From: Gammaproteobacteria bacterium
Lineage (GTDB): Bacteria > Pseudomonadota > Gammaproteobacteria > Thiohalomonadales > Thiohalomonadaceae
Assembly (NCBI GenBank): GCA_014859545.1
Contig: JACUTZ010000009.1
Coordinates: 1 to 33,017 of the forward strand
Length of the DNA: 33,017 nt
Reading direction: 5' to 3'
The translations under genes and the position numbers were made by a program. Positions 1-33,017 of the stretch are shown here, piece by piece. The notes beneath the pieces are model-generated. The model made no database searches and was not told the origin of the DNA. It saw nothing but the letters and a program-made list of their open reading frames with translations. Each line of letters opens with the position of its first letter. Positions within the stretch are counted from its first letter, which is position 1.

Positions 1-53
1 ACGGCTGGGACGAAGAAGCGCAGAAGTGGTTCGAGCGTAAGGCCCAGGCCTAA
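1..53 (+). CDS. dsrA: Dissimilatory sulfite reductase alpha subunit, C-terminal end (partial)
   Basis: Only the last 16 codons are inside the window (reading frame starts at base 3), ending in ..WFERKAQA and a TAA stop. The fragment is too short to identify alone. Its position directly upstream of dsrB, on the same strand, and the Trp/Lys-rich tail fit the end of DsrA, the siroheme/[4Fe-4S] alpha subunit that forms the alpha2beta2 DsrAB enzyme. The assignment therefore rests on synteny (inference). Confidence 0.8.
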   Translation, partial: GWDEEAQKWFERKAQA

Positions 54-64
54 TCAACACACCC

Positions 65-92
65 GCGAGCGGGCTGATCTTGGCTCGCTCGC
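65..92 (+). other. Stem-loop between dsrA and dsrB
   Basis: GCGAGCG (65-71) is the exact reverse complement of CGCTCGC (86-92), giving a 7-bp GC-rich stem with a 14-nt loop. An alternative register pairs GCGAGC with GCTCGC at 83-88. No T-run follows, so this is not a terminator. It lies 30 bases before the dsrB start and could be an mRNA stability or processing element. The function is inferred. Confidence 0.5.
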
Positions 93-123
93 ATTACCAT
101 TTAACTATGAGTCGGAGGTAATT

Positions 124-1194
124 ATGTCTGCACCTCGTATGCCTATCGAAAGCGGTGTACCGGATCCGTTTCCGTTCATGCACCCACTGCTGAAGAAGAA
201 CTTTGGCCAGTGGAGCTACCACGATCGTCCGCGTCCTGGCGTACTGCGCCATGTCGCCAAGGGTGGTGATCAGGTTTGGACCGTTCGCGCTGGTACCCAG
301 CGTCAGATGGACGTCTACACCATTCGCAAGCTGTGTGATATCGCTGATGAGCTGGCCGAAGGACACGTTCGTTTCACCATGCGTTCCAACATCGAATTCA
401 TGGTCAGCGACGAAGCCAAGGTTAAGCCCCTGATCGACAAGCTGACCGCTGAGGGCTTCCCTGTTGGTGGCACCGGTCCTTCCGTGGCGATGATCTCCCA
501 CACCCAGGGCTGGTTGCACTGCGACATCCCTGGCACCGACGCCTCTGGCGTGGTCAAGGCCCTGATGGACGAACTGCACGATGAGTTCATCAAGGAAGAA
601 ATGCCAAACCGTGTTCATATCACCACTTCCTGCTGCCAGATCAACTGTGGTGGCCAGGGTGATATCGCGATCAACATCCAGCATACCAAGCCACCAAAGA
701 TCAACCATGACCTGGTTGGTAATGCCTGTGAGCGTCCGACCGTTGTGGCTCGCTGCCCGGTAGCTGCCATCCGTCCTGCGATGGTAAATGGCAAGCCCAC
801 CCTGGAAGTTGATGAAAAGAAGTGCATCTGCTGCGGCGCCTGCTTCCCGCCCTGCCCGCCGATGCAGATCAACGATCCTGAGCACTCCAAGCTGGCCATC
901 TGGGTTGGCGGCAAGCACTCCAATGCCCGCTCCAAGCCGATGTTCCACAAGCTGGTTGCCGCTGGCATCCCGAACAATCCGCCGCGCTGGCCTGAGGCTG
1001 CCGATGTCGTGAAGAACATCCTGGCTGTCTACAAGGAAGATGCCAAGGAATGGGAACGTATGGGTGACTGGGTAGAGCGTATTGGTTGGCCGCGTTTCTT
1101 CGAACTGACCGGTTTGCCGTTCACCAAGTACCACATCGACAACTGGCGTGGTGGTCGTGCGAACCTGAACGCTTCTGCTCACATCCGTTTCTAA
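124..1194 (+). CDS. dsrB: Dissimilatory sulfite reductase beta subunit (oxidative type)
   Basis: The 356-aa product is DsrB, which with DsrA forms the cytoplasmic siroheme sulfite reductase. In sulfur oxidizers the enzyme runs in reverse and produces sulfite. The sequence shows a cysteine cluster around residues 170-175 (TTSCCQINCGG), further cysteines near 202 and 211 that fit siroheme/[4Fe-4S] ligation, and an inserted ferredoxin-like site CxxCxxC..C at about 234-244 (CICCGACFPPC). The length is normal for the family. The ATG at 124 follows a clear GGAGGT Shine-Dalgarno, and dsrE begins 12 bases after the stop. The oxidative direction is inferred from the neighbouring dsrEFH and dsrL, not from DsrB itself. 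Confidence 0.97.
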   Translation: MSAPRMPIESGVPDPFPFMHPLLKKNFGQWSYHDRPRPGVLRHVAKGGDQVWTVRAGTQRQMDVYTIRKLCDIADELAEGHVRFTMRSNIEFMVSDEAKVKPLIDKLTAEGFPVGGTGPSVAMISHTQGWLHCDIPGTDASGVVKALMDELHDEFIKEEMPNRVHITTSCCQINCGGQGDIAINIQHTKPPKINHDLVGNACERPTVVARCPVAAIRPAMVNGKPTLEVDEKKCICCGACFPPCPPMQINDPEHSKLAIWVGGKHSNARSKPMFHKLVAAGIPNNPPRWPEAADVVKNILAVYKEDAKEWERMGDWVERIGWPRFFELTGLPFTKYHIDNWRGGRANLNASAHIRF

Positions 1195-1206
1195 TTAGGA
1201 GAGGAC

Positions 1207-1599
1207 ATGAAGTTTACCATTCAGGTTAGTGAAGGTCCGTATAACCATCAGGCCTCTGACACTGCGTATCAGTTTGCCAAGGCCGCATTGGCAAAGGGAC
1301 ACGAGATTTATCGCGTGTTTTTCTATCACGATGGCGTGAACAATGCGACCCGTCTGACCACCCCGCCACAGGATGACCGCAATGTGGTCAACCGCTGGAG
1401 TGCTCTGGCCGCTGAACATAACCTTGATCTGGTAGTCTGTGTTGCCGCGGCTCAGCGCCGCGGCATCGCCGATGCAGATGAGGCCAAGCGCAATGGCAAA
1501 GATGCCGACAACATTGCTCCCGGTTTCCGTATTTCCGGTCTGGGGCAGTTGATCGAAGGCGGTATTCAGTCTGACCGCCTGGTCGTATTCGGCGATTGA
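1207..1599 (+). CDS. dsrE: Sulfur transfer protein DsrE
   Basis: This 130-aa DsrE-family subunit belongs to the hexameric DsrE2F2H2 sulfurtransferase of the cytoplasm, which passes sulfane sulfur to DsrC. The single cysteine is at residue 78 (DLVVCVAAAQ), the position of the active-site persulfide cysteine known from Allochromatium vinosum DsrE, so it should be functional. A strong AGGAG site precedes the ATG. The gene sits between dsrB and dsrF with almost no spacing. DsrEFH next to dsrAB is a marker of sulfur oxidation rather than sulfate reduction. Confidence 0.97.
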   Translation: MKFTIQVSEGPYNHQASDTAYQFAKAALAKGHEIYRVFFYHDGVNNATRLTTPPQDDRNVVNRWSALAAEHNLDLVVCVAAAQRRGIADADEAKRNGKDADNIAPGFRISGLGQLIEGGIQSDRLVVFGD

Positions 1600-1611
1600 T
1601 TGGGGGTTATG

Positions 1612-1995
1612 ATGAGTGACGAAATGATGGGCGGTGACGTAAAGAAGTTCATGTACGTGAACCGTAAGGCTCCGCACGGAACTGTTTACGCACTGGAATC
1701 GCTGGAAGTGGTACTGATTGGTGCCGCCTTCGAGCAGGATGTAAGTGTTGTCTTTATTGATGATGGTGTATTCGAGATCGTAAAGGGTCAGGTCACCACT
1801 GAAGTTGAGATGAAAAACTTCTCCAATACCTACAAAGCCCTTGAGATGTACGACGTTGAAAAGCTCTACGTTTCCAAGGATTCTCTGGAAGAGCGTGGTC
1901 TGAGCGAAGACGATTTGATCGTTGACGTGGAAGTGAAGACTGCTGCTGAGATCGCTGCTCTGATGGAAGAGCAAGACGTGATTCTGAGCTTCTAA
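1612..1995 (+). CDS. dsrF: Sulfur transfer protein DsrF
   Basis: This is the DsrF subunit of the DsrEFH sulfur-transfer complex, about 127 aa. It shows the family's core KKFMYVNRKAPHGT, then a region resembling DsrE/TusC (EVVLIGAAFEQDVSVVF). No cysteine is visible, consistent with DsrF being the structural, TusC-like subunit. The ORF track starts at a TTG (1600), but a G-rich Shine-Dalgarno (GGGGG, 1602-1606) points to the tandem ATGs at 1609/1612. I chose 1612 for spacing. dsrE ends about a dozen bases upstream and dsrH follows 8 bases after the stop. Confidence 0.95.
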   Translation: MSDEMMGGDVKKFMYVNRKAPHGTVYALESLEVVLIGAAFEQDVSVVFIDDGVFEIVKGQVTTEVEMKNFSNTYKALEMYDVEKLYVSKDSLEERGLSEDDLIVDVEVKTAAEIAALMEEQDVILSF

Positions 1996-2003
1996 CGGAG
2001 GGC

Positions 2004-2309
2004 ATGACGATGTTGCATACAGTAAACAAATCACCCTTTGAGAAAAACAGCCTTAGCAGCTGCCTGGCGCATGCCAAAGAAGGTAGTGCAATCCTGTTGA
2101 TTGAAGATGGTGTTTATGGTGCCCTGAAAGGTAGCAAGATGGCTGCCGAAGTTCAGGATGCCATGGGAAAATTCACCCTCTACGCCCTGGGCCCTGATCT
2201 GAAGGCCCGTGGTATCGCCGACAAGATTATCGATGGCGTTAAGGTGATTGACTATGCCGGTTTTGTCGACCTGGCTTGTGAAAACGACAAGGTTCAATCC
2301 TGGTTGTAA
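2004..2309 (+). CDS. dsrH: Sulfur transfer protein DsrH
   Basis: DsrH (about 101 aa, TusB-like) is the third subunit of DsrEFH. It begins with the family-typical LHTVNKSPFEKNSL, and counting from the ATG at 2004 places its first cysteine at residue 20, matching the conserved Cys20 of Allochromatium DsrH. That numbering favours this start. However, the GGAGG at 1997-2001 is only 2 bases away, and the ATG at 2010 has better Shine-Dalgarno spacing, so the true start could be two codons later. Further residues (LYALGPDLKARG, DYAGFVDL) are family-typical. dsrC follows 31 bases downstream. Confidence 0.95.
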   Translation: MTMLHTVNKSPFEKNSLSSCLAHAKEGSAILLIEDGVYGALKGSKMAAEVQDAMGKFTLYALGPDLKARGIADKIIDGVKVIDYAGFVDLACENDKVQSWL

Positions 2310-2340
2310 TTGAAACACTCTCAAACGAGGAGATACTGAA

Positions 2341-2676
2341 ATGGCTACCATGAATGTAAACGGCCGCGAGCTGGAAGTAGATGAAGAAGGCTACCTGATC
2401 GACCTGAGCCAGTGGGACCGTGCCGCTGGTGAAGAATTGGCCAAGTCCGAAGGTGTTGAAATGACTGAATCTCACTGGGAAGTCATCGACTTCCTGCGTG
2501 AGTACTACGAAGAATACCAGATCGCCCCAGCAGTACGCGTTCTGACCAAGGCTATCGGCAAGAAGCTGGGTCCAGATAAAGGTAACAGCAAGTACCTGTA
2601 CGAGCTGTTCCCCTATGGTCCTGCCAAGCAAGCTTGTAAGATTGCTGGCCTGCCCAAGCCGACTGGCTGTATCTAA
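2341..2676 (+). CDS. dsrC: Sulfur carrier protein DsrC
   Basis: DsrC (111 aa) is the small cytoplasmic sulfur carrier that receives sulfur from DsrEFH and presents it to DsrAB, and whose trisulfide is handled by DsrMKJOP. Both redox cysteines of the swinging C-terminal arm are present at residues 99 and 110 (ACKIAGLPKPTGCI, C-X10-C). It is therefore a true DsrC rather than a TusE-type relative with only the penultimate Cys. A GAGGAG Shine-Dalgarno precedes the ATG. A terminator-like hairpin follows at once, which could make dsrC mRNA more abundant than the downstream genes. Confidence 0.98.
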   Translation: MATMNVNGRELEVDEEGYLIDLSQWDRAAGEELAKSEGVEMTESHWEVIDFLREYYEEYQIAPAVRVLTKAIGKKLGPDKGNSKYLYELFPYGPAKQACKIAGLPKPTGCI

Positions 2677-2688
2677 GCCATAAATGAT

Positions 2689-2719
2689 GGGAGGAGAATC
2701 CTTCTCCTCCCCTCTTTTT
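2689..2719 (+). terminator. Intra-operon terminator/attenuator between dsrC and dsrM
   Basis: GGGAGGAGAA (2689-2698) and TTCTCCTCCC (2702-2711) are perfect reverse complements around a 3-base loop, followed by CTCTTTTT. This is the form of a Rho-independent terminator, but it lies inside the dsr operon, 12 bases after dsrC and 30 bases before dsrM. Partial termination or RNase-resistant 3' ends at this site would set a high dsrC:dsrM ratio (inference). Confidence 0.75.
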
Positions 2720-2748
2720 GTCTATTCCGTAGCCCGGAGGGTCGATAA

Positions 2749-3477
2749 ATGTCAGTGCTGTATGCACTCCTGTTTTACGTAGCGACTGTGCTGCTGATTG
2801 CTGGTCTTGTTTACAAGATTCGCCAGTATTGGATCACGCCTGCACCGCTCAAGATTCCAACAACACCCGCGCCAACGACCCGTGGCGGTGTGGTGTTGCG
2901 TATGGCCCGTGAGGTTGTACTGTTTGAAAGTCTGTTCAAATCCAATAAATGGATTTGGCTGTTTGGTTACATGTTCCATGTGGGCCTGGCGCTGGTGCTG
3001 TTGCGCCACTTCCGTTACTTCGTTGACACCACCTCCTTTATTTGGAGCTGGGTACCGTTGATTTCGCCAATCGGCAAGTATGCCGCCTTTGCGTTGGTCA
3101 TCGGTCTGCTGGGTCTGTGGGCGCGTCGTATTCTGGTCGATCGCATCCGTTATATCAGCAGTCCCTCTGACCATCTGATGCTGGCCTTGCTGGTCGGGAT
3201 CGGCAGCAGCGGTATGCTGATGACCTATGTGGTGCACACCGACATCATTGCGGTCAAAGTGTTCTTCATGGGCCTGATGCGCTTTAGCATCCAGCCACTT
3301 CCGACCGACCCATTGCTGCTGTTGCATCTGGGCCTGGTAGCGCTGCTGATGATCATCTTCCCGCTGAGCAAGCTGCTGCATGCACCGGGCGTGTTCTTTA
3401 GCCCTAGCCGTAACCAGGTGGACAACCCGCGTGAAAAGCGTCATATCGCTGCGTGGGCTGCCAAGCTCGATAAGTAA
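2749..3477 (+). CDS. dsrM: DsrM, membrane cytochrome b subunit of DsrMKJOP
   Basis: DsrM (242 aa) is a NarI-like integral membrane diheme cytochrome b that exchanges electrons between the quinone pool and DsrK. Five hydrophobic segments are visible, at about residues 4-23, 68-88, 105-125, 143-161 and 188-210. Histidines in or near helices (FHVGLALVLLRHF, SDHLMLALL, VVHTD, LLHLGLVALL) are candidate heme ligands. The ATG follows GGAGGG with 7-base spacing. The gene starts the membrane-complex half of the operon, directly after the dsrC hairpin, and dsrK begins 34 bases downstream. Confidence 0.96.
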   Translation: MSVLYALLFYVATVLLIAGLVYKIRQYWITPAPLKIPTTPAPTTRGGVVLRMAREVVLFESLFKSNKWIWLFGYMFHVGLALVLLRHFRYFVDTTSFIWSWVPLISPIGKYAAFALVIGLLGLWARRILVDRIRYISSPSDHLMLALLVGIGSSGMLMTYVVHTDIIAVKVFFMGLMRFSIQPLPTDPLLLLHLGLVALLMIIFPLSKLLHAPGVFFSPSRNQVDNPREKRHIAAWAAKLDK

Positions 3478-3511
3478 TTCAGGCAACTGAAACAAGACCG
3501 AGGATAATTGC

Positions 3512-5107
3512 GTGGCCGCTGAATTTCAGACACCAGAATTCCGGGAATATCCCGCTGTGCCGAATGCGCTCGTTAAAGATGCCACTGCGCACCTGAGCCC
3601 ATTTATTGCCAAACCCAATCACCAGGAACAACTGGGTTTTCCCGGTGAACTGGTAGAAAACTGGGAAGAAAAAGCCATCGAGAAGATGGGCGATCTGTTG
3701 AGCAAGTACCGCGGTCTGCGCGTATACCTCGACAGCTGTGTCAAATGTGGTTCTTGTACTGATAAGTGTCACTACTATCAGGGTACCAGCGACCCCAAGA
3801 ATATGCCGGTAGCTCGTCAGGACTTGTTGCGCAGTGTCTATCGTCGCTACTTTACCTTCGCCGGCAAGTATTTCCCCAAGCTGGTCGGTGCCCGCGACAT
3901 GAACCGCGAGGTGCTGGATGAGTGGTATAGCTATTTCCACCAGTGTTCCCAGTGCCGTCGTTGTTCGGTGTTCTGCCCCTACGGTATCGACACCGCCGAG
4001 ATCTCCATGGCGGCGCGCGAGATTATGGATAGCATCGGCCACGGCCAGAAGTACTGTAACGAGATCCTGGGCAAGGTGCAGACTGTGGGTAACAACCTCG
4101 GCCTCCCCGGCCCCGCACTCAGTGCCACGCTGGAAGAATTCGCCGAGGAGATCCAGGATGACACCGGCCTGCCGGTACAGATCCCGCTGGATGTGAAGGG
4201 TGCCGAGGTGCTGCTGATCACCCCATCAGCCGACTTCTTTGCCGAGCCACATATCGATGGTCTGATGGGTTATGCCAAGGTCTTCCATGAGGCCGGTGTG
4301 AGCTGGACCCTGAGTTCCCATGCTGCCGAGGCCGCCAACTTCTCCATGTTCATCGGCTCCTACAGCAACATGAAGAAGGTTGCCGAGCGTATCCGTGATG
4401 CGGCGCTGGAACTGGGCGTCAAGCGCATCATCGTGGGCGAGTGTGGTCACGCTTGGCGTGTCGCCTATTCCTTCTGGAATACCCTCACCGGGGTTGGTGC
4501 CGGTGCCGATGCCAGCGATGAATATGCCCTTAAGCTGCAACGTCAGCTTGATCCGAGCGTGCCGCAGCCGATGCATATCTGTGAGTTCACCTATGATCTC
4601 ATCCAGAAGGGCAAGCTGCGTTTTGACAAGTCTGCCAACGACCATCGCACCGTTACCTTCCATGATTCCTGCAACGTGGCGCGCGCCTCGCGCATGGGTG
4701 ATTGGGCCGGTGGCCAGTTCGATATTCCACGTGCGGTGATCAAGGCGTGCTGTAACAATTTTGTTGATATGGATCCCGATTCGATCAAGGAAAAAACCTA
4801 CTGCTGCGGTGGTGGTGGCGGTCTGCTGACCGATGACTTGATGGAGATCCGTGTCAAGGGTGCCCTGCCCCGCATGGAGGCACTTAAGGAAGTAGTGGAT
4901 GATCGTGGTGTCAATACACTGGCTGCGATCTGTGCCATCTGTAAGGCACAGTTTGCCAAGGTACTGCCCTACTACAACTTCCCAATGCATATGTTGGTCA
5001 GCACCCACCAGTTGGTTGGTGAGTCACTGATCATGACCGGTTCAAACCAGGAAAAGGCGCTTCAGCCAAAACAGCAAGCTGAAGCAGAAGCCACCGCCGA
5101 GGAATAA
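3512..5107 (+). CDS. dsrK: DsrK, HdrD-like iron-sulfur subunit of DsrMKJOP
   Basis: DsrK (531 aa) is the cytoplasm-facing, HdrD-related catalytic subunit thought to reduce or oxidize DsrC disulfide/trisulfide. Two [4Fe-4S] motifs are visible, CVKCGSCTDKC (Cys 76/79/82/86) and CSQCRRCSVFCP (Cys 145/148/151/155). They are followed by a single CCG-type domain with HDSCN (about 385), YCCGGGGG (about 430) and CAICK (about 475), the binding site of the noncubane-type cluster. The start is a GTG at 3512 with GAGGA 7 bases upstream. An acidic, Ala/Glu-rich tail follows the last domain. A 97-base gap separates it from dsrL. Confidence 0.96.
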   Translation: MAAEFQTPEFREYPAVPNALVKDATAHLSPFIAKPNHQEQLGFPGELVENWEEKAIEKMGDLLSKYRGLRVYLDSCVKCGSCTDKCHYYQGTSDPKNMPVARQDLLRSVYRRYFTFAGKYFPKLVGARDMNREVLDEWYSYFHQCSQCRRCSVFCPYGIDTAEISMAAREIMDSIGHGQKYCNEILGKVQTVGNNLGLPGPALSATLEEFAEEIQDDTGLPVQIPLDVKGAEVLLITPSADFFAEPHIDGLMGYAKVFHEAGVSWTLSSHAAEAANFSMFIGSYSNMKKVAERIRDAALELGVKRIIVGECGHAWRVAYSFWNTLTGVGAGADASDEYALKLQRQLDPSVPQPMHICEFTYDLIQKGKLRFDKSANDHRTVTFHDSCNVARASRMGDWAGGQFDIPRAVIKACCNNFVDMDPDSIKEKTYCCGGGGGLLTDDLMEIRVKGALPRMEALKEVVDDRGVNTLAAICAICKAQFAKVLPYYNFPMHMLVSTHQLVGESLIMTGSNQEKALQPKQQAEAEATAEE

Positions 5108-5204
5108 GGCAAAAATCACTTTCACAGTGCTAACCCGGATCGGTGGCTTCAAGCAGTGCCCCATCCAACAACTTGACAGATTATCTGGCATAGGAGACTG
5201 AAAA

Positions 5205-7193
5205 ATGGCAACTTCTAGCGATGACATGAATAAGACTCATACCTTCCGTCGTTACAATGACGGTGACGAAAGCTGGGGCCGCCTTAGCGAGAATATCTTC
5301 CAGGCTAGCTGGACCCACAAATGCCCTACATATGTGCATCGCACCCCGCCTTGCCAGGGTAGCTGCCCTTCAGGTCATGATGTGCGTGGCTGGCTGGACA
5401 TCGTGCGCGGTATGGAAAAGCCAACCGGCGGCATGACTATGCAGGAATATGCCTTCCGCCGTGCCACCGATTCCAACCCCTTCCCTTCCGTAATGGGTCG
5501 CGTATGTCCTGCGCCCTGTGAGGACGGCTGTAACCGCAACATGGTTGAAGATCATGTCGGTATCAACTCGGTTGAGCAATACATCGGTGACCAGGGTCTG
5601 GCCAATAACTTTACCTTTGTGGCTGGCGCTGACACCGGCAAGAAGATTGCCATCATCGGTGGTGGTCCTGGCGGCATGGCGGCTGCCTACCAGCTGCGTC
5701 GCAAGGGTCATGGTGTCACCCTGTTTGATGCCCAGGAAGAACTTGGTGGGATGATGCGTTATGGTATCCCTGGCTATCGTATGCCCCGTGATATCCTCGA
5801 CGGTGAAATCAAGCGTATCACTGACATGGGCGTGAATGTACGTCTAAAGACCCGTGTTGGCAGCGATGTCAGCATGGATGAGATTGAAAAAGAATTTGAT
5901 GCAGTCGTGTTCGCGATGGGTGCATGGGCCGGTCGTGCCCTGCCAATCCCGGGTGCCGATGCAATGAACTGCATCACCGGTGTCGCCTTCCTGGCCGCCT
6001 TTAACGAAGGTCGTCTGAAGCACGTTTCCGGCAAGGTAGTGGTTATCGGTGGTGGTGATACCTCTATCGACGTGGCCTCTGTTGCCCGTCGTCTTGGCCA
6101 CATCACCGTCGAGAACGATAAGGATCGTCCTGAACACATCATCATCAATCAGACTGCCCATGACGTGGCGTCTACCGCAGCCCGTGAAGGTGCTGAGGTT
6201 ACCCTGATCTCCCGCTCGCCCATCGCCAAGATGCCGGCTGCACAGCATGAAATTGAAGATGCCACCCGTGAAGGTGTGGAAATCATCGGTCAGCTGAGCC
6301 CGGTCGAAGTGGTTAAGGGTGCCGATGGCCGTGCCACCGGTCTGAAGGTTGTGCGTCTGGAAGAAGACGGCTCTACCCCGATCGAAGGTTCTGAGTTTGT
6401 GATTGATGCCGCGCTGATTGTCGCAGCCATCGGTCAGACCGGTAATTGGGAAGGGATGGAAGGCTACTCGAACGACCGTGGTCTGGCCAACGCCGATAAG
6501 CATTACCAGATCCCCGGCAAGCCTGGCTATTTCGCCATCGGTGACATTGTGCGCCCGCATCTTCTGACCACCGCCATCGGCCACGCCTCGGTTGCCGCAG
6601 ACAGCATTGACTTCTACCTGAACAACAAGGAATTGAAGAGCCGTCCCAAGGTTGATGTGCATCACTTCAACCTGCTGGAAAAGCTGCGTGAGACCGAACA
6701 CACCCCGGCTGAATACCACAGCATGACCAAGGAAGAAATTATCGAGGCAGAAGGTTTTGCCAAGGATATCGACCTGGGTATTCGTGGTACTTCCGAAGCA
6801 GATTTTGCGGTACACAACTACGAGGATCGCTCACACAGCGAGATCATCTCTGCCGACCAGCTGTTCCTGGGACACTTCAAGGATGAGCCACGTTTCAAGC
6901 GCAAGCACATCGAAGTCTCCGCCGAAAATGTTATCGGTAACTTCCAGGAACGTCTGGTTGCACTGACCGAAGATGAGGCCATTGCTGAAGCCAAGCGTTG
7001 CATGAGCTGTGGCATGTGCTTCGAGTGCGACAACTGCGTAGTGTTCTGTCCGCAGGAAGCCGTCAAGCGTACCCCTGCCAAGGACCGCACCACTGGCCGT
7101 TACGTTTACACCGATTACAACAAGTGTATCGGTTGCCACATCTGCGCAGATGTATGCCCCACCGGCTACATCGACATGGGTATGGGTGAATAA
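5205..7193 (+). CDS. dsrL: DsrL, NAD(P)H-dependent iron-sulfur flavoprotein
   Basis: DsrL (662 aa) is related to the small subunit of glutamate synthase. In sulfur oxidizers it is thought to accept electrons from DsrAB and reduce NAD(P)+. Domains in order: an N-terminal Fe-S region (Cys 40/50/54 and CPAPCEDGC at 101-109), an FAD Rossmann motif IIGGGPGGMAAA (about 150-161), a second dinucleotide fold IGGGDTSID (about 282), and two C-terminal ferredoxin clusters CMSCGMCFECDNC..CP (from about 599) and CIGCHICADVCP (from about 641). The ATG has an AGGAG site. Its position between dsrK and dsrJ matches the Allochromatium order. DsrL supports an oxidative pathway. Confidence 0.97.
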   Translation: MATSSDDMNKTHTFRRYNDGDESWGRLSENIFQASWTHKCPTYVHRTPPCQGSCPSGHDVRGWLDIVRGMEKPTGGMTMQEYAFRRATDSNPFPSVMGRVCPAPCEDGCNRNMVEDHVGINSVEQYIGDQGLANNFTFVAGADTGKKIAIIGGGPGGMAAAYQLRRKGHGVTLFDAQEELGGMMRYGIPGYRMPRDILDGEIKRITDMGVNVRLKTRVGSDVSMDEIEKEFDAVVFAMGAWAGRALPIPGADAMNCITGVAFLAAFNEGRLKHVSGKVVVIGGGDTSIDVASVARRLGHITVENDKDRPEHIIINQTAHDVASTAAREGAEVTLISRSPIAKMPAAQHEIEDATREGVEIIGQLSPVEVVKGADGRATGLKVVRLEEDGSTPIEGSEFVIDAALIVAAIGQTGNWEGMEGYSNDRGLANADKHYQIPGKPGYFAIGDIVRPHLLTTAIGHASVAADSIDFYLNNKELKSRPKVDVHHFNLLEKLRETEHTPAEYHSMTKEEIIEAEGFAKDIDLGIRGTSEADFAVHNYEDRSHSEIISADQLFLGHFKDEPRFKRKHIEVSAENVIGNFQERLVALTEDEAIAEAKRCMSCGMCFECDNCVVFCPQEAVKRTPAKDRTTGRYVYTDYNKCIGCHICADVCPTGYIDMGMGE

Positions 7194-7202
7194 GGGGTTA
7201 TC

Positions 7203-7691
7203 ATGAAACCACTGTTCAAGTTGCTTAAGGCCCTGATGGCAGGACTGGTGCTGATGATTTCAGCACCGGCCTTTGCCGGTGGGCTGGGGCCGGATATCCC
7301 GGCCCCGGTCAAGGGCGATGAATGTGTGGCGGATACGCAGGAAATGCGTGTCAACCACATGAAATATCTCAAGGGTCATCGCGACGACGTACTTCGTCGC
7401 GGTATCCGCAACAAGACCTATCATCTGAGTGAATGTCTGGAGTGTCATGTACCGGCTCGCGAAGAGGCTTCCCAGCCAACGCGCGCGGATAATGAGCATT
7501 TCTGCATGTCCTGCCATGCGTTTACTGGTGTCAAGGTGGATTGCTTCAGCTGCCATGCCACCATGCCTGAGAAGTCGGCGGCCTTTCACCCCATCGTGAC
7601 CCCTGCGATGCAGACACTGAGAGAGGTTCATCAGCCGCCTTCTGCACAGTTGCTCAATGAACTTGCCGCCAGAGGTGCTCGCGATGAGTGA
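7203..7691 (+). CDS. dsrJ: DsrJ, periplasmic triheme cytochrome c
   Basis: DsrJ (162 aa) is the membrane-anchored triheme cytochrome c of DsrMKJOP. A Sec signal/anchor spans about residues 8-26 ([15 protein letters not shown]). Exactly three CXXCH sites are present: CLECH (78-82), CMSCH (101-105) and CFSCH (114-118). An extra cysteine at residue 41 ([11 protein letters not shown]) occupies the place of the unusual His/Cys heme-ligating cysteine described for Allochromatium DsrJ. It starts 9 bases after dsrL and overlaps the start of dsrO by 8 bases, suggesting translational coupling. Confidence 0.96.
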
Positions 7692-8466
7692 TGCTTCCCT
7701 GAACAACACCAGCAAAACCGATCTGGGTCGTCGTGAATTTATTGGCAATGGCGCAAAGCTGGCCGCTGGCGTCAGTCTTGCCCCTGGGGTGATGCTGTAT
7801 GGGGTTGCCCATGCACGTCCCGCCGATCAGGCCGTTACGGATGATGTCCGTTGGGGCATGCTGATCGATACCAACAAGTGTGCCAAGGGCTGTGATGCCT
7901 GCGTCACAGGCTGTCAGCAGGAAAACGGCTGGGGTCCGCAGAGCGGTAATGAAACCAAGTCCAATGAGTACCAGGCCGCGCAGTGGATCCGTAAAGTCGA
8001 TCTACGCAACACCTCGACCGGTTCGGTACACTCGCTGCCGATGCTTTGTCAGCACTGCGAACACCCACCCTGCGTCGATGTTTGCCCCACTGGTGCATCG
8101 ATGAAGCGTGCCGATGGCATTGTACTGGTGGACAAGCATATCTGTATCGGCTGCCGCTATTGCATGATGGCCTGCCCATACAAGGCCCGCTCCTTTATTC
8201 ATGAGCCTATTGTCAATCCCCGCACCCATGCCCCGCGTGGAATGGGTACGGTGGAGTCATGTACCCTTTGCGTACACAAGCTGGATGCCGGCGAAGGCAC
8301 CACCGCCTGTGCCGAGGCATGCAATAGTGCAGGACATCAGGCCATTCTGGTCGGTGATCTGAAGGACCCGAACAGTGAAATCGCCAAGAAGGTCGCCAGT
8401 GTCGCTACCACACAGGTACGAGCCGATCTGGGACTGAACACCGGTGTTCGCTACCGCGGGATCTGA
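7684..8466 (+). CDS. dsrO: DsrO, periplasmic iron-sulfur protein
   Basis: DsrO (260 aa) is the periplasmic multi-[4Fe-4S] ferredoxin-like subunit that links DsrJ to the membrane protein DsrP. A Tat signal is visible ([15 protein letters not shown], Arg 16-17). Cysteine sets follow: [38 protein letters not shown] and CTLC...CAEAC. The ORF track begins at an upstream TTG inside dsrJ. I chose the ATG at 7684 because AGAGGT lies 7 bases upstream and it gives a normal Tat N-terminus. The overlap with dsrJ suggests coupled translation. Confidence 0.95.
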
Positions 8467-8502
8467 TTGGAAACCACTGGACAACAAGACGGATAGACAG
8501 GC

Positions 8503-9717
8503 ATGAAAAAAACGCTATTTACGCAAATTGAGGGCGGCAAGGGTTTTTATGCCCTGCTCGCTACCCTTGCTGCGGTCATTCTGATCGGCATGTTCGCCGT
8601 GTATCAGATGGAGCACAACGGCCACTGGATTACCGGCATGAACAACCAGATCGTCTGGGGGATGCCGCATATATTCGCGATCTTCCTGATCGTGGCCGCA
8701 TCTGGTGCGCTGAATGTTGCCTCCATTGGTTCGGTCTTCAGCAAGAAAATCTATAAGCCACTGGCCCCACTCTCCGCTTTGCTGGCAATCGCCTTGCTGA
8801 TCGGCGGTCTGGCCATCTTGGTGCTCGATCTGGGTCGTCCGGATCGCCTGATCATTGCGATGACCTACTACAACTTCAAATCCATCTTTGCCTGGAACAT
8901 CATCCTCTACAATGGCTTCATTGCCCTGGTGGCCGTCTATCTGTGGACGATGATGGAAAAGCGCATGAACCGCTATACCACCATCGCGGGGTATGCAGCC
9001 TTTATCTGGCGTCTGATCCTCACCACCGGTACCGGCTCAATCTTCGGCTTTCTGGTGGCCCGTGAGGGCTATGACGCGGCGATCATGGCGCCGATGTTCA
9101 TCCTGATGTCCTTTTCCTTTGGCTTGGCATTCTTCATGCTGGTGTTGATGAAGACCTACAAGTGGACCGGCCGTCCTTTGGGTGATGTCATACTGCGTCG
9201 TCTGAAGAACCTGTTGGCGATCTTTGTCGCCGGTGTGCTGTATTTCGTCGTCACCATGTACATCACCAACCTGTATGCCACCGAGCACCACGGCGTAGTA
9301 TCCTTCATCCTGCGTGACGGTGGTATCTATCCGATCCTGATGTGGGGTGGCTATCTGCTGCTGGGCACCCTGATCCCGCTGGCGCTGCTGTTCCACCCGG
9401 CCACCGCCATGTGTCGCAAGGCAATGACGGCCGCTTCCTGGCTGGTGATCCTCGGTGGTTTTTCACTGCTGTATGTCATCATCATTGGTGGTCAGGCATA
9501 CCCGCTGAATCTCTTCCCCGGGTATGAGGTGATTAGCAGTTTCGAAGGTGATGTGGGCTCTGGCTTCTATGCCTACACCCCCACCCTGAACGAGATCCTG
9601 CTTGGCTTCGCTGGTATTGCCATTGCTTTGGCGATGACTGCGGTAGCGGTCAATGCCCTGCGCTTCCTGCCGGAAAGCCTGGCCGATGAAGAGGTCGACC
9701 CGCACGCCAAGGGCTAA
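8503..9717 (+). CDS. dsrP: DsrP, NrfD-family membrane subunit
   Basis: DsrP (404 aa) is an NrfD/PsrC-family integral membrane protein that should exchange electrons between DsrO and quinones. The sequence is almost entirely made of hydrophobic helices, roughly ten, from FYALLATLAAVILIG near the start to GIAIALAMTAVAVNAL near the end, with a short charged cytoplasmic tail. No metal-binding cysteine motif is seen, as expected for this family. It starts 36 bases after dsrO and is the last gene before a strong terminator, so the canonical dsr transcript ends here. Confidence 0.95.
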   Translation: MKKTLFTQIEGGKGFYALLATLAAVILIGMFAVYQMEHNGHWITGMNNQIVWGMPHIFAIFLIVAASGALNVASIGSVFSKKIYKPLAPLSALLAIALLIGGLAILVLDLGRPDRLIIAMTYYNFKSIFAWNIILYNGFIALVAVYLWTMMEKRMNRYTTIAGYAAFIWRLILTTGTGSIFGFLVAREGYDAAIMAPMFILMSFSFGLAFFMLVLMKTYKWTGRPLGDVILRRLKNLLAIFVAGVLYFVVTMYITNLYATEHHGVVSFILRDGGIYPILMWGGYLLLGTLIPLALLFHPATAMCRKAMTAASWLVILGGFSLLYVIIIGGQAYPLNLFPGYEVISSFEGDVGSGFYAYTPTLNEILLGFAGIAIALAMTAVAVNALRFLPESLADEEVDPHAKG

Positions 9718-9737
9718 GCACTAGCCCGCCCCGTGCC

Positions 9738-9776
9738 AAAAACACCGGTGACCCGCAAGGGCACCGGTGTTTTTTT
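9738..9776 (+). terminator. Rho-independent terminator of the dsr operon
   Basis: AAAAACACCGGTG (9738-9750) pairs perfectly with CACCGGTGTTTTT (9762-9774) around an 11-base loop, and the T-run continues to 9776. The A-tract on the left arm would let it act on both strands. It lies 20 bases after the dsrP stop. Confidence 0.9.
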
Positions 9777-9792
9777 ATATGCGGAAAACTTT

Positions 9793-9914
9793 GCCACCGA
9801 GATCACAGAGGACACGGAGCGAGACAACCGCTTTCGTGTAATCAAATGCTGCGATGTGATCCTCGGTCAATACGCTAGTCAATCTTTCTCTGTGTCCCCT
9901 GTGAGCTCTGTGGC
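9793..9914. repeat. 122-bp imperfect palindromic repeat (CACAGAGGACACGGAG type)
   Basis: The left arm at 9793-9819 (starting GCCACCGAGATCACAGAGG) and the right arm at 9888-9914 (starting CTCTGTGTCCCCTGTGAG) are reverse complements at 23 of 27 positions, with 68 bp between them. The architecture and the AGAGG core match the element at 16812 and the one at the window end, suggesting a dispersed non-coding repeat family. It fills most of the dsrP-ybiB gap. The 61-codon ORF drawn over it has no coding support. Confidence 0.75.
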
Positions 9915-9977
9915 TTAAGCTGTTCAAGGGTTTAAATCCACACCAACTGCTCCCATCTCTTGGCGATGGAATCGCGG

Positions 9978-9983
9978 TATAAT
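9978..9983 (+). promoter_or_regulatory. Possible -10 box upstream of the ybiB-like gene
   Basis: A perfect TATAAT lies 29 bases before the ATG at 10013, downstream of the dsr terminator and the repeat, so a promoter is expected in this area. No good -35 match is seen at 16-18 bp. This is a candidate only. Confidence 0.35.
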
Positions 9984-10012
9984 CCCCCTATCAATCGCAG
10001 TGAGGTTTCGGC

Positions 10013-11014
10013 ATGAGCCAGCAAGAACATCCTTTTGCACAATATGTACGTATCCTGGGCAAGGGCCGTAATGGCTCCCGTGGTCTGAGCGGCGACGAAG
10101 CCTACGAGGCGATGCGGATGATTATGGCCGGTGAGGTGGCGCCCATTCAGCTGGGCGCTTATCTGATGCTGATGCGCGTCAAGGAAGAGACCCCGGAGGA
10201 GGTTGCCGCCTCGGTACGGGCGATCCGCGAACAGCTGGCGATCCCGGCCAACGCCCCCAAACCGGATCTGGACTGGTCCTCCTATGCCGGCAAGAAGCGT
10301 ATCCTGCCCTGGTATCTGCTTTCTGCACTGCTGCTGGCGCAACATGGCATCAAGGTATTCATGCACGGCGCCAGTGGGCATACCGCTGGGCGTCTCTACA
10401 CCAAAGATGTACTGCCGCAGTTGGGTGTGCCGGTTGCCACCTCGCTGGATGAGGCCTGTAATCAGCTGGCGACGCAGAACTTCAGCTATATCGACCTGGA
10501 ACACCTGAACCCGCGCCTGCACGATATCATCGAGCTGCGCCCGCTGCTGGGGCTGCGTTCGCCGGTGCATACCATCGCCCGCATGCTCAATCCCTTTAAT
10601 GCGGATCATGTGATCCAGGGGATCTTCCATCCGGGCTATCGCCCCACCCATCAGGAGGCCGGGCAGCTGCTGGCTATCCCGCGAATGATCGTGATTAAGG
10701 GTGAAGGTGGCGAGATCGAACGCAATCCTGACCAGGAGGTGCTGTTGCAGGTGGTCAACAAGGGCGAGATGAGCGAAGAGACCTGGCCTGCCATGTTCAG
10801 TCGTCGTCATGTGCGTCCGGACGAAATGAATGTGGCTGATCTCAAGTCCCTGTGGACCGGTGAATTGAACGAGGAATACGCTGAAGCGTCGGTGCTCGGT
10901 ACCACTGCCATTGCCCTCTACACCATGGGCCGGGTCGCCAATCGGGAAGAAGCCGAGGCCGAGGCCGCCCGGATGTGGGCAGCGCGTGACAAAACGCGTT
11001 TTTTATCGGCCTAG
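10013..11014 (+). CDS. ybiB: YbiB/TrpD2-like glycosyltransferase-fold protein
   Basis: The 333-aa product resembles anthranilate phosphoribosyltransferase (glycosyltransferase family 3) in its N-terminal helical domain (YVRILGKGRNGSRGLS, LMRVKEETPEE) and its core (LLSALLLAQHGIKVFMHG). It lacks the GTGGD PRPP/phosphate motif of true TrpD. This is the pattern of YbiB (TrpD2), described in E. coli as a DNA/RNA-binding protein under SOS control rather than a tryptophan enzyme. Its stop is only 3 bases before the dsrN start, so the two are almost certainly co-transcribed. A link to sulfur metabolism is not established. Its presence between dsrP and dsrN departs from the Allochromatium order. Confidence 0.8.
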   Translation: MSQQEHPFAQYVRILGKGRNGSRGLSGDEAYEAMRMIMAGEVAPIQLGAYLMLMRVKEETPEEVAASVRAIREQLAIPANAPKPDLDWSSYAGKKRILPWYLLSALLLAQHGIKVFMHGASGHTAGRLYTKDVLPQLGVPVATSLDEACNQLATQNFSYIDLEHLNPRLHDIIELRPLLGLRSPVHTIARMLNPFNADHVIQGIFHPGYRPTHQEAGQLLAIPRMIVIKGEGGEIERNPDQEVLLQVVNKGEMSEETWPAMFSRRHVRPDEMNVADLKSLWTGELNEEYAEASVLGTTAIALYTMGRVANREEAEAEAARMWAARDKTRFLSA

Positions 11015-11017
11015 GGC

Positions 11018-12481
11018 ATGGGCTTGAGCGCTGAAGCAAGCCAGGCCAGCATGGCCGCACTGCTGGCACAGCCACGGGTGATGCTGGCTGCGCCGCACAA
11101 GTCCTCGGGCAAAACCACTATCAGTCTTGGCCTGTGTGCAGCACTGCATCGGCGCGGCCTGCGGGTTCAGCCCTTCAAGAAGGGTCCTGACTATATCGAT
11201 CCCATGTGGCTGGCACAGGCGGCAGGGCTGCCCTGCTACAACCTGGATTTTCACACCCAAAGCCCGAGCGAGATTCAGACCTTGTTCAGCCAGCATGCGG
11301 CCCTCGCCGAGATCAGTCTGATTGAAGGCAATATGGGCCTGTTCGATAGCCTGGACGTGGCCGGGACTCAAAGCAATGCCGCACTGGCCATCGCGCTGCA
11401 AATCCCGGTGGTCCTGGTACTCGATGTACGTGGCGCAACCCGCAGCCTGGTGCCCCTGATCCAGGGATTCATGCAATTTGAACCGCGCCTGCGGATTGCC
11501 GGGCTGATCCTCAACAAGGTGGCCGGGGCACGCCACGAGCAACGGCTTCGTGAGGTGATTACACAGTATTGCACTATTCCGATCCTGGGCTGTGTTCATC
11601 GGGAGGCGGCATTGGCCATTGATGAACGTCACCTGGGTCTGATCCCCAGTAGCGAGAGCCAGCACAGCGATGCCCTGCTGCACACCATCAGCCAGCGCAT
11701 CGCGGCCCAAATCGACCTGGATCAATTGCTGGCGATTGCCCAGACCGCCCCGCCCCTGCCGACAGTGGCCACTGCCCCCGCCCCGGCTGAGTATGCCCCT
11801 CTGCGGATTGCCATTGCGCAGGATGCCGCCTTTGGTTTTTATTATCCGGATGATCTGGAAGCGATGCGAGCGCAAGGGGTGGAGCTCATCCCGATTGATA
11901 CCCTCCATGATCAAAGCCTGCCTGAGAGTATCGACGCCCTGTTTATCGGTGGTGGTTTCCCTGAGACCCAAATGACCGCTCTGGAGGCCAATAGCCCGAT
12001 GCGCATGGCGATACGCGAGGCGATTGAGCAGGGTCTGCCGACCTATGCCGAGTGCGGTGGCCTGATGTATCTGTGCCGCCAGCTGCGCTGGGGTGATAAA
12101 CAGAGCGAGATGGTAGGCGTGATCCCAGCCGACTGTGTGTTGCATCACAAGCCCATTGGTCGGGGCTATGCACTGATCCAGAAAACCGCCGCCCATCCAT
12201 GGCCAACAGTCCACGAGCATGACCAGGGCGTCCGGCATGTGCATGAGTTTCATTACTCCAGCCTTGAAAACCTCGACACTGGCCTGCACTATGCCTATGA
12301 GCTCGAACGCGGTGTCGGGATTACCGCCAAACGTGATGGGATTGTGTATAAAAACCTGCTGGCCAGCTATGTTCACCAGCGCCAGGTACAGGGCAATCCC
12401 TGGATCGCCGAGTTTCTGTCCTTCGTGCGTCGGCATCAGTTGGCCGGGCTAAATGCCGGATACCTGCCGCCCTTCATGTAA
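11018..12481 (+). CDS. dsrN: DsrN, cobyrinate a,c-diamide synthase family
   Basis: The 487-aa protein has the CobB/CbiA architecture. An N-terminal ATP-binding domain carries the P-loop PHKSSGKTT (about 26-34) and FKKGPDYIDP. The C-terminal class I glutamine amidotransferase domain has GGGFPE, the nucleophile in YAECGGLMY (about 346) and a histidine in HEFHYS. Two roles are possible: cobalamin biosynthesis, or, as proposed for DsrN, glutamine-dependent amidation of siroheme to siroheme amide for DsrAB. Proximity to dsr and dsrR, and the absence of other cobalamin genes here, favour DsrN. The start is uncertain: the ATG at 11018 has a weak ribosome site and the ATG at 11051 is an alternative. 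Confidence 0.87.
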   Translation: MGLSAEASQASMAALLAQPRVMLAAPHKSSGKTTISLGLCAALHRRGLRVQPFKKGPDYIDPMWLAQAAGLPCYNLDFHTQSPSEIQTLFSQHAALAEISLIEGNMGLFDSLDVAGTQSNAALAIALQIPVVLVLDVRGATRSLVPLIQGFMQFEPRLRIAGLILNKVAGARHEQRLREVITQYCTIPILGCVHREAALAIDERHLGLIPSSESQHSDALLHTISQRIAAQIDLDQLLAIAQTAPPLPTVATAPAPAEYAPLRIAIAQDAAFGFYYPDDLEAMRAQGVELIPIDTLHDQSLPESIDALFIGGGFPETQMTALEANSPMRMAIREAIEQGLPTYAECGGLMYLCRQLRWGDKQSEMVGVIPADCVLHHKPIGRGYALIQKTAAHPWPTVHEHDQGVRHVHEFHYSSLENLDTGLHYAYELERGVGITAKRDGIVYKNLLASYVHQRQVQGNPWIAEFLSFVRRHQLAGLNAGYLPPFM

Positions 12482-12535
12482 CAGGCCTGCTAAGATACAC
12501 AGGTTCGACCTATTCAAGCCAAAGAGAGACTAGCA

Positions 12536-12892
12536 ATGATTACACTGACCCCCGCCGCTGTGGAACAGGTGAAAAAATCTGCCCAGGAAAGCCAGGCCGA
12601 CGGCATGGCGCTACGTTTGGCCGCACGCAAAAACAGCGATGGCAGCATTGATTATGGTATGGGCTTTGATGAGCCCAAGGATGAGGATCTGCTGTTCAAG
12701 TTCGATGGTGTCGAGGTGGTAATGGGTGGCGAATATGGCCCCCTGCTGAATGGCACTACCGTCGATTTCGTCGAACTGGAACAGGGACAATTCAGCTTTA
12801 TTTTCATGAACCCCAACGACGCCAACTACACCCCCCCGGGTGACAGCAGTAGTGGCGGATGTGGCAGCGGTGGTTGCAGCTCCTGTAATTAA
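12536..12892 (+). CDS. dsrR: DsrR, A-type iron-sulfur scaffold-like protein
   Basis: The 118-aa product has the IscA/HesB fold signature (ITLTPAAVEQVKK at the start, MALRLAARK, LNGTTVDFVE, FIFMNPN). The three ligand cysteines of IscA are not in their usual places: the first is replaced in RKNSDGSIDYG, and the CGCG motif is replaced by NPNDANY. This fits DsrR, which in Allochromatium lacks the cluster-binding cysteines and acts in regulating dsr expression. Here, however, a glycine-rich tail carries three cysteines (Cys 109/114/117 in GGCGSGGCSSCN). It follows dsrN by 54 bases with a purine-rich ribosome site. Confidence 0.85.
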   Translation: MITLTPAAVEQVKKSAQESQADGMALRLAARKNSDGSIDYGMGFDEPKDEDLLFKFDGVEVVMGGEYGPLLNGTTVDFVELEQGQFSFIFMNPNDANYTPPGDSSSGGCGSGGCSSCN

Positions 12893-12980
12893 GGCCATCT
12901 GCGCGCCAGCGTCCCGCTCCCGTCGCGGGCTATGCTATGATCCGGCTTCGCCGCCTGCTGTCTGGATCTGAGTGCTCGCC

Positions 12981-14630
12981 ATGGCCCAAATCAATACCGT
13001 CTCGCCTACCCAATCCCTGCAACACGGACTGAAACTGCTCAGCTCGGTGTTTCTGTTCAGTGGCAATAATCTGCCGGGCAGACAGCTACGCTTCCTGCTG
13101 GTCGGCGTCGGGATGAACTTTGTTCTGCTGGGTGTCGTACTTTCGCTGTTATTGCACTACCCAGGCCAGGAAAATATCTGGCTGCTGCTGTTCGGGCTGT
13201 TGATTGTGAGTGGGGTGACGCTGTTATTCGCCATCTCGCTGGCATTTCGCCGTCACCTGCTCAAACCCAGTGACGAGCTCAAGCACTGGTCCGAACACAT
13301 ACGCGAGGGCAATCTGGCGGTGCGACTGCATCCGGAAGAGATGGGCGAACTCAAGGAAGTCGCCAAGGATATCAACAACCTGCTGGCCTATCTGCAAAGC
13401 CTTTCCAGTCACATGGATGACGAGATCAAGCGCCAAACCCGGCGATTTGAGCAGAAGGCCAATTCCCTGCAGGTGCTCTACGATGTGGCCGCCAGTCTGA
13501 ACACCTCGCGCGACCTCAAGGATCTGCTGACCCGTTTTTTGCACACCATGCGCGATATCGTCAATGCCCGCGCCGGCACCGTGCGCTTGTTGACCGAGGA
13601 CAACAAGATGGAACTGGTCGCCAGCATCGGCCTGGATGCCGAGGTGATCGAGGCTGAGCGGCTGGTCTCGGTGCAACGCTGTCTGTGTGGCAATGCGGTC
13701 ACCGAGGGCGAGGTGTTGTTCCAGCACGATATGAACAGCTGTAATCGCTGGGTCGGCCGCCCGATGCTGGGAGGTGACGAGCTGGAGATGATTGCCGTGC
13801 CCCTGCAGTATCATGGCAAGAATCTCGGGGTGTATAACCTGTTTGTGGAAAAGGCCGACATCGACTCCCACGAGGAGGTCAAGGCGCTGTTTACCAGTAT
13901 CGGTCGTCACCTCGGGATGGCGATCGAAAAGGCCCATCTGGATGATGAGGCCAAGCGTCTATCGATCATCAAGGAGCGAAATGCGCTGGCCCATGAACTG
14001 CACGATTCCCTGGCCCAGACCCTGGCCAGTCTGCGCTTTCAGGTCAGCATGCTGGACGAGGCCATCGACCGCCAGGGTGCCGATGTGACCCATGAGGATA
14101 TCCAGCAGATTAAGGGGGGGCTGGACGAGGCCTATACCGAGCTGCGTGAGCTGCTGGCCCATTTTCGTGCCCCGATCAGTTCCCGTGGTCTGCTCCCGGC
14201 GCTGGAAGACCTGATCAGCAATTTCCGCAAGCAGACCGGCATGCATGTACTGCTGCAAAAGGAATGGGATGAAACCCGTCTGGCGGCCAATATGGAGATG
14301 CAGGTGCTGCGTATCATCCAGGAGGCGCTCACCAATATCCGCAAGCATAGCAAGGCGCATACGGTGCGGGTGTTGCTGCGCTGCGACAAGCAGGATAACT
14401 ATCTGATCCTGATCGAAGACGATGGTGTTGGCATGGAAACACAGGCCTTTAGTGGCCACCCCGGCGAGCACCTGGGGTTGTCGATCATGAAGGAGCGCGC
14501 CCGCTTCCTCGGCGGCGAGCTGCGGATTGAAAGCGAGGCCAGTGAGGGCACGCGTATTCAGCTTAGTTTCAGTCGCCCGGCGGTTGGCGAGACACGCGCC
14601 AGAGAGCCACAACACTTTGCCCTTATCTAA
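12981..14630 (+). CDS. NarX-like membrane histidine kinase with GAF domain
   Basis: This sensor kinase of about 549 aa has two closely spaced transmembrane helices near residues 38-60 and 65-89, joined by only a few residues (HYPGQEN). It therefore has no periplasmic sensor domain like the nitrate-binding one of NarX. A HAMP linker, a coiled stretch, a GAF domain (about 160-315, with cysteines in QRCLCGNAV and MNSCNRW), a HisKA_3 phosphoacceptor in ALAHELHDSLAQ (His near 340) and an HATPase domain (EDDGVGM, GLSIMKERA) follow. I chose the ATG at 12981; a GTG at 12972 is in frame. It is paired with the response regulator 13 bases downstream. The ligand is unknown and may be cytoplasmic via GAF. 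Confidence 0.88.
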   Translation: MAQINTVSPTQSLQHGLKLLSSVFLFSGNNLPGRQLRFLLVGVGMNFVLLGVVLSLLLHYPGQENIWLLLFGLLIVSGVTLLFAISLAFRRHLLKPSDELKHWSEHIREGNLAVRLHPEEMGELKEVAKDINNLLAYLQSLSSHMDDEIKRQTRRFEQKANSLQVLYDVAASLNTSRDLKDLLTRFLHTMRDIVNARAGTVRLLTEDNKMELVASIGLDAEVIEAERLVSVQRCLCGNAVTEGEVLFQHDMNSCNRWVGRPMLGGDELEMIAVPLQYHGKNLGVYNLFVEKADIDSHEEVKALFTSIGRHLGMAIEKAHLDDEAKRLSIIKERNALAHELHDSLAQTLASLRFQVSMLDEAIDRQGADVTHEDIQQIKGGLDEAYTELRELLAHFRAPISSRGLLPALEDLISNFRKQTGMHVLLQKEWDETRLAANMEMQVLRIIQEALTNIRKHSKAHTVRVLLRCDKQDNYLILIEDDGVGMETQAFSGHPGEHLGLSIMKERARFLGGELRIESEASEGTRIQLSFSRPAVGETRAREPQHFALI

Positions 14631-14643
14631 CGAGAACCCCAAC

Positions 14644-15297
14644 ATGCGCGTGCTGCTAGTGGACGACCACACCCTGTTTCGTAGTGGCCTGGAGACCTTG
14701 CTCGATCGCCATGAGATCGAGGTGATTGGCACTGCCGGTAATGGCCGTGAGGGTTTTTTGATGGCCCGTGAGTTGCAGCCGGATGTGGTCTTGCTGGACA
14801 TGCGCATGCCGGAGATGAGTGGCCTGGAGGTGCTGTCCGGACTGCGTGCGGTGGGTTTTCGCAATCCTATCGTGATGCTAACCACCAGTAACGAGGAACA
14901 GGACCTGGTAGACACCTTGCGCAATGGTGCCTCCGGCTACCTGCTCAAGGACATGGAACCCAGCGAACTGGTTCATGCGCTGCGCGAGATCATGCTGGGC
15001 AAGACTATCGTCGCTCCAGAGCTGACCGGGGTGCTGGCGCGGGTAATCCAGGGGGAAGGGGAAGACCTCGAGCCACCGAAAGAGATCTCTCCCTTCGCCG
15101 AACTGACGCCCCGCGAACTGGAAATCCTCTGCCTGTTGGCCGAGGGGCAGAGTAACAAGGTGATCGCGCGTAATCTGGGGATCACCGATGGCACCGTCAA
15201 ACTTCATGTCAAGGCGATTCTGCGCAAACTGGATGTGCATTCTCGTGTCGAGGCAGCCGTGATGGCGGTGGAACAGAATTTTTGCCACAAGGAATAA
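14644..15297 (+). CDS. NarL/FixJ-family response regulator
   Basis: The 217-aa regulator has an N-terminal receiver with the acidic pair VDDH, the phosphoacceptor Asp52 in LLDMRMPEMSG, the conserved Thr/Ser in MLTTSN and the Lys in YLLKDME. A C-terminal LuxR-type helix-turn-helix follows (LTPRELEILCLLAEGQSNKVIA...VKLHVKAILRKL). It is the partner of the upstream kinase. The ORF track extends upstream into the kinase gene, but the ATG at 14644 gives the normal MRVLLVDDH start. Its targets are not visible; the nearby dsr genes are a possibility. Confidence 0.92.
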   Translation: MRVLLVDDHTLFRSGLETLLDRHEIEVIGTAGNGREGFLMARELQPDVVLLDMRMPEMSGLEVLSGLRAVGFRNPIVMLTTSNEEQDLVDTLRNGASGYLLKDMEPSELVHALREIMLGKTIVAPELTGVLARVIQGEGEDLEPPKEISPFAELTPRELEILCLLAEGQSNKVIARNLGITDGTVKLHVKAILRKLDVHSRVEAAVMAVEQNFCHKE

Positions 15298-15300
15298 GTC

Positions 15301-16026
15301 GTGTATCTTGCTGTGATCCGTTCCCTGCTCGCCCTGTTGCTATTGGCCATCGTTAGTCCGGTAATCGCCCAAGCCGAACCCTGGTATCAGCTTGAGCTGA
15401 TCCTGTTCAGTCACAATAGCCCCACATTCCGTGACAGCGAGCGCTGGCCGGAGGATCTCGCCTTGCCCAATGTCAATCAGGCGATATCGCTGAGCCCACC
15501 GCTAGCCGATCAGACAACACCCACGGCCTTTGCAATGCTGGACGTATCGGCCATGCAGTTGCTCGCCGAGGCCGAACGGATCGAGCAGGATGAAAGTCTA
15601 CGCTTACTCGCCCACCTGGCCTGGTTGCAACCCGGCTTGCCTGCCGAGCAGGCCAAGGCCGTGTGGATTGCCATCCCTGATCCGGAACAGTCAGCGCAAG
15701 CACAGGAGCATCTTGGACCGCCGGTTCTTGAGGGCACCCTGAGTTTGAGTCTATCGCGCTATCTGCATCTGGCGGTGGATCTGCTATATCGGGAGGCAAA
15801 GCCGAATCAGGGCCTGCCCTTGAACAGCGCCACCAGCCCGATGGATCTCTTCCAGCTTCGCGAACAGCCCTATGGCATCCACAGCGATGCGGGCCAGTGG
15901 CAGCTCTATCGCAAGGAAGAATCACGCCGCATGCGCAGCAATGAATTGCATTACCTGGACCACCCTATGTTCGGGATGCTGGTGCTGCTTACGCCCCACC
16001 AGACAGACCAGCAGAGCAGCCAGTAG
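15301..16026 (+). CDS. csiV: CsiV-family peptidoglycan-binding periplasmic protein
   Basis: The 241-aa protein has a Sec signal (LLALLLLAIVSPVIAQA), then the CsiV hallmark PWYQLELILFSHNS and a second family-typical stretch toward the end (RRMRSNELHYLDHPMFGMLVLLTP). CsiV was described in Vibrio cholerae as a periplasmic peptidoglycan-binding protein needed for cell shape. The start is a GTG only 3 bases after the response regulator stop, so it is the third gene of that operon. It converges with the methylthioinosine phosphorylase gene 14 bases away. The role here is inferred from family resemblance. Confidence 0.75.
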   Translation: MYLAVIRSLLALLLLAIVSPVIAQAEPWYQLELILFSHNSPTFRDSERWPEDLALPNVNQAISLSPPLADQTTPTAFAMLDVSAMQLLAEAERIEQDESLRLLAHLAWLQPGLPAEQAKAVWIAIPDPEQSAQAQEHLGPPVLEGTLSLSLSRYLHLAVDLLYREAKPNQGLPLNSATSPMDLFQLREQPYGIHSDAGQWQLYRKEESRRMRSNELHYLDHPMFGMLVLLTPHQTDQQSSQ

Positions 16027-16040
16027 CGTGCTCTGATGCG

Positions 16041-16784
16041 CTAAACCAGTCTTGGAACGACCTGCTCAAGCAGCTGGCGTGCGCGCGCCATACCCTCGCC
16101 CAGATAGTGTTCGATCATCGCCATGGTGATGGTCGGCTCACCTCGCCCCGCCCCCATATTGGCCACGACCGCCAAACAGACATAGTCCAGTTCCAGCTCA
16201 CGGGCCAGGGCGGCCTCGGGCATGCCGGTCATGCCGACCAGATCACAGCCGTCGCGCTCCAGCTTGTTGATCTCGGCGGTGGTTTCCAGGCGCGGCCCCT
16301 GGGTGGCGGCATAGGTGCCCTCACCGATCACCTCGATACCGTTGTCAGTGGCGGTATCGATCAACACCTTGCGCAGCGCAGCGCTATAGGGCTCAGTAAA
16401 GTCGATATGGGTGACATGATTCAGACCTTCTTCAAAAAAGGTATTGGTGCGCGACCAGGTGTAGTCGATGATCTGATCCGGTACCACCAGTTTGCCCGGA
16501 GTCATGTCGGCGCGGATCGCCCCGACCGCGTTGACGGCAATCACCTTCTCCACCCCGCTCTCCTTCAAGGCCCAGAGATTGGCGCGGTAATTGATCTTGT
16601 GCGGTGGGATGGTATGCCCTGCCCCATGACGTGGCAGAAACAGCAATTCCTTGCCGCACATCTCACCAAACACCAGCGGTGCGGAAGGCTCGCCATAGGG
16701 GGTGTGCATCACCTCGCGGCGGGTTAGGTGCAAGTCCTTCAGTGAGGTCAGTCCGGTGCCGCCAATGATCGCCAATGTTGCCAT
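16041..16784 (-). CDS. S-methyl-5'-thioinosine phosphorylase
   Basis: The 247-aa protein is a purine nucleoside phosphorylase/MTA phosphorylase family member: LAIIGGTGLT at the start, LPRHGAGHTIPPHKINYRAN, TYAATQGPRLETTAEI and GMTGMPEAALARE. The TGMPEA version of the MS/TTVPE motif matches S-methyl-5'-thioinosine phosphorylases such as that of Pseudomonas. These use deaminated methylthioadenosine and give hypoxanthine plus methylthioribose-1-phosphate. MTA phosphorylase is the alternative. The ORF track extends 59 codons upstream into a repeat. The ATG at 16784 has an AGAGGA site and a normal N-terminus. Hypoxanthine phosphoribosyltransferase lies upstream on the same strand. Confidence 0.87.
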   Translation of the reverse strand: MATLAIIGGTGLTSLKDLHLTRREVMHTPYGEPSAPLVFGEMCGKELLFLPRHGAGHTIPPHKINYRANLWALKESGVEKVIAVNAVGAIRADMTPGKLVVPDQIIDYTWSRTNTFFEEGLNHVTHIDFTEPYSAALRKVLIDTATDNGIEVIGEGTYAATQGPRLETTAEINKLERDGCDLVGMTGMPEAALARELELDYVCLAVVANMGAGRGEPTITMAMIEHYLGEGMARARQLLEQVVPRLV

Positions 16785-16811
16785 GGTTTTTAATCCTCTA
16801 AAAGATGACCT

Positions 16812-16980
16812 ACCGCAGAGGCGCAGAGGCGCTGAGCAAGTCCAAGCAATAACTCTCTGCGTACTGTCACAAGCAAGGGAATGCGTCGGATTATTAACAA
16901 AGTGAACCTGTTGTCCTCTGCGCCTGGAAAATATGCTCCCGGCATTTTCAACCGATTGCATCCATGCAATCGTCTGCGGT
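16812..16980. repeat. Dispersed palindromic repeat (GCGCAGAGG type), about 169 bp
   Basis: The left end ACCGCAGAGGCGCAGAGGCG is mirrored by CCTCTGCGCC near 16915-16924 and by TCTGCGGT at 16973-16980; the outermost 8 bases pair exactly. A nested perfect hairpin GATTGCAT-CC-ATGCAATC lies at 16954-16971. The element fills the gap between the two salvage genes and shares its left arm with the sequence at the end of the window. Confidence 0.65.
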
Positions 16981-16994
16981 GAATGATTATTGAA

Positions 16995-17546
16995 TCAGTG
17001 GCCTTTGACAGCGAAGATCCCCGGCGCGTTGCGCAGGCATTCCTTGTAGTCCATGCCGTAGCCAAAGACGTAGCGATCAGGGATCTCGATGCCGATAAAA
17101 TCCGCATCCACACCCACGTTGCGGGCATGTTTCTTCTCCACCAGCACCGCGCTATACACCTCGTTCGCGCCCTGCTCCCAGCACCATTTGATGATCGCCT
17201 GCAGGGTCAGTCCCTCATCCAGAATGTCATCGACAATCAACACACAGCGCCCGGTCACTTCAAAGCGAGGCGCGACCCGCCACTGTAGATCGCCACCGGC
17301 GGTATCGCCACGGTAGCGGCTGGCGTGGATGTAATCGATGTGCAACGGGAAATCCAGTTGCGACAGCAGAATCCCTGCCGGGATCAGCGCGCCACTCATC
17401 ACCGTCAGCACCAGTGGATTCTTATCGGCGATACGTGCGGTGATCTCCTTGGCCATGCGACTAAGTGCCTGTTCAACCTGGGCGCGGTCATAGAGGCAAT
17501 CGGCTTCGGCGTATATCTGTCTTACCTGTTCGGGACTTGGACTCAT
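16995..17546 (-). CDS. hpt: Hypoxanthine(-guanine) phosphoribosyltransferase
   Basis: This 183-aa type I phosphoribosyltransferase converts hypoxanthine (and probably guanine) plus PRPP to IMP/GMP. The PRPP motif CVLIVDDILDEGLTL is complete. The pyrophosphate-binding loop VMSGALIPAG and the base-recognition end (PDRYVFGYGMDY) are also visible. I start at the ATG at 17546 (MSPSPEQVRQIYAEAD) rather than the TTG at 17564. Hypoxanthine is the expected product of the downstream methylthioinosine phosphorylase, so the two form a salvage pair. The nagZ stop is 38 bases upstream on the same strand. Confidence 0.92.
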   Translation of the reverse strand: MSPSPEQVRQIYAEADCLYDRAQVEQALSRMAKEITARIADKNPLVLTVMSGALIPAGILLSQLDFPLHIDYIHASRYRGDTAGGDLQWRVAPRFEVTGRCVLIVDDILDEGLTLQAIIKWCWEQGANEVYSAVLVEKKHARNVGVDADFIGIEIPDRYVFGYGMDYKECLRNAPGIFAVKGH

Positions 17547-17584
17547 GGCATTCTCGACTTGCAATAAATAGGGGGGCGATGGGT

Positions 17585-18628
17585 TCAGGATTCCAGCACC
17601 AGTGGCGGGCGATCCAGCTCATTGAGTGCGGCCACCGCCTGTTGCCAGGCGGGCATGCCCTGTAATTGTGGCATGCTCAGTGGCTGACGGCCATGCAAAC
17701 GTGCCAGGCGGGCATGCAGGACAGGATCCGGGTCGGGGTGCAGACCGGCAAGGATGCGCCTGGCGGCGGCTCGATTGTTGCAGATCAAGGCCACATCGCA
17801 GCCGGCAGACAAGGCTGCTTCGGCGCGCTGTAGCGGACCGCCGGCCACGCTGGCGCCTTCCATATTGAGGTCATCGCTAAAGATTACCCCCTGAAAACCC
17901 AGTTGCTGACGCAGCACCGTTTTTAGCCAGTAGGGTGAAAAGCCCGCAGGCTGCGTGTCCACCGCCGGGTAGATCACATGGGCTGGCATGATTCCGGCCA
18001 GGCCGTTGTCGATAAGGCGTTCAAAGGGATGCACATCATCGCTGAGGATGTCGACCAGGCGGCGCGGGTCTTCGGGGATTGCCAGGTGGGAATCTGCTTC
18101 GACGGCACCGTGTCCAGGAAAGTGCTTACCAATGGCGGCCATCCCGGCCCGGTGCATACCATGCACATAGGCCAGGGCCAGATCGGCCACCCCATGCGGT
18201 GTATGATGAAAGGCACGATCACCAATCACCTGGCTGATCCCTCGGTCCAGATCCAGCACTGGGGCAAAACTGAAATCCACGCCTACCGCGCGTAATTCAG
18301 CAGCCATCAGCCAGCCCGCCTGCTCGGCCAGCTGGCGGGCGCGCCGCTTGTCCTGATCGTAGATCTCGCCAAAGCGTCGCGCCGCTGGCAGGCGGGAAAA
18401 GCCCTCACGAAAGCGTTGTACCCGCCCGCCCTCATGGTCGACTGCGATCAGCAGGCGAGGATTGCGCAAGGCATGGATCTCTGCAATCAATTCGTTGAGC
18501 TGACGGATGGATTGGTAGTTTCGGCTGAACAAGATCACTCCACCCACCAGCGGATGCAGCAGCAGTTCACGCTCTTCCGCGCTTAGCGCAGTGCCCTCCA
18601 CATCCAGCATTATCGGTCCCAGGGACAT
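17585..18628 (-). CDS. nagZ: Beta-N-acetylhexosaminidase NagZ
   Basis: This 347-aa family 3 glycoside hydrolase removes N-acetylglucosamine from 1,6-anhydro-muropeptides in cytoplasmic peptidoglycan recycling. Family motifs seen are [14 protein letters not shown], the catalytic His loop [14 protein letters not shown], and the nucleophile aspartate in [10 protein letters not shown]. There is no signal peptide, as expected. The length fits NagZ (about 340 aa), and AAGGA precedes the ATG. It is co-directional with an L,D-transpeptidase-like gene 19 bases upstream, giving a peptidoglycan theme. Confidence 0.95.
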
Positions 18629-18647
18629 GCTTTTCCTTATTTGCTGT

Positions 18648-19157
18648 TCACGTTTCTATCAATACCCGGGTACCGGGTACAAGTAGATCATACAGGCGAA
18701 TGATCTCTGCATTGCGCATTCGAATGCAACCATGGGAAAGCGGCACCCCCATCGGATAGTCATCCGGGCAGCCGTGCAGATAGATATAGCGGCGCATGGT
18801 ATCCACCTGGCCGAAACGATTTCGTCCCGGCTCCAGGCCGCTGAGCCAAAGGATGCGGCTGAGGATCCAGTCCCGCCCAGGCTGCGCGGCAGCCAGCTCA
18901 GGACGATAAATTTCACCGCTGGGACGGCGTGCGACAAACACCGTACCGGCAGCGCAGCCGCCACCGATACAGGCACGGATTTGATGCCAGCCGCGTGGGG
19001 TGCAGCCACTGCCGTTTTCCTCCCCCGGACCATTGCGGGCACTGGATATGGCCGCTTCAAACAGGACCGCGTCGCCCTGACGCAATTGCAGTTGCTGCTG
19101 CGCCAGGCTGATGTGGATCCAGGCCTGTGTGCCTGGCGGTGTTATCTGCTTGCCCAT
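18648..19157 (-). CDS. L,D-transpeptidase (YkuD) family protein, no signal peptide
   Basis: The 169-aa protein has a YkuD catalytic motif with histidine and cysteine (YLHGCPDD, then [14 protein letters not shown]). Members of this family cross-link peptidoglycan through 3-3 bonds or attach lipoproteins. Unusually, the N-terminus ([18 protein letters not shown]) shows no signal peptide or membrane helix, so export is unexplained. Its ATG overlaps the stop of the CYTH gene as TAATG, implying translational coupling. The product may be cytoplasmic, for example acting on recycled muropeptides near NagZ, or its true start may lie elsewhere. Both are guesses. Confidence 0.85.
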
Positions 19158-19624
19158 TACCAGGCACTATAGGGATGTTTGACCAGCGAAACATTGTAAT
19201 AACGAGGATCATCCGAAACCTCCTCGGCGACCCATGCGGGCAGCTCTAATGTCTCATCTTCACTGCCCAGTTCCACTTCGGCGACGATCAGGCCGGCATT
19301 GGCCCCGGCAAAGACATCGATTTCCCACAGATGCGCACCATGCATCAGCTTGTAGCGGATTTTTTCGATCTGTGGTTGTTCGCAGAGGGTATCGAGCATT
19401 TCCTCTGCCTCGTCCACGGGAATACTGTATTCATACTCCTGACGACGGATCCCCAGGGTGGCGCTTTTGATGTTCAAGCTGGCCACCTCCCCTTCGATGC
19501 GCACCCGTACCGAGGCCTGTCTGCTGCCGACCAGATAGCCCTGACGATAGGCGGTACCGGCATCGGCCTGTTTGCGCCACTCATCATTCTTCAGTAGAAA
19601 CTTGCGTTCGATCTCCAGGGGCAT
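19157..19624 (-). CDS. CYTH domain protein (triphosphate tunnel metalloenzyme-like)
   Basis: The 155-aa protein opens with the CYTH signature EIERKFLL and continues with alternating charged strands typical of the triphosphate tunnel fold (ASVRVRIEGEVASLNIKSA, YEYSIPVDEAEEML, WEIDVFAGANAGLIVAEVEL). Bacterial members act on inorganic triphosphate or related triphosphates with divalent metals. The substrate here is unknown. It is the first gene of the leftward CYTH-ldt-nagZ-hpt string and is divergent from the diguanylate cyclase gene across a 217-bp gap. Confidence 0.87.
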   Translation of the reverse strand: MPLEIERKFLLKNDEWRKQADAGTAYRQGYLVGSRQASVRVRIEGEVASLNIKSATLGIRRQEYEYSIPVDEAEEMLDTLCEQPQIEKIRYKLMHGAHLWEIDVFAGANAGLIVAEVELGSEDETLELPAWVAEEVSDDPRYYNVSLVKHPYSAW

Positions 19625-19841
19625 GTTCTCGTCTGCTCATTTGTCGGATATGGGGGATTATAAATTTCATTGCCAGTGAATAGCCAATCACTTGCTCAGG
19701 ATTTACCTGCTCACGACAGAACCACGACGTAAATTAGGGTTTTTGTCCAAGGCTGTAGGACTTATACTACGCGGATAGATGTGACTGAGTGGGCACCGGT
19801 GCAGTGTCCTGATCCGTAATTTATCCTCTTTGAGGGTGTAG

Positions 19842-21593
19842 ATGTTAAACCTATTGATCAAGGACCGCCGTTTGTGGGTCATTCCAACGCTCTTTTGGTG
19901 CTTGCTTTCCGCCCTCTCCCTGTTTTGGAACCTGAGTGAATTACGCCAATACCAGCGTGATTTGATCAGCAATCAGGGACGCATGATATTCAATATGTTC
20001 GAATCCGTGCGCCTGTGGAATGCGGGACACGGCGGCGTTTATGCACCGGTCACCGAGAGCACCCCGCCCAATCCCTACCTGATTATCGACGAGCGGGACT
20101 TTACGACCCCGGGCGGCAAGCCGATGACCATGGTCAATCCTGCCTATATGACTCGCCAGCTCTCCGCCCTGCTTGAACAGCAGGGTGAGCTGGATGTCAA
20201 ACTCACCAGCCTCAAGCCGCTGAATCCCGGCAACGCCCCGCGTGACTGGGAACGTACTGCCCTGAGTCTGTTTGAGGAGGATCCCGCGCAAAGCGAGTGG
20301 CTGGGCTTCGCAGATGTGGTCGGCGGGGAGCAGTTTCGTTACATTGCAGCACTGTATATCAAACCAGCCTGCCTGAGCTGTCATGCGGCACAGGGCTATC
20401 AGCTGGGGGACATTCGTGGAGGCCTGAGCGTCAGCTTCCCCACCGCCTCGATTCAACAGGCCACCCAGGGGCAGTGGCGCAAGCTAGTGATCAGCCACCT
20501 GATTGCCTGGGTACTGCTTAGTTGGCTCACTACCATCTGGTTGGGCCGTATGCGCAGCCAGATGTTGCAGATCGAACAGGCGCGCGACACCCAGGAACAA
20601 CTGGTGCATGAACGCACTCACGAACTACATCTCAAGGCACTTCAACATCAAAAGACAGAAGAAAATCTGCGACTAATCCTGAGTTCCTCGGCCGAGGGCA
20701 CCTTTGCGCTGGATGATCAGGGTCGGGTGACCCTGTGCAATCCCGCAGCACTACAGCAGCTTGGTTATCGCCAGGAAAGTCAGGTACTGGGTAAGCCCAT
20801 TCGTCAATTGCTCTGTCGAAACGAACAAAAATCAGATGAAAATTGCCATCACTGTGGTAGTGCCTGCGCCATCCAGGCCAGCTACCTGGATGGGCTTGAG
20901 CAGCATTTGGATGAGGCGGAATTTCGCCGTGCCGATGGTAGCCGCCTGGATGTGGAGTTTCGTTCTCACCCGGTGTTCCTCGATGAGAAGATTGCCGGGG
21001 CGGTGGTGACCTTTTCCGATATTACCGAACGCAAGGCGCGCCAGCATCAGATCTGGAAACAGGCCAATTTCGATCCCATGACCGGCCTGTACAATCGTCA
21101 TGCCTTCCTGGAACACCTGCGCACCCATGCCGTCAGTGCCCAGCGCCGCTATGAACAGTTTGCCCTATTGTTCATTGACCTGGATGGTTTCAAGCAGGTC
21201 AATGACGAAATGGGCCATGATGTGGGTGATGTCCTGCTGCAGGAGGTGGCGCGACGTCTGCAATCTGCCACCCGTGAATCGGACAGCATCGGTCGCCTGG
21301 GCGGTGATGAGTTTAGCGTGTTACTGGGTGGTTGCCATGCCGAAGGGGTAGCGACGCAATTGGCCGATAAACTCTTGAAACGACTCGCTGAACCCTATGA
21401 AATATCGGGTTCCATGGCGCGGGTTTCCGCCTCAATCGGGATTGCATTATTCCCAAAACATGGCCGTAGTGGCAAAAAACTGCTTAAACATGCGGATATG
21501 GCCATGTATGCTGCCAAGAATCAGGGCAAGAATCGTTATGTCATCTATCAAGCCGAAGACTATTCCAGCAATGCCGTGCATCACCAAACGTGA
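19842..21593 (+). CDS. DUF3365 (heme c)-PAS-GGDEF diguanylate cyclase
   Basis: The 583-aa membrane protein has a helix at about 12-30, a periplasmic DUF3365/Tll0287-like domain with a c-type heme site CLSCH (177-181), a second helix at about 216-236, a coiled segment, a PAS domain and a C-terminal GGDEF domain. The GGDEF motif is intact (GRLGGDEFSVLL, about 486) and an RxxD inhibitory site lies five residues before it (RESD), so it should make c-di-GMP and be product-inhibited. The PAS region carries a C-X9-C-X2-C-X3-C cluster. A redox or gas sensor is likely (inference). The cupin gene overlaps its 3' end. Confidence 0.9.
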   Translation: MLNLLIKDRRLWVIPTLFWCLLSALSLFWNLSELRQYQRDLISNQGRMIFNMFESVRLWNAGHGGVYAPVTESTPPNPYLIIDERDFTTPGGKPMTMVNPAYMTRQLSALLEQQGELDVKLTSLKPLNPGNAPRDWERTALSLFEEDPAQSEWLGFADVVGGEQFRYIAALYIKPACLSCHAAQGYQLGDIRGGLSVSFPTASIQQATQGQWRKLVISHLIAWVLLSWLTTIWLGRMRSQMLQIEQARDTQEQLVHERTHELHLKALQHQKTEENLRLILSSSAEGTFALDDQGRVTLCNPAALQQLGYRQESQVLGKPIRQLLCRNEQKSDENCHHCGSACAIQASYLDGLEQHLDEAEFRRADGSRLDVEFRSHPVFLDEKIAGAVVTFSDITERKARQHQIWKQANFDPMTGLYNRHAFLEHLRTHAVSAQRRYEQFALLFIDLDGFKQVNDEMGHDVGDVLLQEVARRLQSATRESDSIGRLGGDEFSVLLGGCHAEGVATQLADKLLKRLAEPYEISGSMARVSASIGIALFPKHGRSGKKLLKHADMAMYAAKNQGKNRYVIYQAEDYSSNAVHHQT

Positions 21594-21936
21594 TCAGATC
21601 ACGCCCTATATCACCCTGGATGGCTCGAAAATCCGAGAGCTGATCCACCCTACCCTGCATGGCAACCAGGCACAGAGCCTGGCCGAAGCCAGCCTGCCGC
21701 CCGGCGGACGGACTCAGTTGCATCGCCACCATCGCAGTGAGGAGATCTACCATGTGCTTGTCGGCGAAGGGATGATGCAATGGGGCGAGGCGCACTTTCC
21801 GATTGGCCCCGGCGACAGTATCTGCATTCCACCAGGTACGGCCCATGCCCTGGAAAATACCGGAAATACGCCGCTTCGCCTGCTGTGCTGCTGCAGCCCC
21901 GCCTATGCCCATGATGATACTGAGCTACTCTCATGA
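21571..21936 (+). CDS. Small cupin-domain protein
   Basis: The protein of about 121 aa is a single cupin barrel. Motif 1 is seen as LHRHHRSEEIYHVLVGEG and motif 2 as PGDSICIPPGTAHALEN, with the histidines and glutamate that usually bind a metal. The end is cysteine-rich (LLCCCSP). The ATG at 21571 lies within the end of the diguanylate cyclase gene (23-base overlap) with no clear ribosome site, so translation is probably coupled. The stop overlaps the dusC start as ATGA. The substrate is unknown; mannose-6-phosphate-isomerase-like binding or dioxygenase roles cannot be told apart. Confidence 0.85.
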   Translation: MPCITKRDQITPYITLDGSKIRELIHPTLHGNQAQSLAEASLPPGGRTQLHRHHRSEEIYHVLVGEGMMQWGEAHFPIGPGDSICIPPGTAHALENTGNTPLRLLCCCSPAYAHDDTELLS

Positions 21937-22886
21937 AGCTGGTATTGGCCCCGATGGAGGGCCTGATCGATGCACCGATGCGCGATCTGCTCGGCCGTAT
22001 CGGTGGCTATGATTATGCGGTCTGTGAATTTATTCGCGTCACCGAACAACGACTGCCGCGGCGTACTCTGCTGCGACTGTGTCCGGAGCTTGCCAGCAAT
22101 GGCCACACCGCTTCCGGCCTGGCGGTCATCCCTCAGTTGTTGGGTAGTCACCCGGCATCCATGGCGCGTACTGCCCGGCAACTGGCCGAACTGGGTGCCG
22201 CAGGGATCGACCTGAATTTTGGCTGCCCCTCCAAGACAGTTAATCGTAAGGATGGCGGTGCGATTCTGTTGCGTGAACCGGAGCGTATACATGCCATCGT
22301 TGCCGCGGTGCGCCAGGCGGTCCCGGCAGATATTCCCGTTTCAGCCAAGATCCGCCTGGGTTATGAGGATACCGCCCTGGCCCTCGACAATGCCCATGCG
22401 GTAGTGCAGGGCGGAGCACAAGGATTAACCGTGCATGCGCGCACCAAAGTGGATGGCTACCATGCCCCGGCACGCTGGGAATGGCTGGCGCGCATTCGTC
22501 AGGCTGTCGATCTGCCAATCATCGCCAATGGTGATATTCGCAGCGTTGCTGATTACTGGCGTTGCCGTGAGATCAGTGGTTGTGAGGACATAATGATTGG
22601 CCGTGCCGCAGTAGGTTGTCCCGACCTGGCAAGACAGATCCGCCAGTCCCAGCAGGGTGGTGAGCAAGGGGTAATGGCCTGGCCAGTGCTGGCGATGCTC
22701 GTCGTACAGATGGGGGATGAGCTCAAGAGCGCCATGCTTGAGCGCCATCTTGCCAGCCGACTCAAGCAGTGGTTGGTGTTGTTGCGCCAGTTCTATCCCG
22801 AGGCGCAGCAGTGTTTTGAACGCTGCCGCCCGCTACGCCTGTATAGTGAGATGAGGCCTTGCCTGATTCAGGGGAGTTTTGAATAA
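21933..22886 (+). CDS. dusC: tRNA-dihydrouridine(16) synthase
   Basis: This 317-aa FMN-dependent TIM-barrel enzyme reduces uridine in the tRNA D-loop. It shows the Dus start LAPMEGLIDAPMR, the catalytic cysteine motif NFGCPSKTVNRKDGGAILL, VSAKIRLGYED, LTVHARTK and the FMN phosphate site IIANGDI..IMIGRAAVG. The EGLIDAPMR form and the length fit DusC (U16-specific) rather than DusA or DusB. It overlaps the cupin stop by 4 bases (ATGA), so it forms the third gene of the cyclase-cupin-dusC operon. It is convergent with the GGDEF-EAL gene. Confidence 0.93.
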   Translation: MKLVLAPMEGLIDAPMRDLLGRIGGYDYAVCEFIRVTEQRLPRRTLLRLCPELASNGHTASGLAVIPQLLGSHPASMARTARQLAELGAAGIDLNFGCPSKTVNRKDGGAILLREPERIHAIVAAVRQAVPADIPVSAKIRLGYEDTALALDNAHAVVQGGAQGLTVHARTKVDGYHAPARWEWLARIRQAVDLPIIANGDIRSVADYWRCREISGCEDIMIGRAAVGCPDLARQIRQSQQGGEQGVMAWPVLAMLVVQMGDELKSAMLERHLASRLKQWLVLLRQFYPEAQQCFERCRPLRLYSEMRPCLIQGSFE

Positions 22887-22927
22887 CACCATCCATGACT
22901 TATCAGAACAGCTAAAGGAAATTAGCA

Positions 22928-25315
22928 CTAGGCGCGACGTTTATAGCTGCTTGCCGCCATGGATGGCTTGGCCAGCAGACGCTGCAGCAATGTCTGGCTA
23001 CTGATGGGCTTATCGATAAAAAAGCCCTGTGCCTCATCACAGCCCAGTTTGCCCAATACATTTAATGCTGTTTTAGAGGTAACCCCTTCAGCCACCACGC
23101 TCATACCAAGGTTGTGGGCAAGGTCGATAATGGTGCGCACGATCACCAGGTCGTTATCATCTTCCAGCATTTCCATTACAAAAGAGCGATCAATCTTGAT
23201 CTCACTGACCGGCAATTGCTTGAGATAGGCCAGGGAGGAATACCCCGTACCAAAATCATCGACAGCGATGCCCACGCCAATAGCATTCAATTCGGTCAGT
23301 ATGTTTTTGGCACGAATCGGATCGGTCATGATGTCGCTTTCGGTGAGTTCCAGTATGAAACAGAATGGCGGCAGCTTGTATTCTTCCAGCGCCTGGCTCA
23401 GGGTATCAATCAAGGTGTTATCCCGCAGGCACTGGGCAGACATATTTACCGCCACGGTCAACTCGAAGCCATGTTCACGCCAACGAGCGCATTCCTGCAA
23501 GGCACGTTTCAATACCAAATTGGTTAAGGGACGGATCAGGCCGGTCTGCTCGGCGAGTGGGATAATCTCATCCGGGTGGATCATGCCGCGTTCCGGGTGT
23601 TTCCAGCGTAATAGTGCTTCGGTGCCAATGATCTTGCCACTACGTATATCCAGCTTGCACTGGTAGTGCGGTTCCAGCTCCCCATACTCGATGGCGCGTC
23701 TCAGGTCGGTGAGCAGCTCCAGACGACTGACGTGATGGGTATCGGTACTGGGGTCATAGACGGCGAAGATATAGCCATTCTGCTTGGCGTGATACATCGC
23801 CACATCGGCACGCTGCATCAGAATATTCACATCATCGCCATGGCTGGGGGATTCGGCGATGCCGATGCTAATCCCAACCTTTAATTCGTGTTCTTCCACG
23901 TAAAATGGCTCATCGAAGATGCGACCGATTTGCTCGGCGATCAGTGTGGCCTGTTGCAGGTTAGCGTCGGGCAGCAGGATGCTGAACTCATCGCCACCCA
24001 ATCTAGCCACCGTGTCGGTTTTACGTACCGTGTTATACAGTCGCTCGGCTGCCTGCTGTAATACCAGATCCCCGACATGGTGGCCGAGGGTGTCGTTGAT
24101 CTCCTTGAAATGATCCAGGTCACTGAGCATCAGCACCAGTGGTTTGTGTGTCACTTCGCTGCGCATCAGCGCGGATTGCAGGCGCTCGTTGAGCAGCTTT
24201 CGGTTGGGCAGATCAGTCAGCGGATCATGGGAGGCCTGGTATTCCAGGGCCTCGGTTTCACGGATGATGGTACTGGCGAGGGTCTTGAACCGGTCCTCGA
24301 GGATGGCCAGTTCATCGCGGGTATCGCTCTTGGGGTGACGGATCGCCATGTGATTGGAAAACTCCACCACCCGCTCGGTCATCACCCGTAGTCGCCGGGT
24401 CAGCATGTAAATGAGTAGCATGAAAACCAGTACGAAGGTGGTCGTCACCAGCGAGCGTTGCTGGCGGGCGCGGTCCAGCACCGCTCGGGTCAGATCATTG
24501 ACCTCCTGCAGGGGAATGAAGGAGGCAAAACGAATCACGAAATCTGAAGAGCCATAGTCGAAAAACCCCCTGCCCACGGTGCGATGGGTATCGCTTAGCG
24601 CCGACAGGGACATACCGCCTGGGGCGGCGATGGGATCACTGCTGACGATGATGGTATCCGACTCCTCCGAGAGTAAAGCCACAGTATGACGGGTGGTGGA
24701 CAGGGTCTGGGAGTCACGCAGGAATTGGCTATCGAGGGGTGAGGCGAGCATCAGCGTTGCGACCTGCTCACCATCGATGAGTACCGGCTCCGAGCTTACC
24801 AGATAAGGCCCATCGTTCAGTTTGGTCAGATAGCTCTGATTGACCGATAGCGCCAGCAGCATTACCGATGGGGACAGTAATTCGGTGGCAGGCTGTGTAC
24901 GATCCCAGTTATAGACCTCACGCACCCTGCCCTGACTATCCAGCAACAGGGTGTATCGGGGCATAACAAACTGGCGCAGGATGGAATGATTGGGCATCCA
25001 GGCCGGGGCCCGGTGGTGGTAGTGAATCGTCGCCAAGGATGGCTCGACCCAAGTGGTTTGCTGCAGGTAATCATGCAACATCTGCGAACTCACCAGTATC
25101 TTGGCAGCCTGGCTGTAGATTTTGATTTGACGATCGAAAAGGGTGCGATGTTCCTGGGCCTCATTGCTGAAACGTTCCGCCAGTTTTTCGTGGAACAGGT
25201 GGGTCAAGGTGCGGGTTTGATAATTGTCCGAAACCATCCACAACACCGCCCCAAGCAGGGCGGTGAAAATTAGCATTTTTACCGTCAGTCCGGTACGACG
25301 CAGCATGTTGCGCAC
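22928..25315 (-). CDS. Membrane GGDEF-EAL c-di-GMP signalling protein
   Basis: The 795-aa protein has an N-terminal helix (about 13-28), a long periplasmic region (about 30-285), a second helix (about 288-306) with a HAMP-like linker, then GGDEF and EAL domains. GGDEF is intact (ARLGGDEFSILL, about 438) with an RKTD inhibitory site five residues before. The EAL domain has TEALLRWKH (about 565), ELTESD, DDFGTGYSSL and KIDRSF, so both cyclase and phosphodiesterase activity are possible. The GTG start overlaps the stop of the binding-protein gene as TAGTG; an ATG three codons in is an alternative. The tight coupling suggests the binding protein controls this enzyme (inference). Confidence 0.9.
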   Translation of the reverse strand: MRNMLRRTGLTVKMLIFTALLGAVLWMVSDNYQTRTLTHLFHEKLAERFSNEAQEHRTLFDRQIKIYSQAAKILVSSQMLHDYLQQTTWVEPSLATIHYHHRAPAWMPNHSILRQFVMPRYTLLLDSQGRVREVYNWDRTQPATELLSPSVMLLALSVNQSYLTKLNDGPYLVSSEPVLIDGEQVATLMLASPLDSQFLRDSQTLSTTRHTVALLSEESDTIIVSSDPIAAPGGMSLSALSDTHRTVGRGFFDYGSSDFVIRFASFIPLQEVNDLTRAVLDRARQQRSLVTTTFVLVFMLLIYMLTRRLRVMTERVVEFSNHMAIRHPKSDTRDELAILEDRFKTLASTIIRETEALEYQASHDPLTDLPNRKLLNERLQSALMRSEVTHKPLVLMLSDLDHFKEINDTLGHHVGDLVLQQAAERLYNTVRKTDTVARLGGDEFSILLPDANLQQATLIAEQIGRIFDEPFYVEEHELKVGISIGIAESPSHGDDVNILMQRADVAMYHAKQNGYIFAVYDPSTDTHHVSRLELLTDLRRAIEYGELEPHYQCKLDIRSGKIIGTEALLRWKHPERGMIHPDEIIPLAEQTGLIRPLTNLVLKRALQECARWREHGFELTVAVNMSAQCLRDNTLIDTLSQALEEYKLPPFCFILELTESDIMTDPIRAKNILTELNAIGVGIAVDDFGTGYSSLAYLKQLPVSEIKIDRSFVMEMLEDDNDLVIVRTIIDLAHNLGMSVVAEGVTSKTALNVLGKLGCDEAQGFFIDKPISSQTLLQRLLAKPSMAASSYKRRA

Positions 25316-26415
25316 TAGTGATGATGTCCGTTGGGTGGAAACTGCGCCAGGGCCTGCCCGGAGGGTTCGGCCACGAGTTCATCGTTAACAAACTGCCAGC
25401 CATTGGCCTTGAGCATCGACACTGGTGCCATGTGATATTTATCGTGGTGGGCTTCGATGTAGTCGCGCATGTGGTAGATAAGCTTTAGGGTTTCATCCCG
25501 GCGGGGATGATCGCGCCAGGTGGTCATGTTGAAGGTGCGATAGGCCGGGTATTGCCCACTGGCAAGATGTGCAATATCGGTCGGTGCATGACCATCGATG
25601 TTGAGGAGTTTTACTGCGCCAGGCTTACTGTTTTCCTTGACCATAAAAGCGGTCTCAAGGCCGATGGCAAAACGCTCCTGGGCTACCTTGGCAACCAGAT
25701 CGGGGATAACGCCCACTTCCTGCAGGTTGGGACTGAACAATTCCTGATTGGCCAGTAACAGGGTCCAGTGTCCGGGCCGCGCCTTGCAATGCAATCGGGC
25801 AGTCGGTTCGATCGGTACATCATGTGGGTGATGCTCACCCAGCTCCCGCCAGTTGCGGATATAGCCCTGAAAAACATCCCTGGCCTCGGCCAGGCTCAAA
25901 TTCTCCTGCGGATTATTACCGTTGACCATGACCGCCACCGCAGTGATCGCAATGGTGTGGTGTTCCAGGCCGGGCAGCCTGTCAGTGTCGCCAGGGGGGC
26001 AGCAAAAGCCGCCACTATCGATGGTTTTTTGCATCAGCTTGCCCGCCGAGGTACCACAGGTGCCGCTTTGTATGCCAATTTTCAGCCCGTTTTCCCGGCC
26101 GTAGCGGTAGATCTCCTCGGCCAGCACCGGGTAGGTATCCTGATTGAGGGTGATCACCAGATCGGCATCGCGATGGACTGCCTCATGAATGATGTCCTGT
26201 GTGACCCAGGCGGCAGGCATCGCTACAGTGCGATCATGATTGGCAAAGAAGGGCAGTCCGCGTAGTTTGGATTCGCAGGGTTGTCCCAGGTAAGAGCCGT
26301 CTACATCGGCACTACCCGTTTGGGCGGTGGCCTGGCAGGCCTGGAGTAGATTGGGAAGCATCAGCAGTGGCAGCATAATCGCCAGCATCTTAAAACGGCT
26401 TTGATAGCAAAACAT
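25315..26415 (-). CDS. Orphan PstS-like periplasmic substrate-binding protein
   Basis: The 366-aa product resembles phosphate-type (PBP-like) solute-binding proteins: HTIAITAVAVMVNGNNPQ, a FQGYIRNWRELG hinge-type segment and an SGTCGTSAGKLM anion-loop-like stretch. The signal peptide is MLAIMLPLLMLPNLLQAC; the LQAC could be a weak lipobox. It is rich in cysteine (GGFCCPPGD, LHCKARP, QPCESK) and ends in GHHH. I chose the ATG at 26415 because AGGAG lies 7 bases upstream; the ATG at 26430 overlaps that site. No permease or ATPase gene is near. The downstream GGDEF-EAL gene is translationally coupled, so a sensing role is more likely than transport. Ligand unknown. Confidence 0.8.
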   Translation of the reverse strand: MFCYQSRFKMLAIMLPLLMLPNLLQACQATAQTGSADVDGSYLGQPCESKLRGLPFFANHDRTVAMPAAWVTQDIIHEAVHRDADLVITLNQDTYPVLAEEIYRYGRENGLKIGIQSGTCGTSAGKLMQKTIDSGGFCCPPGDTDRLPGLEHHTIAITAVAVMVNGNNPQENLSLAEARDVFQGYIRNWRELGEHHPHDVPIEPTARLHCKARPGHWTLLLANQELFSPNLQEVGVIPDLVAKVAQERFAIGLETAFMVKENSKPGAVKLLNIDGHAPTDIAHLASGQYPAYRTFNMTTWRDHPRRDETLKLIYHMRDYIEAHHDKYHMAPVSMLKANGWQFVNDELVAEPSGQALAQFPPNGHHH

Positions 26416-26792
26416 GAGCGCTCTCCTCATTCAGGCATACCTCACGTGGTCTGGCCACAAAGTTTGTCCTTCCCATACATGCAAGACAGGCAAAGGCCTG
26501 TGTTTCAGCTTGTTATCGGAGTTCGACTTCGTAGGAACCGGGCCGCTGTGTTGTGATGCAAGATCAGCCACGATGTGAACGGCATCCTGGCTGACCACCT
26601 GTTGTCACTATCTGCGGAGACCCATATATACTGGCCTGTCGGCCTTGTTGTTTTATTTATGATGCCTGTTGTCAGACATGGCTACCAGTCTGAATATATT
26701 AATATTTTAGCTTATGCTTAGCTGCTTGGGCTGGATTCATCAGACTGTCATATATGCATAATGAAACCAGCATCCGGCTAAAACATCAAGCA
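26416..26792 (-). other. 377-bp non-coding region upstream of the binding-protein gene
   Basis: No credible gene is seen. The region should hold the promoter and leader of the leftward binding protein/GGDEF-EAL operon. It contains three inverted repeats: ACAGGC/GCCTGT around AAAG (26486-26501), TCAGCCA/TGGCTGA (26564-26594), and CAGTCTGA/TCAGACTG (26686-26693 and 26740-26747) flanking an AT-rich tract AATATATTAATATT. I could not pick a convincing promoter. Confidence 0.5.
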
Positions 26793-27170
26793 CTATTCCG
26801 GTGCAAGCAAGACGGCCAAATCCGCTTCGCTGGTGCTGAACGGCAGGATTGCCGTTACCTCACAATGCTGGCGCATCTTTTCGGCATGCTCAAACTCACC
26901 GGGTGCGGCCAGGATGATCACCCGGGCCTGTGGGGCAAATTTGGCCAGACTCATCAGAAATACATCCAGATTGCTGATATGCACCCCACTGTAGTTATTG
27001 CTGTAGCCGTAGACAAAATCAGCCACCACAAGGTCCGGCGGCTGTTTTTTTAGCTGGCTCACCGCCTTGCGGGTGGAGGTGAGCGGCACCACCTGATGAC
27101 CCAGGCGCTGATAGAGGCTGGTAAAATTTGGATGGTGTGGGGATTCGATGATCTCAAACAGAACCGACAA
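26793..27170 (-). CDS. Degenerate receiver-like small protein
   Basis: The 125-aa protein looks like a stand-alone CheY-like fold. A short N-terminal strand (VLFEIIES) replaces the usual acidic pair, PDLVVADFVYGYS carries an aspartate near residue 50 at the phosphoacceptor position, and ARVIILAAPGE resembles strand 4. The conserved lysine near the end is not evident (AILPFSTSEADL). Phosphorylation is doubtful and it may be a pseudo-receiver. It lies upstream of the binding-protein gene on the same strand, but 377 bases apart, so it may be a separate transcript. Function unknown. Confidence 0.65.
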   Translation of the reverse strand: MSVLFEIIESPHHPNFTSLYQRLGHQVVPLTSTRKAVSQLKKQPPDLVVADFVYGYSNNYSGVHISNLDVFLMSLAKFAPQARVIILAAPGEFEHAEKMRQHCEVTAILPFSTSEADLAVLLAPE

Positions 27171-27289
27171 GGCAGCTCTCCGTTACTGGATACAGTTGAA
27201 GAAGCATAACACGGCGATCGGGGAATTTTGCATCGATCCCGTGGACGTGGTAAAAATTCAGTCCTTTCAAGGATTACTCGATTGATCCA

Positions 27290-27319
27290 CTCTGCGTCGT
27301 TCGGCGTCCTCGGCGGTGA
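27290..27319. repeat. Degenerate half of the GCGCAGAGG-type repeat
   Basis: CTCTGCGTCGTTCGGCGTCC followed by TCGGCGGTGA reads like the right arm of the repeat seen at 16812-16980 and 32992-33017 (three CTCTGCG-type units ending GCGGTGA), with several mismatches. No matching left arm was found nearby. It is a likely remnant, lying in the divergent intergenic region. Confidence 0.4.
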
Positions 27320-27375
27320 TCATTTTATGGCTCTCCCTGAGAACGCCCCATTCATACATCACGGGAGTTGTCACC

Positions 27376-28356
27376 ATGTCCATGCGCCACGGATTCCTTG
27401 CTGCGCTAATCACCACTGCGGCGTTGTTGTTCACCAGCCAGGCCGGGGCCTCGCAGCCGCGCTTTATCACGATCGGGACCGCCGGGGTGACCGGGGTCTA
27501 CTACCCGGTAGGTGGGGCGATCTGCCGCCTGGTCAATCAGGGGCGAGCCGAGCATGGCATGCGCTGTTCGGCGGAAAGTACCGGCGGTTCGGTGTTCAAC
27601 CTCAACTCGCTGCGCGGTGGGGACTTTGACATCGTGCTGGCCCAGTCCGACTGGCACTATCACGCCTGGCACGGCAGCGACCGCTTTGCCGACAACGGCG
27701 CGGATGAAAAACTGCGCGCGCTGTTTTCCTTGCAGATCGAGGCCTTCACCGTGCTGGCCCGCCCCGATGCCAAGATCGAAAAATTTACCGACCTGAAGGG
27801 CAAGCGGGTCAACATCGGCAATCCCGGCTCCGGTCAGCGCGGCACCGCCGAAACCCTGCTGGCGGCACTGGGTATGTCGACCGACGACTTTGCCCTGAGC
27901 ACCGAATTGCCCTCCCGTGAGCAGGCCCAGGTCCTGTGTGATAACCGGGTGGATGCGATCTTCTTTACCGTCGGCCACCCCACCGGCTCAATCCAGGAAC
28001 CGATCAGCACCTGCAACGCCCGCCTGGTGCCAGTAGTCGGTGACAAGGTCGATGCACTGGTGGCCGATCGCCCCTACTACGCCGCGACCACTATCCCCGG
28101 TGGCATGTATCCGGGCAATCCGGATGACACCCGGACCTTCGGCGTGGCCGCCACCCTGGTGGCCTCCGCCGACACCGCCGATGAAGCGGTCTATCAGGTA
28201 GTCCGTGCGGTGTTCGAAAACTTCGATGCCTTCCGCCGCCTGCATCCGGCGCTGGGCCAGCTTACCCCCGAGGCGATGATCCGCGATGGTCTGAGCGCGC
28301 CGCTGCATGAGGGAGCCAAGCGCTATTATCGTGAGGCCGGGCTGCTCCAGGACTGA
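27376..28356 (+). CDS. TAXI-family TRAP transporter solute-binding protein
   Basis: The 326-aa periplasmic protein has a signal peptide (GFLAALITTAALLFTSQAGA) and the TAXI signature FITIGTAGVTGVYYPVGGAICRL, then AESTGGSVFNLNSL, KRVNIGNPGSGQRGTAE and VDAIFFTVGHPTGSI. Members bind small organic anions such as dicarboxylates or glutamate for TRAP uptake. The ligand here is unknown. I chose the ATG at 27376 because GGGAG lies 9 bases upstream and it gives a normal signal peptide; the ORF track starts 20 codons earlier. The partner permease gene follows 147 bases downstream, beyond a long palindrome. Confidence 0.92.
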   Translation: MSMRHGFLAALITTAALLFTSQAGASQPRFITIGTAGVTGVYYPVGGAICRLVNQGRAEHGMRCSAESTGGSVFNLNSLRGGDFDIVLAQSDWHYHAWHGSDRFADNGADEKLRALFSLQIEAFTVLARPDAKIEKFTDLKGKRVNIGNPGSGQRGTAETLLAALGMSTDDFALSTELPSREQAQVLCDNRVDAIFFTVGHPTGSIQEPISTCNARLVPVVGDKVDALVADRPYYAATTIPGGMYPGNPDDTRTFGVAATLVASADTADEAVYQVVRAVFENFDAFRRLHPALGQLTPEAMIRDGLSAPLHEGAKRYYREAGLLQD

Positions 28357-28476
28357 AATTCTACTCAGGCGGCACGACAGGGTGTTAAAAGCGTCCGCAA
28401 AATGCTCATTTACTCCATGTAAACTGCGCTTTTTCGTCCGCTTTTGCCTACTGTCGCACTCGCCTGAGCGAATTTC
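28355..28476. repeat. 122-bp long imperfect palindrome between TRAP genes
   Basis: The region folds back on itself almost end to end: GAAATTC..CTCAGGCG (28355-28371) mirrors CGCCTGAG..GAATTTC (28461-28476), and inside it CGACAG mirrors CTGTCG, AAAAGCG mirrors CGCTTTT and ATTTAC faces GTAAAC around a short centre near 28415. It begins inside the stop codon of the TAXI gene. No T-run follows. It resembles a mobile palindromic (MITE-like) or RNA-processing element. Confidence 0.7.
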
Positions 28477-28503
28477 ATTTCATATGGCAACAGGCCCAAC
28501 AAC

Positions 28504-31155
28504 ATGATTCGCTTGGAACGCCCCCTGCAAGGACTGATCTGGCTGGTGGCGATCAGCTGGACCCTGTTCCAGCTATGGATCGTCTCCCCGCTACCCTATA
28601 CGCTGGGGATCGGTCTGGTCAGTGACACCCAGGCCCGCGCCATCCACCTCGCCTTTGCCCTGCTGCTCGCCTTTGGTCTGGGGGCCAGCGGTCAGCAGCT
28701 AGCGGGACGCCATCGCCTGTTTGGGCTGTTCTACCTGCTACTGAGCGGTCTCTCCCTCTACCACGGCTGGCAGCTGGGTGGGGAAACACCGCAAGCCCTG
28801 CTGTTTCTGATGGGGGCCGCTGTGCCGCTGCTATTGGCAGCGCATTGCCTGCTTGCCGACAGCTCGCTGCGGCGCCTGCTCGATCTGTTGCTGGCCTTGC
28901 TCGCCGCGGGCTGCGCCCTCTATCTCTACCTCTTTCACCGCGAACTGGCCGATCGCCCCGGCACCCCGCTGTTGCAGGATCTGGCGGTGGCCGGCTTTGG
29001 CCTGCTGCTGTTGCTGGAGGCCAGCCGTCGCAGCATGGGCCCGGCGCTAATGGTGATCGCCGGGGCCTTTTTGATCTATGGCTTTGCCGGCCCCTGGATG
29101 CCGGAGGTGATCTCCCATGCCGGGGCCTCCTTCCAGCGCGCCATGGCCCAGCACTGGCTCTCCAACGAGGGGGTGTTCGGCATCGCGCTGGGGGTCTCCA
29201 CCAGCTTTGTGTTTTTGTTTGTGCTGTTTGGTGCCCTGCTCAACCGTGCCGGGGCCGGTAACTGGTTTATCCAGCTGGCCTTCGCCCTGCTCGGCCACCT
29301 GCGCGGCGGCCCGGCCAAGGCCTCGGTACTGGCCTCGGGAATGAACGGACTGGTCTCCGGTTCCTCCATTGCCAATGTGGTCACCACCGGTACCTTTACC
29401 ATCCCGCTGATGCGCAAGGTCGGTTTTAGCCGTGAACGGGCCGGGGCGATCGAGGTGGCCAGCTCGGTGAACGGCCAGATCATGCCACCGGTGATGGGGG
29501 CCGCGGCCTTCCTGATGGCCGAGTATGTGGGGATCGCCTACACCGAGGTGATCAAACACGCCTTCCTGCCGGCGGTGATCGCCTATGCCGCACTGCTCTA
29601 CATCGTCCATCTGGAGGCCTGCAAGGAGCACATGGGCGGACTGCAGCGCCCCCCTGCCCCACGGCGTTACGCGCTGCTGCGGATGGGACTGAGCACCAGC
29701 GGAATCTTCATTTTACTGGGTCTGGCCTGGCTACTGCTGACGACCCTGCAAACACTGCTGGGGCCATACGCCGCCTGGGGGATCGGCCTGTTGCTGTTCG
29801 GGGCCTATTTGGCCCTGCTGGCACTGGCGGTGCGTCACCCGCTGTCCACGCCGGAGGACAGCGACACCCTCACCCAGCTGCCTCGCCCTGGCGAGATCGC
29901 CCTGGGCGGACTCTACTTCCTGCTGCCGGTGGCGGTACTGATCTGGCTGCTGGTGATCGAACGGCTCTCCCCCGGCCTGGCCGCATTTTGGGCGGTAGTA
30001 TTACTAATGGTGATCACCGTCAGCCAGCCGCTGCTACTCGCCTGGCTGCGTCGTGAGGGCCGCCCCATGGCTGCCCTGCGCCACGGGATCACCGAGCTGT
30101 TTGCCGCCTTCAACGAAGGGGCAAGGGGCATGGTGGGGATCGCCCTGGCCACTGCCGCCGCCGGGATCATCGTCGGCACCGTCAGTATGACCGGACTGGG
30201 GCTGGTAATGACCGATCTGGTAGAAACCCTCTCCGGTGGCAACCTGATGGCAATGCTGTTGCTGACCGCCGCGATCAGCCTGATCCTCGGCCTGGGCCTG
30301 CCCACCACCGCCAACTACATCATCGTCGCCACCCTGATGGCGCCGGTGATCGTCGATCTGGGTGCCCAGCACGGCCTGTTGGTGCCGCTGATCGCGGTGC
30401 ACCTGTTTGTGTTCTACTTCGGCCTGCTGGCCGATGTCACCCCGCCGGTGGGACTGGCCTCCTATGCCGCCGCAGCGGTTTCCGGCGGCGACCCGATCCG
30501 CACCGGCCTGCACGCGATCCGCTATAACCTGCGCACCATCGTGTTGCCGTTTCTGTTCCTGTTCAACACCCAGCTACTGCTGATAGGGATCGCCTCGTTC
30601 TGGCACGGCTTACTGGTCTTCCTCGCCGCATTGCTGGGCATACTGCTGTTTACCGCCGCCACCCAGGGCTGGATGCTGACCCGCAGCCGCCTGTGGGAGA
30701 GTGCCCTGTTGTTGCTGGTGGCCTTCACCCTGTTCCGCCCCGACTGGTGGATGAACCAGTTTAGCCCCGAGTTCGACCACCACCCCGCCAGCCAGCTGAT
30801 TGCACTTGCCGCGACGGCGCCCGCCGACGGTCAGTTACGCCTGGTCGCCAGTGGCATGAACTGGGATGGTGAGTCCATCCAACGCACCCTGATGCTACCC
30901 ATGGGGCCAGCCGACAGCGGCGCGCAGCGCCTGCAACAGGCCGGGCTGATGGTAATGATGCTGGGGGATGAGCCCAGCATCACCGGCATCACCCACAACA
31001 GCCCCGCCCAGCGGGCCGGGCTGGACTTCGGCTGGCAGATCGAAACGGTACTGGTGCCTGCCGAACGTCCCGCACCGGAATGGTTCTGGCTGCCGGCCCT
31101 GCTGCTTGCCGCGCTGGTATGGACGAGCCAGCGGCGGCGTATGGATAGGGAGTAA
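28504..31155 (+). CDS. TRAP transporter fused (DctQM-type) permease with DUF3394
   Basis: The 883-aa membrane protein joins the small (DctQ-like) and large (DctM-like) TRAP membrane parts. Many hydrophobic helices span the protein, with DctM-type motifs such as GSSIANVVTTGTFTIPLMRKVGFS, SSVNGQIMPPVMGAAAFLMAEY and GLGLPTTANYIIVATLMAP. The C-terminal region after about residue 760 is a DUF3394-type domain with a PDZ-like stretch (ITGITHNSPAQRAGLDFGW), then a last helix and a basic tail. It works with the TAXI binding protein upstream, driven by a sodium or proton gradient. The substrate is not predictable from sequence. Confidence 0.93.
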   Translation: MIRLERPLQGLIWLVAISWTLFQLWIVSPLPYTLGIGLVSDTQARAIHLAFALLLAFGLGASGQQLAGRHRLFGLFYLLLSGLSLYHGWQLGGETPQALLFLMGAAVPLLLAAHCLLADSSLRRLLDLLLALLAAGCALYLYLFHRELADRPGTPLLQDLAVAGFGLLLLLEASRRSMGPALMVIAGAFLIYGFAGPWMPEVISHAGASFQRAMAQHWLSNEGVFGIALGVSTSFVFLFVLFGALLNRAGAGNWFIQLAFALLGHLRGGPAKASVLASGMNGLVSGSSIANVVTTGTFTIPLMRKVGFSRERAGAIEVASSVNGQIMPPVMGAAAFLMAEYVGIAYTEVIKHAFLPAVIAYAALLYIVHLEACKEHMGGLQRPPAPRRYALLRMGLSTSGIFILLGLAWLLLTTLQTLLGPYAAWGIGLLLFGAYLALLALAVRHPLSTPEDSDTLTQLPRPGEIALGGLYFLLPVAVLIWLLVIERLSPGLAAFWAVVLLMVITVSQPLLLAWLRREGRPMAALRHGITELFAAFNEGARGMVGIALATAAAGIIVGTVSMTGLGLVMTDLVETLSGGNLMAMLLLTAAISLILGLGLPTTANYIIVATLMAPVIVDLGAQHGLLVPLIAVHLFVFYFGLLADVTPPVGLASYAAAAVSGGDPIRTGLHAIRYNLRTIVLPFLFLFNTQLLLIGIASFWHGLLVFLAALLGILLFTAATQGWMLTRSRLWESALLLLVAFTLFRPDWWMNQFSPEFDHHPASQLIALAATAPADGQLRLVASGMNWDGESIQRTLMLPMGPADSGAQRLQQAGLMVMMLGDEPSITGITHNSPAQRAGLDFGWQIETVLVPAERPAPEWFWLPALLLAALVWTSQRRRMDRE

Positions 31156-31271
31156 GCGCAAAGGCGCCCAGGGTACGGAGAAATACGCTAACTGACTGCC
31201 CGAGCAACAGAAAGCCCCTTAATCACCGGAAAGTCGGACAATTCATGGGAATCGTTTTACCACTCAGTCGC

Positions 31272-31300
31272 TTGCGGAACGCGCCAAGCAAAACTAAACT
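31272..31300 (+). promoter_or_regulatory. Candidate promoter of the hipBA-like operon
   Basis: TTGCGG (31272-31277) and TAAACT (31295-31300) are 17 bp apart. Each is an imperfect match to the sigma-70 consensus. Transcription would begin near 31307, inside the first operator-like palindrome, which would suit autorepression. Confidence 0.4.
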
Positions 31301-31302
31301 CT

Positions 31303-31318
31303 GTCTTATAAAAAAGAC
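31303..31318. promoter_or_regulatory. Operator-like site 1 upstream of hipB-like gene
   Basis: GTCTTATAAAAAAGAC matches the second site (31334-31349) at 13 of 16 positions, including GTCTTATA at the left and GAC at the right. The ends GTCT/AGAC are inverted. It lies at the expected transcription start, as for an autorepressed toxin-antitoxin operon. Confidence 0.6.
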
Positions 31319-31333
31319 GCAAATTTATCTTTC

Positions 31334-31349
31334 GTCTTATATATAGGAC
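31334..31349. promoter_or_regulatory. Operator-like site 2 upstream of hipB-like gene
   Basis: GTCTTATATATAGGAC is a near-perfect palindrome (only one T/G pair breaks it). It begins exactly 31 bp after site 1, about three helical turns, so two HipB dimers could bind on the same face. It ends 6 bases before the start codon. Confidence 0.65.
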
Positions 31350-31355
31350 AAAGCT

Positions 31356-31694
31356 ATGCCAAAACCACGCACCCGCAGCTACTCCGGCTACGCCATCGAG
31401 GCCCTTGCCCTGCTTGGCAAGATGGTGCGTTGTGCGCGTACGGAACGTCGCATGACCACCCAGGAGTTGGCGGAGCGGGCCGGTATTTCCCGGGACATGC
31501 TGCATCGTATCGAAAAGGGCGACCCGCGCTGTGAGATCGGGGTGGTATTTGAGGTGGCAACCATCGTCGGAATAACGCTATTCGAACCGGAAAGCATCGC
31601 GCTGCAGGGACGCAGTCGCTCAGTTGACGACAAACTGGCACTGCTCCCCAAGGCGGTACGCCAAACCAAAACGGAGGTAAAGGATGACTTCTAA
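31356..31694 (+). CDS. hipB: HipB-like antitoxin, XRE-family repressor
   Basis: The 112-aa protein contains one Cro/C1-type helix-turn-helix (residues about 25-75: RRMTTQELAERAGISRDMLHRIEKGDP..EIGVVFEVATIVGI), and a charged tail that probably contacts the toxin. It precedes and overlaps a hipA-like gene by 11 bases, the usual antitoxin-first order. Two palindromes just upstream suggest it represses its own operon. The ribosome site is weak (AGGAC), and the transcript leader would be short. The assignment rests on the pairing with HipA. Confidence 0.88.
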   Translation: MPKPRTRSYSGYAIEALALLGKMVRCARTERRMTTQELAERAGISRDMLHRIEKGDPRCEIGVVFEVATIVGITLFEPESIALQGRSRSVDDKLALLPKAVRQTKTEVKDDF

Positions 31695-32955
31695 AGGGTA
31701 TCAGCGCCCAGAAGAAACTTATGTGTGGATCTGGCTGCCGCAGCACGTCGAACCGGTTGTTGCAGGTCGACTGGCGATCGCCGCACAAGGTATGCAGTTT
31801 AACTACGGTCAAAGCTATCTGGCGCGTGAGGATGCGATACCGATATATCAGCCGGAACTGCCACTGCGGCCCGGCAACCTGCCGCTGTTGCCGGGCCTGT
31901 CCATGCCTGGCTGTCTACGTGATGCCTCCCCCGATGCTTGGGGACGTCGGGTGATTATCAATCGGGTGTTGGGCGGAATGGCGAGCAATGTTGACACCGA
32001 TGCCCTGGATGAGTTGAGCTATCTGCTTGAGTCCGGCTCTGATCGTATCGGCGCACTAGACTTCCAGTGTTCGCCGACAGAATACCAGCCACGACTGGCA
32101 AGCGAAGCCTCTTTGGAGGAATTACTAAGCGCTGCTGAGTGTGTGGAGCAAGGGCTTCCGCTATCGGCCGCTTTGGATCAGGTTCTGATACACGGCACTT
32201 CTATCGGCGGTGCCCGCCCCAAAGCGATGCTGCAGGATGGCAAGCACAAGTACATCGCCAAATTTTCCAGCAGCACGGATCTTTACAACGTCATCAAGGC
32301 CGAGTATCTGGCCATGCGTCTCGCCGCCAAACTGGGTCTGCAAGTGGCCCCGGTGAAACTGGCCAGCGCAGCAGGCAAGGATATCCTGTTGGTAGAACGC
32401 TTTGATCGTCGCCACACCCCGCAGGGCTGGCAACGCAAGGCAATGGTTTCTGCCCTCACCCTGCTGGGGCTGGACGAAATGATGGCGCGTTATGCCAGTT
32501 ATGAGCAACTGGCCGAGATCATCCGCCACCACTTTGCATCACCCAAAGCCAATCTGCGCGAACTCTTCTGCCGTCTGGTCTTTAATATCCTTTGTGGCAA
32601 CACCGATGACCATGCGCGCAACCACGCCGCCTACTGGGACGGGCATAGCTTGACACTCACCCCGGCCTTCGACCTCTGCCCGCAACCACGCACCGGCAAT
32701 GAGGCTACCCAGGCCATGTTGATACGGGGAGCAAATCGTTTTAGCCGCCTCAGCGTTTGCCTGGATGCCGCCCCACAGTTTTTACTCTCAAAAGACACGG
32801 CTCGTGAAATTATCGAGGCGCAGATAGCGGGTATCCATCACCATTGGCACGATACCTGTGAAGAGGCACAACTGACAAAGGTGGACCGACAGTTATTGTG
32901 GGGGCGGCAGTTTCTCAATCCCTATGCACAGGAAGCCTGGCCTGCTAATGAGTAA
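31684..32955 (+). CDS. hipA: HipA-family serine/threonine kinase toxin
   Basis: The 423-aa protein has the HipA N-terminal subdomain (FNYGQSYLAREDAIPIY, CLRDASPDAWGRRVI), a glycine-rich ATP loop (HGTSIGGARPKAML), an ATP-contacting lysine region (HKYIAKFSSSTD) and an intact kinase core: the catalytic NTDDHARNHA and the metal-binding PAFDLCP. E. coli HipA phosphorylates glutamyl-tRNA synthetase, halting translation; the target here is unknown. It overlaps hipB and has a good GGAGGT site. No truncation is seen, so the toxin should be active when free of HipB. Confidence 0.92.
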   Translation: MTSKGYQRPEETYVWIWLPQHVEPVVAGRLAIAAQGMQFNYGQSYLAREDAIPIYQPELPLRPGNLPLLPGLSMPGCLRDASPDAWGRRVIINRVLGGMASNVDTDALDELSYLLESGSDRIGALDFQCSPTEYQPRLASEASLEELLSAAECVEQGLPLSAALDQVLIHGTSIGGARPKAMLQDGKHKYIAKFSSSTDLYNVIKAEYLAMRLAAKLGLQVAPVKLASAAGKDILLVERFDRRHTPQGWQRKAMVSALTLLGLDEMMARYASYEQLAEIIRHHFASPKANLRELFCRLVFNILCGNTDDHARNHAAYWDGHSLTLTPAFDLCPQPRTGNEATQAMLIRGANRFSRLSVCLDAAPQFLLSKDTAREIIEAQIAGIHHHWHDTCEEAQLTKVDRQLLWGRQFLNPYAQEAWPANE

Positions 32956-32991
32956 GCTATTTGTATCTACTCGCCCCTTAAAAAAGATCTC

Positions 32992-33017
32992 ACCGCAGAG
33001 GCGCAGAGGCGCAGAGG
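32992..33017. repeat. Left arm of a GCGCAGAGG-type repeat, cut by the window end
   Basis: ACCGCAGAGGCGCAGAGGCG continues to the last base as a run of GCGCAGAGG units. The first 20 bases are identical to the left arm at 16812. It starts 37 bases after the hipA stop. The right arm must lie outside the window. Confidence 0.65.

Follow-up and report, generated by a model that had tools for sequence, protein, structure and literature searches.

Two adjacent genes on the minus strand of the 33,017-nt stretch analysed here (hereafter, the window) probably encode a two-protein periplasmic receptor, in which a PstS-derived binding protein and a membrane sensor would together place a cytoplasmic output under ligand control, without feeding a transporter. 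Its recurrence in several phyla with different outputs suggests a hitherto undescribed receptor for an outside signal. The best reading, drawn by analogy, is that of a two-part receptor which would work like NspS-MbaA, LuxP-LuxQ or AioX-AioS, built from other families. The outside signal is known for few c-di-GMP enzymes, and its delivery by a binding protein is known in few cases.

The gene pair and its proteins

The locus comprises the following features:

25315..26430 (-): binding-protein gene, 371 aa, putatively secreted, PstS fold (ORF, PBP_like_2, AlphaFold)
22928..25315 (-): membrane GGDEF-EAL enzyme gene, 795 aa (ORF list, Pfam)
25313..25317 (-): TAGTG junction, binding-protein stop plus enzyme GTG start (sequence)
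24266..25315 (-): sensor module of the enzyme, residues 1-350, common to partners of paired binding proteins (profile A4, AlphaFold)
23774..24235 (-): GGDEF domain, residues 361-514, in which both the catalytic motif and the RxxD inhibition site are preserved
23006..23707 (-): EAL domain, residues 537-770, with EALLR, DDFG and metal-ligand motifs intact

Both open reading frames and their overlap, as described in a prior sequence-only reading of this DNA, are real: the stop TAG and the start GTG share one base, and the junction reads CATCATCACTAGTGCGCAACATG. The description of the two genes as translationally fused went too far, the one-base overlap implying translational coupling at most and no fusion. 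Among pairs from relatives, the median gap is 6 nt (n=69), 18 of the 69 overlap, and five others share the one-base overlap. The end at 26415 given in the sequence-only reading corresponds to a second in-frame ATG of the binding protein, Met6, and the start of the enzyme is not certain, since an in-frame ATG lies three codons beyond the GTG. A promoter and terminator scan returned promoter-like matches in about the number found in shuffled sequence, none of them convincing upstream of the operon.

The binding protein carries a Sec-like N-terminal signal helix (approximately residues 8-33), which suggests secretion, and its mature domain begins at about residue 60. It matches Pfam PBP_like_2 with an E-value of 1.7e-6 and 28.4 bits (cut-off 27), as do 80 of 80 family members at E <= 0.001, and the NCBIfam PstS model TIGR02136 with an E-value of 5.8e-12 and 45 bits, below the curated cut-off of 206.6; 79 of the 80 members match the latter model at E <= 0.001 (best E 1.6e-25). 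The best PDB matches of its AlphaFold model (mean pLDDT 88) are all PstS. The protein thus belongs to the PstS fold superfamily, yet lies outside PstS proper by the TIGR02136 cut-off, and is a member of an unnamed family. A scan of genome contigs with the single sequence recovered no relatives, and a six-row profile search of genome contigs collected at least 239 family loci. PotD is absent among the listed sequence and fold matches of the binding protein, where PstS is found instead, and AioX figures neither in the 11 PDB sequences matched by the family profile nor in the 50 fold matches listed. In agreement with the sequence-only reading, the ORF list and a Pfam scan of the neighbourhood revealed no ABC permease or ATPase around the window pair.

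The enzyme matches GGDEF and EAL with Pfam E-values of 1e-50 and 7e-74, respectively. Its sensor module is modelled by AlphaFold (pLDDT 91) as a TM helix, a periplasmic alpha/beta domain of about 250 residues with a LuxQ/dCache-like fold, a second TM helix and a linker, an arrangement that fits the periplasmic region of about 250 residues predicted earlier. Foldseek assigned the periplasmic domain a probability of 1.00 against DctB, vpHK1S-Z8 and LuxQ. LuxQ gave the top TM-score normalised to the target (0.61) among the 50 fold matches listed, but the global TM-scores are modest and LuxQ is just one among many dCache matches. The sensor profile found no match in a sequence search of the PDB.

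Recurrence of the pair with different outputs

Two findings had been named beforehand as refuting the sensory reading: a pair confined to close relatives, and homologues normally beside ABC transporter genes. Conservation of the pair reaches far past close relatives. A gene for the sensor domain is present at 75 of 88 binding-protein loci, mostly on the same strand and directly downstream, in Nitrospirota, Gammaproteobacteria, Desulfobulbaceae, Magnetococcales, SAR324, Deferribacteres and others; in a few cases, no intact binding-protein gene lies near the sensor gene. Among 274 sampled Gammaproteobacteria genomes, the binding protein occurs in 11 and the sensor in 16, and every one of the 11 also has the sensor (Fisher p 3e-16, without correction for common descent). 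These genomes hold 13 binding-protein genes, of which 10 adjoin a sensor gene and 3 do not. Distances for the two paired proteins also correlate (Mantel r 0.68, matched by 0 of 2000 permutations), although common descent and inheritance as an operon would account for part of this correlation and of the co-occurrence.

The part common to the partners is the sensor, not the output. Matches among 50 partners comprised HATPase (26), GGDEF (17), EAL (10) and HD (2), and, across the sensor tree, outputs switched at least 12 times while the sensor remained constant; those seen with it are GGDEF-EAL, GGDEF, histidine kinase, HD-GYP and PP2C. The proposal of a c-di-GMP input module, which would apply to the GGDEF-EAL output in the window, is too narrow as an exclusive description: elsewhere, histidine kinases, HD-GYP and PP2C proteins are the outputs of the same input pair.

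Nor are ABC genes the normal neighbours of the homologues. Within 6 kb of 86 family loci, we found four ABC-ATPase-like ORFs and no recurrent pst genes or other transporter neighbours. Except for other signalling genes, the neighbours are lineage-specific and unconserved, and offer no clue to the ligand. Together, these results support the earlier interpretation of the pair as a sensory module. A literature search on PstS/PBP_like_2 proteins with histidine kinases or GGDEF proteins, which covered few subscription journals, found no description of the pair.

The Cys/His pocket and candidate ligands

Three loops of the binding protein line the putative pocket:

26041..26064 (-): GTCGTSAG, residues 123-130; invariant Cys125, aligned to PstS Ser38
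25993..26013 (-): GGFCCPP, residues 140-146; invariant Cys143-Cys144, Cys143 aligned to PstS Asp56
25765..25797 (-): RLHCKARPGHW, residues 212-222; invariant His214, Cys215, Arg218 and Trp222, near-invariant His221

The CC motif singled out by the sequence-only reading is real, being kept in 80 of 80 members and in 15 of 15 sequences gathered without recourse to it, whereas the GHHH tail noted alongside it is private to the window protein and no feature of the family. The Cys125 loop, with Cys125 outside the patterns used for collecting relatives, is equally conserved (80/80 and 15/15). As the reference we used the E. coli PstS sequence with its phosphate contacts, Ser38, Asp56, Arg135 and Ser139-Gly140-Thr141 (contact numbering checked). 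Two alignments place Cys125 at Ser38 and Cys143 at Asp56, on the anion-contact loops, and so the normal phosphate site appears to be gone; the fourth anion loop (Arg135...Ser139-Gly140-Thr141) is replaced by RLHCKxRPGHW in the family. Asp150-Arg151 (invariant) and Gln97 (near-invariant) are further conserved residues in or near the pocket loops. Conservation thus marks out a key set larger than CC alone, with four cysteines and two histidines in the place of the lost phosphate site; their convergence at one site rests on the alignment to PstS.

We propose that the binding protein would trap its ligand between its two lobes, with Cys125, Cys143 and Cys144 contributed by one lobe and His214, Cys215 and His221 by the other, through a Cys/His-lined site that replaces the phosphate site. 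Serving no transporter, it would dock on the enzyme encoded by the next gene downstream, at the periplasmic domain with the LuxQ/dCache-like fold, and by opening or closing in response to the ligand it would alter the cytoplasmic output: in the window enzyme, the balance of c-di-GMP synthesis (GGDEF) and breakdown (EAL) and, elsewhere, the activity of histidine kinases, diguanylate cyclases, HD-GYP phosphodiesterases or a PP2C phosphatase driven by the same input pair. Docking, ligand binding and the direction of the response are our inferences.

Phosphate is an unlikely ligand. Pocket chemistry and taxonomy tentatively suggest a thiophilic metal or metalloid, or a reactive sulfur species. The family occurs frequently in lineages that cycle sulfur and iron, and dsrA is present in 9 of the 11 binding-protein genomes vs 93 of 274 overall (p 0.001), an association in which shared ancestry is a confounder. 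In the genome of the window, soxB was found and dsrA gave no match; association of soxB with the binding protein was not significant among the sampled Gammaproteobacteria (p 0.06). More broadly, the pair may exemplify a receptor class, widespread yet undescribed, of anaerobic and sulfur/iron-cycling bacteria, with a four-Cys/two-His clamp, a thiophilic or sulfur ligand, one sensor domain and interchangeable outputs, although we put this forward with some reserve. One input pair spans several phyla that include many uncultured sulfur oxidisers, sulfate reducers and magnetotactic bacteria. Knowing what one member binds would offer a first clue to the signals of hundreds of signalling proteins, and the pocket residues supply exact mutants for testing.

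Alternative explanations and known systems

The PstS fold and the PstS/PBP_like_2 matches could also mean that the binding protein supplies an ABC permease from another locus with phosphate or a different anion, and that it lies next to GGDEF-EAL incidentally. This is highly improbable given the Cys/His residues in place of phosphate contacts in the members examined, the rarity of ABC-ATPase-like ORFs and lack of recurrent pst genes around the family loci, and the regular partnership, in different phyla, with one and the same sensor domain. A redox switch, in which the invariant cysteines make or break disulfides or persulfides upon exposure to oxidants, sulfide or polysulfide and thereby change docking, with no reversible ligand binding, deserves more weight, even if we consider it rather unlikely. 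The vicinal CC, Cys125 and Cys215 amount to four invariant cysteines, in a protein that its Sec-like helix would expose to the oxidising periplasm, and the sulfur/iron-cycling distribution and dsrA association fit as well. However, a coordinated ligand is suggested as well by other conserved residues in or near these loops, namely His214, Arg218 and Asp150-Arg151 (invariant) and His221 and Gln97 (near-invariant), and the dsrA link carries the confounding noted above, with no dsrA match in the window genome.

A three-cysteine site would suit As(III), and the binding protein could be an arsenite sensor, equivalent to AioX but derived from PstS, that uses its cysteines for recognition. AioX itself, an oxyanion-fold protein with the ligand-site cysteine Cys106, works with a histidine kinase (PMC5908839). 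We regard this explanation as improbable: AioX is PhnD-like (PMC5908839) whereas the binding protein is PstS-like, AioX is not among the family-profile sequence matches, and a general link to arsenite oxidase was rejected, the enzyme occurring in 1 of 11 binding-protein genomes and 6 of 274 overall, in a count that, of the arsenic respiration enzymes, covered arsenite oxidase and no others such as ArxA or ArrA. Arsenic resistance without respiration stays compatible with these counts. Similarly improbable is a sensor that binds its own signal, with the binding protein acting as a metal buffer or chaperone and forming no signalling complex. CHASE4 domains of P. aeruginosa c-di-GMP proteins bind iron, heme or copper directly (PMC10904736, PMC13277305), so that the sensor might work independently of the binding protein, and weak CHASE4 similarity was detected in 18 of 68 sensors (E <= 0.01; best 7e-5). 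Against this, the window sensor scores 20.7-22.8 bits, under the Pfam gathering cut-off of 26.2, the binding protein accompanies the sensor across the output changes, and all 11 sampled binding-protein genomes also hold the sensor. We therefore retain the two-protein receptor as the preferred reading.

Compared with known systems, the family shares its fold and detectable sequence homology with PstS (TIGR02136; PDB 4gd5, 4q8r, 4exl, 1twy), but differs in its replaced anion contacts, scores far under the cut-off and the missing Pst transporter context. The P. aeruginosa proteins IsmP/PA2072, PA0847 and PA14_53310 (PMC10904736, PMC13277305) likewise carry a periplasmic CHASE4-type domain on GGDEF/EAL proteins; there, CHASE4 itself binds the signal and the accessible text mentions no partner binding protein, whereas similarity of the window sensor to CHASE4 is sub-threshold. 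In AioX-AioS-AioR and ArxX/ArrX (PMC5908839), an oxyanion-fold binding protein with a ligand-site cysteine and a membrane-sensor partner has also shifted from transport to sensing, and AioX controls arsenic enzymes via its histidine kinase; the window family differs in being PstS-like, with four invariant cysteines and no general arsenite oxidase link. LuxP docks on the periplasmic domain of LuxQ (PDB 1zhh, 2hj9), which the window sensor model matches (12% identity), but LuxP binds AI-2, belongs to another binding-protein family and acts on a kinase output. The comparison with NspS-MbaA of Vibrio cholerae and Sinorhizobium meliloti (PMC9993111, PMC8967002, PMC8079147), made in the sequence-only reading, is sound as a working principle: both pairs combine a sensing periplasmic binding protein with a two-TM GGDEF-EAL protein, whose periplasmic domain spans about 230-250 residues. 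NspS, however, is a PotD-type polyamine protein and the window protein is of PstS type with a Cys/His site; RxxD is present in the window enzyme, whereas MbaA is described as lacking it; and, in pairs of the window type, outputs have been swapped across phyla.

Conserved pairing of the binding protein with a sensor

We analyzed two adjoining genes of the window:

25315-26430, minus strand, binding-protein gene (371 residues, N-terminal signal helix)
22928-25315, minus strand, membrane GGDEF-EAL protein gene (795 residues)

As the sequence-only reading had stated, the binding-protein stop overlaps the enzyme start, with one base common to both genes in the window sequence (TAGTG), and translational coupling is likely. 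The exact start codon of the enzyme is not certain, because an ATG lies three codons after the GTG. The domain search gave strong scores for GGDEF and EAL, and the catalytic motifs of both domains, as well as the RxxD site, are intact.

With the N-terminal part of this enzyme as the query, the sensor domain was detected in 75 of 88 binding-protein loci, mostly encoded directly downstream on the same strand (median intergenic gap of 6 nt in 69 pairs). Among the 13 loci without it, some lie at contig ends, two contain only distant PstS relatives, and others have different gene surroundings, for example, in Beggiatoa-type genomes, or CHASE2 proteins close by in one genome. Across 274 sampled Gammaproteobacteria genomes, the binding protein was found in 11 and the sensor in 16, including all 11 (p 3e-16), and 10 of 13 binding-protein genes adjoin a sensor gene. 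The five sensor-only genomes include one with a truncated binding-protein fragment adjoining the sensor gene and one assembly with a completeness of only 77%. Distances among the binding proteins correlate with those among the sensors (Mantel r 0.68), to which shared ancestry contributes. The lack of nearby ABC transporter genes noted in the sequence-only reading largely holds for the family: within 6 kb of 86 loci, there are four ABC-ATPase-like ORFs in total, and the neighbor families, signaling genes excepted, are lineage-specific.

Several loci depart from this arrangement. In Beggiatoa/Thioploca-type genomes (L025, L045, L049, L071), no sensor gene adjoins the binding-protein gene, which is followed by Sel1-repeat-like and prephenate-dehydrogenase-like genes (named by eye). 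L105 (G053:C1:3081000-3091000) holds a second cysteine-pocket copy without an adjoining sensor gene, near genes for a CHASE2-only protein and a CHASE2-adenylate/guanylate cyclase. At L100 (G075:C1:273500-283500), sensor-GGDEF-EAL genes flank one binding-protein gene on both sides, suggesting that a single binding protein may serve two sensors.

The window also encodes an intact transport pair near the receptor operon, a TAXI-type (NMT1_3) binding protein (27316-28356, plus strand) and a fused TRAP transporter (DctM plus DUF3394; 28504-31155, plus strand).

A predicted cysteine pocket and its candidate ligands

The window binding protein matches Pfam PBP_like_2 slightly over the cut-off and the PstS subfamily far under it; the top PDB matches of its AlphaFold model (mean pLDDT 88) are PstS proteins. 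A six-row profile search of genome contigs yielded at least 239 relatives, 80 of which were kept for alignment. The invariant residues are Cys125, Cys143, Cys144, His214, Cys215, Arg218 and Trp222, with His221 found in 79 of 80; counts for the CC and HCK motifs are partly circular, both having been scan patterns, either of which sufficed for selection, and Cys125 belongs to neither. In a pattern-free set (14 relatives from a whole-gene search plus the window protein), the four cysteines and His214 are kept in 15/15 and His221 in 14/15. The CC motif singled out in the sequence-only reading is a family feature; the GHHH tail shows no conservation among the 80.

In a profile alignment with S. pneumoniae PstS1, Cys125 matches the Ser of the GGGSGTG loop, and the Asp of the DIGNSD loop corresponds to Cys143. 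Against E. coli PstS (numbering of the known contacts checked), these residues fall on Ser38 and Asp56; the Arg135 to Thr141 loop is matched by RLHCKxRPGHW, and there the two alignments disagree by a few residues. The aligned PstS positions are established anion contacts, located on both lobes. With Cys/His loops at these positions, the alignments make a phosphate site unlikely and point to a pocket that would suit a thiophilic ligand or thiol chemistry. Score, contact residues and gene context all argue against PstS membership.

According to record titles, members are common among sulfur oxidizers, sulfate reducers, magnetotactic and other Nitrospirota, SAR324 and related groups. In the Gammaproteobacteria sample, dsrA is present in 9/11 binding-protein genomes versus 93/274 overall (p 0.001), with a weaker link for soxB (8/11 versus 119/274, p 0.06), both without phylogenetic correction. 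The window's genome carries soxB; a search there for dsrA found no match. A general AioX-like role is disfavored, since arsenite oxidase occurs in only 1/11 binding-protein genomes. CHASE4 c-di-GMP proteins are known to sense iron, heme and copper (PMC10904736, PMC13277305). As candidate ligands, we tentatively favor a thiophilic metal or metalloid, or a reactive sulfur species.

Sensor fold and variable outputs

In the AlphaFold model of the sensor (pLDDT 91), a long N-terminal helix leads into a periplasmic alpha/beta domain, which is followed by the second TM helix. The domain resembles dCache-type sensors and LuxQ in fold; LuxQ (from the LuxP-LuxQ complex) has the highest target-normalized TM-score, 0.61, among the 50 matches listed. 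CHASE4 was weakly matched by 18/68 sensors at E <= 0.01; the window sensor scored 22.8 bits versus a cut-off of 26.2.

Fifty partners gave matches to HATPase (26), GGDEF (17), EAL (10) and HD (2), and one partner ends in a PP2C-type domain, recognized by eye. Several Nitrospirota loci encode a kinase, then a short ORF and then a GGDEF-containing ORF. With at least 12 output changes on the sensor-domain tree, the binding protein and sensor are therefore the constant part of the system while outputs vary, as predicted for a two-part receptor.

Elsewhere in the window, a Tll0287-like sensor-PAS-GGDEF protein (19842-21593, plus strand), with a CLSCH motif (CxxCH heme-type) in its N-terminal part, represents a second c-di-GMP enzyme. 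A 125-aa ORF upstream of the operon (26793-27170, minus strand, TTG start) looks response-regulator-like by eye; a Pfam search with it found no match.

Comparison with known systems

The window's genome encodes a second orphan PstS-like protein (L002, G000:C134:4217-7828; 318 aa with an RR-type signal) that shares 30% identity with the window binding protein and lies between genes for a HAMP-HisKA-HATPase kinase and a sigma-54 response regulator. This X-S-R order recalls aioXSR, but the binding protein is PstS-like; in G009 (L008), a similar kinase gene adjoins a relative.

The likeness to NspS-MbaA (PMC9993111) drawn in the sequence-only reading extends to the working principle, but not to family membership, NspS being of the PotD type. 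AioX-AioS (PMC5908839) likewise shares the principle, but AioX is of the PhnD type. LuxP-LuxQ also works by this principle. The open literature searched yielded no description of the present pair. We regard the pair as following the known principle of binding-protein-coupled signaling, with a new family of binding proteins, a sensor domain that has no name so far, and unusual modularity.
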